Source of the DNA: Allobaculum mucilyticum
Lineage (GTDB): Bacteria > Bacillota_I > Bacilli_A > Erysipelotrichales > Erysipelotrichaceae
Assembly (NCBI RefSeq): GCF_022701195.1
Contig: NZ_CP078089.1
Coordinates: 744,001-808,000, forward strand
DNA: 64,000 bases
Direction: 5' to 3'
The position numbers and the translations under genes were made by a program. Shown in pieces: positions 1 to 64,000 of the stretch. Positions within the stretch are counted from its first letter, which is position 1, and every line of letters begins with the position of its first letter. The notes under the pieces were generated by a model. It was not told the DNA's origin and did not search any database. It saw only the letters and a list, made by a program, of their open reading frames with translations.

Positions 1-60
1 AAACGTTAAACGAATTTAAAAAATAACTTAAAGAACGGGACGATCCGTTCTTTACAGGGC

Positions 61-191
61 ACAGAAAAGCCCGGAGGGCGATTCCGGGCTTTTCTGTATT
101 GGATAATTAGAGAGAAATAGAAAGTAAGAGATAAAAGGAAAAATTATGAAAATTATTATGTATATCAGGAAATCCGCTGCTTGATTTCCTT
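61..191 (-). ncRNA. Candidate small RNA, copy A of a three-copy family
   Basis: Read on the minus strand, a -10 box TATTAT (198-203) with a -35-like TTGGGT 18 bp upstream (222-227) is followed after exactly 8 nt by a perfect hairpin GGAAATC/GATTTCC (168-189). A U/C-rich linker follows, then a perfect 14-bp stem (61-74 with 84-97) whose loop reads AATCGCCCT. The G/C core of that stem is followed by TTTT, as in an intrinsic terminator. Copies at 2482-2695 and 3265-3355 share the order and spacing. No convincing reading frame explains it. The transcript ends are inferred, and function is unknown. Confidence 0.5.
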
Positions 192-254
192 GATTCCATA
201 ATATGATGCGTCAGACAAAATACCCAATTTTGCTGACGGCAGATTTGGTGTTCA

Positions 255-1952
255 TCAATAGTGAACACAAACAAAAGCTAAATTGAGTTCAATATGTGAA
301 ATTGGGGCATATTTCACATACATAGCTTGAATCAGCGAAGATACAAGAAGATCCAATGCCTGTTTGGCATCTTCTTGTGCGTATTTCAGCACTCGTCTTA
401 CGTTTATTGCCGTAATAGCTAACGTATATCCGAATTTTTTGCGCACTAACCCCCTGAACGGAAGGGTATCAATTTTTTGATTCCTTCTTAGCTGGTTTGG
501 GATAGCTTCAACACCGTTTCTGAACCGGTAATTGGCAATTGCCTCTTCACTTTTCATGGTCCGCTGAAGGTGTGCTCTTTGGATCTTCTTCTGGGAAATG
601 GTTCCAGATCTGACTCTTTTGTGATTTTTCATCGGGCATCGGCCAGTTGCAGCGAATGGGCAATCTTTACAGGTTGTTTCTTTGTGGAATGAGATATTCC
701 AGGAATCGGTTTTCTCGTAGTAGGTTACTCGATCTGCAGTCTTTCCGTTTGGGCAGGTTACCGTTTTTGTTTCTTCATCGATTTCGAAATCAGCAGTCAA
801 ATCGGGTGTTTCTTTACCCGTCATAGCAGTTCCTACAAGTTGAATTCCGTGTTCAGCTGCTTCATTGATGTTATCCACGCTGATGTAGGCTCCGTCGGCA
901 ACCAAAGTTGTTTCGTCTCCTTCTTCAGCCATCTTCTGAATTTCATCTTTGGCGAACTTGGAATCGCTGTAGATATTGGGCTGGAAATCAAATGAGTCGA
1001 TGATCTTTCGGTTGGTATCGAGGTCGACTGTTTCAGCGAAATTGCCAACGTATCCCTGGTGATTTTCACCGGCCTTCTTACGGAAAGTCGATTCCGGCTC
1101 AACTGGATTGTTCAGGACAGTCGAGTTCAGCTCTTTTCCGTCACGAACGGAATGAAAAGAGCCATCGGTGTTTGTGTTGACCTGCTCGGAAACAAAGCGG
1201 ATGAGCATCTGTGCTTCTTCACAGTCATTCAGCGTGCCTGGAATCAGATCACGAACGGCACAGGCATCCTGAAAAGCGGTCTGCAGTTTAGCCGCAGCCG
1301 GAGTATGGGAGTGATAAGTAACCTTATTCTCATCGAAGTCCTCGATATAGTGTTGAAGATTCTCGGGGATTGCGATTTTGTTTTCATCCAAAACCATGAG
1401 CATGTTTTTAATGACCACATGCGCCAGCTGCAGTCTTGAAAGCTTTCTGGCGCCGTTATCGACCATGATGGAGTCCATTCTCCGCTTGAGATTGGTGCCA
1501 AGATAGGCGTCTTTAAGAGACTTGGCCAGTTTTTCGGCAAATTCATGGAGAAGATCGATGCCAGTCTGCTGCATATAAAAGGCATTGGCAGCACGAAAGC
1601 GGTTAAGCGTTCTCTGGTTTACCGGCTGATGTTCAAAGGACGTTGTTCCAAGAGCGAACTGATACTCCAGAGAAAAGGTAACGCTTCTCTCCAGTTCTTC
1701 GTCTGTCAGAGTAAACAGATCTTTCAAAACAAGCATAGCTAAAACGAGGTATGTAGGAGTTGAAGGTCTGGTGTTGGTGTTCTTTGAGTAAAGAGGCTCA
1801 AAAATCGATTCAAGTTTAACCAGCTCAGGAATAATGACACGGTTGAAATAGCCCGGCCAGCCGGATTCAAGCATTCTGAGCTTTCGATCAGAAAGTGAGT
1901 AGGTTAGATCGAAGAGATTCATCTGAATGGGTTTGAACTTGGACTGCGACAT
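255..1952 (-). CDS. IS1182-family transposase
   Basis: A 565-residue DDE transposase of the IS1182 type. The N-terminal third has the family's 'PVNQRTLNRFR' region. The catalytic core shows 'HQGYVGNFAETVD' and 'LVADGAYIS', a cysteine cluster (CKDCPF...CPMK) lies near residue 430, and the end 'KKFGYTLAITAINVRRVLKYA' is typical. I chose ATG at 1952, because GGGGGTG lies 8 nt upstream; an in-frame TTG at 1976 has no such site. TATAAT-like boxes lie in the A/T-rich stretch just upstream. A hairpin (248-254 with 262-268) straddles the stop codon. The frame looks intact. I could not find convincing terminal inverted repeats or a target duplication, so the element's limits are left open. Confidence 0.85.
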   Translation of the reverse strand: MSQSKFKPIQMNLFDLTYSLSDRKLRMLESGWPGYFNRVIIPELVKLESIFEPLYSKNTNTRPSTPTYLVLAMLVLKDLFTLTDEELERSVTFSLEYQFALGTTSFEHQPVNQRTLNRFRAANAFYMQQTGIDLLHEFAEKLAKSLKDAYLGTNLKRRMDSIMVDNGARKLSRLQLAHVVIKNMLMVLDENKIAIPENLQHYIEDFDENKVTYHSHTPAAAKLQTAFQDACAVRDLIPGTLNDCEEAQMLIRFVSEQVNTNTDGSFHSVRDGKELNSTVLNNPVEPESTFRKKAGENHQGYVGNFAETVDLDTNRKIIDSFDFQPNIYSDSKFAKDEIQKMAEEGDETTLVADGAYISVDNINEAAEHGIQLVGTAMTGKETPDLTADFEIDEETKTVTCPNGKTADRVTYYEKTDSWNISFHKETTCKDCPFAATGRCPMKNHKRVRSGTISQKKIQRAHLQRTMKSEEAIANYRFRNGVEAIPNQLRRNQKIDTLPFRGLVRKKFGYTLAITAINVRRVLKYAQEDAKQALDLLVSSLIQAMYVKYAPISHIELNLAFVCVHY

Positions 1953-2481
1953 AAGAAACACCCCCGAAATATTCAATTATATTATACTACTAATATTAAT
2001 TTAATCGAGATTAATTTCAATTAATTGTAGCATTATTTTGAAAAATTCGGATCAGTCCAAGATCTATGAACACACTTCAGCTATTTGTTACTTTTGTCGG
2101 GCGCATCATAATATACGTCTTTAAAAAAATCCCGCTTCAGTTGCCTGCTTTTTTTCATAACCCTTCGATACCCATCGGGCATTCACATGAATGCGCTCTC
2201 AGGCAGACGATCCGGCTCCGTGCAGAAATGAGCGTCCGGCTTGCAAATTACTCTGGGTCCTGTATCTGAGCAGGAACCGGTGCTGAAGTCTGTCTTCAAT
2301 CTGCTGTTCAGGTGCTTGCAAAGCGAATTTTGGTCAGGCAGTCTATCCTCTGATTTTGATGTCTGCCTCTGGTATTAACCCGTCTTCTTTTCCAATCTGC
2401 AGCATCCGGATCCAGCCTTGCAGGCGTAACTTCCCTTCTTCCCGGTTCATTCTTTTCTCCTCCTGCCGCTCTGGGAGACAT

Positions 2482-2511
2482 AAAAAAGGATCCGGCTGGC
2501 GGACCGGATCC
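2482..2511 (-). terminator. Intrinsic terminator (end of candidate RNA B)
   Basis: A perfect 8-bp stem GGATCCGG/CCGGATCC (2488-2495 with 2504-2511) is followed on the minus strand by six T's (2482-2487). No protein-coding gene lies upstream on this strand, so it must terminate a non-coding transcript or stop read-through. Confidence 0.7.
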
Positions 2512-2695
2512 AGAATGATAGCGGTTCTCTGATCTGAACGGGGACGGGCAATCCCCGGGCACTTCAGATTCAGGAACACAGTGGGCAGTGCAGAGGGCGA
2601 GTCCGCATCTGCCAAAGAGATAAGAGAAAATTAAGAGAAAAAAGAAAGGAAAAAATGATTATGAATTTTGGGGAAATCTGCTGCTTGATTTCCTT
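2482..2695 (-). ncRNA. Candidate small RNA, copy B (extended)
   Basis: On the minus strand a -10 box TATTCT (2702-2707) stands 8 nt before the hairpin GGAAATC/GATTTCC (672-693 of the 2-kb block, i.e. 2672-2693), exactly as in copies A and C. The linker is pyrimidine-rich. The second hairpin (2584-2613) has a different stem from the other copies but the same loop core CTCGCCCT. Unlike the others it has no T-run there. A further long hairpin follows (around 2525-2575), then a perfect terminator at 2482-2511. The -35 is poor. The 3' end is therefore taken at the terminator, but a shorter RNA is possible. Confidence 0.42.
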
Positions 2696-3264
2696 GGCTA
2701 TAGAATAGCAGTTTCAGCGCAGAGCGGCGTTATAACGCTCATATTTCTTTATCTTTCCTTTATTCCTATATGACATTTCTTCATACGTTCTTGATTCGAT
2801 TTTTATACCGGAAGCGCCGGAAGCACTGGAAGCGTTTCCGGTTTTTCCATGCAGAGAAGGATCTGTTTACTTGCGTTATGACTGGATCAGCAGCTCCTGC
2901 CAGTTCGCTTCTTTTCAGAAAATCCCGCTCTGAATCTTCATCAATTTTAAGCTGGTCTTACTGTGTCGCATTCTTTTTCCTGGCTGCTGGTTTGCCCGTG
3001 ATCAGGCATCCGTTTTTTTGTCTGCAGGCGGCTAAACGGACACCGGAAAATATTGCATTTCTGTCGAAAAGCACATCGATACGCAAAAGCGATTTACCAT
3101 ATTCTTTCTCTGTTTATACAGGAATATCATCTGTTCCTTTGAATATTCTGATCAATATTCCGATCTGCTCCCGCAGGAAAGACAGCCATCTGGATTCACA
3201 CTTTCTGACCAGACTGGGACGCTTTGACCTGGAATCATCCGGTAAGCTCGATTCCGTTTTTCAG

Positions 3265-3355
3265 GCAGAAAAAAGTCCGGAGGGCGAGAGCCGGACTTTT
3301 CAAAAGAGAAAAAAGAAAGGAAATTGTATTCAGGAAATCTGCTGCTGATTTCCAT
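3265..3355 (-). ncRNA. Candidate small RNA, copy C (compact)
   Basis: This is the clearest copy. On the minus strand ATGACA (3385-3390), 17 bp, and TAGTAT (3362-3367) form a good promoter. After 8 nt comes the hairpin GGAAATC/GATTTCC (3333-3353), then a U/C-rich linker. It ends in a perfect 10-bp stem (3271-3280 with 3291-3300) with loop CTCTCGCCCT, followed by six T's (3269-3274). The predicted RNA is about 90 nt. The C-rich loop resembles the exposed motifs of Firmicute small RNAs that pair with Shine-Dalgarno regions (LhrC and RsaE type), but that function is a guess. Confidence 0.55.
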
Positions 3356-3481
3356 GGCTGTATACTACATCTCCGCATGGGCTTTGTCATGCAGAAACAC
3401 CCGACATCTTTATAATTTATTAATTGTAGCGCTTTCAGGCTTTATGCTATCTGAATATAGCGTTTACATTTTCTTAACGAT

Positions 3482-3509
3482 AAAACGGCCAGTTCTGACT
3501 GGCCGTTTT
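3482..3509 (-). terminator. Terminator after the NlpC/P60 gene
   Basis: An 11-bp perfect stem AAAACGGCCAG/CTGGCCGTTTT with a short loop lies 27 bp beyond the stop of the minus-strand gene. A/T flanks allow it to act in both directions, so it also separates that gene from small-RNA copy C. Confidence 0.75.
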
Positions 3510-3535
3510 CATGAAGATTTACTGTGTATTTTCGA

Positions 3536-4504
3536 TTATGCCTTAGGCAGAGTGGGGTGCACATAGCCGATCAGCGGCGATGCGCAGTTAACGGAGAAGA
3601 TCTCTGTAGTCCATCCGTTCCATCCGCCGTGAACAGCCTGTCCGTTGCCGATGTAGATGGCAACGTGACCGGAATAGACAACAATGTCACCGGGAACCGG
3701 ATTGTCTGTCATGGGGCCAAGAGAGAGATAGCTCTCCGGTGCGCCATGGAAATCGATTCCGACTGCTTTAAGCGAATTGGTAACAAGCATCGTGCAGTCC
3801 TGTGCTACGCCTACCTGGGCTTTGGCAGCAGCTGCGATTTTATCGTAGCCGCTCAGGTCTTCTTTGCCTTTTCCGTTTTCATCGAAGATGTAGTTGTTCT
3901 TCTTTACGCTGACTTCCTTCTGTCCCTGCGCATCGAAGCTGTACATCGTTCCATCGACGGTTTCCATGCGGTTCTGAATGACTGCACCGTTTCTATCGAG
4001 GCAGTATTCCTGACCTTCAAAGGTGACCCATCCAGCGCCCTGTACGAGACCATTCTCGTCAAGGATGTAGGTCTTGCCGTCTTTTTCAATTTTCTGCTCG
4101 CTGTCTGCGCGCAGGCCGGTCTGTTCGTCATACCAGGCCGTTCCGTTTTCTTCTTTGACAAAGCCAGTCATGCGCTGACCGGATTCATCAAAACGGTAGC
4201 TGCCGTCTTTTGTTTCAAGCACGCCGGAAGCCGGAGCGCCGAACTGGTCAAAGTAGACGGTCTTTCCATTGATCGTATTTTCGCCTGTCTTTTTATAGGC
4301 GGTCTGTCCATTTTCGTTTTTCAGGGTGGCCTGGTTCCGGTCGATTCCGTGAATGAAATTCGTATTCGGTTCAATCGCAGAGATTTTTGTCTGTGCATTC
4401 ACGCTGCTTTCGCGTGCAAGAACCGTGCTGACCGGACTGCCAGCCGCAATCATGAGGGCTACCGCAACTGCCATTGCGGACTTCGTGATTTTCAGATTCA
4501 TCAT
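3536..4504 (-). CDS. Secreted NlpC/P60 peptidase with glucan/choline-binding-like repeats
   Basis: A 322-residue secreted cell-wall hydrolase. Residues 1-30 form a signal peptide ending VLA. Residues about 65-215 hold short aromatic repeats of the 'GKTVYFDQFGAPASG' kind, like choline- or glucan-binding modules. Residues about 220-322 are an NlpC/P60 domain that probably cuts peptidoglycan stem peptides. The nucleophile Cys237 is in 'QDCTML', the general base His280 in 'SGHVAIYIG', and His292 follows. Two ATGs overlap (4504 and 4501); the ribosome site AAGGAGG sits better for the second. A candidate promoter TTGTTT-17-TATTCC lies upstream on the minus strand. It is a single-gene unit bounded by terminators. 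Confidence 0.85.
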   Translation of the reverse strand: MMNLKITKSAMAVAVALMIAAGSPVSTVLARESSVNAQTKISAIEPNTNFIHGIDRNQATLKNENGQTAYKKTGENTINGKTVYFDQFGAPASGVLETKDGSYRFDESGQRMTGFVKEENGTAWYDEQTGLRADSEQKIEKDGKTYILDENGLVQGAGWVTFEGQEYCLDRNGAVIQNRMETVDGTMYSFDAQGQKEVSVKKNNYIFDENGKGKEDLSGYDKIAAAAKAQVGVAQDCTMLVTNSLKAVGIDFHGAPESYLSLGPMTDNPVPGDIVVYSGHVAIYIGNGQAVHGGWNGWTTEIFSVNCASPLIGYVHPTLPKA

Positions 4505-4938
4505 TGGTCCTCCTTACTCGCAGAAAAGAGATTACCAACTTTGAAAAATGGAAGCAAAACGACCGGAATAATTCCTTAATATTTTCTAAACAATATGCTT
4601 TGTGTGAAATTACAATCGTTCTTTAGGTAAAGGGCGAGAAAAAAGATTGTTGCAAAATGTGTGTTTTCGTCGAAGATTAACAAATTAAATTCTGTTCACG
4701 TATCTTAGACATATTCGAAACAGAATTTCACAGCCAAAAGACAGCATTTTTAATATCTCCTTTAAATAAGGTTAAATTACCATTAAAGAACCGGCAGGAG
4801 ATGTTCACTTTTCGTTGACATATTTTTTCATTCAGCTGCTCATTCTGAAGGCGGTTTCATTCTCTGCCATCTCTGTTTCTTCTATACCTGGCTTGCTGTA
4901 TTTTGCCTGCCGGATTGACAGGTATTTCTTTACTGCAC
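4505..4938. other. Intergenic region upstream of the NlpC/P60 gene
   Basis: It holds the promoter and leader of the minus-strand NlpC/P60 gene and otherwise A/T-rich sequence. The plus strand carries AGGGCGAGAA near 4631, a chance-level complement of the small-RNA loop. I see no gene. Confidence 0.5.
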
Positions 4939-4970
4939 AAAAAAGCCGGTCTGATTTTTTTCAGACCGGC
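4939..4970 (-). terminator. Terminator after the heptad-repeat protein
   Basis: A perfect 10-bp stem GCCGGTCTGA/TCAGACCGGC (4945-4954 with 4961-4970) is followed on the minus strand by six T's. It closes the RND/heptad-repeat operon. Confidence 0.9.
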
Positions 4971-5013
4971 TGAGCTGTTTTCTGTATTTGATTTGAAGAG
5001 AGGAAAACTGTTT

Positions 5014-8000
5014 CTATTCCTCTTCCGTTTCCATCTTGAAGATGTAGCGGGTTTTGGTCTGTGCGCCTTCTGGAGCACCGGAATAGCTGGAGTTTTCTTT
5101 GTTGAAGTCTGCTGTTTCTCTGCACAGTTTTTCAAAGAGATGAATTTCGTTTTCACCCCAGTTGAGGACTTCTTTCAGACGGCTCATGCCTTCTTCATTC
5201 AGGCGGCTTGCACCATCTTTGAGCTGCGCTGCACCGGAATCAAGCTGAACGGCTCCATCTTCGAGCTGAACAGCACCGTCATCTGCTTGAGCTGTACCGT
5301 CTTTCAGCTGTGCTGCGCCTGTATACAGATCATTCGATCCAAGAACCAGTTTAGCGGCTCCGGCATTCAGAGCCGTGCTTCCTGTATACAGCTGAGCTGA
5401 ACCGGCTTTCGCAGTCTTGATGCCTGCATCAAGATCCTGCATGCCTTTATGAACATCTGCTGCTCCTTTGGAGATAACTGTTACGCCATTGATCATTTCA
5501 ATCTGACCGGACTGCAGAGCCTTAGCTCCTGCATTGACCTGGGAAGCACCGCTGGACAGCTGGCTTGCACCATCATCGAGAGAACGGATGGCATCAGACA
5601 GCTGGCTGGATGCATCAAGCAGTGTCTGACGGCTGTCAGCGAGCTGCTGGGTTCCGTCTGTCAGACGTTTAGCGCCTGCATTGAGCTGATCGTTGCTGGA
5701 AGAAAGGGTATCGCTGAGTTTCTGTGCGTTTTCTGCAATGGAGGCAATGCCGGCAGAAGTCGAGCTGGTCAGTTCACCAAGACCGGTCTGCAGGCTGTCT
5801 ACACCGGAATCAAGTGTTTTTGCGCCGGCATCCAGTTTGGAAACTGCTGTTTTCAGAGCAGCTACCTGTTTGGACAGGTCTGCTGCATCTGTGCTGCTGC
5901 CTGCCTGATCGAGGCTCTGGCTGAGTGTCTGCAGAGCACCGATTGCATGATCGAGGTCGCTTCCAAGGGAAGTCAGAGCGGAAGTTGCACTGTCAATTGA
6001 AGTATTCAGAGAAGAGAGTGTGCTGAGCGCACCGGATACTTTGGTAAGGTTTGCCTGCGAGATGGACGGTACGGTGACCTGAATCTGCGCAAGCGAATCC
6101 GGCAGGCCGTTAACTGCAGCTGATGCATTGTCCATTGCGGTTGAGCTGGAAGCAACTGCGGAGCTGAGAGCTGTCAGATCCGGCAGAACGATTGCCTGCA
6201 GAGCGGCTTTTGTATTGGCATCGGTTGTCGATGCAGCTGCAGCGGCGATTGCCTGACGCGCTGCTTCAACCTGGGAAGCATCTGCAGCTGCTGTGCTTGC
6301 GGCGCTGGAAGCTGCAGTTTTAGCAGAAGCGATTGCAGAAGAAGCAGATGCTTTTGCCTGAGATGCGGCCTGCAGCTGTTTATTACGATCGGCAATCTGC
6401 TGATTTGCGGCTGTGATCTGTGCCTGGGCTGCAGCGGCTTCCTGACCGATTCCCTGTGCGCCTTCTTTCAGGCTTGCAGAAGCGGAGGCAAGGCCTGCAC
6501 CGGCTGTGCCAAGACTGCTTTTAAGAGAAGCCAGTGTCTGCAGATCTTTATCCAGAGTCTGCTTCTGGCTGCTGAGCGTACTTGCGGCTGCCTTAAGCTG
6601 ACCGGACAGTGTGTTCAGTTTGCTCATATCCATGCCGTCAAGCTGTTTGTTAAGTGACTCAAGTCCGCCGCTGATCTGGGAGGATCCGCCTTTTACAGCG
6701 GTCGCACCGTCTTTGACTTTTGCAGCACCGGCATCAAATTTTGTCTTGAAGCCGTTTGCGCCCTGGGCGATCTTCGCTGTGTTGTCTACAGCTGCAGATT
6801 CATAGGACTGAATTCCCTCGCTCAGGCTCTTAGCACCGTTATTGAGTGTGAGGAATGCGTTGGCCATTGTGGTCAGCTGACCGTTCGGACCAGTCAGTGA
6901 ATCCGTTTTTTCTTTGAGCTGTGCTGTTCCGCTGCTCAGTTTTGCAGAGCCGCTTTCCAGACTTTCTGTACCGCTGGCAAGCTGATCTGAACCGTCTTTT
7001 AGCTTGTCCATGCCTTCTTTTGCAGAAGCGCTGCCGGATTCAAGCTGAGCCGTTCCATCAACCAGGCGGGAGGATCCGTCTTCAAGTTTTGCAAGACCGT
7101 TATCCAGATCGCCGGCACCGTCTTTCAGTTTTGAGGTTCCGCTCTGTGCTTCGCCAACACCTGCGCGAAGCTGGTCGGTACCATCAAACAGTGCAGCCGA
7201 TCCGTCTTTAAGCTTATGCAGACCGGCGGTCAGAGAATGTGAACCGTCAACGAGTTTTCCGGTTCCATCAGCGAGCTGGCCGGCTCCGTCTTCGAGCTGG
7301 CTTGCGCCGTCAAACAGAGGAGCAAGCTGGTCGGCAAGCTGGGAAAGCTCATCGACATCGCTCAGTTCTTCGAGCGAGACTTCATTGGTAGCGCCAAGGT
7401 ACATCTGTGGAACGCTGAAGTCTTTGACATCAGCTTTGATGACAACATCATCTGTTGCATCAAGACGATCGGTCAGTTCAGGCAGATTTGCGCTGTCCAT
7501 GGTGTCTTTCAGACCTGGCATGGAAGCAAAGAGCAGGAATTCACGGTTGCCGTCATTGATCGTTTTGCCCTGTTCGCATTCGATATTGGAGAATACGGCA
7601 TGGTCGAGATCAAGCAGACCGCCGGCCAGGAACAGAGGATGGATTCTGACTTTTTTGCCGTCAAGATCAACGGTCTTTTCCAGAGTGTTGTCAAAGGTGA
7701 CTGTCATTTCAAGATGACCGCTCTTGCCTTTGAGATCTTTTACGCTGATCTCTTTGCCATCGAGCTTATAAGAAACGGATACCTGAATCGGCAGTTTCTT
7801 TGTGCTTTCGCCCTGGTAGTAAAGATCGGTATCGTCAGTGTTCCACGTATATACATCGCCGCTGACTTCCGGTTTTATATCGCCTTTGACATCCTGTACG
7901 TCGCTGAGATCCAGCGTTTCTTTAACTTTGCCAAGACTTTTGGAATCGTGCAGCCAGGAGCTGACGATTGTACGGCTGATGCTTCCGTCTTCATTGAGGA

Positions 8001-8187
8001 TGGTATAAACGGTTTCTGATTTTTTCAGATCATTGTATTTTGTATCTTTTGTTTCTTCGCTGATCTTTTCGGAAGAATCAGACGAAGCGGATGAATCTTC
8101 TTTAGCGAACACTGCAGCATCGATAGCGCTGAGTGCCATGGCGCTGCTTAATAAAGACGCGCCAAAAATCTGAATGGATTTTTTCAT
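5014..8187 (-). CDS. Giant secreted YhgE-like heptad-repeat protein
   Basis: A 1057-residue exported protein. The signal peptide is residues 1 to about 28 (ending AVFA). A globular N-terminal region (about 50-280) resembles the start of YhgE/Pip-type proteins found with MMPL exporters. Two blocks of regular 'xxLxxG' heptads ('GAGQLADGTGKLVDG' style, about 285-440 and 860-1010) match the X-X-X-Leu-X-X-Gly repeat family. They flank a long Ala/Ser-rich coiled-coil segment (about 450-860). I see no C-terminal membrane span or LPXTG signal, unlike classical YhgE, so it is probably released or held by its partner. It is downstream of the RND gene in one operon, with two hairpins in the 142-bp gap. 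The likely role is an accessory or adaptor of the exporter; the cargo is unknown. Confidence 0.75.
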   Translation of the reverse strand: MKKSIQIFGASLLSSAMALSAIDAAVFAKEDSSASSDSSEKISEETKDTKYNDLKKSETVYTILNEDGSISRTIVSSWLHDSKSLGKVKETLDLSDVQDVKGDIKPEVSGDVYTWNTDDTDLYYQGESTKKLPIQVSVSYKLDGKEISVKDLKGKSGHLEMTVTFDNTLEKTVDLDGKKVRIHPLFLAGGLLDLDHAVFSNIECEQGKTINDGNREFLLFASMPGLKDTMDSANLPELTDRLDATDDVVIKADVKDFSVPQMYLGATNEVSLEELSDVDELSQLADQLAPLFDGASQLEDGAGQLADGTGKLVDGSHSLTAGLHKLKDGSAALFDGTDQLRAGVGEAQSGTSKLKDGAGDLDNGLAKLEDGSSRLVDGTAQLESGSASAKEGMDKLKDGSDQLASGTESLESGSAKLSSGTAQLKEKTDSLTGPNGQLTTMANAFLTLNNGAKSLSEGIQSYESAAVDNTAKIAQGANGFKTKFDAGAAKVKDGATAVKGGSSQISGGLESLNKQLDGMDMSKLNTLSGQLKAAASTLSSQKQTLDKDLQTLASLKSSLGTAGAGLASASASLKEGAQGIGQEAAAAQAQITAANQQIADRNKQLQAASQAKASASSAIASAKTAASSAASTAAADASQVEAARQAIAAAAASTTDANTKAALQAIVLPDLTALSSAVASSSTAMDNASAAVNGLPDSLAQIQVTVPSISQANLTKVSGALSTLSSLNTSIDSATSALTSLGSDLDHAIGALQTLSQSLDQAGSSTDAADLSKQVAALKTAVSKLDAGAKTLDSGVDSLQTGLGELTSSTSAGIASIAENAQKLSDTLSSSNDQLNAGAKRLTDGTQQLADSRQTLLDASSQLSDAIRSLDDGASQLSSGASQVNAGAKALQSGQIEMINGVTVISKGAADVHKGMQDLDAGIKTAKAGSAQLYTGSTALNAGAAKLVLGSNDLYTGAAQLKDGTAQADDGAVQLEDGAVQLDSGAAQLKDGASRLNEEGMSRLKEVLNWGENEIHLFEKLCRETADFNKENSSYSGAPEGAQTKTRYIFKMETEEE

Positions 8188-8329
8188 ACGCGAGTTTTCC
8201 TTTCACACGCCCGCAGCCTGCGGGGCGGATCTATGGGGGTTAAGCGGCCGAACAGCCGGAGCGTCAGAATAGACGCTCCATAAAATGAGCTGTTCAAAGT
8301 CCGCTGTTGGTTTCTAAAACGGGCTGTCT
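8188..8329 (-). other. Intercistronic hairpins between exporter and heptad-repeat genes
   Basis: A perfect 8-bp hairpin GGAGCGTC/GACGCTCC (8258-8279) and a second G/C-rich hairpin near the Shine-Dalgarno of the downstream gene. Neither has a T-run, so these look like mRNA processing or stability elements that could set different levels of the two proteins. Confidence 0.5.
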
Positions 8330-10594
8330 TCAGCAGCGGCCTTCTGCAGTCTTAAAAGAAGACATTTTTGCGAAGGGGTGAATCAGATGGCTGAACGCTC
8401 TTTGCATGCTGGATTCTGCAGATACTCTCGAAACAGCAGCTGCATTTACATCTGCAGGAGCAGAGACAATGTCTGCTTTCTCGATTTCAGGAGCAGCAGA
8501 AGCATCTGCTTTTTTAGCATTTTTGGGATCCAGAACACGCGGCCAGCCTTTTGTGGTTTTTGCAATGAATTTATTGCAGAAGAGAAGCAGGCTTGGAAGA
8601 ACGGTCAGAATGACGATGACACTGATCAGAGCGCCGCGGCCAAGCAGGGTGCACAGAGATTTGATCAGGTCCATCTTTGCGATCAGGCTGACGCCCGAGC
8701 ATGCGGCAAAGAAGGAAAGACCGCTGGTCATAATCGAAGGCATGGTCTGCGTAATCGCAATGCGGATAGCTTCTGTAGCGTTCCTGCCTTTGGAAAGTTC
8801 TTCCTTGAACCGGGATGTCATCAGAATTGCGTAGTCGATGCAGGCACCAAGCTGGATGGTACCGATGACGATGCCGGCAATAAACGGCAGAGCGGTATGG
8901 GTCAGATATGGAATGCCCATATTGACGAAGATGGCGAACTCGATGCACAGAACCAGAAGCAGAGGCAGCGAGAACGATTTAAAGGTAATCGCAATAATAA
9001 TGAGGATGGCCAGGATGGAAACGAGGTTGACCATCTTGAAGTCGATGTCGGTAACTTTGATCAGATCCTTGGTCATGTTGCCTTCACCGGCAATCAGGAC
9101 ATCCGGATCGTATTTGGAAGCAATCGCATACAGATCATCGATCTGATTGTTCAGCTCGTCTGTAGCGGAACGGTAGGACGTATTGACCAGAATCAGCTTG
9201 CGTTCGCCGGCCTCAAGAATATCGGAGATGGCTTTCGGTTCGAGTTCAGCCGGAATCATCGGTCCGACAAATTTTTCGTAAGCGATGACACTTGTGATGC
9301 CATCGAGGTTTTCCATTTCATCAATCATCTGCTCGGTTTTCGAGGCAGACAGAGAATCATCGACCATGATGAAGTGCGAAGTTGTCATGTCGAATTTGTC
9401 TTTCAGTTCATTGGTTCCCTGCACGCTTGGCAGCTCGTCCGGAAGCGATGCAGCCAGGTCGTAATACTGTGCGGTATGTGCGTTGCAGTAAACGGCTGGC
9501 AGGAACAGGAGGGCAAAGACAACCAGAATGGCTTTATGATGCCGTACGACCCAGTCCGCAAATTTCGGGAACGGACGAATCAGAACCGGGTGCGTCCATT
9601 TTTCGATCCATGGGTCGAAGAACATCAGCAGAGCCGGCAGAATCAGAATGGTACACAGAACGGCGAACAGAACACCTTTCGCCATGACAATGCCGATATC
9701 CCGTCCAAGGGTCAGCTGCATGACGAGCAGAGCCAGGAAGCCGGCGATTGTCGTAATGGACGAACTTGTAATGGATGTCCATGTCGCGTGAATAGCGCGG
9801 GCCATCGCGTCTTCCTTGGAATCGCCCTGGTTTTTCTCTTCCTGATAGCGGTGCAGCAGGAAGATGGAATAGTCCATGGAAACCGCAAGCAGAAGAATCA
9901 TGCTCAGTGCTTTGGTTACGTAGGAAATCTCTCCCAGGAAAATATTGGTACCCATGTTATAGGCAATTGGATAAATCATGCCGACAATGAAGATCAGCGG
10001 CGCGATCCATGACTTCAGTCCAAGCGAGAGGACCAGCAGAACAAGCAGAACCGCTATGCCGGTGTAGATCGGCGTCTCTCGGTCGATCATCGCTTTAGTA
10101 TCCGCTGTAATCGCGGAGAATCCGGCGACGTGCGCGTTGTCGCTGCAGATCTTCTTGATCTGTTCAATCGCGTTCATCGTAGAATCGCTTGCGGCAGCTT
10201 CTTTAAACGTGACGATGATCATCGTCGCGTTGTCCGCATACAGCGCATCTCTCAGTTGGGTCGGGAGTGCGTCTTTAGGAATGGAAAGATCGGCAATATC
10301 GCTTCTCCAGAGCGTCTTGTCGACGCCTGGAATCTGCGCGATTTCTTTCTCGAGCTTTTCTACTTCCTTGTCCGGCGTATCATCGACAACAACCATTGCC
10401 GTGCCGGCCAGATTAAAACCATTTCCCAGATGGTCCTGTGCCACGATGGATGGCGAATCCTTCGGCAGGTAGGTCAGAATATCGTAGTTGACCCGGGTAT
10501 TGAAGTACCCGATGATCGAAGGAATCAGAAGAATCGTTGCAATCAGCAGGATCATATTTCGGTGCTTTACAATAAACTTTGAACATTTTTCCAT
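8330..10594 (-). CDS. RND/MMPL-family transporter
   Basis: A 754-residue membrane protein of the MMPL/RND superfamily. It starts with one span (about residues 12-30), then an extracellular loop ('YLPKDSPSIVAQDHLGNGF'), five spans, a second copy of this plan with its own loop ('AASLPDELPSVQGTNELKDKF'), five more spans, and a soluble tail from about 690. Acidic residues in the spans ('VSMDYSIFLLHRYQEE', 'GACIDYAILMTSRFKEE') fit proton-coupled export of lipids or amphiphiles. It is the first gene of an operon with the heptad-repeat protein and is divergent from tetR. The TTGACC -35 of its promoter lies inside a perfect TetR-type palindrome, so it is very probably repressed by the neighbouring regulator. 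Confidence 0.88.
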   Translation of the reverse strand: MEKCSKFIVKHRNMILLIATILLIPSIIGYFNTRVNYDILTYLPKDSPSIVAQDHLGNGFNLAGTAMVVVDDTPDKEVEKLEKEIAQIPGVDKTLWRSDIADLSIPKDALPTQLRDALYADNATMIIVTFKEAAASDSTMNAIEQIKKICSDNAHVAGFSAITADTKAMIDRETPIYTGIAVLLVLLVLSLGLKSWIAPLIFIVGMIYPIAYNMGTNIFLGEISYVTKALSMILLLAVSMDYSIFLLHRYQEEKNQGDSKEDAMARAIHATWTSITSSSITTIAGFLALLVMQLTLGRDIGIVMAKGVLFAVLCTILILPALLMFFDPWIEKWTHPVLIRPFPKFADWVVRHHKAILVVFALLFLPAVYCNAHTAQYYDLAASLPDELPSVQGTNELKDKFDMTTSHFIMVDDSLSASKTEQMIDEMENLDGITSVIAYEKFVGPMIPAELEPKAISDILEAGERKLILVNTSYRSATDELNNQIDDLYAIASKYDPDVLIAGEGNMTKDLIKVTDIDFKMVNLVSILAILIIIAITFKSFSLPLLLVLCIEFAIFVNMGIPYLTHTALPFIAGIVIGTIQLGACIDYAILMTSRFKEELSKGRNATEAIRIAITQTMPSIMTSGLSFFAACSGVSLIAKMDLIKSLCTLLGRGALISVIVILTVLPSLLLFCNKFIAKTTKGWPRVLDPKNAKKADASAAPEIEKADIVSAPADVNAAAVSRVSAESSMQRAFSHLIHPFAKMSSFKTAEGRC

Positions 10595-10650
10595 AAGCTG
10601 TGATTTTTTCTTTTCCGTTCTATTCGGTGTTATTTCCTTTCACACCCGCA

Positions 10651-10679
10651 ATCTTATTCAGAAATTGACCAGTGGTCAA
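10651..10679 (-). promoter_or_regulatory. Promoter of the RND operon
   Basis: On the minus strand: -35 TTGACC (10674-10679), a 17-bp spacer and -10 TAAGAT (10651-10656). The -35 lies inside operator 1. Confidence 0.7.
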
Positions 10680-10680
10680 T
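10664..10680. promoter_or_regulatory. Operator 1 of the TetR-type regulator
   Basis: A perfect 17-bp palindrome ATTGACCAGTGGTCAAT centred on 10672. Its position over the -35 of the RND operon predicts repression by blocking RNA polymerase. Confidence 0.75.
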
Positions 10681-10727
10681 TATTGAACCCGAAAGTATAG
10701 CGGTCACATAAGCCGATTTGTCTAAAT

Positions 10728-10744
10728 ATTGACTAAGGGTCATT
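10728..10744. promoter_or_regulatory. Operator 2 of the TetR-type regulator
   Basis: ATTGACTAAGGGTCATT is an imperfect version of operator 1 with the same half-sites (TTGAC and GGTCA/GGGTCA). It lies 64 bp away, just before the tetR -10 box TATACT (10760-10765), so it likely serves autoregulation. Confidence 0.6.
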
Positions 10745-10771
10745 TTTCGAAGTCTGGAGTATACTGGGTTT

Positions 10772-11401
10772 ATGTCAAGCAAAGCCCAGCAGAACAAACT
10801 GCATAAAAAGAACAGCCTGCTCTCCGCCGCCCTGTCTTTGCTTACCAGCAGGGACATGCAGGAAGTCTCCGTTTCGGACATCACCACCCAGGCCGGCGTA
10901 GCCAAAGGCACCTTCTATTCCTTCTTCAAGGACAAGTATGAAATCCGTGACTATCTGATTACCCGGGAAGCCTCCAGGCTGCTTCAAAGTGCGCAGGAAG
11001 AACTCGATGCGCAGGATATCCGGAATTTTAATGATGCGGTCATTTTCATGATCTCCAGCGTACTGCGCCAGCTTGAAGAAAATCCGATTCTGCTGCGGCT
11101 CATCCGCCGCAATCTCTCTCTGGGTGCTTTTCACAAACAGCTAAGAAATACGATGAATGAGGATTTCTTTGATGTTGAATCCCGGTTTGAACAGAAGGCG
11201 GAAAGCTGCGGCATTTATTTTGAACAGCCGCGTCTGATCTATTTCATGATTCTTGAACTGACCGGCTCGGTCTGCTATTCCTCGATTGTCGACAATGTAC
11301 CAGGTCCATTGAGCGAGGAAAAACCCAGCCTGTATGATGCGATCCGCTCGATTCTCGATGGCGCAAAGCGCAAAAGTCCGGATGTAATCGGCCAGAAATA
11401 G
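10772..11401 (+). CDS. TetR/AcrR-family repressor
   Basis: A 209-residue regulator. The helix-turn-helix is at about residues 10-55 ('AALSLLTSRDMQEVSVSDITTQAGVAKGTFYSFFKDKYEIRDYL'), followed by an all-helical ligand and dimer domain. It is divergent from the RND operon, with two matching operators between them, so it most likely represses the exporter and itself until an inducer binds. TATACT lies only 6 nt before the ATG and the nearest GGAG is 12 nt upstream, so the message may be leaderless. A terminator follows; IS copy 1 inserted in that terminator's T-rich tail. Confidence 0.88.
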   Translation: MSSKAQQNKLHKKNSLLSAALSLLTSRDMQEVSVSDITTQAGVAKGTFYSFFKDKYEIRDYLITREASRLLQSAQEELDAQDIRNFNDAVIFMISSVLRQLEENPILLRLIRRNLSLGAFHKQLRNTMNEDFFDVESRFEQKAESCGIYFEQPRLIYFMILELTGSVCYSSIVDNVPGPLSEEKPSLYDAIRSILDGAKRKSPDVIGQK

Positions 11402-11434
11402 AGGACATAAACAAGGAACAGAAGCAGAAGAAGC

Positions 11435-11515
11435 AAAAAACGAAGAAGCGCGCGATCAGTCTTAATGGCTGCCCTGTCAAGGACAGGCAGAATGCGTTTC
11501 TTCGTTTTTTCTTTT
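11435..11515 (+). terminator. Terminator after tetR
   Basis: AAAAAACGAAGAA (11435-11447) pairs with TTCTTCGTTTTTT (11498-11510). A nested hairpin (CTGCC...GGCAG) lies inside, and T-rich sequence follows. The IS target duplication begins in that T-rich tail (11515). Confidence 0.7.
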
Positions 11516-11547
11516 CTTTTCTGCAATGTCATTAAGTTTAGTTGATT

Positions 11548-11590
11548 GAGGCCTTTCCTCCTTGATTGGAGGAGAGGTCTCTTTTCTTTT
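11548..11590 (+). terminator. Insulating terminator inside IS type a, copy 1
   Basis: A 14-bp stem including two G-T pairs (11548-11561 with 11568-11581, loop TTGATT) is followed by TTTTCTTTT. It points in the transposase direction and lies upstream of the gene, so it would stop transcription entering from outside, a known way to keep IS4-family transposition low. Confidence 0.75.
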
Positions 11591-11721
11591 GTCTTTTTTC
11601 TTAGCAGAACATATCGGTTATTTGTTTGTAATATTCGGTTTTTCGGGAATATCAGGTTGTTTTATAACTCAAATCGTGCGGCCGCTTCGCGGCCCGTTAA
11701 GTGACGGAAAGGAAAAATCTT

Positions 11722-13041
11722 ATGCCCTCACTTAACACATTCTGCAACCTGCAGTCGGCTGCTCTCAAGCGCTTCATCAAAGAAGAAGCATCCAATTCTG
11801 ACAATCTGCTCCACCCGGATTCTGACTTCTCTCGCTCCCGCAGGCTTTCCGCTGTCGATCTGGCAGCCGTGGCCTACCAGACGGAAGATCGCTCGATCAA
11901 CCGATCTCTTCCCATTCTTCCTGATTCTCTGTCCGACGTTTCTTTATCTGCCATTTCCCAGGGCAGACAGAAAATCAGGTTCTTGCTTTACTCTCACGTC
12001 TTCTATCGCATGAACGATTTGTTCTCTTCGGAGGATGACAAAACGTTTCATGGATGGCGACTATTGAGCGTCGACGGTTCTGAACTATCAGTCAGCCCCG
12101 ATGGGAATGACATGTCTACCTATGGCGGATCGAAAAAGGGATCCAAGCACCATTTTTACCTTGCGAATCCGCTGTATGACGTGCTCAACCATGTTTATCT
12201 CGATCTGGTGATGCAGCCAGGTTCTCAGAAGAACGAGGACTCAGCTTTTCTGGAGCTGGCTCAGCGATACGAAGGAGAAAAGGCGATCTTCATTTGCGAC
12301 AGAGGCTATGAAGCGCTTATGACTTTCTATCGTCTGAATCAGACCGATAAGCATTTCGTCATCCGAATCAAGGACGAATCTTCCTCTACCAGTATTCTGA
12401 AGCACTATCCAACACCAGATACTGAAGAATATGACATTCCATTCGATGTGACTTTGACGTGTAAAAACAACTCCCATGTCAAGGCAAACTGGGAAACCTA
12501 CAAATACATCTCGTCCTATTCAAAACATCCGGAATTCCAGAATGGAGTGACTGAACTGCCGCTCCACGGCAGAGTCGTACGCTATAAAACGGTCTGCGAA
12601 GGGATTGAGTCTTTCATCACACTTTTTACCAACCTGCCGTTTGATGAATTCACCACCGAGGATCTCTGTGAAATCTACCGACTCCGCTGGCAAATTGAGC
12701 TCTCGTATCGAGATATCAAAGAGCGGATTGGACTGAAGGATGTGCATGGACGCAAGAAGGAACTGGTCATTGGAGAAGTCTTCGCGAAAATGACGCTCTA
12801 CAACCTGTATTCCCGGATCAGAAACAAGGTTGAAAACAGTCAGGAATTCGCTGAACGCTGCCGAAATGCCATGAAGAGGAAGTGGGAACAGAAGGCAGAT
12901 TACGCATTTCTGATCACTGCGGTTCACGCGTTTCTATGGGACAGCGGAGTTTATACCGCAGACAAGCTGATCAATTTGATCCTTCATAAGACGCAGTCCG
13001 TTCGTCCAGGGCGAGCGGATAAGCGCAAAAAGAAGCGCTGA
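11722..13041 (+). CDS. IS4-family transposase (type a, copy 1)
   Basis: A 439-residue DDE transposase. The first aspartate is in 'LLSVDGSEL', the second in 'IFICDRGYEALM', and the IS4 signature Y-2-R-3-E-6-K reads 'YRLRWQIELSYRDIK'. I start it at ATG 11722, with GGAAAGG 9 nt upstream. A GTG at 11701 would add seven residues but has no ribosome site. A G/C-rich hairpin with a TTC loop covers the bases just before the ribosome site. The C-terminus is basic (GRADKRKKKR). Confidence 0.92.
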   Translation: MPSLNTFCNLQSAALKRFIKEEASNSDNLLHPDSDFSRSRRLSAVDLAAVAYQTEDRSINRSLPILPDSLSDVSLSAISQGRQKIRFLLYSHVFYRMNDLFSSEDDKTFHGWRLLSVDGSELSVSPDGNDMSTYGGSKKGSKHHFYLANPLYDVLNHVYLDLVMQPGSQKNEDSAFLELAQRYEGEKAIFICDRGYEALMTFYRLNQTDKHFVIRIKDESSSTSILKHYPTPDTEEYDIPFDVTLTCKNNSHVKANWETYKYISSYSKHPEFQNGVTELPLHGRVVRYKTVCEGIESFITLFTNLPFDEFTTEDLCEIYRLRWQIELSYRDIKERIGLKDVHGRKKELVIGEVFAKMTLYNLYSRIRNKVENSQEFAERCRNAMKRKWEQKADYAFLITAVHAFLWDSGVYTADKLINLILHKTQSVRPGRADKRKKKR

Positions 13042-13230
13042 CCAAAAGTTCTGAGAATCGAGAAAGCCACCAGGTGATTTTTTTAAACAGGTAAATAATC
13101 ACCCTTTTCGTCGTGCTCGACAGAAATCTGGACGCCAAAAATCACATGTAAGCTTAACGTTTGAGTGGACCTACCTTATCTAACTTAATGACATTGTCTT
13201 TTCTGCAGGAGTTTTTCCTGTATGGACAGA

Positions 13231-14979
13231 TTATTCTTCGTCTGAATCAATGATGGGGTTATGCAGGAAGCACTGCTTTTCCGTATCAAAAAGGCCGCGG
13301 TCTGTCAGACGGATTTCTCCAATGACCGGAAGGGCGAGAAAAGACAGATTAACAAACGGGTCAATATCTTCAGGCAGTCCCATCTGGCGCAGCTGTTTAC
13401 TCATGCAAGTCTGCTGGGCAAGAAGCGTTCTGGCATCTTCTTCGCTCATCACACCCGCAATGCGCAGGGGAATGGTTGCTGCAACCTGACCGTTCCGTAC
13501 AAGGACATAGCCGCCCTGCTGTTCAATCAGTGTATTGATTGCCAGAGCCAGATCTTCCCGGCTGTCGCCAAGAGCAAGAATGTTATGGGCATCATGGGCA
13601 TAGGAAGATGCGATCGCACCGCCATGCAGCGAAAAGCCGCATACCAGAGCGGTCTGGATCTCTCCAGTTTTTCCATAACGTTCGCAGTTGACGAGCAGAT
13701 TGAAGGAATCTTTGTCTTCCCGCTTTGCCGGGTCCGCAATCAGATGACGGGTAATCAGCTGACCGGGCACGATTTCGATCATATGCTGGAGACCTTCCGG
13801 AATAACCAGCTGCTCTGCGCTGACCGGTTTACGCTGGATGCTGGATCTCAGCGCATCAGAGGCTTCGATCTTTGCCGGCTTGGCGGTCTTTTCAAGTTCT
13901 GAAAGAGATACACCGTCTTTATAGACATCTTCAATATGGAAATGCTTCAGATTATCAACAATTACAAGATCGGCAGCATAGCCAGGAGCAATGGCGCCTT
14001 TGTCTTTCATGCCGTAATGACGGGCTGTATTGATGGTGGCCATGGAGATGGCATCAAAGGGGTCGGCACCAAGGTCCATTGCCTGACGGATGCACCGGTC
14101 GATGTGTCCTTCCTCAAGGATGTCTTCAAGATGACGGTCATCCGTACAGAATGAACAGTGATCGAGCGGAATATGCCGTTCAATCAGTCCGCCTAAAAGC
14201 GCCTCCAGATTGCGGGCACCGGATCCTTCGCGGATTAGCAGATGAAAGCCGGCACGCAGACGGTCAATCGCATCCTGAGCGGTAATCGCTTCGTGATCGT
14301 TATCAATACCGGCAAGCCGGTATGCCTGCAGATCCTTTTCATTCAGACCCGGCGCATGTCCATCGCGCGGCATGTCTTCAAAGCCGGAAAGAATCGCATT
14401 CATCTGCTCTTCTCCCTCTAAAACATCGCCAAAGCGCATCACTTCGCCTAAACCGAATACCTGTCCGCTTTCCACATACGGTTTCATCTGTTCAAAACGC
14501 AGACGTCCTGCTCCGTTTGTTTCAAATTCTGTACTTGGTACAGATGATGGCACCATGATCCGGATATCGATCGGGGATGCTTTGGCCTGTTCAATCATGA
14601 AATCCAGACCGGCAGTTCCTGCCGCATTTACGATTTCATGCGGATCGGAAACAATTGTCGTCGTACCTCTAGAAAGCATTGGCCATGCGGCTGTAAGAGG
14701 AGCTGCCATTGTGCTTTCAATATGGATATGGGCATCGATCAGTCCGGGAACAACGGTCTTTTTCTTCAGATCGATGTTCTTCTTTCCTTCATACGAACCG
14801 ACGCCGACAATGCGTCCGTCAGAGATCGCAATATCGCCATCCAGCAGTTCATGCGTAAAGACATTGACGATCCGTCCGTTTTTTAAAACCAGATCTGCCT
14901 TCTCCAGTCCCCGCGCCTGCCTCAGCTGCCGGATCCGTTCATTCTGGCCGGCTGCAGCGGCTTTTTCTGCTTCTTTCAT
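13231..14979 (-). CDS. ade: Adenine deaminase
   Basis: A 582-residue amidohydrolase that converts adenine to hypoxanthine and ammonia for purine salvage in the cytoplasm. Metal-binding 'DAHIHIES' (His84, His86), 'DPHE' at 112-115, 'GHAPGL', and 'FCTDDRH' near residue 305 are the Ade signatures. The C-terminal half carries 'HDAHNILALG' and the closing beta domain. Length is normal for the family. The ribosome site GAGGTG lies 7 nt before the ATG. No purine-riboswitch consensus was seen upstream. It is a single gene, oriented against IS copy 1, whose target duplication lies 25 bp past the ade stop. Confidence 0.93.
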   Translation of the reverse strand: MKEAEKAAAAGQNERIRQLRQARGLEKADLVLKNGRIVNVFTHELLDGDIAISDGRIVGVGSYEGKKNIDLKKKTVVPGLIDAHIHIESTMAAPLTAAWPMLSRGTTTIVSDPHEIVNAAGTAGLDFMIEQAKASPIDIRIMVPSSVPSTEFETNGAGRLRFEQMKPYVESGQVFGLGEVMRFGDVLEGEEQMNAILSGFEDMPRDGHAPGLNEKDLQAYRLAGIDNDHEAITAQDAIDRLRAGFHLLIREGSGARNLEALLGGLIERHIPLDHCSFCTDDRHLEDILEEGHIDRCIRQAMDLGADPFDAISMATINTARHYGMKDKGAIAPGYAADLVIVDNLKHFHIEDVYKDGVSLSELEKTAKPAKIEASDALRSSIQRKPVSAEQLVIPEGLQHMIEIVPGQLITRHLIADPAKREDKDSFNLLVNCERYGKTGEIQTALVCGFSLHGGAIASSYAHDAHNILALGDSREDLALAINTLIEQQGGYVLVRNGQVAATIPLRIAGVMSEEDARTLLAQQTCMSKQLRQMGLPEDIDPFVNLSFLALPVIGEIRLTDRGLFDTEKQCFLHNPIIDSDEE

Positions 14980-15218
14980 CCTTCATCACCTCGACACCCG
15001 GTCATACTCTTCCGGGCTGTTTGGGATATCTTACGGCTTTTAATCCTCAGAAGATTCTCTTGTGCCCCTTAAGTCCGCCCGGGCAGAGAAAGAGGGGATA
15101 CGGGAAAGACGGGAGACTGCCCAATCGAGTGACGGACAGAAACAGAGAGTGACGGAGGACGCAAAGTATACGGAGATGCAGAGTATATAGAGAGATGCAG
15201 AGTATATAGAAGAGAAAA
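14980..15218. other. Intergenic region upstream of ade
   Basis: It contains the ade leader and promoter region and, around 15168-15212, a short direct repeat of 'agatgcagagtatatag' in two near-perfect copies. No gene or recognisable RNA element was seen. Confidence 0.5.
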
Positions 15219-15260
15219 GAAAAAGAGCTCCGGAATTCTGCATGAAACAGAACTCCAGAG
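15219..15260 (-). terminator. Terminator after the 174-residue repeat protein
   Basis: CTCTGGAG-TTCTG pairs with CAGAA-TTCCGGAG on the minus strand, followed by CTTTTTCTTTTC. It lies about 45 bp beyond the stop at 15304. Confidence 0.7.
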
Positions 15261-15303
15261 CATAAATCCGGTTCAGTAAATTGTTAGTGAGCGGGTCGCT
15301 ATG

Positions 15304-15828
15304 TTACCGGCGCAGGGAATACCAGCCGACGCCTTCGTATTTCCAGCCCAGTCGCAGAAGCGCATTGGCTTCCTGCACGCTGCCCGTATAATGGTGCGAT
15401 GCGGTTACTGCATTGGGATTATACAGACGGTAAATCGGATCACCGTCTGCTTCTTTGACTGGTGTCCAGCCAAGATCCGGCGACGCCCAGCCTACGCCTT
15501 CGTATTTCCAGCCCAGGGAAATCAGGACGTTTTTCTCGTTTTCATCCATCGTGTAATGGTGATCGCCTGCATTGGGATTGTACATCCGGTATACATACCA
15601 GCCTTCCTCCGGAGCATCCCAGGCTTTTCCTTCATTGCGCCATCCCAGGCTGATCAGAGAATAGACTTCATTGGCTCGCGGAGTAAACAGATGTTCCCCT
15701 GTGTTTGGATTGTACAGACGGTACAGGGTATAGCTTCCTCCTGCTGCCTGCAGCGGAAGAACAGTCATACCTGTACAGAGCGCCGTGCTTAACAGCATCG
15801 TACAGGCCGTTTCTCTCAGTTTTTTCAT
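15304..15828 (-). CDS. Secreted protein with three 'GEHFYT' repeats
   Basis: A 174-residue secreted protein made almost only of three ~47-residue repeats after a signal peptide (about residues 1-28, ending LQA). Each repeat begins 'LYRLYNPNxGEHLFT' or 'YRMYNPNAGDHHYT' and ends 'LGWKYEGVGW', the repeat known as DUF5648. In this window the same module is attached to a GH25 lysozyme and to two larger paralogues, so it probably binds a wall or surface glycan; the ligand is unknown. ATG at 15828 is chosen because GGAG lies 8 nt upstream; frames further up lack a ribosome site. Confidence 0.8.
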   Translation of the reverse strand: MKKLRETACTMLLSTALCTGMTVLPLQAAGGSYTLYRLYNPNTGEHLFTPRANEVYSLISLGWRNEGKAWDAPEEGWYVYRMYNPNAGDHHYTMDENEKNVLISLGWKYEGVGWASPDLGWTPVKEADGDPIYRLYNPNAVTASHHYTGSVQEANALLRLGWKYEGVGWYSLRR

Positions 15829-15985
15829 AATCATTTCTCCGTTCTCTTTCTTCCCTTCTGCCGCTCTTTTCCTTTTTCCTGCAGCCGGAAAAAGAAGCAC
15901 AGCAAAGATCAGAAAATCTTTCCTGTTTAAAAATATAACCGGGAAACAGATGCTAAACAACCGCAACCGGATACGCTGGTGATTC

Positions 15986-16044
15986 CGCTTTCAGTTTCTG
16001 TTCTTTTCTGTCATCTGTTCAGAAAAGAACAGAAACTGAAAGCG
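15986..16044. repeat. 25-bp perfect inverted repeat (hairpin)
   Basis: Arms 15986-16010 and 16020-16044 are perfect complements with a 9-nt loop TCATCTGTT. There is no T-run beyond the 25-bp arms in either direction. It lies between the repeat-protein promoter region and the asnS terminator. Such a long perfect stem could be an RNase III target, a bidirectional block, or an MITE-like relic. Confidence 0.8.
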
Positions 16045-16060
16045 CAGAGAGCGGTCAGAA

Positions 16061-16100
16061 CAGAAAGAAAACCCGCAGTCATAAAAATGCGGCTGCGGGT
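16061..16100 (-). terminator. Terminator after asnS
   Basis: ACCCGCAG/CTGCGGGT (16071-16078 with 16093-16100) is followed on the minus strand by TTTCTTTCTG. It lies just past the asnS stop. Confidence 0.8.
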
Positions 16101-16123
16101 AAGTAAAAACAGTTTGAAATGAA

Positions 16124-17479
16124 TTAGAAAATCAGGTTTCTTGCGGTACGCGGATATGGCTGTACGTCGCGGATGTTGGAAATGCCCGAGAGGTACATCA
16201 GCATGCGGTCAAAACCGAGACCGAATCCGGAATGAACGCATCCGCCAAAACGGCGAAGGTCCATATACCACTGCAGAGACTCTTCTTCCATGCCCATGTC
16301 GTCCATTTTCTTTTTGAGGACGTCATAGCGCTCTTCACGCTGGCTTCCGCCGACGAGCTCGCCGACATAAGGAACAAGAAGGTCGCATGCGGCAACAGTT
16401 TTTCCGTCTTCGTTTTCACGCATGTAGAAGGCTTTGATTTCTTTCGGGTAGTCCGTCAGGAAGACTGGTCCGTTGACAACCTGCTCGCAGATGTAGCGTT
16501 CGTGCTCAGACTGCAGGTCCATGCCCCAGTAAATATTCTTGTTGTCAAAGCGGTCTTTGACTTTTTCGAGCTCTTCGATCGCTTCGGTATACGTCATGCG
16601 GCGGAAATCGCTGTTGGCGACTCTGGTGATGCGCTGAATGCAGTCTTTGTCGATGACACGTTCAAAGAATGCCATTTCTTCCGGTGCATGTTCGAGAACG
16701 TAGTTGATGCAGTATTTGATCATGTCTTCGATGACATCCATGTTGTCGGACAGATCCGCAAACGCAAGTTCCGGTTCAATCATCCAGAACTCAGCAGCAT
16801 GACGTGTCGTGTTGGAGTTTTCAGCACGGAATGTCGGACCGAAGGTGTAAACATTGCGATAAGTCAGTGCAAACGGCTCAACATGCAGCTGTCCGGAAAC
16901 AGTCAGCTGTGCATGTTTGCCGAAGAAGTCTTTTTCGTAGTCCTGATCCTTGATGGTGGTAACGGTGAAGCATTCGCCGGCACCCTCGGCATCATTGCCT
17001 GTGATCTCTGGCGTATGCACATAGACGAATCCGCGATCCTGGAAGAAGGTATGGATTGCCATGGACAGAACCGAACGCAGACGGAATGCTGCATAGTATG
17101 TGTTGGCTCTTGGACGCAGATGCGGGATCTCGCGCAGATATTCAAAACTGTGACGTTTTTTCTGAAGCGGATAGTCATGGTCAGCCATGCCTAAAATTTT
17201 GATGGAGTCTGCGCTGATTTCGAGAGGCTGTTTTGCTCCCGGAGTAGCCCGGACTGTACCGGTCACTTCAATGGCACTGCCGGTGGTAATTTTTGATGCC
17301 TGATCGTAGCCTTCCATATCGGGCGAGTAGACGATCTGCAGGTTGGAGAAGCAGCTTCCATCGTTGAATTCAATAAAGCTGGCGTTCTTGGAGTTGCGGT
17401 TTGTTCTTACCCAGCCCTGAAGGGTTACGGTTTTTCCGTCGTATTCACTGACCTGTTCTTTCAGTTTTTTTACAAGCAT
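16124..17479 (-). CDS. asnS: Asparaginyl-tRNA synthetase
   Basis: A 451-residue class II aminoacyl-tRNA synthetase that charges tRNA-Asn. An OB-fold anticodon-binding domain is at about 10-110 ('[25 protein letters not shown]'). The class II catalytic core has motif 2 around '[20 protein letters not shown]' and motif 3 '[13 protein letters not shown]' near the C-terminus. ATG 17479 is chosen, with GAGGAA 6 nt upstream; longer in-frame extensions are not family-like. Its leader has its own promoter and a terminator-like hairpin, suggesting attenuation, but the T-box antiterminator consensus is not visible. Confidence 0.95.
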
Positions 17480-17571
17480 AAATTCTTCCTCTTCTGTACA
17501 TCTGTACGGCTGTTTTTTCTTGTGCCGTATATTTTTGCGCATCATCCACACCTGGATATCTTCCGTACTGG

Positions 17572-17598
17572 AAAAGGCGTTCCTGTTTCTGGAACGCC
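17572..17598 (-). promoter_or_regulatory. Attenuator-like hairpin in the asnS leader
   Basis: A perfect 8-bp stem GGCGTTCC/GGAACGCC (576-583 with 591-598 of this kilobase) is followed on the minus strand by TTTTCC, about 95 nt before the asnS start. A further stem (GCGCCTGT with ACAGGTGC) lies upstream in the leader. I looked for the T-box motif GGTGGNACCGCG and did not find it. Confidence 0.5.
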
Positions 17599-17682
17599 CG
17601 GTCTTTTCGCAAAAAAAGGACGATGCCGGCTTTACGCACCTGTTTTTATCGATGTGTACAGGCGCTCTCAACAGCCATGGTT

Positions 17683-17711
17683 ATTAAACCATCCCGAAAT
17701 TCAAAACGCAA
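17683..17711 (-). promoter_or_regulatory. asnS promoter
   Basis: On the minus strand: TTGCGT (17706-17711), a 17-bp spacer and TTTAAT (17683-17688). It lies between the rex terminator and asnS, giving a leader of about 200 nt. Confidence 0.5.
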
Positions 17712-17804
17712 TCTTGCCGGACTGTGTGCAAACCGGCACTTTATCAGATTTCCGTCTTTTTATAAAGAAATGCATCTTTTGCAAAGACTCGCATCTCTGG
17801 CATT

Positions 17805-17841
17805 AAAAAAGCCGGAAGAGAACAGGATGGTTCTCTTCCGG
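17805..17841 (-). terminator. Terminator after rex
   Basis: A perfect 12-bp stem CCGGAAGAGAAC/GTTCTCTTCCGG (17812-17823 with 17830-17841) is followed on the minus strand by six T's. Confidence 0.9.
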
Positions 17842-17984
17842 ATCATTTGCTTTGACTGGTGCGCTCCAATGTATCGATTGACACTGAGCGTCCTTCCGAC
17901 TGCCTTTCTGGCAGCATGTGATTTCTGGATCGTTTTTTCGTTTCTGATGACTGCCCATTCCTTTTTTAAGGCTATAGGAACGTC

Positions 17985-18638
17985 TCAGTCCTGCTTCTGG
18001 TTTCTTGGAGAAGCACTATCCATGGAGTTTGTCGTGAAGACAAGCTCCTGAATCGAAGAGACCACATCGACAGCTTTTACCACAACGTTGTGCGGTACCT
18101 GGAAATGCTGGTGGGTAAAGTCGACAATGCCGATAATACCGGCATCAATCAGACGGTCTACGGTATTCTGAACATCTTCAGAAATGGTCAGAATCGCAAT
18201 GCGGCAGCCTTTTGGCGTACGCTCTTCGAGTTCATCAAGCGGAAAAACATCAATGCCAAACATATTTCCTGTTTTTGCGGGGTCCACATCAAATGCGCAT
18301 GTAATCTCGCCGACTACATAGTCCCACTTGTTATAGTTCATCAGCGCGCGGCCGAGGTTGCCGGCACCGACGAGAATAATTTTTTCATCAAAATCGACGC
18401 CAAGCTCGGAATTGAAAATCTCAATCAGCTTGTCTACATCGTATCCGTAACCCTGTTTGCCAAGATTGCCCAGAAAGGAGAAATCCCGGCGGATGGTTGT
18501 CGGCTCAATGTCGACAAAATTGCTCAGTTCGCGCGACATGATTTTGGAAACCCCGTTTTTCTGCAGTTTTCGCAGGGCCTTCAGGTAGACCGGATAGCGC
18601 TGCAGAGTAGCCTTCGGAACAGAGTTTGCATTTTTCAT
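17985..18638 (-). CDS. rex: Redox-sensing transcriptional repressor Rex
   Basis: A 217-residue NADH/NAD+-sensing repressor of fermentation and anaerobic-energy genes. A winged helix is at about 15-75 ('VDIEPTTIRRDFSFLGNLGKQGYGY'). The Rossmann domain has 'LVGAGNLGRALMNY' near residue 90 and the C-terminal swap helix ends the domain. ATG 18638 has GGTG 6 nt upstream; a GTG at 18647 would add three residues. A promoter TTCACA-17-TATAAT ends about 18 nt before the ATG. A Rex-like palindrome overlaps its -35, so autoregulation is likely. Confidence 0.93.
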   Translation of the reverse strand: MKNANSVPKATLQRYPVYLKALRKLQKNGVSKIMSRELSNFVDIEPTTIRRDFSFLGNLGKQGYGYDVDKLIEIFNSELGVDFDEKIILVGAGNLGRALMNYNKWDYVVGEITCAFDVDPAKTGNMFGIDVFPLDELEERTPKGCRIAILTISEDVQNTVDRLIDAGIIGIVDFTHQHFQVPHNVVVKAVDVVSSIQELVFTTNSMDSASPRNQKQD

Positions 18639-18655
18639 TTTTATCACCGGTTACG

Positions 18656-18695
18656 ATTATATCAGAAGTTTATGCGTTTGTGAATTTCTTCATAT
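18656..18695 (-). promoter_or_regulatory. rex promoter with Rex-like operator
   Basis: On the minus strand: -35 TTCACA (18679-18684), 17 bp, -10 TATAAT (18656-18661). The plus-strand sequence TTGTGAATTTCTTCATAT (18678-18695) matches the Rex consensus TTGTGAA-N4-TTCACAA in most positions and covers the -35. A second half-site TTTCACAA lies at about 18718. Confidence 0.6.
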
Positions 18696-19018
18696 ATTGA
18701 ACAATGAATAACAGAATTTCACAAAATCCGGTCAGAAATAAGCACGATTTTCGGATATTTCCTGATCCGGCAAGATTCTCCTGCGTCTTTTTATCTTCCG
18801 GTTCATCCGTTTTGCTTTCCTGCTTTTTCAGAACACAGATTCTATTTTTTATTTATTCCGAAGCAATGTCATTAAGTTAGATAAGGTAGGTCCACTCAAA
18901 CGTTAAGCTTACATGTGATTTTTGGCGTCCAGATTTCTGTCGAGCACGACGAAAAGGGTGATTATTTACCTGTTTAAAAAAATCACCTGGTGGCTTTCTC
19001 GATTCTCAGAACTTTTGG

Positions 19019-20338
19019 TCAGCGCTTCTTTTTGCGCTTATCCGCTCGCCCTGGACGAACGGACTGCGTCTTATGAAGGATCAAATTGATCAGCTTGTCT
19101 GCGGTATAAACTCCGCTGTCCCATAGAAACGCGTGAACCGCAGTGATCAGAAATGCGTAATCTGCCTTCTGTTCCCACTTCCTCTTCATGGCATTTCGGC
19201 AGCGTTCAGCGAATTCCTGACTGTTTTCAACCTTGTTTCTGATCCGGGAATACAGGTTGTAGAGCGTCATTTTCGCGAAGACTTCTCCAATGACCAGTTC
19301 CTTCTTGCGTCCATGCACATCCTTCAGTCCAATCCGCTCTTTGATATCTCGATACGAGAGCTCAATTTGCCAGCGGAGTCGGTAGATTTCACAGAGATCC
19401 TCGGTGGTGAATTCATCAAACGGCAGGTTGGTAAAAAGTGTGATGAAAGACTCAATCCCTTCGCAGACCGTTTTATAGCGTACGACTCTGCCGTGGAGCG
19501 GCAGTTCAGTCACTCCATTCTGGAATTCCGGATGTTTTGAATAGGACGAGATGTATTTGTAGGTTTCCCAGTTTGCCTTGACATGGGAGTTGTTTTTACA
19601 CGTCAAAGTCACATCGAATGGAATGTCATATTCTTCAGTATCTGGTGTTGGATAGTGCTTCAGAATACTGGTAGAGGAAGATTCGTCCTTGATTCGGATG
19701 ACGAAATGCTTATCGGTCTGATTCAGACGATAGAAAGTCATAAGCGCTTCATAGCCTCTGTCGCAAATGAAGATCGCCTTTTCTCCTTCGTATCGCTGAG
19801 CCAGCTCCAGAAAAGCTGAGTCCTCGTTCTTCTGAGAACCTGGCTGCATCACCAGATCGAGATAAACATGGTTGAGCACGTCATACAGCGGATTCGCAAG
19901 GTAAAAATGGTGCTTGGATCCCTTTTTCGATCCGCCATAGGTAGACATGTCATTCCCATCGGGGCTGACTGATAGTTCAGAACCGTCGACGCTCAATAGT
20001 CGCCATCCATGAAACGTTTTGTCATCCTCCGAAGAGAACAAATCGTTCATGCGATAGAAGACGTGAGAGTAAAGCAAGAACCTGATTTTCTGTCTGCCCT
20101 GGGAAATGGCAGATAAAGAAACGTCGGACAGAGAATCAGGAAGAATGGGAAGAGATCGGTTGATCGAGCGATCTTCCGTCTGGTAGGCCACGGCTGCCAG
20201 ATCGACAGCGGAAAGCCTGCGGGAGCGAGAGAAGTCAGAATCCGGGTGGAGCAGATTGTCAGAATTGGATGCTTCTTCTTTGATGAAGCGCTTGAGAGCA
20301 GCCGACTGCAGGTTGCAGAATGTGTTAAGTGAGGGCAT
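19019..20338 (-). CDS. IS4-family transposase (type a, copy 2)
   Basis: The 439-residue protein is identical in its given translation to that of copy 1, with the aspartates in 'SVDGSEL' and 'CDRGYEAL' and the Y-2-R-3-E-6-K signature intact. The start is ATG 20338 by the same argument (GGAAAGG 9 nt upstream). Identity of the two copies points to a recent transposition. Confidence 0.92.
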   Translation of the reverse strand: MPSLNTFCNLQSAALKRFIKEEASNSDNLLHPDSDFSRSRRLSAVDLAAVAYQTEDRSINRSLPILPDSLSDVSLSAISQGRQKIRFLLYSHVFYRMNDLFSSEDDKTFHGWRLLSVDGSELSVSPDGNDMSTYGGSKKGSKHHFYLANPLYDVLNHVYLDLVMQPGSQKNEDSAFLELAQRYEGEKAIFICDRGYEALMTFYRLNQTDKHFVIRIKDESSSTSILKHYPTPDTEEYDIPFDVTLTCKNNSHVKANWETYKYISSYSKHPEFQNGVTELPLHGRVVRYKTVCEGIESFITLFTNLPFDEFTTEDLCEIYRLRWQIELSYRDIKERIGLKDVHGRKKELVIGEVFAKMTLYNLYSRIRNKVENSQEFAERCRNAMKRKWEQKADYAFLITAVHAFLWDSGVYTADKLINLILHKTQSVRPGRADKRKKKR

Positions 20339-20469
20339 AAGATTTTTCCTTTCCGTCACTTAACGGGCCGCGAAGCGGCCGCACGATTTGAGTTATAAAA
20401 CAACCTGATATTCCCGAAAAACCGAATATTACAAACAAATAACCGATATGTTCTGCTAAGAAAAAAGAC

Positions 20470-20512
20470 AAAAGAAAAGAGACCTCTCCTCCAATCAAGG
20501 AGGAAAGGCCTC
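20470..20512 (-). terminator. Insulating terminator inside IS type a, copy 2
   Basis: This is the same 14-bp stem and T-rich tail as in copy 1, placed just inside the transposase-proximal end and oriented with the transposase. It also lies just past the new stop codon of the interrupted membrane-protein gene, so it now probably terminates that gene's transcript. Confidence 0.7.
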
Positions 20513-20514
20513 AA

Positions 20515-21207
20515 TCAACTAAACTTAATGACATTGATTCCGAAGAACTGACGCATCTGCAGTCTTGCAAGGCGTTTCAGTGTTCTTGGAGAGTATTTCA
20601 CACGGCGCAGCGTGAACTTATCGAGATATTCGCGGACATCCCCTGTTGCGCGCGAGCGGCTGAGAGAAAGCTGACGGTATTCATGGCGCAGTCTGCCTAC
20701 GCACAGAATCAGCCACAGACCGATATTGAGCAGGATGAAGACAAAGATCGCGCAGACGTAGAAATTAATCTGCCATAAAAGGACAAGCAGAGCGAGAAAC
20801 GCAATGCAGAGCAGCGTATAGACAAGTCCTGCCGTACCGCGGCGTTTCTGTCTGCGCACAGCTCCCGGCGAATCCGGGAAGTCTTCATCACGGAACTCGG
20901 GACAGAGCGGCTCATTCCATGGAAAGCGCGCAAAGAGGACTTTTTCCATAGAACCCTCGCAGGCCTGGCTGAGGCGTCTTTGCCAGATCCGGCAGGCCTG
21001 AATATTTGCCGGATTTTTCTGCGGCGAGCTCTCTTCAAAAACCTGAGCCATCTGCAGTGTTTTAAGTGCACTGCTTGGCCGGATTGTTTTTGGCGTAAAG
21101 CCTCGAACATAGTCGTAAAAGCGGGCACGCGGCAGACCGGAAGAGGACAGCTCATTGAGCATGCTTCGTTCGATCTGACAGAGCACTGTATAATCCCGGT
21201 CTTCCAT
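20515..21207 (-). CDS. Membrane protein of unknown function, C-terminus altered by IS
   Basis: A 230-residue protein I do not recognise. A soluble N-terminal ~125 residues precede two adjacent membrane spans (about 128-150 and 155-177) and a basic tail ('YREYLDKF...LARLQMRQFF'-like, rich in Arg). ATG 21207 has the excellent site GGAGGG 6 nt upstream. IS copy 2 inserted near the end. The present protein ends 'GINVIKFS', whereas joining across the insertion gives 'GINKK' and stop. The insertion thus swaps two residues for five and likely leaves the protein functional. The gene is sandwiched between two insertions only about 1 kb apart. Confidence 0.7.
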   Translation of the reverse strand: MEDRDYTVLCQIERSMLNELSSSGLPRARFYDYVRGFTPKTIRPSSALKTLQMAQVFEESSPQKNPANIQACRIWQRRLSQACEGSMEKVLFARFPWNEPLCPEFRDEDFPDSPGAVRRQKRRGTAGLVYTLLCIAFLALLVLLWQINFYVCAIFVFILLNIGLWLILCVGRLRHEYRQLSLSRSRATGDVREYLDKFTLRRVKYSPRTLKRLARLQMRQFFGINVIKFS

Positions 21208-21545
21208 GACACCCTCCTTTCCGTCTGCAATTTTAGAGCAGTTCATAAAATTCAATTCTCTGAGATACAGATCAAATACACAGACACTAACAAAATATAG
21301 GAAATCAGTTGAAATTCCAAAGCCGGATGTGAAAATTCCGGCAAAACAAAGAACAGTTTACCGGAGTGCAGGCTGTTTGTCCCGTTCCTGTACATTTCCA
21401 CCCCTCTGTCTTTCCATTGTGAACAGAAACGTTAAAGAGAATCGAAAGGGGGTACCATCCTGCCCGCTCCATCTCTCTGTCAGCCGGCCACAGTCTGTCT
21501 TCCAGGCAAAAGCCGACTGACAGAAACAGAAAGCTGTATCGCATC
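21208..21545. other. Intergenic region between the membrane protein and IS copy 3
   Basis: It should hold the promoter of the minus-strand membrane-protein gene. I see no strong -10/-35 pair, no RNA element and no gene. The last 10 bp are the target duplication of IS copy 3. Confidence 0.4.
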
Positions 21546-21695
21546 CAATGTCATTAAGTTAAGGAGGGATAAAAATCGTATACCCTGTTCATGAGCGTTG
21601 TCATTTCTTATATTTTGCGTCTCAGGCATGACGAAAAGGATGATTTTCTACCTGTTGAAAAAATCATCCTGATGACTTTTCGGTTTTCAAATCTG

Positions 21696-23006
21696 TCACT
21701 TCTTCTTTCTGGTATCAGCTCTTCCTTCTCTGATCGGAGATATCCTGGCCAGAAGAAGATCTTCCAGTGTACTCAAGCTGATTCTGGCTTTTTTGAACAG
21801 CCACTGTTGAATCGTTTTGATGATGAATCCGAAATCTGCCTTCTGCTTGTGCTTTTTGGCCTGAGCGATGCGCTTCTGGTGCTGACGAGATCTTTCTACC
21901 TTGTTGCGCAAACGGGAACAAAGATTGTAGAGAGTCATTTTGGCATAGATCTCTGCCTGGACCAGATCAAGCTTCCTTGAATGAGTCCATTCAAGATCGG
22001 TGTTTCGTTTCAGTCCCCTGAAGCCGACTTCAACCTGCCAGCGCAGACGGTAGATCTGCTTGATGTCCTCGGTCCCAAACTCAGCTTCCGACAGATTGGT
22101 GCAGACGGTAATGAATGATTCATTCCCTTCGCAGGCAGCTTTGAACCTCACAACCCTGATATTTAAAGGGAGTTCAGTCGTTTGACCGTCAAATTCAGGC
22201 TGCTTCCTGTACGAAGAGATGTACTTATAGACATCCCAATGGTCTTTGACATGCCTGTTGTTTTTACTGGTCAGAATCACATTGAAAGGAATGTCATACT
22301 CTTCTGACTCGGGAGTCTTATAGTACTTGAGAATGCTTGTAGATGATGTCTCGTCTTTGATACGTATGACAAAAGGGACATGTTCCTTCTGCAGGCGATA
22401 GAAAGACATAAGAGCTTCGTATCCCCGATCAGCGATGAAGATGGCTTTCTGAAATGAAGAACGCTGAGCGAGTTCAAGAAGAGCTGAATCTTCATTCTTC
22501 TCAGAGCCGGGTTGAAGCAGCGCGTCAGTAAAGACGGAGTTGAGGGCGTCGAATTCGGCATTCAAATGAACAAAGTGCCTCTTCTTGCCTTTTTTAGAAG
22601 CGCCATAGGTGATGTCATTGTCCTGTTCAGGAAGAACTTGAATCTCGCTTCCATCTACAGCGAGGAGGCGATAACCCTTGAAGGTTTTAACATCAGAGCT
22701 GGAAGTTGCCTTGTTAAACCGATTGAAGACGTTTTTATAAAGTGAAGAGTTGATTTTGGAACGGGCCTGAGACACAGCAGAGGCTGAAACAGATGATCCG
22801 CCCTTAAACAGGATCCAGGGAAAGGAAGCAGCGAGGGATTCCTCTGTCAGCTGAAACGGAAGAAGGACAAGCTCATGCAGGTCAATCTGCCGCTTACGGG
22901 TGAAGGCGGACTGAGAAGTAAAATTGGCAGGGTTCGCCGTTTCTGAGCTGATGATATTGAGGAAGGTGTTTCTGAAGAAAGAACATTCTTTGGCGATAGC
23001 AGTCAT
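21696..23006 (-). CDS. IS4-family transposase (type b, intact)
   Basis: A 436-residue DDE transposase with 'LLAVDGSEI', 'IFIADRGYEALM' and the signature 'YRLRWQVEVGFRGLK'. The ATG at 23006 has AAAGGAG 8 nt upstream. The C-terminus 'ISPIREGRADTRKKK' matches the type a ending 'QSVRPGRADKRKKKR', which shows this copy is full-length, in contrast to the frameshifted copy at 45710-46996. Confidence 0.92.
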   Translation of the reverse strand: MTAIAKECSFFRNTFLNIISSETANPANFTSQSAFTRKRQIDLHELVLLPFQLTEESLAASFPWILFKGGSSVSASAVSQARSKINSSLYKNVFNRFNKATSSSDVKTFKGYRLLAVDGSEIQVLPEQDNDITYGASKKGKKRHFVHLNAEFDALNSVFTDALLQPGSEKNEDSALLELAQRSSFQKAIFIADRGYEALMSFYRLQKEHVPFVIRIKDETSSTSILKYYKTPESEEYDIPFNVILTSKNNRHVKDHWDVYKYISSYRKQPEFDGQTTELPLNIRVVRFKAACEGNESFITVCTNLSEAEFGTEDIKQIYRLRWQVEVGFRGLKRNTDLEWTHSRKLDLVQAEIYAKMTLYNLCSRLRNKVERSRQHQKRIAQAKKHKQKADFGFIIKTIQQWLFKKARISLSTLEDLLLARISPIREGRADTRKKK

Positions 23007-23132
23007 AGGGAAAACTCCTTTAAGTTCTCCCCATCGGCTGCGAAGCAGCCGCGCGGCGGCAGAAATTTGTCAATAGATTTTTAGAAAAAAGTGAAAAAAC
23101 TCGAATCATTCGAGATTTGACTTGAAGAGTAG

Positions 23133-23170
23133 AAAAAAGACCACATCATTGCTTAACGCTGATGTGGTCT
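23133..23170 (-). terminator. Insulating terminator inside IS type b, copy 1
   Basis: A perfect 11-bp stem AGACCACATCA/TGATGTGGTCT (23138-23148 with 23160-23170) is followed in the transposase direction by six T's. It lies upstream of the transposase and would block incoming transcription. Confidence 0.8.
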
Positions 23171-23208
23171 GAGAAATCTTAACTTAATGACATTGGTATC
23201 GCATCATA

Positions 23209-23256
23209 AGAAAAAGCCAGCAGAACATTCCGGATTGCGGACTGCCCTGCTGGCTT
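23209..23256 (-). terminator. Terminator after the Gx transporter gene
   Basis: AAGCCAGCAG/CTGCTGGCTT, with a small inner hairpin, is followed on the minus strand by TTTTTCTTA. IS copy 3 inserted immediately beyond it. Confidence 0.8.
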
Positions 23257-23303
23257 CTGTCTTCTGTGTATTTTAACTTACTGATCCTGTTTATTCTGTC
23301 TGG

Positions 23304-23807
23304 CTATGCCTGCCTTACACGGCGCAGCAGCTGAACGGTCAGCCAGGCAATGCAGAGTCCGGAAAGAACGGACAGCGCGGTAAGAGCCGGCAGAAACAGG
23401 CCCATGAAAAACTGCTGATAAATAAAGCAGATAGCGAGCACCTGACCGGCAGTATGGCAGGCAGCACCGGCTACGCTTGTTCCATAGATGGAAAACTTGC
23501 CGGACGCTTTGGCCAGAGTCATGGCAATGAGCGAGAGCGTGCAGCCGGATATGGAAAGAATGAAGCTGACAGAAAACAGCGTTCCGGTTGCCAGCGAGGC
23601 GATAAATACGCGAAGCAGCGTAACGACAGTCATCTCTTTCCAGCCCCACGCATAGAGCGCATACAGACCGGCGATATTGGCCAGACCGATCTTGTAGCCG
23701 GGGACGACCATGACGATCGGGAAAAACGATTCGACAATCTGCATCAGAATGCCAGTTGCTACAAGCAATGAGAGTGCGGTCAGCTTATGTAATGAGTTCC
23801 GTTTCAT
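23304..23807 (-). CDS. Gx transporter / heptaprenyl diphosphate synthase component I family membrane protein
   Basis: A 167-residue integral membrane protein with five or six spans. The 'VVPGYKIGLANIAGLYALYAWGWKEMTVVTLLRVFIASLATGTLFS' stretch is the hallmark of this family, named both Hpre_diP_synt_I and Gx transporter. It resembles the S components of ECF-type vitamin transporters, so membrane transport is more likely than prenyl synthesis. It overlaps the NusG_II gene by ATGA and is the last gene of the rapZ operon. The pairing with a NusG domain II protein is recurrent in Firmicutes. Confidence 0.8.
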   Translation of the reverse strand: MKRNSLHKLTALSLLVATGILMQIVESFFPIVMVVPGYKIGLANIAGLYALYAWGWKEMTVVTLLRVFIASLATGTLFSVSFILSISGCTLSLIAMTLAKASGKFSIYGTSVAGAACHTAGQVLAICFIYQQFFMGLFLPALTALSVLSGLCIAWLTVQLLRRVRQA

Positions 23808-24181
23808 TGAATTACCGTATCCTCCACGCCGCTGCCGCCTTCGATCGTCACAACTGTCTCATTGGGCAGACAGACAATCGGCACATTGGGCGAATTGACA
23901 TAGCCCTGCTTCGAGCAGTAGTGATGAGGCGAATTTTCCTGCGTGACCGCCGCTTTTCCGTCTTTGACGGAAATATGTACATCGCCTAAGGTTCCTTCTA
24001 CGGTGTACTCGCCATCCTGACTGAGCGGAAGCCGCATCTTTTCTTCATTGCGCACTTTCACAATCGCATACTGACCTGACTCCTGCTGTGAGAACAGAGG
24101 GAGGATCAGAGCAACGGAGACAACAAGAAGAAAAACGATCAGGATGCGGTCAGCTTTTGTCATCTGTAACTGTTTCTTCAT
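23804..24181 (-). CDS. NusG domain II-containing membrane-anchored protein
   Basis: A 125-residue protein with one N-terminal membrane span (about residues 8-28) and an extracytoplasmic NusG domain II ('YAIVKVRNEEKMRLPLSQDGEYTVEG...HHYCSKQGYVNSPNVPIVCLPNETVVTI'). The two cysteines in the last part are usual. No NusG transcription domain is present. ATG 24181 has GGAGG 6 nt upstream. It overlaps the Gx transporter gene by 4 nt. A strong hairpin without T-run lies just upstream (24202-24238). Confidence 0.85.
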   Translation of the reverse strand: MKKQLQMTKADRILIVFLLVVSVALILPLFSQQESGQYAIVKVRNEEKMRLPLSQDGEYTVEGTLGDVHISVKDGKAAVTQENSPHHYCSKQGYVNSPNVPIVCLPNETVVTIEGGSGVEDTVIQ

Positions 24182-24201
24182 CTGATTCCTCCTTTTCATG
24201 C

Positions 24202-24238
24202 ACCGGCGGATCTCTGCACTTTACAGAGATCCGCCGGT
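24202..24238 (-). other. Intercistronic 15-bp hairpin upstream of the NusG_II gene
   Basis: A perfect stem (24202-24216 with 24224-24238, loop CACTTTA) in the 153-bp gap between the lipoprotein and NusG_II genes. It lacks a T-run in the operon direction, so it is more likely an RNA processing or stabilising element than a terminator. Confidence 0.6.
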
Positions 24239-24334
24239 AATTTCTTCTGATTCACTGAATTCTTCCTGCATGACTCAGAAAACATTCCTGAATATTAGGC
24301 AGGCTGATCATTTCTGTACGGACAGATTTACCGT

Positions 24335-24886
24335 CTAGTGCACGCGGATGTGGACCGTCTGGGTAACGCTGTTGCCAAAGCGGTCGCGCACTTTAATCTG
24401 CTCATCTCTTTCCGTTGTATTCCAGGAAAGATCCGCCGGAGCTTCGTAGTATACGCCCGAAAGATCGTTTCCGTGAAATACGGAATTCCAGTCGACTTCC
24501 TGACCGTACGTGACATCGAGTTCTGTGACCGGTGTGGAGAGCGCAGGCGGTTTTGTGTCCTTGATCTTGATCCGGAACGGAGTTGTTTCTTCTCCCTGAC
24601 GGATCACAAAATCATATTCGCCTACACTCAGATAATCCAGTCCGACAGTTACAAACCGGTTATCCGTAACTGTAATTCCCGGAGAGACCGGTTCGACAGA
24701 GAGCTTCGATGTATCTACCGTTTCGGGATCATTGAGATAGAGTGCCGGATTGCCGTAAACATCGCTGCCAAGTTCGAGCACGAACGTCCGGTTTGTCAGC
24801 GCGAAATTCTGCTTACAGCCAGCCAGGAAAGTGACTGCAGCGCAGAGGGCTGCCATCTCGATCATCCTTCTGAGGCCGGCATTCAT
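24335..24886 (-). CDS. Lipoprotein with Ig-like domain
   Basis: A 183-residue lipoprotein. The signal peptide ends in the lipobox 'LAGC' (Cys24). The rest is beta-rich, with a pattern like bacterial Ig-like folds ('IKDTKPPALSTPVTELDVTYGQEVDWNSVF' and 'VRDRFGNSVTQTVHIRV'). It overlaps the whiA stop by 4 nt, so it belongs to the rapZ-yvcK-whiA transcription unit. Its role is unknown; position suggests a link with envelope growth. Confidence 0.7.
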   Translation of the reverse strand: MNAGLRRMIEMAALCAAVTFLAGCKQNFALTNRTFVLELGSDVYGNPALYLNDPETVDTSKLSVEPVSPGITVTDNRFVTVGLDYLSVGEYDFVIRQGEETTPFRIKIKDTKPPALSTPVTELDVTYGQEVDWNSVFHGNDLSGVYYEAPADLSWNTTERDEQIKVRDRFGNSVTQTVHIRVH

Positions 24887-25815
24887 GACTGACTCTCCGC
24901 CTGCGCGATTTCGCGCAGCTTGGCCAGTCTGTGTTTCATGCCTGATTTGGAAATCGATTCGCCAAACATCTGTTCGACCACGTCACAGAGTTCGAGAGTG
25001 GAAGCTTCCGGATTTTTCTTGCGGGCTTCCATGACATGGGCGATCTTTGGCGGGACTTTGAGATGGTTCTTCTCAATAATGGCAATCCATTCGAGCTGCT
25101 CGGATGCGGCTTTCTGCGTTTTCATCTCATTGGCGACTTCGCAGTTGTCCAGGCGCGTCAGCTGATTGTAGAAATCGCGCTGAATGCGCTGGCCTTCAAA
25201 ATCGAAGAGCGACTGACTTGCCCCGAGCAAACGAAGAAAGTCGGCAATTTTGTCGCCGGCTTTGGTATAGACCACAAACCCGTTTTTGCGGGTCGTGACT
25301 TTTGCGGGGATATAGAACCGGTTCATCAGCTTGACGCTGAGGTTGGCCAGTTCGGGAGTGGGCAGGTTCATTTCCAGGTGATAGTTCGCTGTCCGGGGAT
25401 GGTTGATCGAACCGGCAGCCAGAAACAGGCCTTGAATGAACGCGCGGGCGTTCTTTTCCGAACGCACCAGCTGATAAGGCGGAACATTGTACAGTCCGCC
25501 GGATCGGAGAATGCCCAGATCCTCAAGAATGTCTGAAGCCTGTTCATAAACCGTCAGACGGTAAATGTTGTTCTTTTTTAGATTCATCTTGCGGATCGAG
25601 GAGAGCTGAATATCGACTTTGTATTCGTTTTTCAGCACGCGGAACACAAGCTTGGCGATCGAGGCGTTCTCGGTCTGAAAGGAAAGCCAGGTTCCTGTGG
25701 CGTTCCAGTTGAGCGAAGCGCGCGAAAGAAACAGCGCGCACAGCATCGCTTTAGCGGGCGAGCCGGTAATCTCCGCTTTGGAGATTTCCGCTTTGACATC
25801 ACTTGAAAACGACAT
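24883..25815 (-). CDS. whiA: DNA-binding protein WhiA
   Basis: A 310-residue WhiA homologue, a conserved Gram-positive DNA-binding protein tied to cell division and chromosome segregation. The start 'MSFSSDVKAEI' is typical, which fixes ATG 25815. A degenerate LAGLIDADG-like core spans about 90-200 ('FIQGLFLAAGSINHPRTANYHLEM'). The C-terminal helix-turn-helix is 'STLELCDVVEQMFGESISKSGMKHRLAKLREIA'. It overlaps the end of yvcK by 17 bp, which supports translational coupling. Confidence 0.94.
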   Translation of the reverse strand: MSFSSDVKAEISKAEITGSPAKAMLCALFLSRASLNWNATGTWLSFQTENASIAKLVFRVLKNEYKVDIQLSSIRKMNLKKNNIYRLTVYEQASDILEDLGILRSGGLYNVPPYQLVRSEKNARAFIQGLFLAAGSINHPRTANYHLEMNLPTPELANLSVKLMNRFYIPAKVTTRKNGFVVYTKAGDKIADFLRLLGASQSLFDFEGQRIQRDFYNQLTRLDNCEVANEMKTQKAASEQLEWIAIIEKNHLKVPPKIAHVMEARKKNPEASTLELCDVVEQMFGESISKSGMKHRLAKLREIAQAESQS

Positions 25816-26776
25816 TGTCGCCTTCCTCCTCAATCCCGTGCAGAATCTTTTCAACTGTACGGGCAATGGCGTCGCTATCATGGCGGATCCGTCCGTTTTC
25901 ATCAACGACAGAAAGCTCTTCTTCCATGATCTGGTATGTATGATCCGCTTCCTGCAGAGTGACCGGATAGCTCGACTGTCGGGCATATCGGGCAAGCGCC
26001 GATTCATCGATCGGGCTTTTATTGATGACAAGCAGATCTACGCTGTTTTTATAGGTGTGCTTTTCAAGCGCGCGCACATGATCTTCCGCACTGTAGCCGT
26101 CCGTTTCGCCAGGCTGTGTCATGGCGTTGCAGAAGTAGACCTTTTTTACCGGACTCTGGGCAATCGCACCGGCGATATCCCGGATGATCAGGTTTGGCAA
26201 AATGGATGTATAGAGCGAGCCGATTCCATAAATAATCAGGTCCGCCTGCTCAATGGCTTTGATTGCTTTTCCATAAGCGCGAATATCGTCTTCGTAAAAA
26301 ACGCGGGAAATAGAGTTGTCTGTATTCGGGATATTCTTCTCGCCGCGAACGAGCGTTCCATCTTTCATCAGCGCATACAGAATCGCATTATCCAGAGTCG
26401 AGGGCAGAATGTTGCCTTTGACTTTGAGGACTCTGGAAATCGCAGAAACCGCGCCCATGAACGAACCGGTGATTTCCATCAGTGCAAGGAAAATCAGGTT
26501 GCCCAGCTGATGGCCGCCGATATCACGGGAACCGGAAAAGCGGAAGTTCATCAGATCCACAAAAAGCGAATCGTTGTCTTCTTCCGCCATGGCACACAGA
26601 ACGTGCCGGATATCGCCCATCGCCGGGGTGTTATAGGTATCACGAATGCGGCCGGTTGAACCGCCGTCGTCTGCTACCGTGATAATTGCGGTCAGCTGTA
26701 CATCCTGCAGATGCTTCAGACCGCTCATCATCGCGGAAAGACCGGTGCCGCCTCCGATGACGACAACGTTTTTCAT
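25799..26776 (-). CDS. yvcK: YvcK-type gluconeogenesis/wall-metabolism factor
   Basis: A 325-residue protein of the YvcK/CofD-like family, which binds UDP-sugars and helps control carbon flux into peptidoglycan in Firmicutes. The N-terminal nucleotide motif is 'VVVIGGGTGLSAMMSGLK' (residues 4-21). Family motifs 'ADDGGSTGRIR', 'GDIRHVLCA' and 'GIGSLYTSILPNL' are all present. It overlaps rapZ by ATGA upstream and whiA downstream, the conserved rapZ-yvcK-whiA order. Confidence 0.94.
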   Translation of the reverse strand: MKNVVVIGGGTGLSAMMSGLKHLQDVQLTAIITVADDGGSTGRIRDTYNTPAMGDIRHVLCAMAEEDNDSLFVDLMNFRFSGSRDIGGHQLGNLIFLALMEITGSFMGAVSAISRVLKVKGNILPSTLDNAILYALMKDGTLVRGEKNIPNTDNSISRVFYEDDIRAYGKAIKAIEQADLIIYGIGSLYTSILPNLIIRDIAGAIAQSPVKKVYFCNAMTQPGETDGYSAEDHVRALEKHTYKNSVDLLVINKSPIDESALARYARQSSYPVTLQEADHTYQIMEEELSVVDENGRIRHDSDAIARTVEKILHGIEEEGDNVVFK

Positions 26777-27636
26777 GACTCGCTCTCCCTTGCGGCGTCG
26801 CGGTGGAACTTATAGGTCTTGAATTGACCTTTGTACTGTTCTGTCAGCCAGTTGCAGATCGACACCGAACGGTGCTGACCGCCTGTGCAGCCGATCGCAA
26901 CGATCATGTGATTCTTGTTCTGTGAACGGTAGGCTTCAAAAACAAAGTCGAGATAGTTTTTCAGACGTCTGGCAAATTCGCGGGTTTCCTCGCGTTCCAT
27001 GACGTATTTGTAGACTTTCTCGTCGTTTCCGGTCAGACCTTTCAGTTCAGGCTCATAGAACGGGTTTGGCAGAAAGCGGACGTCGATGATTTCATCGGCA
27101 TCCATCGGCAGACCGTGCTTGAATCCAAACGACTGGAACGTAATCGCAAATTCCGGTTCGGTCGGATTGCGGAAATACGATTTGAGCGTATTGACCAGAG
27201 CCTGCGGGGTCAGACGCGTTGTATCGATATGAAGGGTATCCTTCATGTTTTCTTCAAGGTTGCGGAAGGAATCGCGTTCGAGTTCAATGGCTTCTTCGAG
27301 CGTCGATGCTTCGCTTTTGACCAGCAGCGGATGAAGGCGGCGCGTAAAACGGTAGCGCAGGAGCAGTTCATCGTCGCTTGCATCCACGAAAATGACTTTG
27401 AGCGGCCGGTTGAGGGCGTCAAAGAAATTCATGAAATCTACATAATCCTGGCTTGAAGCGCTCAGGGCAAGACGGTCGTAAGCCGGATCGTCGCTTTCCA
27501 TCAGCGTTTCAAGAGAACCGAGAAGTTCTTTGGGAAAATTGTCGATGGCATTGTAGCCTAAGTCGGCAAGAGCGTTCATGGCCGAAGTTTTCCCGGCTCC
27601 GGACATGCCGGTGATGAGAACCAGCTGTTTTTCCAT
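26773..27636 (-). CDS. rapZ: RNase adapter protein RapZ / nucleotide-binding protein
   Basis: A 287-residue P-loop protein. Walker A 'GMSGAGKT' is at 10-17, and the C-terminal domain has 'GCTGGQHRSVSIC'. In Bacillus relatives (YvcJ) it hydrolyses GTP; in enteric bacteria it binds small RNAs that tune GlmS. ATG 27636 with AAAGGAGC upstream is the family start. It is the first gene of a six-gene operon. A -10 box TATAAT lies about 35 nt upstream. Confidence 0.94.
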   Translation of the reverse strand: MEKQLVLITGMSGAGKTSAMNALADLGYNAIDNFPKELLGSLETLMESDDPAYDRLALSASSQDYVDFMNFFDALNRPLKVIFVDASDDELLLRYRFTRRLHPLLVKSEASTLEEAIELERDSFRNLEENMKDTLHIDTTRLTPQALVNTLKSYFRNPTEPEFAITFQSFGFKHGLPMDADEIIDVRFLPNPFYEPELKGLTGNDEKVYKYVMEREETREFARRLKNYLDFVFEAYRSQNKNHMIVAIGCTGGQHRSVSICNWLTEQYKGQFKTYKFHRDAARESES

Positions 27637-27671
27637 AGTGAAGCTCCTTTCTCGTTTCGAACTTTCCAATC

Positions 27672-27677
27672 ATTATA
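27672..27677 (-). promoter_or_regulatory. -10 box of the rapZ operon
   Basis: TATAAT on the minus strand, about 35 nt before the rapZ start. The -35 is weak (A/T-rich stretch 15-17 nt upstream). Confidence 0.5.
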
Positions 27678-27704
27678 CAGAAAAAATCCGGCGAAAATTC
27701 CCGA

Positions 27705-27728
27705 TCAAAACGGCCGGGAAGGACCCGG
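27705..27728 (-). terminator. Possible terminator after ktrA
   Basis: A short stem CCGGG/CCCGG (27714-27718 with 27724-27728) is followed on the minus strand by CCGTTTTG. This is weak and some read-through into rapZ is possible. Confidence 0.4.
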
Positions 27729-27763
27729 TTGTGCCGCTGTGTGGGAAATTGCCGGAAGAATGG

Positions 27764-28441
27764 CTAGCTTGCGGACTGCTCAAAAGCGCGGATGTTCTGG
27801 TTTGATCCGATGATGATGATAATGTCTCCTTTTTCAAAGACATAATCCGGATCGATCTCCTCGATTGTGCGCTCAGAAGTCTGGATGGCAATGATCGAAA
27901 TGCCATACTTCTGGCGCAGGGCGAGCGTTTTCAGCTGCTTGCCGACAAACGAACGCGGCGCATTGATCTGCGCGATGTCGATGTTTCCTGATACGGAGAA
28001 ATAGTCGATGACCCGCTTGTTGGAAAGCTGGTTGGCCAGGCGTTCGCCCATTTCCCATTCCGGATAGACCGTCTGGGCACCAAGCTTTTCGAGAATGCTG
28101 CCCATGTCTTTCGTGTTGGCTTTGGCGATGACTGTCGGTACTTTCAGATTGATGCAGTACAACGTCGCCAGAATGTTGGCATCGATCTGCGAACCGATCG
28201 CAATAATCGCAGCTTTGCAGTCTGCAACGCCGATTTCTTCGAGCGATTTCTGATCGAGATGATTGATGACGTAGGCGTTATCGGTCAGATAGCGCAGCTC
28301 GCGTACACGGTCCGGATCCTTGTCGACAATGATGACATCCTCACCGTTCTGTACAAGAGTTGTTGCGACCGCTGAACCAAAGCGGCCCAGACCAATGACT
28401 GCATATGCCCCATTGGCCTGCTTGTTTCCTTTAAAAAACAT
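27764..28441 (-). CDS. ktrA: Potassium uptake regulatory subunit KtrA (RCK protein)
   Basis: A 225-residue cytoplasmic gating subunit for KtrB. The RCK-N Rossmann domain has 'YAVIGLGRFGSAV' (13-25) and an acidic residue at the second strand ('IIVDKDPDR'). RCK-C spans about 140-220. In Bacillus KtrA binds ATP/ADP and c-di-AMP to open or close the channel. It follows ktrB in the same orientation with a 91-bp gap, so the two form an operon. Confidence 0.92.
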   Translation of the reverse strand: MFFKGNKQANGAYAVIGLGRFGSAVATTLVQNGEDVIIVDKDPDRVRELRYLTDNAYVINHLDQKSLEEIGVADCKAAIIAIGSQIDANILATLYCINLKVPTVIAKANTKDMGSILEKLGAQTVYPEWEMGERLANQLSNKRVIDYFSVSGNIDIAQINAPRSFVGKQLKTLALRQKYGISIIAIQTSERTIEEIDPDYVFEKGDIIIIIGSNQNIRAFEQSAS

Positions 28442-28532
28442 GTTCTTTTCCCTTCTGCAATGATGCAGGTCTGTACCTGCCTGTTCTTTTTCAGTCTGAA
28501 ATGATGGTGCAAAATATCGTCACTCTGACGGC

Positions 28533-29846
28533 TTAGCCGATCAGGACGTTTTCTTCGGTATAGCGTGCTTCTTTTTCATCGCCGGTAACCAGCAGGTTGG
28601 CGATGGTCACCGGACCTAAGCGGCCGGTAAACATAGTCAGAATCAGAACGATCCGTGAAGCTGTACCAAGGCTTGAGGTAATGCCGGTACTGCTTCCGAC
28701 GGTCGCAAATGCACTGACAACTTCCGCAAGCGCATCGCTGAGTGCCAGTCCCGATTCAAAGAGACAGAGCAGAACCGTTCCGACCAGAACGACGGTCAGT
28801 CCGTAGAACAGAACCGTAAACGCCTTATCGAAGACCAGACTTGGAACCCGACGGTGGAAGACGCTGTCTTCATCGTGCGCTGTACCTGAGCTGATCGCTT
28901 TGAGTGCAATCATGAATGCGGTCGTTGTCTTGATACCGCCGCCAGTTGAGTTTGGAGATGCACCGATGAACATCAGAATGATGAAAATCAGCAATGCGCC
29001 CTGTGAAAACTGCGAAAGCGGGTAGGAGGCAAAGCCGGCCGTTCGGGTAATGACGGACTGGAACCAGGCTTCAAGCGGTGTTTCGTCGGTTGTCAGAAGA
29101 AACAGAATCATACCGCCAAACAGCAGAAAGACTGTCATGAATACCGCAACTTTTGTGGTCAGCATCAGCTTGCGCCAGTGGAAGCGTTTTTTGAACAGAT
29201 CGCACATGGCGATAAAGCCAAATCCTCCAAGAATAACCAGCAGAGAAATGATCATGATCAGCGCTGCATCACCGGCATACGGAATCAGAGATTCCGAACC
29301 GCGGAAAACATCAAAGCCCGCGTTGTTGAATGCGGAAACGGCCAGGAAAATGGCATGTCCGGCTGCTTTAAGCGGATCAAAATAGCGCATCAGCGGAAAC
29401 CAGAGGAGGAACGCGCCCACGCCCTCAATCGTAAACGTGATGCGAAGAATGATGGTTGCCAGTCTTGGCAGATCGTAGTAGTCGGTCAGATTCTGCGCAG
29501 CAACAAACAGCGAGCGCGTTTTCAGATCCAGCCGCCCTCCGGCAATCCGGATCAGCATAATGCCAAGCAGAACAACGCCCATGCCGCCGATCTGAATCAG
29601 AATGCCCAGAACGAACCGGCCGAACAGATTGAATGTGTCGCCGGGGGAAACGACAGTCAGTCCTGTTACACACACAGCGCTCGTCGACTCAAATAGTGCA
29701 TCGAGAAAGCTGAGTCTGACACCTGGATTATGCGAAACCGGCAGCCAGAGAAGGATGGTACCAGCCAGAATGACCAGAAGAAAGCCATAGACCAGAATCC
29801 AGGCGGTTGGGGTTTTACAGAACCATTTTCGAATTTTGAAATGCAT
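28533..29846 (-). CDS. ktrB: Potassium channel subunit KtrB (TrkH family)
   Basis: A 437-residue membrane protein with the four-fold M1-P-M2 plan of the SKT superfamily. Selectivity loops are visible: 'SAVCVTGLTVV', 'AFNNAGFDVF', 'TRTAGFASY' and 'TGRLGPV'. It mediates K+ (or Na+-coupled K+) uptake with the RCK subunit encoded downstream. The start is set at ATG 29846 ('MHFKIRKWFCK'), the usual family N-terminus. Upstream in-frame codons are not hydrophobic and not conserved-looking. The ribosome site is weak. Confidence 0.9.
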   Translation of the reverse strand: MHFKIRKWFCKTPTAWILVYGFLLVILAGTILLWLPVSHNPGVRLSFLDALFESTSAVCVTGLTVVSPGDTFNLFGRFVLGILIQIGGMGVVLLGIMLIRIAGGRLDLKTRSLFVAAQNLTDYYDLPRLATIILRITFTIEGVGAFLLWFPLMRYFDPLKAAGHAIFLAVSAFNNAGFDVFRGSESLIPYAGDAALIMIISLLVILGGFGFIAMCDLFKKRFHWRKLMLTTKVAVFMTVFLLFGGMILFLLTTDETPLEAWFQSVITRTAGFASYPLSQFSQGALLIFIILMFIGASPNSTGGGIKTTTAFMIALKAISSGTAHDEDSVFHRRVPSLVFDKAFTVLFYGLTVVLVGTVLLCLFESGLALSDALAEVVSAFATVGSSTGITSSLGTASRIVLILTMFTGRLGPVTIANLLVTGDEKEARYTEENVLIG

Positions 29847-30060
29847 ATATCCGTTTATCTTCCTGTTCTCAAATAGAAATAAAGGACCGGCAGGATGCCA
29901 GTTCATCAAGAATATAGCATGTTCCCGGACAACCCGAGTACCAATGCCTGCCCATAAAGCCAGATTGCGTACTCCTGCAGCACGTTCGTTCAAAAGCACT
30001 CTTTTTATATTGCTTATTGCGCAGTTTCAGAAAGCGGACTGAAGAACAACCAGGAAAACG

Positions 30061-30094
30061 AAAGAAAACCGGAATCTGAATGATCAGACTCCGG
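30061..30094 (-). terminator. Terminator overlapping the exonuclease stop codon
   Basis: CCGGAGTCTGA pairs with TCAGATTCCGG on the minus strand (one G-T or mismatch), followed by TTTTCTTT. The TGA stop at 30084 is inside the stem. Confidence 0.7.
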
Positions 30095-32030
30095 CTGGAA
30101 CAGGTTCAGAAACTGGCGTATTCAGCCGTGTTCTGTTTCCTGTATATCTTTTACGGTTCTTTCCTGTCTTGTTTCTGTTATTCTTACTGTTCTTCTTCTG
30201 CATGCCGGAAGGCTCATTCATTGTCTGGCCTGCCGGTTTTCTGTTTTCAGCACTCTTCATTACAGAACCAGAAGACTGCTGATCACTTTTCTTTGGCTGC
30301 ATATTCCGGTCAGCCATGCCGGTTTTTGGTTTTCTGGCGGATTGTGCGCGGCCATTTGAAGATCCTGCCGCACGCTCTTTGCGTACCGCATCTGCAGCCG
30401 GTCTTGCGGACTGTCTGTTTGCGGATGGACGGCGTCTGCCGTTTCTGCGATTCTGGCTCCGGCTTGCAGACTGACTTTTTGATTCTGCTGCAGGCTGTGT
30501 CTGAATCGCGGACTGACTTTTTGCGATGCCATCTGCTGCTTTCTTCTGTGAAGAAGGTCCGCGGCGTCTGCTGTTCTGCGGTTTAGACGTTTTGAGAGCT
30601 TCCGCTTCGGCGAATGCCGGAATGGCGGTTTCGCTTGGCGAGAATACGACCTGCGCATTTTTCTGCGAACGGATCGCATTACGCTGTTTTCTTCTGCGAG
30701 CCTGCGGCTGCAGTGCATCAGACTGTGCCGGCATATTCGAACCGGAAGAGCGTCTCGATGATGGATTTGAGGCAGTGTTCTGCGGCTTTGAACGGCGTCT
30801 GCCCTGTGCAGACGTGCCATTCAGACTTGAAACAGAAGTTCTGCTTTTTGTGCTTCGCGCCAGTCTTGTACCAGACGATGTTCTTGTTCCGTTTTTCTGT
30901 TTTGACAGAGCAGCGGATGCTGGACCATTTTCCTCAGATCCCTGTCTGCCAAACGGGCGGCGGGAGCCGACTTTCAGGTCGATATCATACTGCGAAAGAA
31001 TATGAGCAGCTTTCTGATACGGCATTACATAGCGCAGTGCATTTTTGGTAAAGACTTCCTGACTGCCCGGGCAGTACACGCTCAGATCAATGTCCGTTTT
31101 CATTTTTCCAAGCGTATAGCAAAGCTGTGCCATTTCCTGGGAAGATGGACGGTCGCCGTCTTTCTGTCTGGTCAGACAGCTATAAGGCGAGCGCTGAATG
31201 CCCCACGAACGCCAGGTACGGACAAGAGCATTTCTTGAACGTCGATCGCTGGCTTTTGAAATGGCTTCATAAAGAGCATCAGGCGAATCATAGTGACGGG
31301 CTAATGCGATCGAACGCGTTTCACCCATGCCGCGAACGCCTGGAATATTATCCGAACGATCGCCAAAGAGTGCCTTCATCATGCAGACACAGGAAGGCGA
31401 ATAGCCAAATTCCGCTTCAAGAACGCTTGGATTGACTTCAACGACACGGCTTGGAAGACCATGCGGCATGTCATGTTTCTGTCTCCACTGGCGCACTTTT
31501 GCCAGATCCGACATGCCGTACCAGATTCTGGTTCTTGGCGTGATGAGCTGGAAGTAATCCTTGTCGCGCGTCAGGATCCGGACCGGAAGCGCCTTTTCAA
31601 GCTGAACGGCAAGCGATCCGGCAAAATCATCCGCTTCATAGTCCTGATCGCGGAACTGCGCCATTTTGAGCTTCGCGCAGATCTCATACGCCGTTTCGTA
31701 CTGCTGGCTGAGCGGTTCAGGAGTCACCGAGCGGTTGGATTTGTAGGAAGGCCAGAGTTCCTTGCGGAAGGTATGGCGGCTGACATCCCAGCAGATCGCC
31801 AGATGTGTCGGATGCTGGAACGTCATGATGGTAAAAATCGTATGGAAAAACGATTCGAGGGCGTTGCAGTAACGGCCCTTGCGGTCCTTTTTCAGCAGAC
31901 GGGGATACAGTTCCTTTTTCTTTTCCTCGTCCTTTTCCTTTCGAATCGCTTTTGGCAGAGAAGAATAATAGCTGGTAGCAAGAAGAGAAGACCCATCGAT
32001 AATCAGAAGATATTCTGATTTTTCTTTCAT
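30084..32030 (-). CDS. 5'-3' exonuclease (FEN/PolI N-terminal type) with long basic tail
   Basis: A 648-residue protein. Residues about 5-340 are a 5'-3' exonuclease of the polymerase I N-terminal/FEN family: 'LLIIDGSSLLATSYY', 'DYEADDFAGSLA', 'ILTRDKDYFQLI', and the H3TH region 'GDRSDNIPGVRGMGETRSIALARHY' with its metal-binding aspartates. It would remove RNA primers or flaps. From about 355 to the end, some 290 residues are low-complexity and rich in Arg, Ser, Gln and Lys ('SRRRGPSSQKKAADG', 'RRNGRRRPSANRQ'), with no domain I recognise. That tail is unusual for the family and probably binds nucleic acid non-specifically. AAAGGAG lies before the ATG. A single-gene unit. Confidence 0.88.
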   Translation of the reverse strand: MKEKSEYLLIIDGSSLLATSYYSSLPKAIRKEKDEEKKKELYPRLLKKDRKGRYCNALESFFHTIFTIMTFQHPTHLAICWDVSRHTFRKELWPSYKSNRSVTPEPLSQQYETAYEICAKLKMAQFRDQDYEADDFAGSLAVQLEKALPVRILTRDKDYFQLITPRTRIWYGMSDLAKVRQWRQKHDMPHGLPSRVVEVNPSVLEAEFGYSPSCVCMMKALFGDRSDNIPGVRGMGETRSIALARHYDSPDALYEAISKASDRRSRNALVRTWRSWGIQRSPYSCLTRQKDGDRPSSQEMAQLCYTLGKMKTDIDLSVYCPGSQEVFTKNALRYVMPYQKAAHILSQYDIDLKVGSRRPFGRQGSEENGPASAALSKQKNGTRTSSGTRLARSTKSRTSVSSLNGTSAQGRRRSKPQNTASNPSSRRSSGSNMPAQSDALQPQARRRKQRNAIRSQKNAQVVFSPSETAIPAFAEAEALKTSKPQNSRRRGPSSQKKAADGIAKSQSAIQTQPAAESKSQSASRSQNRRNGRRRPSANRQSARPAADAVRKERAAGSSNGRAQSARKPKTGMADRNMQPKKSDQQSSGSVMKSAENRKPAGQTMNEPSGMQKKNSKNNRNKTGKNRKRYTGNRTRLNTPVSEPVPAGV

Positions 32031-32346
32031 AAAACTCCTTTCCTGAACGGGTGTTTCTGAGTTGCCTGCGAAAAGACTGTCCGCTCCGGTGCAGACCCGG
32101 AAGGCGGGGCACAGAACCCTGCAGCAGTTCTCTGTGCACGGTTCAATTCAATACAGTTTCGCAGATTCTTTATCTTGGCATTTTTTGGGCGTTCACGTCA
32201 ACCTTCGCTCATGCATGCAAGAAAGTTTCCCAACGCTTACTTCGGCGCACGCATTCACCAGGACAGCCACATTTGTCTTTATATCCCCACTTTGATGTGA
32301 GTTTTAAGCCTTAACATGGATTTAACCCGCCATTTCAGACGCAATT
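32031..32346. other. Divergent intergenic region upstream of the exonuclease
   Basis: It should contain the minus-strand promoter of the exonuclease (a TTGACG on the minus strand near 32195-32200 is a candidate -35, without a clear -10). No gene or known RNA was seen. Confidence 0.4.
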
Positions 32347-32375
32347 TTGGGCTTTATTTGGGTTTGTGTTACATT
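32347..32375 (+). promoter_or_regulatory. Promoter with -10 box 6 nt before the ATG
   Basis: TTGGGC (32347-32352), a 17-bp spacer and TACATT (32370-32375), then 6 nt and ATG at 32382. No Shine-Dalgarno lies between, so the transcript likely starts at the start codon. Confidence 0.55.
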
Positions 32376-32381
32376 GATTCA

Positions 32382-34277
32382 ATGAAACCACTACGCAAGC
32401 CCCGCCATAAGCCTTCATCCTCCCAGAAGATGAAGGACCAGAAACGGGCTACCCGCTCAAAAATAAAGACGAAACAGAGCCGGAAATCACTTTCCCCAGC
32501 TTCTGACCGGGCAAAAAAGAATGAAAAGAACGAAAGGAATGACCGGAAAAGAAAGTGGCTGACGATCTCATCCCTCTTTCTTGGACTGCTTGCCGCCTGT
32601 CTGATTCTTCCCGTCCTTTTTTACGGAAACATCGTGCATCTGGTTTACGTCCAGTGCGAAAACCCGAGCATCACGCTCGATCTGCCTGTCGTTGCCAACG
32701 GTGAAATTGAAAGCCAGCCGCTTATTCTGAAAAGAGGCGAATCCGTCCGTCTTGTTTCCCAGGGCGAACGCTATTCGCGCATCCGGGCCGGCGAACTGCT
32801 TGCAGACGTCCCGAACGCCACTCTTTCCCACAGTCTTGAGTCGGCACTGACACCGAAAAAAGCCCGGCTGCGCCATGCAGCTCTGCTTTATAAAAACCGC
32901 AACGGCAGCGAGATCTCCGGGCTGCTTCCTGCAGGAAGCGAAGTGCATGTTACCGATCTGTCGCTGATGGATTATGACGAGAAAAACGGTCTGGTCTGCT
33001 GGTACACAGTCGAATGCGACGGACAGAGCGGCTATGTTCACGGCCAGGCGCTCGACTGGGAAGAACTCAGCGATGGACTGACCCCCCACACGGATCATAA
33101 AAATGCCGATTCGAAAGCTGCCCAGCCATCAGCCGATCCTCACCAGCAGGATCCAGAGCGCACTTCCAGTTCAGATGGAGCCCTGCTACATGCATCTGTA
33201 ACAGAAAATTCCCTTTCTTCTGGAAACTCTGATCCGGCATCATCTTCCTTCTTTGTGACGGATCTGAGAAACGATCCGCAGCCGGTCTGGAATGAAAACA
33301 GGCAGCCTGAAGAGCTTCGTGCTCTCAATATTGATCTTGAAAATCTGATTGTTTTCCCTGAGCAGGTTGAAAAGTATCTGAAGGAAACCGGACTGAACGC
33401 GCTGATCGTCACCCTCAAGGATGTCGATGGTCTTGTCTGCTTTGAAAGCGAGACAGTTGATCATGCCTTCATGGACGACTCCGCCCGCCATGCCCAGCAT
33501 GAAGCTGCTCTGCTCACACGAAATGAGCTGAAAGATCTTGTCAGTTTGTGGAAATCCAAAGGCATTTACATGATTGGACGGATGGAAGCTTTTGCGGACG
33601 ATGCTCTTGCGGCCCAGCATCCGGATCTTGCTTATTCAGATCAGAATGCTCCGCTTCAGGAAGACTGTGCATGGCTTGCACCGGATAATCCGGATGTCTG
33701 GTTCTATTTAAGTTCTCTGGCAAGAGAAGCAGCTTCCTGCGGTTTTGAAGAAATCCAGCTGGATTCCGTTCGCTATCCAGAGCAGGAAGGCGAGGTCAGC
33801 CAGACAGAAGGCTCTAACCGCATTGCAGTAATTCAGAATTTCCTTCTGAATCTGCGTGAAGATCTCGAAGAATACCATGCTTACGTTTCCGCAACAGTCA
33901 TCCCGAGCCTGGGGTACGATCCGAGCGATCCCGAACTCGGACAGGATCTTGAAGTCATGAAAAAGGCATGCCGGCGCATCTATCTGTGCCCGTATCTGAT
34001 TTCACTGCAGAGCCTGCCGGCCAACTATGGCATTGAAGTATTCTCAAATGCTCATGACGTCATTCTTGGCTATGTCCAGCAGTCACTCTCTTCAGCTTCC
34101 GATCCATCAGATGCAGATCTTGTCTATTCTCTGCAGGGCTTTGGCCTGATGTCTCCGGAAACTCTCCATGCCCAGCTTCAGGGACTGAGTGACGGACATG
34201 CAGGATCGTATGCGATCAATACAATCTATGGTCATCCCGACCAGCTGCTGCCGCTGCAGAGTGCTTTTGACCGTTAA
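32382..34277 (+). CDS. Membrane-anchored glycoside-hydrolase-like protein with SH3-like region
   Basis: A 631-residue protein. A very basic cytoplasmic N-terminus (about 1-60) precedes one span (about 63-88, 'ISSLFLGLLAACLILPVLFYG'). An SH3b-like segment spans about 130-230, a Ser-rich linker 230-300, and a TIM-barrel-like domain 310-631 of the putative glycoside hydrolase family DUF4015 ('LNALIVTLKDVDGLVCFES', 'GIYMIGRMEAFADD', 'GFEEIQLDSVRYP'). It probably acts on cell-wall or capsule glycan outside the membrane; the substrate is unknown. ATG 32382 is preferred: a good promoter ends 6 nt upstream and no ribosome site is present, so it may be leaderless. Confidence 0.75.
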   Translation: MKPLRKPRHKPSSSQKMKDQKRATRSKIKTKQSRKSLSPASDRAKKNEKNERNDRKRKWLTISSLFLGLLAACLILPVLFYGNIVHLVYVQCENPSITLDLPVVANGEIESQPLILKRGESVRLVSQGERYSRIRAGELLADVPNATLSHSLESALTPKKARLRHAALLYKNRNGSEISGLLPAGSEVHVTDLSLMDYDEKNGLVCWYTVECDGQSGYVHGQALDWEELSDGLTPHTDHKNADSKAAQPSADPHQQDPERTSSSDGALLHASVTENSLSSGNSDPASSSFFVTDLRNDPQPVWNENRQPEELRALNIDLENLIVFPEQVEKYLKETGLNALIVTLKDVDGLVCFESETVDHAFMDDSARHAQHEAALLTRNELKDLVSLWKSKGIYMIGRMEAFADDALAAQHPDLAYSDQNAPLQEDCAWLAPDNPDVWFYLSSLAREAASCGFEEIQLDSVRYPEQEGEVSQTEGSNRIAVIQNFLLNLREDLEEYHAYVSATVIPSLGYDPSDPELGQDLEVMKKACRRIYLCPYLISLQSLPANYGIEVFSNAHDVILGYVQQSLSSASDPSDADLVYSLQGFGLMSPETLHAQLQGLSDGHAGSYAINTIYGHPDQLLPLQSAFDR

Positions 34278-34330
34278 TCCAGCATCTGAAAACAGCAGCA
34301 GCAACAGAAAACAGAACTGATACAAATGAA

Positions 34331-34376
34331 AAAGTGACGGAATCCGGAAGCTGCAGCGCTTCGGTTTCCGTCACTT
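34331..34376. terminator. Bidirectional terminator between convergent genes
   Basis: AAAGTGACGGAA pairs with TTCCGTCACTTT, extended by CCGGAAGC/GCTTCGG. T-rich sequence follows on both strands. It ends the GH-like gene and the facing thioesterase gene. Confidence 0.85.
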
Positions 34377-34452
34377 TCTGTATTTTCTGATGTTTCTTTG
34401 ACCAGTCGTCTCCTGGCAGAACGTCTGCTCTGTTCTGCAGATCCCAGAGATC

Positions 34453-34815
34453 TTACTGACTGATGCGTTTCATGAATTTTTCGGCGTTCACATCGGCACG
34501 TTTATGTCTGCCATGCCCGATGCAGACGTCACCCATATAGGCACTGACTTCAAAGGTAGAAATCTTTCCTTTCTTTTCGACCAGGTGGCTGACAATCCGG
34601 ATTCTTGCGCCAAGAGGCGATGGTGCATCATGGGTTGATTCCATATAAATACCCACGGTTGTCCAGCCTTCCTGTGTCTGATCGAGCAGGCAGGACGCTT
34701 CTTCCATCCAGGCGATCATCTGCGGAGTAGCAAGAACCTTCAGGCTTCCGCTTTTCATGGATACAGCCAGGTTTTCTTCTTTTACCTCTCTGTAAATCTG
34801 TGCATAAATTTCCAT
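34453..34815 (-). CDS. Hot-dog fold thioesterase (FlK-like)
   Basis: A 120-residue protein of the fluoroacetyl-CoA-thioesterase-like hot-dog family. The pattern 'LATPQMIAWMEEASCLLDQTQEGWTTVGIYMESTHDAPSPLGARIRIVSHL...GRHKRADVNAEKFMKRI', here shortened, is characteristic: a Glu in the central helix, then 'THDAPSPLG', then 'GxGxHxR' near the end. It probably hydrolyses a short acyl-CoA. AAGGAG precedes the ATG. A single gene. Confidence 0.82.
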   Translation of the reverse strand: MEIYAQIYREVKEENLAVSMKSGSLKVLATPQMIAWMEEASCLLDQTQEGWTTVGIYMESTHDAPSPLGARIRIVSHLVEKKGKISTFEVSAYMGDVCIGHGRHKRADVNAEKFMKRISQ

Positions 34816-34982
34816 TATTCTTCTGTCTCCTTTTCCGTTCTGACCCGCCCGTTTGGGCCATCATTCTTTTTTTGCGGTCAGTCCGGTTTATGACATTGTA
34901 CCAGCTTCTGACAGGGTTCTTTTCTGCCTGTATGTTCGATAAATTTCAGACTGATCCATTCGCTCTGTCTGTCGCGCTCAGG

Positions 34983-35011
34983 TTGGATGAGACCTTTAAA
35001 CGTGTTACGCT
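34983..35011 (+). promoter_or_regulatory. Promoter with -10 box 7 nt before the ATG
   Basis: TTGGAT (34983-34988), a 17-bp spacer and TACGCT (35006-35011), then 7 nt and ATG at 35019. AAAAGGT lies between but is too close to the ATG to be a normal ribosome site. Confidence 0.5.
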
Positions 35012-35018
35012 AAAAGGT

Positions 35019-36581
35019 ATGAAATCAAGACAAAATACACAGCACAGATCTGCGGCTGAACAGCGTCGCAGAGAAGATCAATACTGGCTGAATAAATCCA
35101 AACGGCGTATCCAGATCTCTCTTGTATTCGCCTTTGCGGTCATCTTTCTGTGGCCGCTGGCGATGTATTTCGTTCTGGCACAGCCTCTGTTTCCCAAGCC
35201 TTCTTATTTCAATGTTCTGTATCTGATGGTTTTCCTGGTGGAACTCATCGTCTGGCTTCTCATTTTTCTGTGGGCTTCCAGCGGAAACCGCGCTTCAAAA
35301 TATGTCTACACGCTTGCTCTGATTGCAGAATTCGTTTTTTCTGCCTGGCTTGTGTACGACATGTTCTCTCATATGAACTACATCCCGTTTTATCTGGCCT
35401 GGTTCATTCTCTCAATTGTTAAAAACAGCTTCCTGTCATGGTTTCGCGGATGGCTGTACGGCTCATGGTCCGGACGGATCTACTTCGAGCATGTCATGGT
35501 TCTTCCTGAAGAAGCCAGAGCGCAGGAACGTCAGCGCGAGCTTGAAGAAAAACGCCGCCGGCTTTACGAAGAACGGGAAGCCCGCCGGATGCGTGCGCAG
35601 GCTGAAGGTTCATGGAACCAGTCCGGCGATCCCCGCGATGGCGTAGTTGACCGCCATCCCTATCAGGACCCTTCCATTTACAATGCCCATATCCATCCGG
35701 GCAGCTATTCTCTTTCGGATGCCAACCAGCCGGCAAGACTTCAGAGCTACGCACAGGATGATCTGCCCGATGCAAGACAGCCCATCCGGCAGGCTCCTGC
35801 CAGTTCTATGCAGGAACCGGATATCCGTTCGAACCGGCAAAGAGAAATGCTTACCCGTCAGGAAGAAGAGCAGAGACAGCGTCGCGAAATTTCTTCGAAA
35901 TATCCTCGTGCCGCAATCCGCATGGCTGCCGGCGTATACGGAAGTCTGATTCTTTTCCCGATTGCCACGCATATCCTGCAGAACAGCTTTGTTTCCATCG
36001 ACAACTCGAGCGTATTTGCGGTTGGTCTGATGTTCACCCTGTGCATCCTGACTGCCGTTGTCTGGACCTTCCCGATTTTCTTCTACTATCTGAAGTACCC
36101 CGGAGCAAAAAAATGTCTCTATGCGGCAGCTGCCGGACAGCTTCTGATTCTCGCTTATGGACTGTATTCGCTCAACGTCTACCGCCACGGAGAGACAGTC
36201 GCTTATGCAGACAACGTCTTCCTGCTCTTTGCGATCTTTGAAATCGTCCGCTACGCTGTTCTGATCATCGCCGTCTTCCCTGCTTTCCGCCTTCCGGAAA
36301 TTCAGGAGACCTGGTCAGAACCTTCTTCCCGCTCAAAACGCTTCATGCCCCGCTCGCGCAGAAGAGGCAATGAAGAAGGCGGAATGGAGTTTGAACTCGT
36401 TGAAGAAGACGATGACGACAGCGATGAAGATGAAAATGAAGACACTTCAGCCATCCAGCCTCAGAACTCCGACGCCAATAACGCAAATGGAAATGTCGGA
36501 GCGGATGATGAAGAATACGATGATGAGGAAGAGGATGAGTCTCCCTGGAATCGTCTGAAAAACCGCTTTTCCAGCCATTAA
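35019..36581 (+). CDS. Polytopic membrane protein with charged linker and acidic tail
   Basis: A 520-residue protein I do not recognise. After a basic start come four or so spans (about 30-155). A long charged linker follows (about 165-320) that starts as a helix rich in Glu/Arg ('ARAQERQRELEEKRRRLYEEREARRMR') and continues Pro/Ser/Gln-rich. Four more spans lie at about 325-440. The C-terminal ~70 residues are extremely acidic ('EEDDDDSDEDENED', 'DDEEYDDEEEDE'). No catalytic motif is visible. It starts from its own promoter with an ATG 7 nt beyond the -10 and ends at a terminator. It could be a structural or scaffolding membrane protein. Confidence 0.65.
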   Translation: MKSRQNTQHRSAAEQRRREDQYWLNKSKRRIQISLVFAFAVIFLWPLAMYFVLAQPLFPKPSYFNVLYLMVFLVELIVWLLIFLWASSGNRASKYVYTLALIAEFVFSAWLVYDMFSHMNYIPFYLAWFILSIVKNSFLSWFRGWLYGSWSGRIYFEHVMVLPEEARAQERQRELEEKRRRLYEEREARRMRAQAEGSWNQSGDPRDGVVDRHPYQDPSIYNAHIHPGSYSLSDANQPARLQSYAQDDLPDARQPIRQAPASSMQEPDIRSNRQREMLTRQEEEQRQRREISSKYPRAAIRMAAGVYGSLILFPIATHILQNSFVSIDNSSVFAVGLMFTLCILTAVVWTFPIFFYYLKYPGAKKCLYAAAAGQLLILAYGLYSLNVYRHGETVAYADNVFLLFAIFEIVRYAVLIIAVFPAFRLPEIQETWSEPSSRSKRFMPRSRRRGNEEGGMEFELVEEDDDDSDEDENEDTSAIQPQNSDANNANGNVGADDEEYDDEEEDESPWNRLKNRFSSH

Positions 36582-36603
36582 TTCAGTCGAACATCTCTCA
36601 TTC

Positions 36604-36641
36604 TGACCAGACCGGCCACAAGCGCCTGTCTGGTCTTTTTC
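36604..36641 (+). terminator. Terminator after the polytopic membrane protein
   Basis: GACCAGAC (36605-36612) pairs with GTCTGGTC (36628-36635), followed by TTTTTCTTTC. Confidence 0.85.
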
Positions 36642-36916
36642 TTTCTTCTGCTGAAACAGTGCCCAGCATTACGGGTCCTGCACCGGCATAACCGCTTGAA
36701 TAAAGCAGTTCGATGATTAAAAAGGAAAGAGAAACTGATCAGATCATTGACCGCATTCCCTGTTCTGTTTATGATCAGATTACTAAGAACGACAAGGATC
36801 CTACGGGACTTGTACGTGTAAAAAGGCCTCCAGCAGGGGGCTTTTTTATGTTCGAAAATGTTATTCACAGACTGTTCAAAGCTGCAGCAGTGCAAGCTTC
36901 AGTTCTGAAAAAAGAA
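36642..36916. other. Intergenic region upstream of the merR-type stop
   Basis: It holds a second hairpin at 36820-36847. Small open frames on the plus strand here lack ribosome sites and family similarity. Nothing else was seen. Confidence 0.4.
36820..36847. terminator. Bidirectional terminator downstream of the MerR-type gene
   Basis: AAAAAGGCCTCC pairs with GGGGGCTTTTTT (one G-T pair, loop AGCA). It has T-runs in both directions, so it can end the minus-strand regulator transcript. Confidence 0.7.
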
Positions 36917-37705
36917 TCAGTCCTTTTTCTGTACTGGGAAATAGATTTCCGTTTTCCATTCTGAGGGATCCGGTGTGCTGTGGGGGTCGCTCAGATAAAG
37001 TTCATAGGGAGCATGGATGATTGAATAGCCGTTTTCTTCAATCCATTTCAGCGCCATGCCATAGGACTCATTTAATGTGCTGTAGCTGCCGGAATGCAGA
37101 ATACGTACACAGAGGAATCCGCCGATTTCATCATTTGCTTCTTTGGGATGGCAGGCTGGGAAAAAGACTTCCAGATCGGTCTTTTCCGGATCAAACTCCG
37201 CATCATAATAGCGGGTTCCCGGTGCACCGCAGGGTTTAATTCCCTTTCCTGCTGCTTCTTTGAAAAGCCGGCTCATCAGATCACCATACTGTGAGATAGA
37301 TGCAGAGGTACGAAGAGAATATACGGGTGTCTTCTTTGTTTCGATCAGTTCAATCGAGCTGTTCATAGCTATCCTTTCCGGACTGCCATTGAGAATCTGC
37401 CGGATTTCACTCTTCATCTGGTACAGATCATCGATCTGCTCCTGAATCTGCAGAAGCTTTTCCTGAAGCGCCTGGCTGATCTGTGCCCGGTCTGCTTTGA
37501 GAAGTCCGGCAATTTCACTGAGTGAAAAGCCGAACCGCTTGTAGCGCCGTATAAGAAGAACCTGCTCGATCTGTTCACTCGAGTAGTAGCGAAATCCAGT
37601 CTTTTCATCAGTGTGCTCCGGCTTCAGCAGACCGATCTGGTCATACCACCGCAGCGTTTTGATGCTCACCTGGCAGGCCTTTGACATTTTTCCAATGGTA
37701 ATCAT
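36917..37705 (-). CDS. MerR-family regulator with GyrI-like ligand domain
   Basis: A 262-residue regulator of the BmrR type. A winged HTH is at 1-70 ('TIGKMSKACQVSIKTLRWYDQIGLLKPE...GFRYYSSEQIEQVLLIRRYKRFGFSLSEI'), a dimer coiled coil at about 75-110, and a GyrI-like small-molecule domain at about 115-262 ('GGFLCVRILHSGSYSTLNESYGMALKWIEENGYSI', ending 'EIYFPVQKKD'). Such proteins sense lipophilic or cationic drugs and twist the DNA of a spaced-out promoter. No efflux gene is adjacent, so its target lies elsewhere or is itself. AAGGAG precedes the ATG. Confidence 0.88.
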   Translation of the reverse strand: MITIGKMSKACQVSIKTLRWYDQIGLLKPEHTDEKTGFRYYSSEQIEQVLLIRRYKRFGFSLSEIAGLLKADRAQISQALQEKLLQIQEQIDDLYQMKSEIRQILNGSPERIAMNSSIELIETKKTPVYSLRTSASISQYGDLMSRLFKEAAGKGIKPCGAPGTRYYDAEFDPEKTDLEVFFPACHPKEANDEIGGFLCVRILHSGSYSTLNESYGMALKWIEENGYSIIHAPYELYLSDPHSTPDPSEWKTEIYFPVQKKD

Positions 37706-37805
37706 GCATGACTCCTTTGCTTAAGCATCTACAGCTTACGGTCTTCCCCAACGGGAGAGGCAAGCGCGAAGAAAGAATTTTCAAAAGAAAACAGATTCAG
37801 TCCAA

Positions 37806-37850
37806 CAGAAAAGCCTGTACAGTCCGGCAGTTTGGCCAGGTCTGTACAGA
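37806..37850 (-). terminator. Terminator after gpmI
   Basis: CTGTACAG (37842-37849) pairs with CTGTACAG (37815-37822), with an inner CCTGGCC/CCGG pairing. On the minus strand CTTTTCTG follows. Confidence 0.65.
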
Positions 37851-37910
37851 CTTTATTGATTTGATTCTTTATTCTGTGCAGCTGTTCAGAGCTGCAGAAT
37901 TTCTGAATGA

Positions 37911-39506
37911 CTATTCGCCTTTGGAAGCGATGATGGTCGGACGCCAGTGTTCGTTTGGTTCAACACCGAGGATTTCGCAGACAGTTGCAGCGATATCGGA
38001 CAGACCCATGTCATCATCCTGTTTGAGCGTGCAGTCGTAGTTGTATACGATGAACGGAACTTTGTTCAGAGTATGAGATGTTTTGGCTTTGAGCGGAGCA
38101 CCCGGTTTTTTCGGTTTCTCGTACATTTCATCTGCATTGCCGTGGTCAGCAGTAACGAGCAGAACGCCGTTTACAGCTTTAACAGCTTCGATGACGCGGC
38201 CAAGAGCGAGGTCAACGGATTCAACACCGATGATGGTAGCTTCAAGGCTTCCTGTATGACCAACCATGTCGCCGTTCGGGTAGTTAGTGCGCAGGAAGTC
38301 ATATTTTCCAGAAAGGATTGCTTCGCACAGTTTATCTGTGATTTCAGCAGACTTCATCCATGGACGCTGTTCGAACGGAATAACATCGGATTCGATCTCT
38401 TCGTAAACTTCGAGGTTCTCGTCAAATTTAGCAGCACGGTTTCCGTTCCAGAAGTAGGTTACATGGCCGTATTTCTGAGTTTCGGAAATAGCGTATTCGC
38501 TCATGCCGGCTTTTACGAGCTGCTCGGTCAGTGTGTAATGGATTTTTGGCGGCTCGGTCAGATATCTCTTCGGAATCTGAGCGTCTGCATCATACTGCAG
38601 CATGCCGGCAAATTTTACGTTTGGTACTTTTACGCGGTCAAATTTGTCAAAGGACTCATCTGCATCAAAAGCGATGGAGATTTCCTGAGCACGGTCGCCG
38701 CGGAAGTTGAAGAGAATAACGGAATCGTTGTCATCGATGGTGCCTTTTGGATTGTTATCGGCATCAACAACGACAAAGCCCGGAAGATCCTGGTCAACAA
38801 CACCAGTTTCAGCACGGTAAGTTTCGATGGCTTCTGTTGCGGAATGGAACTGTCTGCCAAGACCGCGAACATGGATTTTCCAGCCTTCTTCAACCATTGG
38901 CCAGTTTGCTTCATAACGGTCCATCGTAATTTTCATACGTCCGCCGCCGGAAGCAATCTGAGCATCAAAGCTGTCATCGTTCAGACCAGCCATGAAGTTT
39001 TCGATGTCGCTGACATATTCAAGAGCGCTTGTCTCAGGAACGTCACGTCCATCAAGGAGAATGTGAAGACGGACTTTTTTCACGCCTTCTTTTTTTGCCT
39101 GTTCAATAAGAGCTTTCAGATGATTGATATGGGAATGAACATTTCCGTCAGAGAGAAGGCCAAGGAAATGCAGAGTCGAATCATGCTCTTTTACATTGTC
39201 AACGAGTTCGTTCCATGCAGCGGAGTTGAACATTTCACCGGATTCGATGTTTTCGTTGACCAGTTTTGCACCCTGGGAATAAATCTGACCGGAACCGATT
39301 GCATTGTGACCGACTTCAGAGTTGCCCATGTCGGAATCTGTCGGCAGACCGACCGCCAGACCATGCGCACGGAGCTCCGTATGCGGGCAGTTTTTCCAGA
39401 GTTCATCAAGATGAGGTTTGTAAGCCATCTTGACAGCGTTGCCCAGTACGTTATCGGAAAGACCGATACCGTCCATGACAACAAGGACTACAGGTTTTCT
39501 AACCAT
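37911..39506 (-). CDS. gpmI: 2,3-bisphosphoglycerate-independent phosphoglycerate mutase
   Basis: A 531-residue glycolytic enzyme (3-phosphoglycerate to 2-phosphoglycerate) of the alkaline-phosphatase superfamily with two Mn2+. 'VVMDGIGLSDN' gives the first metal Asp. The catalytic Ser is in 'DSDMGNSEVGHNAIGSG' (near residue 64). 'ILLDGRDVPETSALEYV', 'GDMVGHTGSLEATI' and 'TADHGNADEM' complete the site. ATG 39506 with AGGAGG 9 nt upstream is clear. Its codon use is visibly biased (many GAA/AAA/GTT), as expected for high expression. A TATAAT box lies about 34 nt upstream of the start. Confidence 0.96.
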   Translation of the reverse strand: MVRKPVVLVVMDGIGLSDNVLGNAVKMAYKPHLDELWKNCPHTELRAHGLAVGLPTDSDMGNSEVGHNAIGSGQIYSQGAKLVNENIESGEMFNSAAWNELVDNVKEHDSTLHFLGLLSDGNVHSHINHLKALIEQAKKEGVKKVRLHILLDGRDVPETSALEYVSDIENFMAGLNDDSFDAQIASGGGRMKITMDRYEANWPMVEEGWKIHVRGLGRQFHSATEAIETYRAETGVVDQDLPGFVVVDADNNPKGTIDDNDSVILFNFRGDRAQEISIAFDADESFDKFDRVKVPNVKFAGMLQYDADAQIPKRYLTEPPKIHYTLTEQLVKAGMSEYAISETQKYGHVTYFWNGNRAAKFDENLEVYEEIESDVIPFEQRPWMKSAEITDKLCEAILSGKYDFLRTNYPNGDMVGHTGSLEATIIGVESVDLALGRVIEAVKAVNGVLLVTADHGNADEMYEKPKKPGAPLKAKTSHTLNKVPFIVYNYDCTLKQDDDMGLSDIAATVCEILGVEPNEHWRPTIIASKGE

Positions 39507-39539
39507 TTTAAATTTCCTCCTGTGTTGAAAATCCCCTAT

Positions 39540-39545
39540 ATTATA
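39540..39545 (-). promoter_or_regulatory. -10 box of gpmI
   Basis: TATAAT on the minus strand, 34 nt before the ATG. No good -35 at 17 bp was seen. Confidence 0.45.
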
Positions 39546-39616
39546 GCCCGACACCAAATCGGACGCTCGAAATACCGGCAGCTCATTTCTCTTTTTCTTT
39601 CCGTTCCCGAACAGAA

Positions 39617-39648
39617 CAGCCGCGCAGACTATCGATCCTGCGCGGCCG
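39617..39648 (-). terminator. Terminator-like hairpin after the first repeat-protein paralogue
   Basis: GCCGCGCAG/CTGCGCGGC with loop around ATCGAT, followed on the minus strand by TGTTCTGTTC. Stem and loop are nearly identical to the hairpin at 41091-41130 after the sister gene, so terminator and gene were duplicated together. The T-run here has decayed. Confidence 0.6.
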
Positions 39649-39735
39649 CATTGTCTGGAGGGTTTTAAGCCATCCATTTCATTTACTTTGTTTCGTATAG
39701 ATCCCCTGCAAAACGCTTACGAAATGCTTTTACAC

Positions 39736-40839
39736 TCAGAAATCTTCAAGCGGCTTCAGGTTCAGGACTGACGGACGGAAATTGTACAAATTGATTCTTC
39801 GATACTCATCCATACTGACCCGAATCGATTCAGCTTTCTTGTCGCTTCCTGTTGTATTGAAGTAAGCGCTGATGTCTCCCCAGTTGTCGTTATGCGGTTC
39901 TGTAAAGCAGTACTCATCCCATGTATATCCCTTTCCAGGAGCATTGAGATGAAACCGACCGGCAGCATTGTATACAGCGCCGCTGCTTCCATGAAAAACA
40001 AACTCATTTGGCCCCGTATACTGGCTGCCGCCTCGCTGAAAGCCATACAGAACAAAAACTGGTTTATGGGCACTGGCCGTGAACAGCTGCACAATGATCT
40101 CATACGGATTGCAGATCGCCAGTTCGGGAATGCCGTCGCCGTTCAGATCCTCAAGCGCATAATAAGCTCTTCCCCCGGTGACTGTTATTTCGCCTATACC
40201 AGTATCTTCCTCATAAGACACAAAAGTCTGATTGAGAACTTCGCGGGCATGATCCACACAGGGCTGATAAACCGATTTATACACTTCCTCACGCGAAACA
40301 CTTGTCCCAGGAGCCGTTGCATACCAGGCTGTTCCTTCATCTTTCCAGCCGCTGCCGATCAGAAAATCTCTTTCTCTGATTGAAGTCGTGTAATTGTGCG
40401 TACCGGATCTGGCATTCGGATTGTACTGACGGTACAGAGGGATAGATTCCTGTTCATCGGAATACCAGCAGATTCCTTCATCCTTCCAGCCGGCACTCTT
40501 CAGATGATCCCGTTCCGCAGTCTTCATTGTGTAGTGATGATCGCCGGCATTCGAATTGTACAGTCGATAAACTGGGACAGATGAGCTTTCCGGTGCATAC
40601 CATCCGATCCCTTCATATTTCCAGCCAAGGTTATACAGATGGTCGCGTTCACTGGAATTTGCGGTATAGAAATGTTCGCCGCTGTTCAGATTGTACAGAC
40701 GGTACAGAGTAGTCTCTCTGACCGGATTTTCCGTAACAGCACTCATTTCCTCTGCATAAACCGGAAGCACAGAAGACGATGCTGTTACAGACAGGAAGAG
40801 CAGAGCTGCCATTCCTTTATTTAAAATCTTACGTTTCAT
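39736..40839 (-). CDS. Secreted GEHFYT-repeat protein, paralogue 1
   Basis: A 367-residue secreted protein. The signal peptide is residues 1 to about 30 (ending VYA). Three GEHFYT/DUF5648 repeats span about 42-180 ('LYRLYNLNSGEHFYT', 'VYRLYNSNAGDHHYT', 'LYRQYNPNARSGTHNYT'). A C-terminal domain of about 185 residues contains 'ALEDLNGDGIPELAICNP', a calcium-loop-like DxNxDGxxEL motif, and an aromatic beta-rich end. The function is unknown; surface attachment or glycan binding is likely. ATG 40839 has GAGGAA 5 nt upstream. It is a tandem sister of the next gene. Confidence 0.8.
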   Translation of the reverse strand: MKRKILNKGMAALLFLSVTASSSVLPVYAEEMSAVTENPVRETTLYRLYNLNSGEHFYTANSSERDHLYNLGWKYEGIGWYAPESSSVPVYRLYNSNAGDHHYTMKTAERDHLKSAGWKDEGICWYSDEQESIPLYRQYNPNARSGTHNYTTSIRERDFLIGSGWKDEGTAWYATAPGTSVSREEVYKSVYQPCVDHAREVLNQTFVSYEEDTGIGEITVTGGRAYYALEDLNGDGIPELAICNPYEIIVQLFTASAHKPVFVLYGFQRGGSQYTGPNEFVFHGSSGAVYNAAGRFHLNAPGKGYTWDEYCFTEPHNDNWGDISAYFNTTGSDKKAESIRVSMDEYRRINLYNFRPSVLNLKPLEDF

Positions 40840-41090
40840 TGAATTCCTCTTTCGCACATCCATTCTGCATTACAGCTTTCACAGAGCTCACATGCCCTGT
40901 GGCTCATGCACTGCAAAGATACAGTCATTCTGGAATGCAGAAACAAACGTCTGACCATTATACCTGGTCTTTATCAATATTGCTTTTTTTAGTGTTAGAT
41001 GTTTCTTTATAAATTAATAGGCGAGAAGGAATTCGCTGATCAAAATTTGAGCCTTCTTCATGTTCAGAGCTTTTGATAAAACAGAGTGCA
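40840..41090. other. Leader and promoter region of paralogue 1
   Basis: On the minus strand a TATAAT box (40957-40962) lies about 118 nt before the ATG, implying a leader of about 110 nt. No known RNA element was recognised in it. Confidence 0.45.
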
Positions 41091-41130
41091 TAACAAAACA
41101 GCCGCGCAGATTATCGATCCTGCGCGGCTG
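41091..41130 (-). terminator. Terminator after paralogue 2
   Basis: A perfect 11-bp stem CAGCCGCGCAG/CTGCGCGGCTG (41099-41109 with 41120-41130), followed on the minus strand by TTTTGTTA. Confidence 0.85.
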
Positions 41131-41208
41131 ATGAATTTTGGGTATTGTCTGAAAGGTTAACTGGGTTATGCAAACAGAACCTGGTCTGGCTGCATAATCC
41201 AGTTATGA

Positions 41209-42348
41209 TCAGTAGTTTTCAAGAGGTGTGACTTTGAGTACTGAAGGTTTAGACAGACGGTCAGATGCCTTTCTGAACTCGCTTGCGCTGATCCGTCTTG
41301 AATCTCCCGGAAAGCCGCTTCCAGTTGTGTTGGTGTAGTAATAGACATTTCTGAAACTGTTATCCGGCTGGGAGAAAAAATATTCATCCCACGTATAACC
41401 GGCTCCCGGTCTGTTGAGGTGAAAGCGACCGATATAACTGCTGGCCGCGCCTCCCGACCCTGCGTACATAAACTGATTGCCTCCAAGATAGAGGTTTGTG
41501 CTTCTGGTATAGCTGTACAGTACAAACACTGGTTTGTGAGCACTCGCTGTGAACAGCTGGAGAAGATTGCCGCCTGAAGTACAAATAGCCAGTTCGGGAA
41601 TACCATCGCCGTTCATGTCTGTCAGCGAATAATAAAGCGGGCTTTTGTACATCCTCATCTCATCAATCCCGATATCGCTGTTGGACGGTGTTCCGCCTTG
41701 CACACCATAATCACTTGTTGTTGACTTACCTTTCAAAACGTCTCTGGCATGATCGACGCATGGCTGATAAACCTTTTTATACGCCTCTTCACGGGAAATT
41801 CCCTGACCGGCAACCGTTCCATACCAGCCGATATTCTCATCACGCCATCCGTTGGCAATCAGATAATTCTTTTCATTCGCAGAAGTTGTGTAATTGTGGG
41901 CTCCTGCTCTGGCATTTGGATTGTACTGACGGTACAGAGGTACAGTTTCATTTTCGTCGGAGTACCAGCAGACGCCTTCATCTTTCCAGCCAACTGATTT
42001 CAGGTGATCTCGCTCTTTTGCATTCATTGTGTAGTGGTGATCGCCGGCATTCGGGTTATACAGGCGATAGACCGGAACGGATGATCTTTCCGGCGCATAC
42101 CATCCGGTGCCTTCATATTCCCAGCCCAGATCATACAGATGATCGCGTTCGCTGGCATTTGCGGTATAGAAATGTTCCCCGCTGTTCATGTTGTACATCC
42201 GGTACAGTGCAATCGAACCGCCTGTATCAATCTCTTCCATCTCTGCTTCATTTGCATCATTGGCAAAAACCGGACAGGTGAAGACTGTACTGCCAAGCGC
42301 TGCGCAAAGCAGTGCCGCATTTACTGTTTTCCAGCTTTTCTTTTTCAT
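41209..42348 (-). CDS. Secreted GEHFYT-repeat protein, paralogue 2
   Basis: A 379-residue secreted protein with the same plan as its neighbour: signal peptide (about 1-30, ending VFA), three repeats ('LYRMYNMNSGEHFYT', 'VYRLYNPNAGDHHYT', 'LYRQYNPNARAGAHNYT'), and the C-terminal domain with 'SLTDMNGDGIPELAICTSG'. The repeats are nearly identical between the two, while the ends have drifted, a sign of tandem duplication with different surface specificities. ATG 42348 has GAGGAAGAG just upstream. Confidence 0.8.
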   Translation of the reverse strand: MKKKSWKTVNAALLCAALGSTVFTCPVFANDANEAEMEEIDTGGSIALYRMYNMNSGEHFYTANASERDHLYDLGWEYEGTGWYAPERSSVPVYRLYNPNAGDHHYTMNAKERDHLKSVGWKDEGVCWYSDENETVPLYRQYNPNARAGAHNYTTSANEKNYLIANGWRDENIGWYGTVAGQGISREEAYKKVYQPCVDHARDVLKGKSTTSDYGVQGGTPSNSDIGIDEMRMYKSPLYYSLTDMNGDGIPELAICTSGGNLLQLFTASAHKPVFVLYSYTRSTNLYLGGNQFMYAGSGGAASSYIGRFHLNRPGAGYTWDEYFFSQPDNSFRNVYYYTNTTGSGFPGDSRRISASEFRKASDRLSKPSVLKVTPLENY

Positions 42349-42610
42349 ATCTCTTCCTCTTTTCTCTTTGCGGAAACATTCCATGCCAGTCTTTGTCCGC
42401 TGTTTCTGGCATGGCGATAAAAGTGAGAGCTATGTCCTGTCAGCCAGCTCTGGGCATCTGCAGCAATGCTCTCCGTACTGATTTCACTATACGGGAAGGA
42501 AAAAGAAGAACTTCCAGGGGGAGTAAAAAGTGTCCAAAATAGCGTCTGTATTCGCCGTTTCTGGTTTCCCATCCGGGTTCTGCAAAGATCAGCCAGAAAA
42601 AGAAGATGCA
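42349..42610. other. Intergenic region upstream of paralogue 2
   Basis: It contains the promoter region of paralogue 2 (a minus-strand TATAGT near 42488 is a candidate -10). No gene was recognised. Confidence 0.4.
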
Positions 42611-42657
42611 AAAAACGGAACAGAAATTCAGGTCGGCCCTGGATTCTGTTCCGTTTG
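42611..42657 (-). terminator. Terminator of the lysine-transport operon
   Basis: AACGGAACAGAA (42615-42626) pairs with TTCTGTTCCGTT (42645-42656), followed on the minus strand by a T-run. It ends the SBP-permease-ATPase transcript. Confidence 0.8.
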
Positions 42658-42687
42658 TTTTATTTCTGTTCAGTGTCTGTCTGTAAC

Positions 42688-43482
42688 TTATTCAGCCACC
42701 GCAGTTTTTTCTTCATCCGCTTCAGCTTCTGCAGACTCTTCATCCCGGTTCATGAAACGGGAGAGGAACTGTCTGGTTCTTGCATTTTTCGGATGATTGA
42801 AGACTTCGTCTGGCGTGCCTTCTTCTGCAATGACGCCCTGATCCATGAAGATGACCCGGTCAGAGACATCTTTTGCAAACTGCATTTCATGGGTAACAAC
42901 GATCATTGTCAGACCGGTTTTAGCCAGGTCTTTGATTACTTCAAGTACTTCACCGACCATCTCCGGGTCAAGAGCCGATGTAGGCTCATCGAACAGGAGA
43001 ACTTCCGGATCCATCGACAGTGCTCTGGCAATCGCAACACGCTGTTTCTGACCGCCGGACAGCTTGGTTGACGGCTTGTTCAGAAAGTCGGAAAGACCGA
43101 CGCGTTCAAGATGCTTTTTCGCAATGTCTACGGCTTCTTCCTTGCTGCGCTTGAGGACTTTGCGCTGACCAAGCACGCAGTTATCAAGCACGTTTTTGTT
43201 GGCAAACAGGTTGAAGTTCTGGAATACCATGCCGACTTTGGAACGATAGTCCTGCTTGTTCATGTCGCGGGAGAGAATCTCCTTGCCATGGAAAGTAATG
43301 GATCCCGAATCGGGGATTTCCAGCAGATTGATGCAGCGAAGAAGCGTACTTTTACCCGATCCGGACGAACCGATGATCGAAACGACTTCGCCTTTCTGAA
43401 TGGAGAAGTCAATGTCATGAAGAACTTCCTGCTGACCGAAGCTTTTCTTCAGATGACTGACACGAATTACTGGATCACTCAT
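42688..43482 (-). CDS. Amino-acid ABC transporter ATPase (probable lysine)
   Basis: A 264-residue GlnQ-type ATPase. Walker A is '[17 protein letters not shown]' (near 37), the Q-loop '[13 protein letters not shown]', the signature '[16 protein letters not shown]', Walker B '[13 protein letters not shown]', and the switch His in '[12 protein letters not shown]'. A C-terminal acidic extension of about 20 residues ('[13 protein letters not shown]') is unusual. It overlaps the permease gene by ATGA. Transport specificity is inferred from the lysine riboswitch at the head of the operon. Confidence 0.93.
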
Positions 43483-44240
43483 GATGACATCTCCATAAAG
43501 ATTTTCTTCTTTTTGCCTGCGGGTTTCGCAGAAGATTCCGTATGATCGCGGTTCATGCGATGCTCGATCAGGTTAAGGATCCATGTAGCGAGCGTCGTCA
43601 GAATCAGATAGATCACAGCGGTATCGAGGTAAATCTCTTTAAAGCGCATGTTGCTTCCTGCAATGGAAGAAGCCTGGAAGAACAGCTCGGTAACCGAGAT
43701 CGCGTTCATCATGCAGGAGTCTTTCAGGTTGACAACGAGCTGGTTGCCAATTGCAGGGAACGTATTTTTGATGGCCTGTGGGAATACAACGCTGACCATC
43801 GCCTGGAAATTGGTCATGCCGACCGCTTTGCAGGCTTCGACCTGTCCAGGATCCACAGACTGGATACCGGAACGGAGAATTTCAGCCATATAGGCGCCGG
43901 TGTTAATCGAGATGATGATAAAACCGGCAGTGATCGGGCTCCAGTTGAGCACCGGTCTGAGCAGATAGTAGATAAAACAGGCCTGGATCATCATTGGCGT
44001 ACCGCGGAAAACCCAGATATACAGGCCGGTCAGCGCCCGGCCGACCTTCTTGAGGGCTTTCATCGCAGGTGAATCGAGCGGATCAATCGGAACAGCCCGG
44101 ATTGCACCAATGACAAGGCCGATCAGGAAGCCGAAGACGGTACCGACGACCGCAAAAGCAATGGTGATTTTCACACCATGCCAGAACATCGGCCAGTTTT
44201 TGAGAAGAGCCTGCCAGGCGTAAGACCAGTCAATTGACAT
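43479..44240 (-). CDS. Amino-acid ABC transporter permease (probable lysine)
   Basis: A 253-residue HisM/GlnP-type permease with about five spans. The start '[31 protein letters not shown]', '[19 protein letters not shown]' and the ATPase-contact loop '[33 protein letters not shown]' are family hallmarks. It is the middle gene of the operon, overlapping the ATPase gene and 19 bp from the binding protein. Confidence 0.92.
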
Positions 44241-44259
44241 AACAGATACTCACCTGAAA

Positions 44260-45102
44260 CTAGTCAGCCGTCGGGGCTTCATTAACCGCATCAAGCATGA
44301 TCTGCTCGCGGGTTTCCTGATCGATTTTGTCAAGAGCAGCCTGGATGTCCTTGAAGCTCTGTGTGTCGCGCGTATTGTTTTTCAGACCGATGGATACAGT
44401 CGTATCAACATCAAATCCTTTGCCGTCTTCGAATGTGATGTAAGTCAGATCCGGGTTGGCTTCAGCGATGCCTTTAGCAACAGGCAGCTCGGCGGTGATT
44501 GCTTCAGCTTCGCCAGTCTGCAGAGCAAGGATCAGTTCCGGATAAAATGCTTTTGGCGTTACATGTTCAACACCTTCGATCTGATCGATGATGGTGTCAT
44601 AGTTGGTGTTTTTCTGGCCGATGACTTTGTGTCCGCCGAAGTCCTGGATGTCAGTGAAAGAAGCAACTTCGGAATCTTTCGGAACGATCATGACCATCTG
44701 GCTTTCGTAGTACGGAGTGGTGAAGTCGATTCCTTCTTCACGCTCATCGTTTGCGGTCATGCCGGCAACGATGGCATCGATTTCGCCGGAATCAAGAGCA
44801 GGCTGAAGGCCGTCCCAGCTGATCTTTTTAACGACGAGTTCTTTTCCGAGTTCATCGGCAATTTTCTTGGAAATACGTACATCGTATCCGTCGCAGTATC
44901 CAGCGCCCGAAGGAAGAGCGACACCGTTTTCGCCCTGTTCTGCTGTCTGCCAGTTGAACGGTGCATAGTTGCATTCCATTCCTACGGTGAATGTTCCGCT
45001 TTCATCCGCTGTGCTTGTAGATGCGGTCGATCCGCCGTTGGAAGAACAGCCGGCGAGCATGCATACAGCAAGAGCTGCAGCCGCAAATCTCATTTTTTTC
45101 AT
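44260..45102 (-). CDS. Amino-acid ABC transporter substrate-binding lipoprotein (probable lysine)
   Basis: A 280-residue SBP family 3 lipoprotein. The signal ends in 'LAGC' (Cys19), followed by a Ser/Thr linker. The ligand-binding core has 'VGMECNYAPFNW', 'SGAGYCDGYDVRISKKIADELGKELVVKKISWDGLQPALDSGEIDAI' in family order, and 'ANDEREEGIDFTTPYYESQMV'. The extracellular domain would capture a basic amino acid. Expression is controlled by the lysine riboswitch in its leader, which ties it to lysine import. AAGGAG precedes the ATG. Confidence 0.93.
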   Translation of the reverse strand: MKKMRFAAAALAVCMLAGCSSNGGSTASTSTADESGTFTVGMECNYAPFNWQTAEQGENGVALPSGAGYCDGYDVRISKKIADELGKELVVKKISWDGLQPALDSGEIDAIVAGMTANDEREEGIDFTTPYYESQMVMIVPKDSEVASFTDIQDFGGHKVIGQKNTNYDTIIDQIEGVEHVTPKAFYPELILALQTGEAEAITAELPVAKGIAEANPDLTYITFEDGKGFDVDTTVSIGLKNNTRDTQSFKDIQAALDKIDQETREQIMLDAVNEAPTAD

Positions 45103-45138
45103 AATTTCTTCTCCTTTTTGAAACGAAACGGAACAAGC

Positions 45139-45340
45139 AAAAAAACTGCGGTATCCGCAGTCAAAAAGATGAATGTAAAGATAACACCTCTTCGACCGAA
45201 GGAGTATGACGGGTATTTCCCGGCATCCCAGAAGCAGAACCTGCCGGTCCTGTTTCTTCGGCGGTGATTGCCTTTCCCTTCCTTCGTCGAATGCCTTCTC
45301 TGAAAGGTACTGATCTGCACCGCTGCCTCTATCTTATTTC
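45139..45340 (-). promoter_or_regulatory. Lysine riboswitch with terminator
   Basis: On the minus strand the leader shows the lysine-riboswitch core in order: AAGATAGAGG at the 5' side, CAGTA, GGGAAAGGCAATC...GCCGAAG, CTGGGA..., TACCCGTCATACTC, and GTTATCTT closing P1 (45178-45184 pairs with 45330-45335). It is followed by a perfect 7-bp terminator ACTGCGG/CCGCAGT with six T's (45139-45161), 36 nt before the SBP start. This arrangement switches transcription off when lysine is abundant. Confidence 0.88.
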
Positions 45341-45359
45341 TGTTTCGTAGAATGGTTCA

Positions 45360-45387
45360 ATGCTAACACAGCCCATAAAAGTGTCAA
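45360..45387 (-). promoter_or_regulatory. Promoter of the lysine-transport operon
   Basis: On the minus strand: consensus -35 TTGACA (45382-45387), 16 bp, and TAGCAT (45360-45365). The riboswitch begins about 20 nt downstream. Confidence 0.75.
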
Positions 45388-45709
45388 ATGAAATATCCGC
45401 CTTTTTTCAGGTTATCCTCTTTTCGGAATGAAAGTATCCCGTTTGCATGGGCTTTTCGGGCATGAAAATTCCCTTCAGAAAAAAGAGTGTCCATCCCCGG
45501 ATTTCCTTTTCCTTTGGGCAATTCTGCCATTTTCGAACCAATGTCATTAAGTTAAGGAGGGATAAAAATCGTATACCCTGTTCATGAGCGTTGTCATTTC
45601 TTATATATTTTGCGTCTCAGGCATGACGAAAAGGATGATTTTCTACCTGTTGAAAAAATCATCCTGATGACTTTTCGGTTTTCAAATCTGTCACTTCTTC
45701 TTTCTGGTA

Positions 45710-46996
45710 TCAGCTCTTCCTTCTCTGATCGGAGATATCCTGGCCAGAAGAAGATCTTCCAGTGTACTCAAGCTGATTCTGGCTTTTGAACAGCCACTGT
45801 TGAATCGTTTTGATGATGAATCCGAAATCTGCCTTCTGCTTGTGCTTTTTGGCCTGAGCGATGCGCTTCTGGTGCTGACGAGATCTTTCTACCTTGTTGC
45901 GCAAACGGGAACAAAGATTGTAGAGAGTCATTTTGGCATAGATCTCTGCCTGGACCAGATCAAGCTTCCTTGAATGAGTCCATTCAAGATCGGTGTTTCG
46001 TTTCAGTCCCCTGAAGCCGACTTCAACCTGCCAGCGCAGACGGTAGATCTGCTTGATGTCCTCGGTCCCAAACTCAGCTTCCGACAGATTGGTGCAGACG
46101 GTAATGAATGATTCATTCCCTTCGCAGGCAGCTTTGAACCTCACAACCCTGATATTTAAAGGGAGTTCAGTCGTTTGACCGTCAAATTCAGGCTGCTTCC
46201 TGTACGAAGAGATGTACTTATAGACATCCCAATGGTCTTTGACATGCCTGTTGTTTTTACTGGTCAGAATCACATTGAAAGGAATGTCATACTCTTCTGA
46301 CTCGGGAGTCTTATAGTACTTGAGAATGCTTGTAGATGATGTCTCGTCTTTGATACGTATGACAAAAGGGACATGTTCCTTCTGCAGGCGATAGAAAGAC
46401 ATAAGAGCTTCGTATCCCCGATCAGCGATGAAGATGGCTTTCTGAAATGAAGAACGCTGAGCGAGTTCAAGAAGAGCTGAATCTTCATTCTTCTCAGAGC
46501 CGGGTTGAAGCAGCGCGTCAGTAAAGACGGAGTTGAGGGCGTCGAATTCGGCATTCAAATGAACAAAGTGCCTCTTCTTGCCTTTTTTAGCGCCATAGGT
46601 GATGTCATTGTCCTGTTCAGGAAGAACTTGAATCTCGCTTCCATCTACAGCGAGGAGGCGATAACCCTTGAAGGTTTTAACATCAGAGCTGGAAGTTGCC
46701 TTGTTAAACCGATTGAAGACGTTTTTATAAAGTGAAGAGTTGATTTTGGAACGGGCCTGAGACACAGCAGAGGCTGAAACAGATGATCCGCCCTTAAACA
46801 GGATCCAGGGAAAGGAAGCAGCGAGGGATTCCTCTGTCAGCTGAAACGGAAGAAGGACAAGCTCATGCAGGTCAATCTGCCGCTTACGGGTGAAGGCGGA
46901 CTGAGAAGTAAAATTGGCAGGGTTCGCCGTTTCTGAGCTGATGATATTGAGGAAGGTGTTTCTGAAGAAAGAACATTCTTTGGCGATAGCAGTCAT
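45710..46996 (-). pseudogene. IS4-family transposase, type b, C-terminal frameshift
   Basis: Through residue about 407 it matches the intact 436-residue copy, apart from a single-residue deletion in 'YGASKKGKKR' (here 'YGAKKGKKR'). A run of six A's in the coding strand is reduced to four, which shifts the frame after 'QQWLF'. The protein now ends 'KSQNQLEYTGRSSSGQDISDQRRKS' in place of the conserved basic tail, here 428 residues. All catalytic residues remain, so activity is uncertain. The intact copy elsewhere in the window could act on it in trans. Confidence 0.8.
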
Positions 46997-47122
46997 AGGG
47001 AAAACTCCTTTAAGTTCTCCCCATCGGCTGCGAAGCAGCCGCGCGGCGGCAGAAATTTGTCAATAGATTTTTAGAAAAAAGTGAAAAAACTCGAATCATT
47101 CGAGATTTGACTTGAAGAGTAG

Positions 47123-47160
47123 AAAAAAGACCACATCACTGCTTAACGCTGATGTGGTCT
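47123..47160 (-). terminator. Insulating terminator inside IS type b, copy 2
   Basis: The same perfect 11-bp stem and six T's as in copy 1 (47128-47138 with 47150-47160). One loop base differs from copy 1 (C for T). Confidence 0.8.
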
Positions 47161-47198
47161 GAGAAATCTTAACTTAATGACATTGATTTTCGAACATA

Positions 47199-47238
47199 CA
47201 AAAAGACCGGGGCTTCTGAATTTCAAAGCCTCCGGTCT
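47199..47238 (-). terminator. Terminator after the GH25 gene
   Basis: AGACCGG pairs with CCGGTCT (47204-47210 with 47232-47238), with an inner GGCTT/AAGCC pairing. Four or more T's follow on the minus strand. The IS target duplication starts within a few bases beyond it. Confidence 0.8.
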
Positions 47239-47301
47239 GCTTTATGTGATCTTTCCGAAATATTTCTGTATTCTCTGGTCCGTCTTCTGCTCTTTGCTTT
47301 T

Positions 47302-49008
47302 CTAGCGTTCGAGCATCTGTACTTTCCGGAAGGTCGGACGCATCTTCCGGTTCGTTTTGCCCAGCGTTTTAAAGGCGCTGACCTGCTCGTTTACATCAAA
47401 GAATCTGGCTTCTGGCTGATCGTCTTTTTCCTCATCTGAGGATTCTTCAGAAGAAGAATCTGACGTGTTTTCGGACGATGTGTCTTCCGGGCTGTCCGCT
47501 GTATCTGAACTGTCTGAGGACTCTTCACTGTCGGGATCAGAGGGTTTGTCCGGCAGAGTCGGCTCTTCACTTGAAGAGTCTTCAGAGTCGGAAGGTTTCT
47601 GCGAATCGGACGGCTTTTCAGAGTCAGATGGCTTTTCTGAATCATCCGGTTTATCCGGTTCTACAGGCGTCCCTGTGCCTTCGATGTCGCCATACCAGGC
47701 AACGCCCTCAAGGCTCCAGCCGTTCTCGCCCAGGAATTCCCACTCGCTTTTATCTGAGGTGAAGTGGTGCGCACCGGACTGTGCATTCGGGTTATAGGCA
47801 CGGTAAACCGGCTGCGCTTTTTTCACGTCGGAATACCAGCCGACACCTTCATAAGTCCAGCCAACACGGACGAGTTCATCCTTCTCGTTTTCATCAAGGG
47901 TGTAGTGGTGATCACCGGCATTCGGATTGTAGAGACGGTAAACAGGATAGCCGTTTTTGACATAGTTCCAGGCGGTACCTTCATAATCCCAGCCGTGCGA
48001 AGAAAGGTATTTGCTTTCAGTGTTGTCAGATGTGTAGAAATGCTCGCCGGAATTCGGGTTGTACAGTCGGTGCATGACTTTGTTTGTCGCACCGGGCTGG
48101 CACAGCTTTTTCCAGTCGTCTTTCGTTCCGAAGAACTTGTTCAGATCCAGTCTGCCCTCATAGCCTTCAAGTTTTCCGTTGGACGAATACTGGTGCATGT
48201 AATACTGACGGAATGCGCCCGTTCCCAGACTGTCTGTCCAGGTCCGTTTAGCATAGCCCTGAAGTTCAGGGTTCTTTCCGTAGTTGGCAATCCAGAGCGG
48301 GCAGCCCTGTTTTGCGACTTCAGTCCAGTCGAGCGCACGGGCAAAGTAGCTGCTCGTATAAATCATGATCGTCACGCCGGACAGATTGTAATAGGCCTGG
48401 ACAAACCGGAGCGCCCATTCAGTTCCGTTTTTGAGCAGTTCCGGATCTTCATAATCCAGGATTGGAATGCCTTCTCCAAGATACGGGTAAGTCTGTTTAT
48501 AGAACCAGTACGCTTCTTTTTCCGGGGTGCTTTCGTAGCCTTTATCATTCGCATAGTGATAGAAGCCAAACAGTCTTCCCGAAGAAAGAACTTCCTTTGC
48601 ATAGCGGTCAAAAGATTTATCTTTGAAGCCGTCTCCGCCTGTCGCCTTGCAGATTACGAAATCCGCGTCAATCTGGCTTAAGTCGATTCCGGCTTGCCAG
48701 TTGGAAATATCAATGCCGTCAAGCTCTGTATTGCTTTTGCGGCGGTTATCCGTTGCACCATCGGGAATATCATCATCGACTGCAGCTGTAATGATTCCCG
48801 TCTCGGTCGCCCATTCGGTTTCTGCACTTTCATCAATCGCCGGTACGTCTTCTTCGATCCGTTCAGCATTCGGATCTTCAAACGGTACGCCATCTTCTGC
48901 AAGTACAGAGGTAACCGGCAGCAGAGTAAGACTCAGCGAGCAGGCAGTGAGCAGTGCAGCAGCTTTGCGAAACCCCTGGCGGGATCGTCTGTTGTCTGAT
49001 TTGCGCAT
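47302..49008 (-). CDS. Secreted GH25 lysozyme with GEHFYT repeats
   Basis: A 568-residue secreted muramidase. The signal peptide covers about 1-38. A GH25 domain (about 95-310) has 'DGIDISNWQAGIDL' and the acid pair in 'PILDYEDPE' (near 185-187), plus 'TIMIYTSSYFA' and 'PLWIANYG'. Three GEHFYT repeats follow (about 318-455: 'LYNPNSGEHFYT', 'YRLYNPNAGDHHYT', 'YNPNAQSGAHHFT'). A tail of Ser/Asp/Pro/Glu repeats ('SEKPSDSEKPSDSQKPSD') and a conserved-looking ~45-residue end complete it. It would cut the peptidoglycan glycan chain, with the repeats as probable wall-binding modules. ATG 49008 with AAAGGAG upstream is clear. Confidence 0.9.
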   Translation of the reverse strand: MRKSDNRRSRQGFRKAAALLTACSLSLTLLPVTSVLAEDGVPFEDPNAERIEEDVPAIDESAETEWATETGIITAAVDDDIPDGATDNRRKSNTELDGIDISNWQAGIDLSQIDADFVICKATGGDGFKDKSFDRYAKEVLSSGRLFGFYHYANDKGYESTPEKEAYWFYKQTYPYLGEGIPILDYEDPELLKNGTEWALRFVQAYYNLSGVTIMIYTSSYFARALDWTEVAKQGCPLWIANYGKNPELQGYAKRTWTDSLGTGAFRQYYMHQYSSNGKLEGYEGRLDLNKFFGTKDDWKKLCQPGATNKVMHRLYNPNSGEHFYTSDNTESKYLSSHGWDYEGTAWNYVKNGYPVYRLYNPNAGDHHYTLDENEKDELVRVGWTYEGVGWYSDVKKAQPVYRAYNPNAQSGAHHFTSDKSEWEFLGENGWSLEGVAWYGDIEGTGTPVEPDKPDDSEKPSDSEKPSDSQKPSDSEDSSSEEPTLPDKPSDPDSEESSDSSDTADSPEDTSSENTSDSSSEESSDEEKDDQPEARFFDVNEQVSAFKTLGKTNRKMRPTFRKVQMLER

Positions 49009-49425
49009 GAGATTCTCCTTTCTCTTCTCTATTTTTCTGTATCTGTTTTTCAGTTTTATGAGTGCCATCCAGCATGACGGCTGTTCGCATTTTCTCTTCC
49101 AGGAGACTCTGTCCTCACAGTGAATTTGCATGTGAACTCTCCCGCGAACGCTCTGGAATCTGTATAGACAGTCCCGTCCGTATCAGGCTTTAGAAACAGT
49201 CGTCAGTTTTAAAACTGGCAGCAGCAGATTTTATTCTAACAAAATCAGACTCTCTGATCAGTCAGGCCGGAAGAATCCGCACAGATCACACAGTTTTCTG
49301 ATGCTCTTTTTCCTCTTCTGCCGCATTTTCAGCAAAAAAATGAAACAGTAAATACCGATAAACAGATATATGTAACGAGATAATAAAAAATCTGAAACCG
49401 ATAACATCCACGACAACGCAGACAC
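49009..49425. other. Intergenic region upstream of the GH25 gene
   Basis: It holds the leader and promoter region of the GH25 gene. A minus-strand AATAAAAT near 49235 is the best -10-like sequence, without a clear -35. It is A/T-rich toward 49380. No gene or known RNA was seen. Confidence 0.4.
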
Positions 49426-49481
49426 AAAAAAAGGGACCGTCGCAGCTCCGGTTTCTGTACCGGTCTGCAGACAGTCCCTTT
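49426..49481 (-). terminator. Terminator after the zinc-ribbon/GYF protein
   Basis: AAAGGGAC pairs with GGTCCCTTT, with an inner ACCGGT/ACCGG hairpin and TGCAG/CTGC pairing. Seven T's follow on the minus strand. Confidence 0.8.
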
Positions 49482-49516
49482 AATTTTCGTGTCAGAGTTT
49501 GAAATTTACTTTGTGA

Positions 49517-50464
49517 TTAATGGAAAGCGGTGTTGTTCTGACGTCCGTCACCGATCAGCTCATTGAGCTGGCTCTGCGCGATCATCATTGCGGCAACCGA
49601 AGTGAATGCGCCAAGGATGGCCAGAACGGTCGAGGAATCCGACTGTTTGCGATCCGAAGCCTGATACAGGCGTCCGCCGATTGTCCAGAAGTAAAGCGGA
49701 GAATAAATGCCGCAGGTGAACATCAGAAGAAGAAGAGCAACGATTGGTGTCGGGCCTTCTTTCAGACCTTTCTGGCGGCAGAGCGTATTGACGTCTTCTG
49801 TGAGCTGGTAGTACCAGAACAGCGAGAAGATACCGCAGGTTACGATCGAGAGAATGACATACAGAGCCACGCTGCGCTGGCTGAGCGGGGAGAAATTCAT
49901 TGCGACGTTCTGGCTGATTGCCGACGCGGTATTGCCCATTGCAGCACCTGCCTGTGAACGCGGCAGGTAGCCGGCAAGCTGCGTATCCGCAAGACGGAGC
50001 CAGTCTGCGAAGCCTTCTTTCCAGACCAGAGAATCGGCATTCAGTTCGCCTTTGGCGATCAGATCGCCCATGACCGATTCGGAGTAGGGACCGAAGGAAT
50101 GGCCGTTAATGGCATAGAACCAGACCTGGGAAGCATCTGTGGAAGCAGAGCCTTTGTCTGTGTCGAGTACAATCTGGGAGCTGCCGGAATTCGAAGAATT
50201 ATTCGAGTAGAAGCTTGTGTTGCGCATGGGAGTCCATTCGCTCATTCCCTGAGTCCAGATATAGGTATCCGGCGTAACGGTTCCGGCAGAAATCAGCTGA
50301 GTGAAGGCAGCAACATCATACGGGCCTTTCGACTGGCCGTTGTCAACGTAATACCAGGATTCAGATGATCCGTTTGCGGATGCGTCTGTGAGTTCAGCAC
50401 CGCATACGTTGCAGTAACGTAAGTCGTCACTGGCCGTTGCGCCGCAGTTTGGGCATTTTTTCAT
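49517..50464 (-). CDS. Zinc-ribbon, double GYF_2 and DUF4234 membrane protein
   Basis: A 315-residue protein. The zinc ribbon at the start is 'CPNCGATASDDLRYCNVCGAEL' (two CxxC pairs; given here as a motif span 4-25). Two GYF_2 domains follow (about 36-85: 'WYYVDNGQSKGPYDVAAFTQLISAG'; about 115-165: 'WFYAINGHSFGPYSESVMGDLIAKG'). Three spans at about 195-295 match DUF4234 ('SVALYVILSIVTCGIFSLFWYYQ'). The domain set is common in Firmicutes but has no assigned function; GYF folds usually bind proline-rich peptides. AAAGGAG precedes the ATG. A single gene with its own terminator. Confidence 0.8.
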   Translation of the reverse strand: MKKCPNCGATASDDLRYCNVCGAELTDASANGSSESWYYVDNGQSKGPYDVAAFTQLISAGTVTPDTYIWTQGMSEWTPMRNTSFYSNNSSNSGSSQIVLDTDKGSASTDASQVWFYAINGHSFGPYSESVMGDLIAKGELNADSLVWKEGFADWLRLADTQLAGYLPRSQAGAAMGNTASAISQNVAMNFSPLSQRSVALYVILSIVTCGIFSLFWYYQLTEDVNTLCRQKGLKEGPTPIVALLLLMFTCGIYSPLYFWTIGGRLYQASDRKQSDSSTVLAILGAFTSVAAMMIAQSQLNELIGDGRQNNTAFH

Positions 50465-50635
50465 GATAAAAATTATCTCCTTTCAGGTTCTTGATTCAGG
50501 ATAAACTGATTGAATCACACAAAAGTGAAAAAACTCTTAATACGAAAAGCGTTTTTGTCAAAACAGTACGCATATATTCTCACACTCAGCATCTCTTACG
50601 GAATGGGCGCCCGGCAGATTCTTCGCACTCTATCG

Positions 50636-50664
50636 TTTTCAGAGGATTTTTGGACTGATATAGT
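50636..50664 (+). promoter_or_regulatory. Promoter with -10 box 6 nt before the ATG
   Basis: TTTTCA (50636-50641), a 17-bp spacer and TATAGT (50659-50664), then 6 nt (GATTAC) and ATG at 50671. There is no ribosome site in the gap. Confidence 0.55.
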
Positions 50665-50670
50665 GATTAC

Positions 50671-51774
50671 ATGCAAGAAATTCACACCATTCTGATCGGG
50701 CTTGAAAACACCCTGCTGAACCAGTTCGGCGACATTCCTCCGGCAACCATGTCGGTCCTGCAGGATCTCCATTCCAAAGGCGTTCTGCTGGCACTGACGT
50801 CCACGCGCAGCGCTGACTGGGTCATCCGCTTTCTGAAAAGAAAGCGAATCGATGATCTGTTTTCGTTTATTCTGGCAGCCGGGGGCGGTCAGTACGTCAG
50901 TCTTACAGGCGATGGCATCCGCGATCTTGCCTGGTTTACAAAGGATCAGGCTTCCAAGCTGATTGAAAAAGCGATCCACCGCGAAAACAGCTCTCTGCCT
51001 GCACTCGAACATTATCCCGTTACCTACGCTCTGGATACCGGCAGCCGGTATGTCTATGAGCGCCCTGGCTATTATTCGTTTTTCTATGGGCTCTGCGACC
51101 ATACACTCAAGCCGGACTTTCACGGCATGGATTCAATTTCCGATGACATCCCCATACGCCGGATCTTTCTGCTCGGTTCAAGACCGATTCTGACAACCAT
51201 TCAGGATTCACAGGTTCTTGAAACCATCCCGAAGCAGAGACCGTTTAAAAGCGCGCTGATGCTTTTCCCGCCAGAAGCCTCTTATCTTAAAGCTCTGGAG
51301 ATCGCTAAAGCCGAATTTCATCTGGATGAACCCTCCATCATGACCTTTGGCAGCACCGATCTGGATGCGCCGCTGATCGGGGCAACCTGGGGCATCGCCA
51401 TGAAAAACAGTTCGCCAGAAGCCAAAGAAAAAGCAAGACGGATTACCAAATACAATTCCGGACAGAACGGCATCGCCTATATGATCAACGTTCTGCTCAT
51501 GGAAAAGACCTGCGTCTTCCGCTCCCCGCAGAAAGCAAAGGAAAAGGCGGAAGCCGCAGAAGAAAAAAACACGAACCTGGCTTCCGTCGTTTCAAAATCG
51601 AAGAAAGATTCGAAAAAGAAAAAAGCAGCCAAAGCTCAGCCATCACAAGCAGCACCCAGAGAGAATTCGCATTCTCTTAAAGCAGCCCCAGAGCGCAAAA
51701 GGCTCTCGCGGGTTGCCAGACAGAAACAGCTGCTGGAAGAACAGAATGCAAAAGCGGGGGCATACGATGAATAG
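50671..51774 (+). CDS. HAD-like protein with degenerate catalytic motifs and Lys-rich tail
   Basis: A 367-residue protein with the fold outline of a Cof-type HAD phosphatase. The nucleophile motif DxDGTL is replaced by 'IGLENTLLN', and the late GDxxND motif by 'FGSTDLDAPLIG'. 'LALTSTRS' resembles motif II. Both metal aspartates appear lost, so it is probably not a phosphatase. The last ~80 residues are Lys/Ala-rich and disordered. The gene starts from a promoter 6 nt before the ATG (likely leaderless) and overlaps the downstream PP2C-like gene by 8 bp, so the two are co-translated and probably work together. Confidence 0.7.
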   Translation: MQEIHTILIGLENTLLNQFGDIPPATMSVLQDLHSKGVLLALTSTRSADWVIRFLKRKRIDDLFSFILAAGGGQYVSLTGDGIRDLAWFTKDQASKLIEKAIHRENSSLPALEHYPVTYALDTGSRYVYERPGYYSFFYGLCDHTLKPDFHGMDSISDDIPIRRIFLLGSRPILTTIQDSQVLETIPKQRPFKSALMLFPPEASYLKALEIAKAEFHLDEPSIMTFGSTDLDAPLIGATWGIAMKNSSPEAKEKARRITKYNSGQNGIAYMINVLLMEKTCVFRSPQKAKEKAEAAEEKNTNLASVVSKSKKDSKKKKAAKAQPSQAAPRENSHSLKAAPERKRLSRVARQKQLLEEQNAKAGAYDE

Positions 51775-52603
51775 CCCGGTTGATCAGTTTGCATCGTCCT
51801 TCAGCGAAAAGGTTCATAACGAAGATGCACTGTACGCCGACGATACGCTCTGGATCGTTGCAGACGGCGCGTCCGCAATCGGTCCTGGCGACTGCATGAA
51901 AACCGGCAGCGACGCCGCCTGGCTCTCTCATGCACTTGCTGACGCGCATGAAGCGTTTAAAGACTTCACGAAGCCTCTTGAAGAGCTTGTCCGCCAGCAG
52001 CTGATCCACCTAAAAGAAAGTTTTCCCAATGACGGCATTTCGCCAAGCGCTGCAATTGCGATTGCGCGTCTCAATGAAGAACGTGGAAAGCTGGAAACCT
52101 TCGTTCTTGGCGACTGTGTCATTCTGATTGAGACAGCAGATGGAACGCTGCGGATCAGCGATGATGCCGTTTCGCATTTTGACCAGAAAGTCATCGACCG
52201 CATGGTTCAGATTTCTCAAAGCGAAGGCATTCCCTTTCTGCAGACAAGACAGGATGAGCGGATCCGTTCCATGCTTGCCCAGAACCGTTCGAAAAAGAAT
52301 ACGCCAGATGGCTACTCGATCATCGATCTGAACGCAAACTGGCCTTCCAGCCTGCAAAGCGAGATCGATATAAAGGACGTACACGCGATTGCTCTGTTTT
52401 CCGACGGCTTTGATCAGCTGCAGGAATTTATGCATCTGGGCAACGATGCCTTTATGAAGATGATCCTGGAGGATCCTTCCAGAGCGATGGATTTCCTGTA
52501 CTGCTATCAGGAAAAGGACGCAAAGTGTCTGCAGCTGCCCAGACTGAAAAAGCGCGATGATACGACGCTTGTCTGCGCTGAATTTCTGGCCCTCTCTGTT
52601 TAA
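51767..52603 (+). CDS. PP2C-like protein phosphatase
   Basis: A 278-residue protein of the PPM/PP2C-like superfamily. Motifs in order: 'LWIVADGASAIGPGD' (metal Asp), 'AIAIARLNEERGKLETFVLGDCVILI', 'ALFSDGFDQL', and 'RDDTTLVCAEF' at the end. It is probably a serine/threonine phosphatase, or a sensor derived from one. ATG 51767 is inside the end of the HAD-like gene; GGGGG lies 6 nt upstream, so it is translationally coupled. A strong bidirectional terminator follows. Confidence 0.78.
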   Translation: MNSPVDQFASSFSEKVHNEDALYADDTLWIVADGASAIGPGDCMKTGSDAAWLSHALADAHEAFKDFTKPLEELVRQQLIHLKESFPNDGISPSAAIAIARLNEERGKLETFVLGDCVILIETADGTLRISDDAVSHFDQKVIDRMVQISQSEGIPFLQTRQDERIRSMLAQNRSKKNTPDGYSIIDLNANWPSSLQSEIDIKDVHAIALFSDGFDQLQEFMHLGNDAFMKMILEDPSRAMDFLYCYQEKDAKCLQLPRLKKRDDTTLVCAEFLALSV

Positions 52604-52638
52604 GACCTGCAAAACAAGTTTCTTCTCAAATTAAAAAT

Positions 52639-52686
52639 GGCTCCGGATCTCTGTTTGTGCAGAGAGCCGGAGCCTTTGTGTTTTTC
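52639..52686. terminator. Bidirectional terminator between convergent genes
   Basis: A perfect 15-bp stem (52639-52653 with 52660-52674), followed on the plus strand by TTTGTGTTTTT and on the minus strand by ATTTTTAA. It separates the PP2C-like gene and the beta-helix transferase. Confidence 0.9.
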
Positions 52687-52689
52687 AGA

Positions 52690-53361
52690 TCAGTCGTCGT
52701 TCTGTTTCTTTTTTACGATGTGATCGGCGTCTTTATAAATGTGATTGGCCGGAATCGTATGGCGCACACAGGAAAGCGGATAGATGTTCGTATTCTTTCC
52801 TACAATGGTTCCCGGGTTGAGGACCGAATTGCAGCCGACTTCGACATGATCGCCAAGCATGGCACCGACCTTTTTAAGGCCCGTCTCCATGCGGTGTTCG
52901 CCTTCAACGATCACCACATTCGTTTTATCGGATTTGACGTTGGAAGTGATGCTGCCAGCGCCCATGTGGGCATAGCAGCCGAGAATGGAGTCGCCGACGT
53001 AGTTGTAATGAGGAACCTGAACGTGATCAAAGAGGATGACGTTTTTCAGTTCCGTCGAGTTGCCGACAACGCAGTGTTTTCCCACAAGCGCATTGCCGCG
53101 GATAAAGGCACCCGGACGGACTTCCGTATCTTCCCCGATAATGCATGGTGTGCCAAGATACGCCGTAGCGGCAATCTTGGCACTGACATGAACGAATACG
53201 CCTGGTTCGCGTTCGATGTATTCATTTCGTGACAGATCTTTCTGCAGCTGAACAATCAGCTCGGAAATGCCTTTAAGAGCCTGCCAGGGATACTCAAAAT
53301 TTTTCAGCCATTCTCCGGCAAGGGAATGTTCAAATGAATAGAGGTCTTTTGTTTTTAACAT
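52690..53361 (-). CDS. Left-handed beta-helix transferase (GlmU C-terminal-like)
   Basis: A 223-residue protein. An N-terminal helical segment (about 1-50) precedes hexapeptide repeats (about 55-200: 'AYLGTPCIIGEDTEVRPGAFIRGNALVGKHCVVGNSTELKNVILFD' region). 'GSITSNVKSDK' and 'GAMLGDHVEVGCNSVLNPGTIVG' match UDP-GlcNAc pyrophosphorylase-related acyltransferases. No nucleotidyltransferase domain is present. It probably acetylates or modifies a nucleotide sugar for wall polymers. AGGAGG precedes the ATG. Confidence 0.8.
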   Translation of the reverse strand: MLKTKDLYSFEHSLAGEWLKNFEYPWQALKGISELIVQLQKDLSRNEYIEREPGVFVHVSAKIAATAYLGTPCIIGEDTEVRPGAFIRGNALVGKHCVVGNSTELKNVILFDHVQVPHYNYVGDSILGCYAHMGAGSITSNVKSDKTNVVIVEGEHRMETGLKKVGAMLGDHVEVGCNSVLNPGTIVGKNTNIYPLSCVRHTIPANHIYKDADHIVKKKQNDD

Positions 53362-53378
53362 TACACTTCCTCCTGCTT

Positions 53379-53430
53379 AAAAAAGACGCTGCCCGTGGTG
53401 CATCACTGTGCACGCTCTGCGGCAGCGTCT
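53379..53430 (-). terminator. Terminator after the LCP-like gene
   Basis: GACGCTGCC pairs with GGCAGCGTC (53385-53393 with 53421-53429), with an inner hairpin. Six T's follow on the minus strand. Confidence 0.85.
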
Positions 53431-53456
53431 GCATGATTCGGTTTTAAATTCCGTAT

Positions 53457-55934
53457 TTATTCGTAGGCTTCAGCATCCGGCATTTCTTCTTCACCGGTAT
53501 CTCCGTAGTCGCCTCCGTAATACCCATAGTCACCGTAATATCCGTAATAGGGATCATAGTACGGATTGTAATACATTCCGCCATAAGGATCTGCATATGG
53601 ATCCGTCTGTTCCTCTTCGGCAGGCTGTTCGGATTCAGAATCAGACTGTTCTGACTGTTCTGACTGCTCGGACGATGCCTGTTCTTCTTCCGGGGCAGCT
53701 TCCGCCGGAGCAGGCGGGTTGTATGTCCCCTGGGCAATACCGTCGGTCTCCGGTTTCTGGCCATTCAGGACAGCCTGAATGGCTGCTTTTGCTTTTTCAA
53801 GCGAATCCGGATTTGGAACAAGCATGTAGGTTGTCTCTGTCAGAATCGGAGAGTAGATCGGCTGCCAGTCGCCGGAAATGGTCGAGTAGTATACATTAAC
53901 CGGTTCAGGCAGAATCACATAGCGGCGGATCAGGGCGGTCAGCTGCGAAGCGTCGAATGTTGTCGAAAGCGATTCATCAAGAATCCGGAAAACTTCAATC
54001 ACATTGGTTGAATTGACGCCGCTTCCGGCTCTGGCCAGCTCATCGAGCATGACGAGCTGATTGAGTTCCTGATCAAAATCGCTGCCGGAGAAGCTTCCAA
54101 ACGTACCGATAATCTGCATGACTTTCGGTCCGGAAATGGTCTTCTCATCAATCTGGCCGATCGTTTCCGGAAGCAGGAAATGCATGTCTGCCCCGTCGTA
54201 AAGACCTGGAATCAGGTCATACAGCTGGGAAAGACTTGTCTCATCCACCTGGCAGAGGAAGTCGACCTTCACGCCGAATTCGTTTTCAACAACCTGAGCA
54301 AGAGCCGGCACCTGCCGCAGCGAGAACAGACCAAGACGGTCTGTTGACTGATCAGCCGGGCATCCAAAGGACGTATCGCAGGCCGAAGGAACCGCCAGTG
54401 CACGCGGAATCACAGTGACCAGTACATCATTTGTTTTTGGATTGACGGTCAGAAGCAGATTGAGCGTCGATGAATAGGCGCTCTGCGAAAGCGTCTGACG
54501 GCTTGCACTGATCAGAACCGTAAACGGATCTTCATCCACGTTAATCTCGGCTGGCGTAGACCGCACGCCGGTCGAACGGTTGATCCAGACGCCTCCGTCT
54601 TCCAGGCCTGCATTGGCCTGGGTATCGCCGGATGTTTCACGCAGAACCCGGATATCGGCGCTGCTTAAAACCGCTGCGCGCACGGACTGACCGCGTACGG
54701 CACGGTACAGCTGACCAAGCGAGTCAAAGGAGCGTGTTTTAAAATTGATGCCCTGCTTATGCAGCTCGTCAAAGACCGCCTGATTGAGTTCTTCATTGCG
54801 GCCGTTGACGATACCAATCGTCTGACTTTCAAGAGCCTGAACGGAAGCAAGCGGAATATCCGCCGGAACGAAGATGCCTCCGCTGGATGTGTATTCGGAA
54901 TTATCTGAAGCGATGGACAGAATTCCGTTTGAAATCGATGAAACATACTGTTCGCCCATCACAGCACTGATGCACATGCCAATACACAGAATAACTGCCG
55001 GCACACGCCAGATATGAGAGCGCGTCTCGAAAAACCAGTAGCCGGCAAGGGCAAGACCTGCAAGCGTAATGCCGATGACCAGTGCACCGACGGACGCTTT
55101 AAGCAGGCCAAGCTGAAGCATGGAGTACAGCAGCCATCCAAGAAAGCCAAGGACGACAAGAATGCATACAAACGGCCAGGAAAGGACAACACGGACAAAC
55201 CGTTTGCCCATCCGGCTCCAGAACGCATGATGGCGCTCTTTCTTTTCATCCAAACTGAGCGAATGATATGGAATCTCGTCATCCTCTTCAGACATTTCCT
55301 GCTCCAGGCGCTCCTGTCTGCTAAGAGATCCGGCTTCTTCTGCTTTCTGACTGTTCTCTTTTTTATTTTCTTTTCTGTTTTCTTTGCGGGCTGCCGGTTC
55401 ATCACTGACTGATTCATTCGCACTGCCCGCTTTTTCTGCAGCTTTTGCAGCCTCTGTTTTTTCAGCCGGCAGATCTGGCTGATCTTCGCCAAGCGTATGA
55501 CCCTGGAATCTCTGTCTGCGCAGACGGAAAGCAGGGTCATGGACTTCATCGAGTTTTTTCTGTGCCTGCTCGCGTGTAGTCGGATCGAGCAGTTCACTCA
55601 TGCGCGGTGAGGCGCCAAGCGTACTGGAAACGGGTGCTTCTTTGCGCGCACGCTCGAGCAGCGCTGGACTTAATGGTTCTTCACCTGAAGAATCCGGCTT
55701 TGTGCTGAAGGAAGCCGGAGCAGCGCGGCGTTCAGGCGCAACGCGTCTTGGGCGGTCAGGTGCAGCTTTGTAAGTTATTTCTGCACCTTCGGTGACTGCT
55801 TTTTTCACCGGTCTGCCGGGTCCTTCCTTTTTCTTCTGTTCTGTATTCTGTCCGGAAGAAACGCCTGCGCTGTTTTCTTCTGGTGCAGTCTGTTCATTGT
55901 TCATACGGCCATCATTGGCTGTCTGATCTTTCAT
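53457..55934 (-). CDS. LytR-CpsA-Psr (LCP)-like protein with altered catalytic Arg/Asp
   Basis: An 825-residue membrane protein. A ~235-residue charged, disordered cytoplasmic N-terminus is followed by three spans (about 240-320), an accessory domain (about 330-460), and an LCP-like domain (about 470-740: 'DPFTVLISASRQTLSQSAYSSTLNLLLTVNPKTNDVLVTVIPRALAVPS'-like region, here cited by position). The tail is Glu/Gln/Ser then Tyr/Gly-rich. LCP enzymes ligate undecaprenyl-linked polymers to peptidoglycan. The usual 'GSDSR...RSDT' and 'PRD' motifs are partly lost here: 'SASRQ...YSST', and 'PRA' in place of 'PRD'. Catalysis may differ. AAGGGG precedes the ATG. Confidence 0.75.
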   Translation of the reverse strand: MKDQTANDGRMNNEQTAPEENSAGVSSGQNTEQKKKEGPGRPVKKAVTEGAEITYKAAPDRPRRVAPERRAAPASFSTKPDSSGEEPLSPALLERARKEAPVSSTLGASPRMSELLDPTTREQAQKKLDEVHDPAFRLRRQRFQGHTLGEDQPDLPAEKTEAAKAAEKAGSANESVSDEPAARKENRKENKKENSQKAEEAGSLSRQERLEQEMSEEDDEIPYHSLSLDEKKERHHAFWSRMGKRFVRVVLSWPFVCILVVLGFLGWLLYSMLQLGLLKASVGALVIGITLAGLALAGYWFFETRSHIWRVPAVILCIGMCISAVMGEQYVSSISNGILSIASDNSEYTSSGGIFVPADIPLASVQALESQTIGIVNGRNEELNQAVFDELHKQGINFKTRSFDSLGQLYRAVRGQSVRAAVLSSADIRVLRETSGDTQANAGLEDGGVWINRSTGVRSTPAEINVDEDPFTVLISASRQTLSQSAYSSTLNLLLTVNPKTNDVLVTVIPRALAVPSACDTSFGCPADQSTDRLGLFSLRQVPALAQVVENEFGVKVDFLCQVDETSLSQLYDLIPGLYDGADMHFLLPETIGQIDEKTISGPKVMQIIGTFGSFSGSDFDQELNQLVMLDELARAGSGVNSTNVIEVFRILDESLSTTFDASQLTALIRRYVILPEPVNVYYSTISGDWQPIYSPILTETTYMLVPNPDSLEKAKAAIQAVLNGQKPETDGIAQGTYNPPAPAEAAPEEEQASSEQSEQSEQSDSESEQPAEEEQTDPYADPYGGMYYNPYYDPYYGYYGDYGYYGGDYGDTGEEEMPDAEAYE

Positions 55935-56212
55935 TTCAATCCCCTTATCCTCTATATCCCCTGGATCTGTGATCTGGATCTGCTGTCATATTCTGTCAGC
56001 GATCTGAATTCCGGCCGCAGCAGACATATTCTGCCGTGAGGGCCTGATTCAGCATCGGTGTGTATTTTCTCTGCGAATTTATCCGAAGTGTACAGTCCGG
56101 TAAATGCCGCTTTCAAGTATACGATGATTCTTTCAGTCCTGTGCGGATTGTAAACCTGCTCTTCGACAGAAAACACATACTTTCGAAATTTTCAGGCTGT
56201 TAAAGCTTTCAG
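55935..56212. other. Intergenic region upstream of the LCP-like gene
   Basis: It holds the promoter region of the LCP-like gene on the minus strand. No convincing terminator for pcrA and no gene were identified. Confidence 0.35.
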
Positions 56213-58390
56213 CTAATGCTGGATACTGCTGATCGCATCCGATCCGATCTTTTTCAGGCGCGCTTTTGCGGAAAGAACGCGCTTTGTCTGCAGAGAATCA
56301 AACTGAACTGTGATCTTTCCGGCTGCCGCATCCAGATCAAGAATGACGCCGCGTCCGAAAATTGCATGTTCAACCAGATCGCCGGCCTGCAGATCATCTT
56401 CTGCAAGCTGGTGGCCTTTGAGCGATGCGCTTTTCATTTTGATCATCCGCCCGGCGGCTTCCTGCAGATTCTTTGGAATCGGCGGCTCCCACAGGACATT
56501 ATCCAGTCCGATATCGAACAGAAAACGGGAAGGCATCCGCATCGATCCGGAATGCAGCAGACCGGCAGCCTCGCTTAAATAGAGTTCTTTTTTCGCACGG
56601 GTTACGCCGACAAAAGCCAGGCGTCGTTCTTCTTCCATGGCCTGAATGGTTTTCGTCTGTCTGGAAGGAAAAATGCCTTCATTGAGTCCCATTAAAAAGA
56701 CCGCATCAAATTCAAGACCTTTGGCATTATGGACAGTCATCAGCCGTACCCGGTCTGCAGCTGTGCTCTGATCGCCGGCTGAAAACAGAGCGGTATGGGT
56801 CAGCCACTGATCAAGTGTCGTATCTTCACCCCACGAAAGTTCATATTCTGCTGCAGCCTGCTTGAGCTCAGCCAGGTTATCGAGACGATCCTGTGCTCCC
56901 TTCAGACGCAGCTCTTTTTCATAGCCTGATTTGAGCAGCACTTCATCCAGCACCCGCGTAATCAAGCGCGCCTGCCATGCGGTATGTTCAACAAGTTCGA
57001 CATAGCTTTCCGCCTGCGTTGATTCGAATCTTGGCGTATGCAGATTTTCAATCAGAGCCTGATACAGAGTCAGTGAATGCTCTTCGGCATACTCCTTGAG
57101 AAACTGAATCCGCCCCTTGCCGATATTGCGGGCCGGCATATTGATTGTGCGCAGAAAGTCGAGATCGTTTTTATACAGCAGCATCCGACAGTACGCCAGT
57201 GCTGTCTTGATTTCCTCGCGGGAGAAAAACGGGACGCCCGAGCAGATCGTATATGGAATCTGCGCTTCAATCAGCGCATCTTCTACAGGCCTTGAAAGGT
57301 AATGAGCCCGGTAGAGAACCGCCATATCTTTATAACGGAATCCCTGCTCGCTCAGCTCATGAATGCGGGCCGTAATCGCTCCGCCCTCTTTTTCCGGACT
57401 TTCAAAATGACCGGCACGGACAGCGTCTCCCGATTCGCACACCGGAATCAGATACTTTTCGATCCGGTTTTTATTTTTAGAAATGAGTTCATTGGCGCAG
57501 TTGAGAATCTGCGGCGTTGAACGGTAGTTTTCATTGAGAAAAATGGTCTGTGTGCCCGGAAAGCGGCGGTCAAAATCGAGCAGGAAGCGCACATTGGCCC
57601 CGCGCCATGTGTAAATCGTCTGGTCCGGGTCGCCGACGATAAACAGGTTGTGATGGACCTGGACGAGCGTTTCGACCAGTTCATACTGCAGCGGGTCAAT
57701 ATCCTGAAACTCATCGACCATGATGTATTCAAACCGGTCCTGCCACTTTTCGGCAGTCTGCGGATTTTCCTTAAAAATCTTGAGTGTCAGCAGAATCAGA
57801 TCGTTATAGTCCAGACCGAAGTTTTTCTTCTGAAAGCACAGATAGCCATAGAAAATGATGTCGTCGACTTCGCTGGACTGGGCATACTTTTTCGCGAGCT
57901 GCTCAGGCGAAAGATCGACAAGCTCCTGTACATATTCAGGATGATTCTTAATCTTCTGAATTTCGATCATGTCACGGGCTTTAGAAAACGTCATATCCCG
58001 CAGAGTCAGGCCGTTTTCTTCATAGACCTGACGCAGAATGTCATCGATGTCTGAATTATCGAGAACCACAAAGGATTTCGGGTAATTAACGATGTGGCTC
58101 TCTTCGCGCAGGATCATGCTGCAAAGCGAATGAAAGGTACTGATCGTACCGGTTTCTTCATCCCTGACCAGCGAACGGATGCGGGTGCGCATTTCGCCGG
58201 CTGCCTTATTGGTAAAAGTAATCGAGAGAATGTTCTCCGGCAGAATGCCCATCTCGCAAAGATAGGCAAAGCGCATAGCAAGAGTCCTGGTTTTACCCGA
58301 ACCTGCACCGGCAACAACGCGCACATACCCTTCAGTCGTTTCTACCGCCTGCACCTGATGCTCATTGAGAAAGTATTCTTCGCTGCTCAT
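56213..58390 (-). CDS. pcrA: UvrD/PcrA-type DNA helicase
   Basis: A 725-residue SF1A helicase. Walker A 'VAGAGSGKTRTLAMR' (near 25-40), motif II 'VDEFQDIDPLQYELV', motif III 'GDPDQTIYTWRGA', motif IV 'LNENYRSTPQIL', motif V 'MTVHNAKGLEFDAVFL' and motif VI 'EERRLAFVGVTRAK' are all present. The C-terminus has a Tudor-like RNA polymerase-binding fold ('GDLVEHAIFGRGVILDLD'). It unwinds DNA in repair and removes stalled polymerase or RecA. It overlaps the lipid-kinase gene by 4 nt, in the same operon. Confidence 0.94.
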   Translation of the reverse strand: MSSEEYFLNEHQVQAVETTEGYVRVVAGAGSGKTRTLAMRFAYLCEMGILPENILSITFTNKAAGEMRTRIRSLVRDEETGTISTFHSLCSMILREESHIVNYPKSFVVLDNSDIDDILRQVYEENGLTLRDMTFSKARDMIEIQKIKNHPEYVQELVDLSPEQLAKKYAQSSEVDDIIFYGYLCFQKKNFGLDYNDLILLTLKIFKENPQTAEKWQDRFEYIMVDEFQDIDPLQYELVETLVQVHHNLFIVGDPDQTIYTWRGANVRFLLDFDRRFPGTQTIFLNENYRSTPQILNCANELISKNKNRIEKYLIPVCESGDAVRAGHFESPEKEGGAITARIHELSEQGFRYKDMAVLYRAHYLSRPVEDALIEAQIPYTICSGVPFFSREEIKTALAYCRMLLYKNDLDFLRTINMPARNIGKGRIQFLKEYAEEHSLTLYQALIENLHTPRFESTQAESYVELVEHTAWQARLITRVLDEVLLKSGYEKELRLKGAQDRLDNLAELKQAAAEYELSWGEDTTLDQWLTHTALFSAGDQSTAADRVRLMTVHNAKGLEFDAVFLMGLNEGIFPSRQTKTIQAMEEERRLAFVGVTRAKKELYLSEAAGLLHSGSMRMPSRFLFDIGLDNVLWEPPIPKNLQEAAGRMIKMKSASLKGHQLAEDDLQAGDLVEHAIFGRGVILDLDAAAGKITVQFDSLQTKRVLSAKARLKKIGSDAISSIQH

Positions 58391-59385
58391 TCGGACCCCT
58401 TTTCTTCTTTTACTGGATTTTCCTGCTCAGCCAGCACTTCTGCCGGCAGCTCGCCGTACTCTATGCCGCTGAGCTTTGCCTGAATATGCGTCTGGGGGAG
58501 CGTAATGGAGAGCGCATGCGGGCAGGCTTTTGCCAGAACACGGTCATGTGTCCCTCCAAATTCGCCATCCAGCGTCCATGCAGTCTGCGTACCGTCAAAG
58601 GAGAACCAGGGCGACTGGACCTGAATGACAAGCGGATGATCAAAATCTGAGCGCAGGATGCAGCCGATGATCTGGTTAAGCTCCGTAATATTCATCGGAC
58701 GGCGGATAAAGACGCCCTCAAGCAGTCCGTCGCTCCAGTCGAACAGATTGCGCGTAAACAGGTCGGAACCAGCCACATAGCGCGAATTGGAAACCATGCC
58801 GTACAGGAAATCGCCCTCGATTGTTCCATCCGCCCATTCAATGCGCATCGTTTCGCAGTTGTTTTCCCAGTGTGCAAAGTCAACAGAAGAAAGTGCCTCG
58901 ATCACATACGCCAGAGAGCCTAAGCGGTTTTTGCGATTCTGGTTTGTTTTATAGGAAACTGATGTCGCCAGGCCAAATGCTGCCACATAGGAGAAGTATT
59001 CATCATTAAAACAGCCGACATCAATCGGCGCCCATGTCCTGGATGCAGCAATTTTTGCGGCATCGAGAATGTTGCGCGGAATTTCATGCGAGCTGGCAAA
59101 ATCATTGACCGTGCCGGCAGGAATGTAGCCAAGCAGCGGCTTCTGCCTGCTTTCCATCCAGCCGTTGAGCGCTTCATGAAGCATGCCGTCCCCCCCGCAG
59201 ACAACAAGCCGGTCATAGTGCTCCTGCAGATCAGCCAGGATGCGTCTTGCATCACCGGATGCCTGAGTCGGATAGACAGTGACCAGAAAGCCCTCGCCGG
59301 TAAAGAAATTGACCAGATCGCTCAGCGCACTCTGAATGCGCATGTCTCCGGCGACCGGATTATAAATAAGAAGCATTTTATTCAT
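58387..59385 (-). CDS. Diacylglycerol kinase-type lipid kinase
   Basis: A 332-residue protein of the DAGK catalytic family (YegS/BmrU/DgkB type). 'LLIYNPVAGDMR' and 'LVVCGGDGMLHEALNGWM' form the nucleotide site, with 'GYIPAGTVNDFASSHEIP' after it. The C-terminal beta-sandwich ends 'TQTAWTLDGEFGG...AKACPHALSITLP'. It phosphorylates a lipid (diacylglycerol or similar) at the inner face of the membrane, recycling lipids used in polymer synthesis. GAGGAG precedes the ATG. It overlaps pcrA by ATGA. Confidence 0.88.
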   Translation of the reverse strand: MNKMLLIYNPVAGDMRIQSALSDLVNFFTGEGFLVTVYPTQASGDARRILADLQEHYDRLVVCGGDGMLHEALNGWMESRQKPLLGYIPAGTVNDFASSHEIPRNILDAAKIAASRTWAPIDVGCFNDEYFSYVAAFGLATSVSYKTNQNRKNRLGSLAYVIEALSSVDFAHWENNCETMRIEWADGTIEGDFLYGMVSNSRYVAGSDLFTRNLFDWSDGLLEGVFIRRPMNITELNQIIGCILRSDFDHPLVIQVQSPWFSFDGTQTAWTLDGEFGGTHDRVLAKACPHALSITLPQTHIQAKLSGIEYGELPAEVLAEQENPVKEEKGSE

Positions 59386-59863
59386 GATTTCACTCCTCTC
59401 TCCTGCATCAGTCGAATTTTTCTCTGTTCTCTGTTTCAGATCGTATTTTTCAGAGCTATCGTGTTCTGTTCAGTATTCTCTTGTGTATCGCCTGACTGCC
59501 GCATTTCTTTAGACACAGGCTTTTGCAGCCTGACTGGAAAAATAAAAAGCAGGAAAAGAAAAAGGAAAGCCAGGCGGGCAATGCAGACATTATAAGCGAA
59601 AGAACAGGCGTTCAGTAGATCACAGGGCAATCTCTTTAAAATGAAAGATTTCCCCGGAAGCGTCCTGCGCTTCATCGTTCTGACTTTCTCTTCTGAGCTG
59701 TTTCGTCCGCTGGATTCTGTACCTTTCTGATGGTGCAGCCTGTAAGCAGGCGTTCTGCAGGCACCAGGTTTAAAAAGGTCTGAGCCTGCCTGTTTTCTTT
59801 CCTCATCCAAATCCGTTCAGGATTGTCTATAATGGCTTTGGCACGTCACTGAAAGGGGGCTGT
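59386..59863. other. Divergent intergenic region between lipid kinase and tagO-like gene
   Basis: It contains promoters for both directions. On the plus strand TATAAT (59828-59833) lies about 30 nt before the tagO-like start. On the minus strand no strong promoter was picked out. No gene or known RNA was recognised. Confidence 0.4.
59828..59833 (+). promoter_or_regulatory. -10 box of the tagO-like gene
   Basis: TATAAT about 30 nt upstream of the ATG at 59864, with GGGGG as ribosome site between. No clear -35 at 17 bp. Confidence 0.45.
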
Positions 59864-60943
59864 ATGACCACTGTTCTGGCGATTCTTACGCCGTTTCTGA
59901 TCTCAGCCGCGCTGATTCCAGCAGTCAAGCGGCTGTCCTATCCCTCCAATGCGTGGGCAAAAATTAACAACCGTACCATTCATCACGGCCGGATTTCCCG
60001 GATCGGAGGAATTGCCATCTATGTGGCTTTCTCCGTCGCACTGATGGTGATGTCCAAAGCCGACCGTTCCATTACCGGTATTTACCTGGCAAGTTCAGCC
60101 ATGTTCTTTATCGGACTGACAGATGACTTTCTCGACCTCCCCGCCAAGCTGAAATTTGTTCTTCAGGTTCTGGCGTCTTTGATCCTTCTTTACTTCGGGG
60201 TCAGGGTGGATACCCTGCATATTCTGGGTTATGCCATCCGTTCCAATTTCATCTGTTCACTGTTTACCATTCTCTGGGTTGTGGGCATTACCAATGCGAT
60301 CAACCTGCTCGACGGTCTGGATGGCCTTTGCGGCGGAATGATTCTGGTCGTTCTGTCTGTCATCTGCGCCATTTCCATTGTCGACCGTCGCGGAGACATG
60401 GTGCTTCTGTCCCTGATGCTCTCCGGAGCCATTCTGGGTTTCCTGCTCTACAATGCACACCCGGCTTCCATCTTCATGGGAGACTGCGGTTCGCTCTTTC
60501 TTGGATGCATGGTCGCATCGTTCTCGCTGCTTGGCTTCAAATCGTCGACCACGATTACCCTTGGCCTGCCGATCCTGACCTTGTTTCTGCCGATCATCGA
60601 TACCTTCTCTGCTATTCTGCGAAGAAAGATCAAGAACATTCCGGTCGATCAGGCAGACCGTTCCCATCTTCATCATCAGCTGCTGCGCCGCTTTGGCCAG
60701 ACGAACTCCGTCATCATCATGTGCGGAATCACCTTCCTGTTTGGCATGAGCGCCTTCGTCTACATCTACTCCCGCAAAATCGGCATTGTGCTGATTCTCG
60801 GCCTGCTGTTTGGCGTTGAGCTTTTTATCGAACGGACCGGCATGATTTCCGATTCGTTCCACCCGTTCCATTCCGCGATTCGCTTTGTCCGCCGGCTGTT
60901 TCAGAAAGCCGTAAAAAAGATCCGGAAGCGCAAATCCAGCTAG
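59864..60943 (+). CDS. tagO: Undecaprenyl-phosphate GlcNAc-1-phosphate transferase (TagO/WecA type)
   Basis: A 359-residue MraY/WecA-family enzyme with about 10-11 spans. It starts wall-polymer synthesis by putting GlcNAc-1-P on undecaprenyl phosphate. Signature residues: 'IGLTDDFLDLPAKLKF' (metal/catalytic Asp pair), 'GITNAINLLDGLDGLCGG', 'FMGDCGSLFLG', and the cytosolic 'DQADRSHLHHQLLRRFG' HxHH loop that separates WecA/TagO from MraY. The last residues are basic (KKIRKRKSS). Nearby LCP-like and rhamnose genes fit a wall-polymer cluster. GGGGG precedes the ATG. Confidence 0.92.
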   Translation: MTTVLAILTPFLISAALIPAVKRLSYPSNAWAKINNRTIHHGRISRIGGIAIYVAFSVALMVMSKADRSITGIYLASSAMFFIGLTDDFLDLPAKLKFVLQVLASLILLYFGVRVDTLHILGYAIRSNFICSLFTILWVVGITNAINLLDGLDGLCGGMILVVLSVICAISIVDRRGDMVLLSLMLSGAILGFLLYNAHPASIFMGDCGSLFLGCMVASFSLLGFKSSTTITLGLPILTLFLPIIDTFSAILRRKIKNIPVDQADRSHLHHQLLRRFGQTNSVIIMCGITFLFGMSAFVYIYSRKIGIVLILGLLFGVELFIERTGMISDSFHPFHSAIRFVRRLFQKAVKKIRKRKSS

Positions 60944-60950
60944 ATTTGTC

Positions 60951-60986
60951 CGGACTGTACAGACCATTCTGTACAGTCCGTTTTTT
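60951..60986 (+). terminator. Terminator after the tagO-like gene
   Basis: A perfect 13-bp stem CGGACTGTACAGA/TCTGTACAGTCCG (60951-60963 with 60968-60980), followed by six T's. Confidence 0.92.
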
Positions 60987-61036
60987 ATTGGCCGGCGATC
61001 CAGCTGCTGTTATTGCAGGTTCATCGCTGCGCCACA

Positions 61037-61086
61037 CGAAAAGCCGGCAGGCTTCTGCTTGGAAAATTAGCAGAATGCCTGCCGGC
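61037..61086 (-). terminator. Terminator after rfbD
   Basis: GCCGGCAGGC-TTCTGCT pairs with AGCAGAA-TGCCTGCCGGC (61043-61059 with 61069-61086; one bulged base), followed on the minus strand by TTTTCG. It closes the rhamnose genes. Confidence 0.85.
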
Positions 61087-61107
61087 AATCTTTCAGAATT
61101 GGAAAAA

Positions 61108-61959
61108 CTATTTCTCAAGAGTTTCGAGGTAGCGGCTGAGCGCATCCTGCCATGCAGGAAGTGGTGTGAAGCCGGCTTTTTCGACGCTGGAAAGGTCCAT
61201 TCTCGAGTTGGACGGACGCTTTGCTTTGGCTGGATACTGATCGCTGCCAACCGGAATGACTTTGACGTTCTTTCCGCTCTGGTGGAAGATTTCGCGTGCG
61301 AAATCGTACCAGGAAATGAAATCGCCGGTATTGGCAACATGGTAAGTGCCGTATTTATCGGTTTCGATCATGTCGAGGCTCAGACGGGCAAGATCCCATG
61401 TATATGTCGGCAGACCGATCTGGTCGTCAACAACCGTAAGCGTATCGTGGGTTTTGGCAAGTTCGAGCATCTTCTTGATGAAGTTGATGCCGTTTGCGCC
61501 GAATACCCAGGAAATGCGCAGAACGAAATGTTTCGGGTTTTTGAAGACATAGTCTTCGCCTTCGGATTTGGTCAGACCATAGACGTTAAGCGGATTCTTT
61601 TCATCATCCGTTTTCCATGGCTCGGTTCCCTGTCCGTCAAAGACGTAGTCAGTCGAAAAATACATCAGCGGAATATCAAGATCCCGGCAGACTTTGGCGA
61701 TATATGCGGTGCCAAGAGCGTTGATGGCTTCAACGGTCTCGAACAGTTCAGGCTCTTCACCTTTATCAACAGCTGTCCATGCAGCGCAATGGATGACTGC
61801 ATCGTAGTTTCCTCTGGAGATGACTTCTGTCACAGCCACAGGATCGGTAATATCCATTTCCGCAATGTCTACGCCGACTGGATCCATGCCGCGCTCTTTG
61901 GCCTGAACGATAATGTCATGTCCAAGCTGGCCGGCAGCTCCGGTAACAAGAATTTTCAT
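61108..61959 (-). CDS. rfbD: dTDP-4-dehydrorhamnose reductase
   Basis: A 283-residue short-chain reductase for the last step of dTDP-L-rhamnose synthesis. 'ILVTGAAGQLGHDI' binds NADPH, 'MYFSTDYVFDGQGTEPW' and 'NVYGLTKSEGEDYV' give the catalytic Thr/Tyr/Lys set, and 'LRISWVFGANG' is typical. The ribosome site CAGGAGG is separated from a terminator-like hairpin by only a few bases (61972-62008). It is the last gene in the order rfbC-rfbB-rfbD. Confidence 0.93.
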   Translation of the reverse strand: MKILVTGAAGQLGHDIIVQAKERGMDPVGVDIAEMDITDPVAVTEVISRGNYDAVIHCAAWTAVDKGEEPELFETVEAINALGTAYIAKVCRDLDIPLMYFSTDYVFDGQGTEPWKTDDEKNPLNVYGLTKSEGEDYVFKNPKHFVLRISWVFGANGINFIKKMLELAKTHDTLTVVDDQIGLPTYTWDLARLSLDMIETDKYGTYHVANTGDFISWYDFAREIFHQSGKNVKVIPVGSDQYPAKAKRPSNSRMDLSSVEKAGFTPLPAWQDALSRYLETLEK

Positions 61960-61971
61960 GTTTCCTCCTGT

Positions 61972-62008
61972 AAAAAGCGCTGCAGTTTATGGAAAAACTG
62001 CATGCGCT
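61972..62008 (-). promoter_or_regulatory. Terminator-like hairpin abutting the rfbD ribosome site
   Basis: On the minus strand AGCGCATGCAGTTT pairs with AAACTGCAGCGCT (one bulge), followed by TTTTT and then directly by ACAGGAGG and ATG. It can end the rfbB transcript in part or, if transcribed through, influence rfbD translation. Confidence 0.6.
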
Positions 62009-62208
62009 GCAAGGTTTTACGTTCATCTGCACAATTCAGGCAGACGTCCGCTAAAAATATTAAAAGATCAGGCGCGAATCCACATGAAAACTGACTGAAC
62101 CAGGCTGCGTTGAGGACAGACTTGCCGTAAACCGCCAAAGATGACAGCTTATTTCACCTGGAGTTCATTTATTTTCACGGATTTTCGCTGCAGATCTGCT
62201 TTTCTTCC

Positions 62209-63243
62209 TTAGTTTTCTACGCGGCCTTTGTCCACGTACATTTTCTGGAAGTAGTTCTGGTACTCACCGGAAAGAATGTTTTTCCACCAGTCCTGATTGT
62301 CGAGATACCACTGGAACGTTTTCTGGATGCCGGTTTCGAAGTTTTCTTCCGGTACCCATCCAAGTTCGTTTTCAATCTTGGCTGGATCGATGGCATAGCG
62401 TCTGTCATGACCTTTGCGGTCTGTAACGTAGGTAATCAGAGATTCAGGCTTGTCGAGCGCTTTAAGGATGGCTTTGACAACCTGCAGGTTGGTGCGTTCG
62501 TTGTGGCCGCCGATGTTGTAGACTTCGCCGACTTTGCCTTTGCGCAGAATCAGATCGATGGCTTTGCAGTGATCGAGAACATACAGCCAGTCACGGACAT
62601 TTGCGCCATCGCCATAAACAGGCAGACTTTCGTCATCAAGCGCACGGGCAATCATCAGAGGGATGAGCTTTTCCGGGAACTGATAAGGGCCGTAGTTGTT
62701 GGAGCAGCGGGAAATCGTTGTCGGCAGACCGAATGTTCTGTGGTAAGCCTGAACAAACAGGTCGCTTGCTGCTTTGGAAGAAGAATATGGGGAGCTGGTA
62801 TGCAGCGGAGTTTCTTCTGTAAAGAACAGGTCCGGACGGTCCAGAGGCAGGTCGCCGTAAACTTCGTCGGTCGAAACCTGGTGGAAACGTTTAACGCCGT
62901 ATTTGACAGCTGCATCAAGAAGAGTGGTTGTGCCAAGTACGTTGGTTTTTACGAAGATTTCAGGATCTTCGATGGAACGGTCAACGTGGCTTTCTGCTGC
63001 AAAGTTGACAACGATATCCGGGCGCTCTTTTTCGAAGAGGTCGAAAATGAAGTCGCGGTCTGCGATATCGCCTTTGACAAATCTGTAGTTCGGCTTGTCT
63101 TCAACCGATTTCAGGCTTTCGAGGTTGCCTGCGTAGGTTAACGCATCGAGGTTGATGATTTCATCTTCCGGGTATGTGTTCACCATATAGTCAACAAAGT
63201 TGGAACCGATAAATCCGGCTCCTCCGGTGACGAGGATTTTCAT
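62209..63243 (-). CDS. rfbB: dTDP-glucose 4,6-dehydratase
   Basis: A 344-residue extended SDR enzyme that forms dTDP-4-keto-6-deoxyglucose. 'ILVTGGAGFIGSNFVDYMV' is the NAD site, 'HQVSTDEVYGDL' has the catalytic Thr-Asp-Glu triad, and 'TSPYSSSKAASDLFVQAYHRTFGLP' the Tyr-xxx-Lys. 'SNNYGPYQFPEKLIP' is family-specific. It lies between rfbC (122 bp upstream) and rfbD in the same orientation, with the usual precursor order. Confidence 0.96.
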   Translation of the reverse strand: MKILVTGGAGFIGSNFVDYMVNTYPEDEIINLDALTYAGNLESLKSVEDKPNYRFVKGDIADRDFIFDLFEKERPDIVVNFAAESHVDRSIEDPEIFVKTNVLGTTTLLDAAVKYGVKRFHQVSTDEVYGDLPLDRPDLFFTEETPLHTSSPYSSSKAASDLFVQAYHRTFGLPTTISRCSNNYGPYQFPEKLIPLMIARALDDESLPVYGDGANVRDWLYVLDHCKAIDLILRKGKVGEVYNIGGHNERTNLQVVKAILKALDKPESLITYVTDRKGHDRRYAIDPAKIENELGWVPEENFETGIQKTFQWYLDNQDWWKNILSGEYQNYFQKMYVDKGRVEN

Positions 63244-63365
63244 TCTGGTTGTTCCTTCCGTTTCTAATACTCAGGTATTGCAGGTAATTCTTTATTTCTG
63301 TGTTTCGGTATTTCGTTATTTCTGTATTGCGGGTATCTGTTCAGTTGCTTTTATCCGAACGTTTT

Positions 63366-63944
63366 TTACTTTGCGGGTTCTTCGTAGACAAAGTGGTTGT
63401 TGGCTTCTTCTAAAGCCGGAGCGATTTTGTCTTTGTCGGAGAGAATGGCTTCTCTTCCGTCAAGAAGTTTTCCCCAGTCGACTGCAACAGTCGGATCGTC
63501 GTAGCGGATTGCGCCTTCGCTTTCCTTGTTGTATACATTGTCGACTTTATAGCGGAATTCGACATCCGGTGTCAGTGTCAGGAAACCGTGGGCAAAGCCC
63601 TGCGGGATGAAGAACTGACGGTGGTTGTCGGCGGAAAGTTCGCAGGATACCCATTTTCCGTAGGTCGGCGATCCTTTGCGGATATCTACCGCAACATCAA
63701 TAACCGTACCTTTCGTGCAGGAGACAAGTTTTGCCTGTGCATAAGGCGGATTCTGCCAGTGCAGTCCGCGCACGGTTCCTTCCTGTGCAGAAAAGGACAT
63801 GTTGTCCTGGACAAACTCACAGGTAATACCCATTTTTTCGTATTTGGGTTTGGAGTAAGTTTCCGAAAAATAGCCGCGATGGTCGCCGAACACGTCGGTT
63901 TCGATGACCAGAACGCCAGGAATTTCCGTTTCAATCACTTTCAT
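63366..63944 (-). CDS. rfbC: dTDP-4-dehydrorhamnose 3,5-epimerase
   Basis: A 192-residue cupin epimerase, the third step in dTDP-L-rhamnose synthesis. 'VFGDHRGYFSETY', 'GTVRGLHWQNPPYAQAKLV' with the catalytic His, and 'FFIPQGFAHGFLTL' are the RmlC signatures. ATG 63944 starts the family-like 'MKVIETEIPGVLVIET'. GGAG lies somewhat far upstream, so the exact start is fairly but not fully sure. The usual partner rfbA is not in the window and probably lies beyond the right edge. Confidence 0.94.
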   Translation of the reverse strand: MKVIETEIPGVLVIETDVFGDHRGYFSETYSKPKYEKMGITCEFVQDNMSFSAQEGTVRGLHWQNPPYAQAKLVSCTKGTVIDVAVDIRKGSPTYGKWVSCELSADNHRQFFIPQGFAHGFLTLTPDVEFRYKVDNVYNKESEGAIRYDDPTVAVDWGKLLDGREAILSDKDKIAPALEEANNHFVYEEPAK

Positions 63945-64000
63945 AACTGTTCCGTTCTCCTCTTTGCCTTCTTGTTTACTTCTGTTCTTCCTTCGCATCC

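Follow-up and report, generated by a model that had tools for sequence, protein, structure and literature searches.

The window analysed here, a stretch of 64,000 nucleotides of Allobaculum mucilyticum DNA, harbours near its start three minus-strand copies of a candidate small RNA gene, which were found where the initial annotation had placed them: copy A at 61..191 (about 129-131 nt), copy B at 2482..2695 (about 206-212 nt) and copy C at 3265..3355 (about 85-90 nt). They share a common plan, namely, a −10 box, 8 nt, a hairpin with the arms GGAAATC/GATTTCC (hairpin 1), a CU-rich linker and a hairpin bearing TCGCCC. The pattern GGAAATCN{0,4}AGCAGCNGATTTCC has three matches in the window and none in 100 shuffles, and a near-identical hairpin pattern occurs three times in the whole genome (3.14 Mb).

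Hairpin 1, located at 168-189, 2672-2693 and 3333-3353 of the minus strand in copies A, B and C, respectively, possesses the perfect 7-bp stem that had been claimed for it. Its loop reads A(n)GCAGC and differs in length by up to 3 nt among copies while the arms are constant, which is more in keeping with a hairpin in RNA than with an operator in DNA. Covariation is absent, all 7 pairs being invariant in 11 sequences. RNAalifold missed this hairpin on the full MAFFT alignment, which had shifted it, and a realignment with the −10 box included was used instead.

The announced pyrimidine-rich linker is also present between the two hairpins of each copy. The predicted anti-RBS stretch of copy B (2633..2652, minus strand; TTTCCTTTCTTTTTTCTCTT) is identical to that of copy C (3304..3323, minus strand), and the minus-strand linker of copy A (about 110-147) has 6 mismatches to the common 20-mer. 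Two CAT triplets precede the copy B linker and are possible anti-start codons. With regard to the second hairpin, TCGCCCT is held by all copies as proposed, but in A and B its last T belongs to the stem and not to the loop. On the minus strand, this hairpin lies at 61-97 in copy A (loop ATCGCCC), where an extra terminator-like hairpin follows at 29-54, and at about 3270-3301 in copy C, of which it forms the terminator (loop CTCTCGCCCT). In copy B, no run of T comes after the UCGCCC hairpin (2584-2613, minus strand), and a separate terminator is found at 2488-2511 of the same strand (loop CCGCCA).

The minus-strand −10 boxes are TATTAT (198..203) for copy A, TATTCT (2702..2707) for copy B, where a preceding TGC makes an extended −10, and TAGTAT (3362..3367) for copy C, each of them 8 nt ahead of the GG, in agreement with the initial annotation, which was also right about the ATGACA located 17 bp from the −10 of copy C and about the terminator of this copy. 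Across the genus, all 13 copies have a TANNNT box at this exact distance of 8 nt from the hairpin. The window contains 98 perfect 7-bp hairpins with loops of 7-10 nt, both strands being counted and palindromes thus counted twice. At exactly 8 nt upstream, TANNNT is found in five of them, namely the three copies, copy A read on the plus strand and a hairpin unrelated to the family. From the frequency of TANNNT (0.72% of positions), the expectation is about 0.7. A good −35 is absent from most copies. What many share is an element lying some 44 bp upstream of the −10, found on the minus strand at 2734..2751 for copy B (TAAAGAAATATGAGCGTT) and at 3396..3413 for copy C (ATAAAGATGTCGGGTGTT); this A-rich/GC element is likely an activator site. 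It was not found in two G003 copies tested, and its further matches in the window revealed no regulon.

Copy A has been struck at its −10 by an insertion sequence (205..2107, minus strand), which we take to be IS1182-like by name. Its transposase ORF (255-1976) carries the domains DDE_Tnp_1_6 and DUF772, and the direct repeats ATAATAT (198-204 and 2108-2114) flank the insertion, so that the −10 box lies within one 7-bp repeat. The TTGGGT noticed 18 bp from this box does exist, but this apparent −35 is IS sequence, the stretch being inside the IS end. The upstream element that copy A likely had before the insertion is at 2140..2157 (minus strand), on the far side of the IS. In the joined, IS-free site it falls at −44 with a score of 10.3, a score of at least 10 being reached at 21 of 127,964 window positions; the present, IS-bearing site scores 9.4 at −33. 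Copy A can be regarded as a natural promoter experiment.

One neighbouring gene (3536..4504, minus strand) codes for a protein with a choline-binding repeat and an NlpC/P60 domain, and such a gene also adjoins the sRNAs in genomes G001 and G003 and in Ileibacterium. Its leader is not a predicted target (duplex −9.0 kcal/mol), nor are the leaders flanking the array by duplex energy. The second neighbour, considered as an amidase, reaches Pfam Amidase_3 only below the cut-off of 27 bits (15.5, 22.7 and 14.2 bits in three species); it gave no match to solved structures. Of six flanks of this second gene read in other genera, two show an asparaginyl-tRNA-synthetase-like gene immediately before it and no array. 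Next door, RNAs of another type (type D) are present, two of which contain GCAGC, as does the Ileibacterium terminator loop. Strong matches to the type D model are confined to the four genomes used to train it; another 30 of 272 genomes gave weak ones, with per-genome E values from 3.5e-4 to 0.05, which were read as near chance.

Four other genomes of the same genus (Allobaculum group) contain 3, 2, 5 and 0 array copies. Covariance model R1 retrieved the family in 5 of 272 genomes of the bacterial family and in 5 of 315 of the order, the addition being Ileibacterium valens; beyond the Allobaculum group and this species, none was found in the 315 order genomes under strict filters. The I. valens copy is bordered by homologues of the two genes that flank the array here, both at 44% identity. 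Its hairpin 1 stem carries a G.U, its −10 stands 7 nt from the hairpin, and its terminator loop, GGCAGCAA, does not keep the C[GA]CC motif. Conservation of −10 box, spacing and loop, the test set for homologues, thus held in the genus, but spacing and loop did not hold in Ileibacterium. A pattern scan of named genomes yielded 13 stretches, four of them family members and nine, which lack the 5' half-stem, taken as chance, as was a single viral match; streptococcal genomes gave no match. From 20 loci that surround NlpC/P60 matches in other genera (some in this genus), only matches with E 2.8-4.7 came back. Rfam at the gathering threshold recognised a lysine riboswitch only in the whole window and nothing over the copies, and a permissive search (Rfam 15; E up to 5) of five array loci gave two overlaps far below gathering, with Thr_leader (0.15) and OrzO-P (1.7). 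In a literature search that was not a full survey, no comparable RNA family was described for Erysipelotrichaceae, in line with the earlier statement that no described family with this layout is known.

Within the genus, C[GA]CC occupies the loop of the second hairpin in all 12 copies having such a hairpin, and the other 43 terminator-like hairpins in the window all lack it. The terminator stems diverge between copies yet still fold, as judged from single folds and not from alignment A7, for which pairs were not counted because MAFFT had placed the stems out of register.

The CU-rich linker, rather than the loops, is the strongest functional clue. Its 20 nt are identical in 8 of 14 copies and carry one mismatch in two; in copy A and each of the three G001 copies, 4-6 positions differ and no gap occurs. 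Outside the array, the exact complement (20/20) occurs at only two sites of the genome, one in the leader of argJ and one in that of a sucrose-type PTS gene. Purine-11-GAAAGGAAA sites number five genome-wide: two in the array, those of PTS and argJ, and one 5 nt ahead of a YgjK-like glucosidase gene. The duplexes predicted with the two exact leaders reach −26.2 and −26.0 kcal/mol, whereas the best of 42 window leaders reaches −21.4. With 28 nt between it and the start, the PTS site may not be the RBS itself. On leaders, the real linker outpairs 196 of 200 shuffled ones, and its mean pairing is stronger there (−10.1) than in coding sequence (−6.1). At up to three mismatches, the genome holds 19 matches (two being the array), not far above the 10 of a reversed control. 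Among 20 inspected non-array loci (0-3 mismatches, five genus genomes), nine have a start codon and a long frame within 25 nt, which might be what any RBS-like pattern could give; three of the nine belong to G004, a 67% complete genome where no sRNA was found. The 20-mer is not kept in the argJ leaders of the four other genus genomes, where only G003 comes within three mismatches.

Taken together, these features make it probable that the three copies are paralogous genes encoding trans-acting sRNAs that would repress translation through pairing of the linker with ribosome-binding sites. Each copy would be transcribed from its own −10 promoter, and for many of them an activator bound at the A-rich/GC element about 44 bp upstream would drive expression. 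The transcript would start just ahead of the GGAAATC hairpin, which would protect its 5' end, and finish at the terminator. The unpaired linker UUUCCUUUCUUUUUUCUCUU would then pair with purine-rich ribosome-binding regions AAGAGAAAAAAGAAAGGAAA and block translation, the C-rich terminator loop being a second possible contact. Should this be true, a clearly delimited multicopy regulatory RNA family would exist in Erysipelotrichaceae, which are gut commensals, and since candidate targets are named, it is directly testable.

A more specific proposal, which we consider doubtful, holds that the RNAs form a dedicated switch for sugar uptake and extracellular glycan breakdown under a single activator, combining mimics of the 16S tail with the perfect 20-nt antisense to selected strong leaders. 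The RNAs may mimic the 16S rRNA 3' tail through UUUCCUUUCU and through UCACC beside GAUCACCUCCUUUCU, stretches that we take to resemble that tail. The targets may be the sucrose PTS, the YgjK-like glucosidase and a GPH sugar symporter in RD49, the activator site may be common to most copies and the neighbouring type D RNA, and the insertion may have severed one copy from its activator.

The closest parallels in plan come from other bacteria. The csRNAs of Streptococcus are controlled by CiaR, exist as several similar copies per genome with their own promoter and terminator, and mostly consist of two stem-loops and an unpaired, highly similar joining stretch complementary to Shine-Dalgarno sequences, one csRNA gene being truncated by an insertion sequence (PMC3091779). 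The array is built likewise: a genome has several paralogous copies, every one of which brings a promoter and a terminator to itself; two stem-loops are connected, according to predicted folds and duplex energies, by an unpaired anti-SD stretch; and an insertion sequence affects one copy, here copy A. Unlike the csRNAs so described, the array copies are clustered, differ in sequence and have an anti-start CAU ahead of the linker in 4 of 14 cases, versus 53 of 61 csRNAs (PMC3091779). The CiaR repeat TTTAAG-N5-TTTAAG, sought in the 100 nt upstream of the 14 copies, was matched at best with 3 of 12 mismatches and at about −70, the wrong place. The array RNAs have predicted C-rich anti-SD sites like those of RsaE, FsrA, SprD, RNAIII and RoxS; compared with these by Rfam, the copies match no family. 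RoxS reportedly directs C-rich sites at SD sequences. Regarding Listeria, the LhrC study reports that LhrC1-5 are multicopy, bind upstream of the lapB start codon and carry three UCCC motifs (in loop A, a single strand and the terminator loop), and it counts RsaE, FsrA, SprD and RNAIII as UCCC-motif RNAs with C-rich sites aimed at the SD (PMC4132741). The array family is multicopy like LhrC as there described, but UCCC is limited to two of the 14 copies, copy B and one G001 copy (in a stem), and never appears as that triad, and the copies lack any Rfam match. The likeness to LhrC by architecture noted earlier holds, but the streptococcal csRNAs are equally close in plan. The best reading is a multicopy family that would work in a csRNA/LhrC-like manner without belonging to either; it seems new and apparently undescribed, the anti-RBS principle being known from other bacteria. 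If so, the csRNA/LhrC strategy has been realised with unrelated sequence.

Among the other explanations, it is unlikely, though worth weighing, that the RNAs are real but mainly bind a protein or another RNA, as sponges for example, via hairpin 1 and its GCAGC loop, the match between linker and RBS being a side effect of pyrimidine richness. Hairpin 1 is indeed the most conserved part, invariant beyond the needs of pairing, the recurrence of GCAGC in type D RNAs and in Ileibacterium points the same way, and so does the divergent linker of 4 of the 14 copies; against this stand the exact linker match to two leaders, among only three non-array purine-run sites of the genome, and the separate conservation of the terminator loop. 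A repeated DNA operator formed by the GGAAATC palindrome, spanning +1 to +22 of the promoters and leaving the transcripts as by-products, would agree with arms invariant in the genus and fixed in place by the −10, but is very improbable given that the arm spacing differs by 3 nt among copies, that the Ileibacterium change breaks the DNA palindrome and leaves a G.U in the RNA stem, and that linker and terminator loop are likewise conserved.

Slightly less credible still is a small MITE-like repeat or mobile element copied in place without regulatory function: several copies per genome, and the IS elements that lie within or next to the array in G000 and G001, recall such elements, whereas the copies are confined to one locus, none being found elsewhere apart from one G003 copy 5.5 kb off, and the promoter spacing and the terminator loop have stayed constant amid diverging spacers and stems. 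Least probable of all are leader or attenuator RNAs of downstream genes, which the hairpins and terminators resemble, because each copy has its own terminator-like hairpin and what follows every copy in the window is another copy or the IS.

The same succession of elements recurs at three places on the minus strand of the window, namely at copy A (predicted RNA 61-191), copy B (2482-2695) and copy C (3265-3355): a -10 hexamer is followed after 8 nt by a hairpin whose arms, GGAAATC and GATTTCC, enclose A(1-2)GCAGC[AG], then by a linker rich in pyrimidines and by a second hairpin containing TCGCCC. This three-copy layout, with its 8-nt spacing and TCGCCC hairpin, had been described in the initial annotation and was borne out, the hairpin pattern giving three matches in the window versus none in 100 shuffles. 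The whole genome (3,144,153 bases) also contains three. R1, a covariance model built from 11 sequences and covering promoter, hairpin and linker, retrieved A, B and C and nothing more in this genome up to an E-value of 10 (150 of 4,848 first-look candidates scored). The pattern is present in four of five genomes of the genus, with three copies in A. mucilyticum, three in Allobaculum sp. Allo2, two in Erysipelotrichaceae bacterium RD49, five in the MAG S17M_St_31 and none in G004. R1 searches, whose filters drop some weak matches, found it in five of the 272 genomes of the family and in five of the 315 of the order, the addition being Ileibacterium valens. Judged from sequence, the candidate small-RNA family is real, conserved and multicopy.

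With regard to gene neighbourhood, the copies in A. mucilyticum, Allo2 and Ileibacterium have an NlpC/P60 gene on one side and a second gene on the other, copies and genes sharing one strand, and the two flanking genes of Ileibacterium share 44% identity with their A. mucilyticum counterparts. The second gene is weakly amidase-like, with an Amidase_3 score below the cut-off; in Allo2 its match is split into two pieces, one with an internal stop. In RD49, the copies stand beside the second gene; about 0.9 kb further on, the contig ends. In S17M_St_31, four copies converge on the NlpC/P60 gene, while a fifth lies 5.5 kb off, near a putative LacI regulator and a PTS operon (genes read without family search). 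Two loci from other genera lack the array and have, immediately before the second gene, an asparaginyl-tRNA-synthetase-like gene, labelled from the family match of its S17M_St_31 homolog and from reading. Outside the window, in the stretch from copy A to the second gene, two further RNA-like units follow the same plan on the minus strand, namely types D and E (L004:9652-9765 and 9867-9973); type D was found also in Allo2, RD49 and Ileibacterium, and type E look-alikes in Allo2 and RD49. The Allo2 array includes a skipping-rope RNA (RF02924; L015:10415-10497, minus strand), and S17M_St_31 carries a T-box-like leader scoring below gathering (L017:4498-4722, minus strand).

The first hairpin pairs in every copy, and all 77 cells are paired, with no changes, in 11 aligned genus sequences; since the stem is invariant, covariation is neither for nor against it. 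An RNA element is nevertheless favoured over a DNA site, because the loop differs in length by 3 nt while the arms stay fixed, and because the Ileibacterium stem carries a G·U pair. The second-hairpin stems differ among copies, yet all are predicted to fold. The expected conservation of their loop in homologues held within the genus, where C[GA]CC occurs in all 12 copies possessing the hairpin, and also in the distal terminator of copy B, but not in Ileibacterium, where the motif is absent. The middle copy of Allo2, beside a transposase-like gene, has lost its 3' half. Of the 46 terminator-like hairpins that a script picked from the window, the loop motif is present in two (copy C and the copy B terminator) and absent from another 43; the copy A hairpin was picked up on the plus strand alone.

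The -10 box and its spacing are likewise kept within the genus, as had been anticipated: TANNNT stands exactly 8 nt ahead of GG in 13 of 13 copies versus 0.72% of random positions, and TG occupies the extended -10 position in eight of 13. A motif search was run on 14 upstream sequences (the eight copies of A. mucilyticum, Allo2 and RD49, two of the five from S17M_St_31, Ileibacterium, and three of type D). It placed an 18-nt element 42-46 bp before the -10 in 11 of them, but not in that register in copy A or the two S17M_St_31 copies; its log-likelihood was 60.0 versus at most 53.8 in eight shuffled sets. A width-12 motif (39.8 versus at most 34.8 shuffled) had fewer sites in register. An IS element (198-2114) now stands between copy A and its likely upstream element; the 7-bp direct repeat of the IS, ATAATAT, contains the copy A -10. 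TTGGGT, noted earlier at 18 bp from the copy A -10, belongs to the IS sequence. When the flanks were joined without the IS, the element appeared at -44 with a score of 10.3 (matrix built without copy A), a score of at least 10 being reached at 21 of 127,964 window positions. In the occupied site an element scoring 9.4 stands at -33, and a substitute may thus have come from the IS.

Eight of 14 copies have an identical linker, TTTCCTTTCTTTTTTCTCTT; two differ from it by one mismatch, and copy A and the three Allo2 copies by four to six, without gaps. The complement of the linker, AAGAGAAAAAAGAAAGGAAA, looks like a strong ribosome-binding region, and exact matches to it occur at two non-array places in the genome, both in sense orientation within gene leaders. 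One lies 7 nt upstream of argJ, the other 28 nt upstream of a PTS IIBCA gene that exceeds the NCBIfam cut-off for sucrose-specific IIBC. GGAAATC stands directly ahead of the PTS start, and the 3' arm of the first hairpin could pair with it. To control for purine richness, the whole genome was searched for R11-GAAAGGAAA, which gave five sites: two in the array, those of argJ and PTS, and one lying 5 nt ahead of a gene for a YgjK-like glucosidase that apparently carries a signal peptide. Chance is unlikely to yield two exact repeats among three non-array sites when 2,048 prefixes are possible (roughly 1 in 10,000, allowing for A-rich prefixes). Predicted linker-leader duplexes reach -26.2, -26.0 and -21.6 kcal/mol for the three candidate leaders, whereas the strongest among 42 leaders of the window, with script-picked start codons, is -21.4; the three best-pairing of these (-20 to -21 kcal/mol) precede genes for DUF5648 proteins, one of which has a GH25 domain (15307-15966, 41212-42384 and 47305-49131, minus strand). 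On these 42 leaders, the real linker outperforms 196 of 200 shuffled ones. Co-folding of copy C with argJ and PTS gave interaction energies of -25.3 and -30.0, respectively; copy B gave -27.7 and -35.7, and copy A a weaker -14.4 and -18.3. Against targeting count the argJ leaders of Allo2, RD49 and G004, where the site is absent, and that of S17M_St_31, with three mismatches; so does the number of own-genome sites at up to three mismatches (19, two of them in the array), not far above the 10 of the reversed control. In RD49, a gene for a GPH sugar symporter has a two-mismatch site 10 nt upstream.

The plan, and probably the mode of action, are shared with the csRNAs (PMC3091779) and LhrC (PMC4132741). 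By the tests made, the family belongs to neither, because the CiaR repeat of the former, the UCCC triad of the latter and any Rfam match are all absent from the copies. A literature search on small RNAs in these bacteria found nothing relevant; PMC11109978 mentions Erysipelotrichaceae for a different motif. The initial view that no described family has such a layout agrees with the Rfam and literature searches, and, as far as these reach, the family is new and of a functional kind already known.

In other respects, the sole window Rfam match at the gathering threshold is a lysine riboswitch (45174-45339, minus strand). A transposase-like ORF (11701-13041, plus strand; by reading, without family search) has a leader identical to those of two minus-strand genes (21698-23006 and 45712-46996), which suggests multicopy IS elements.
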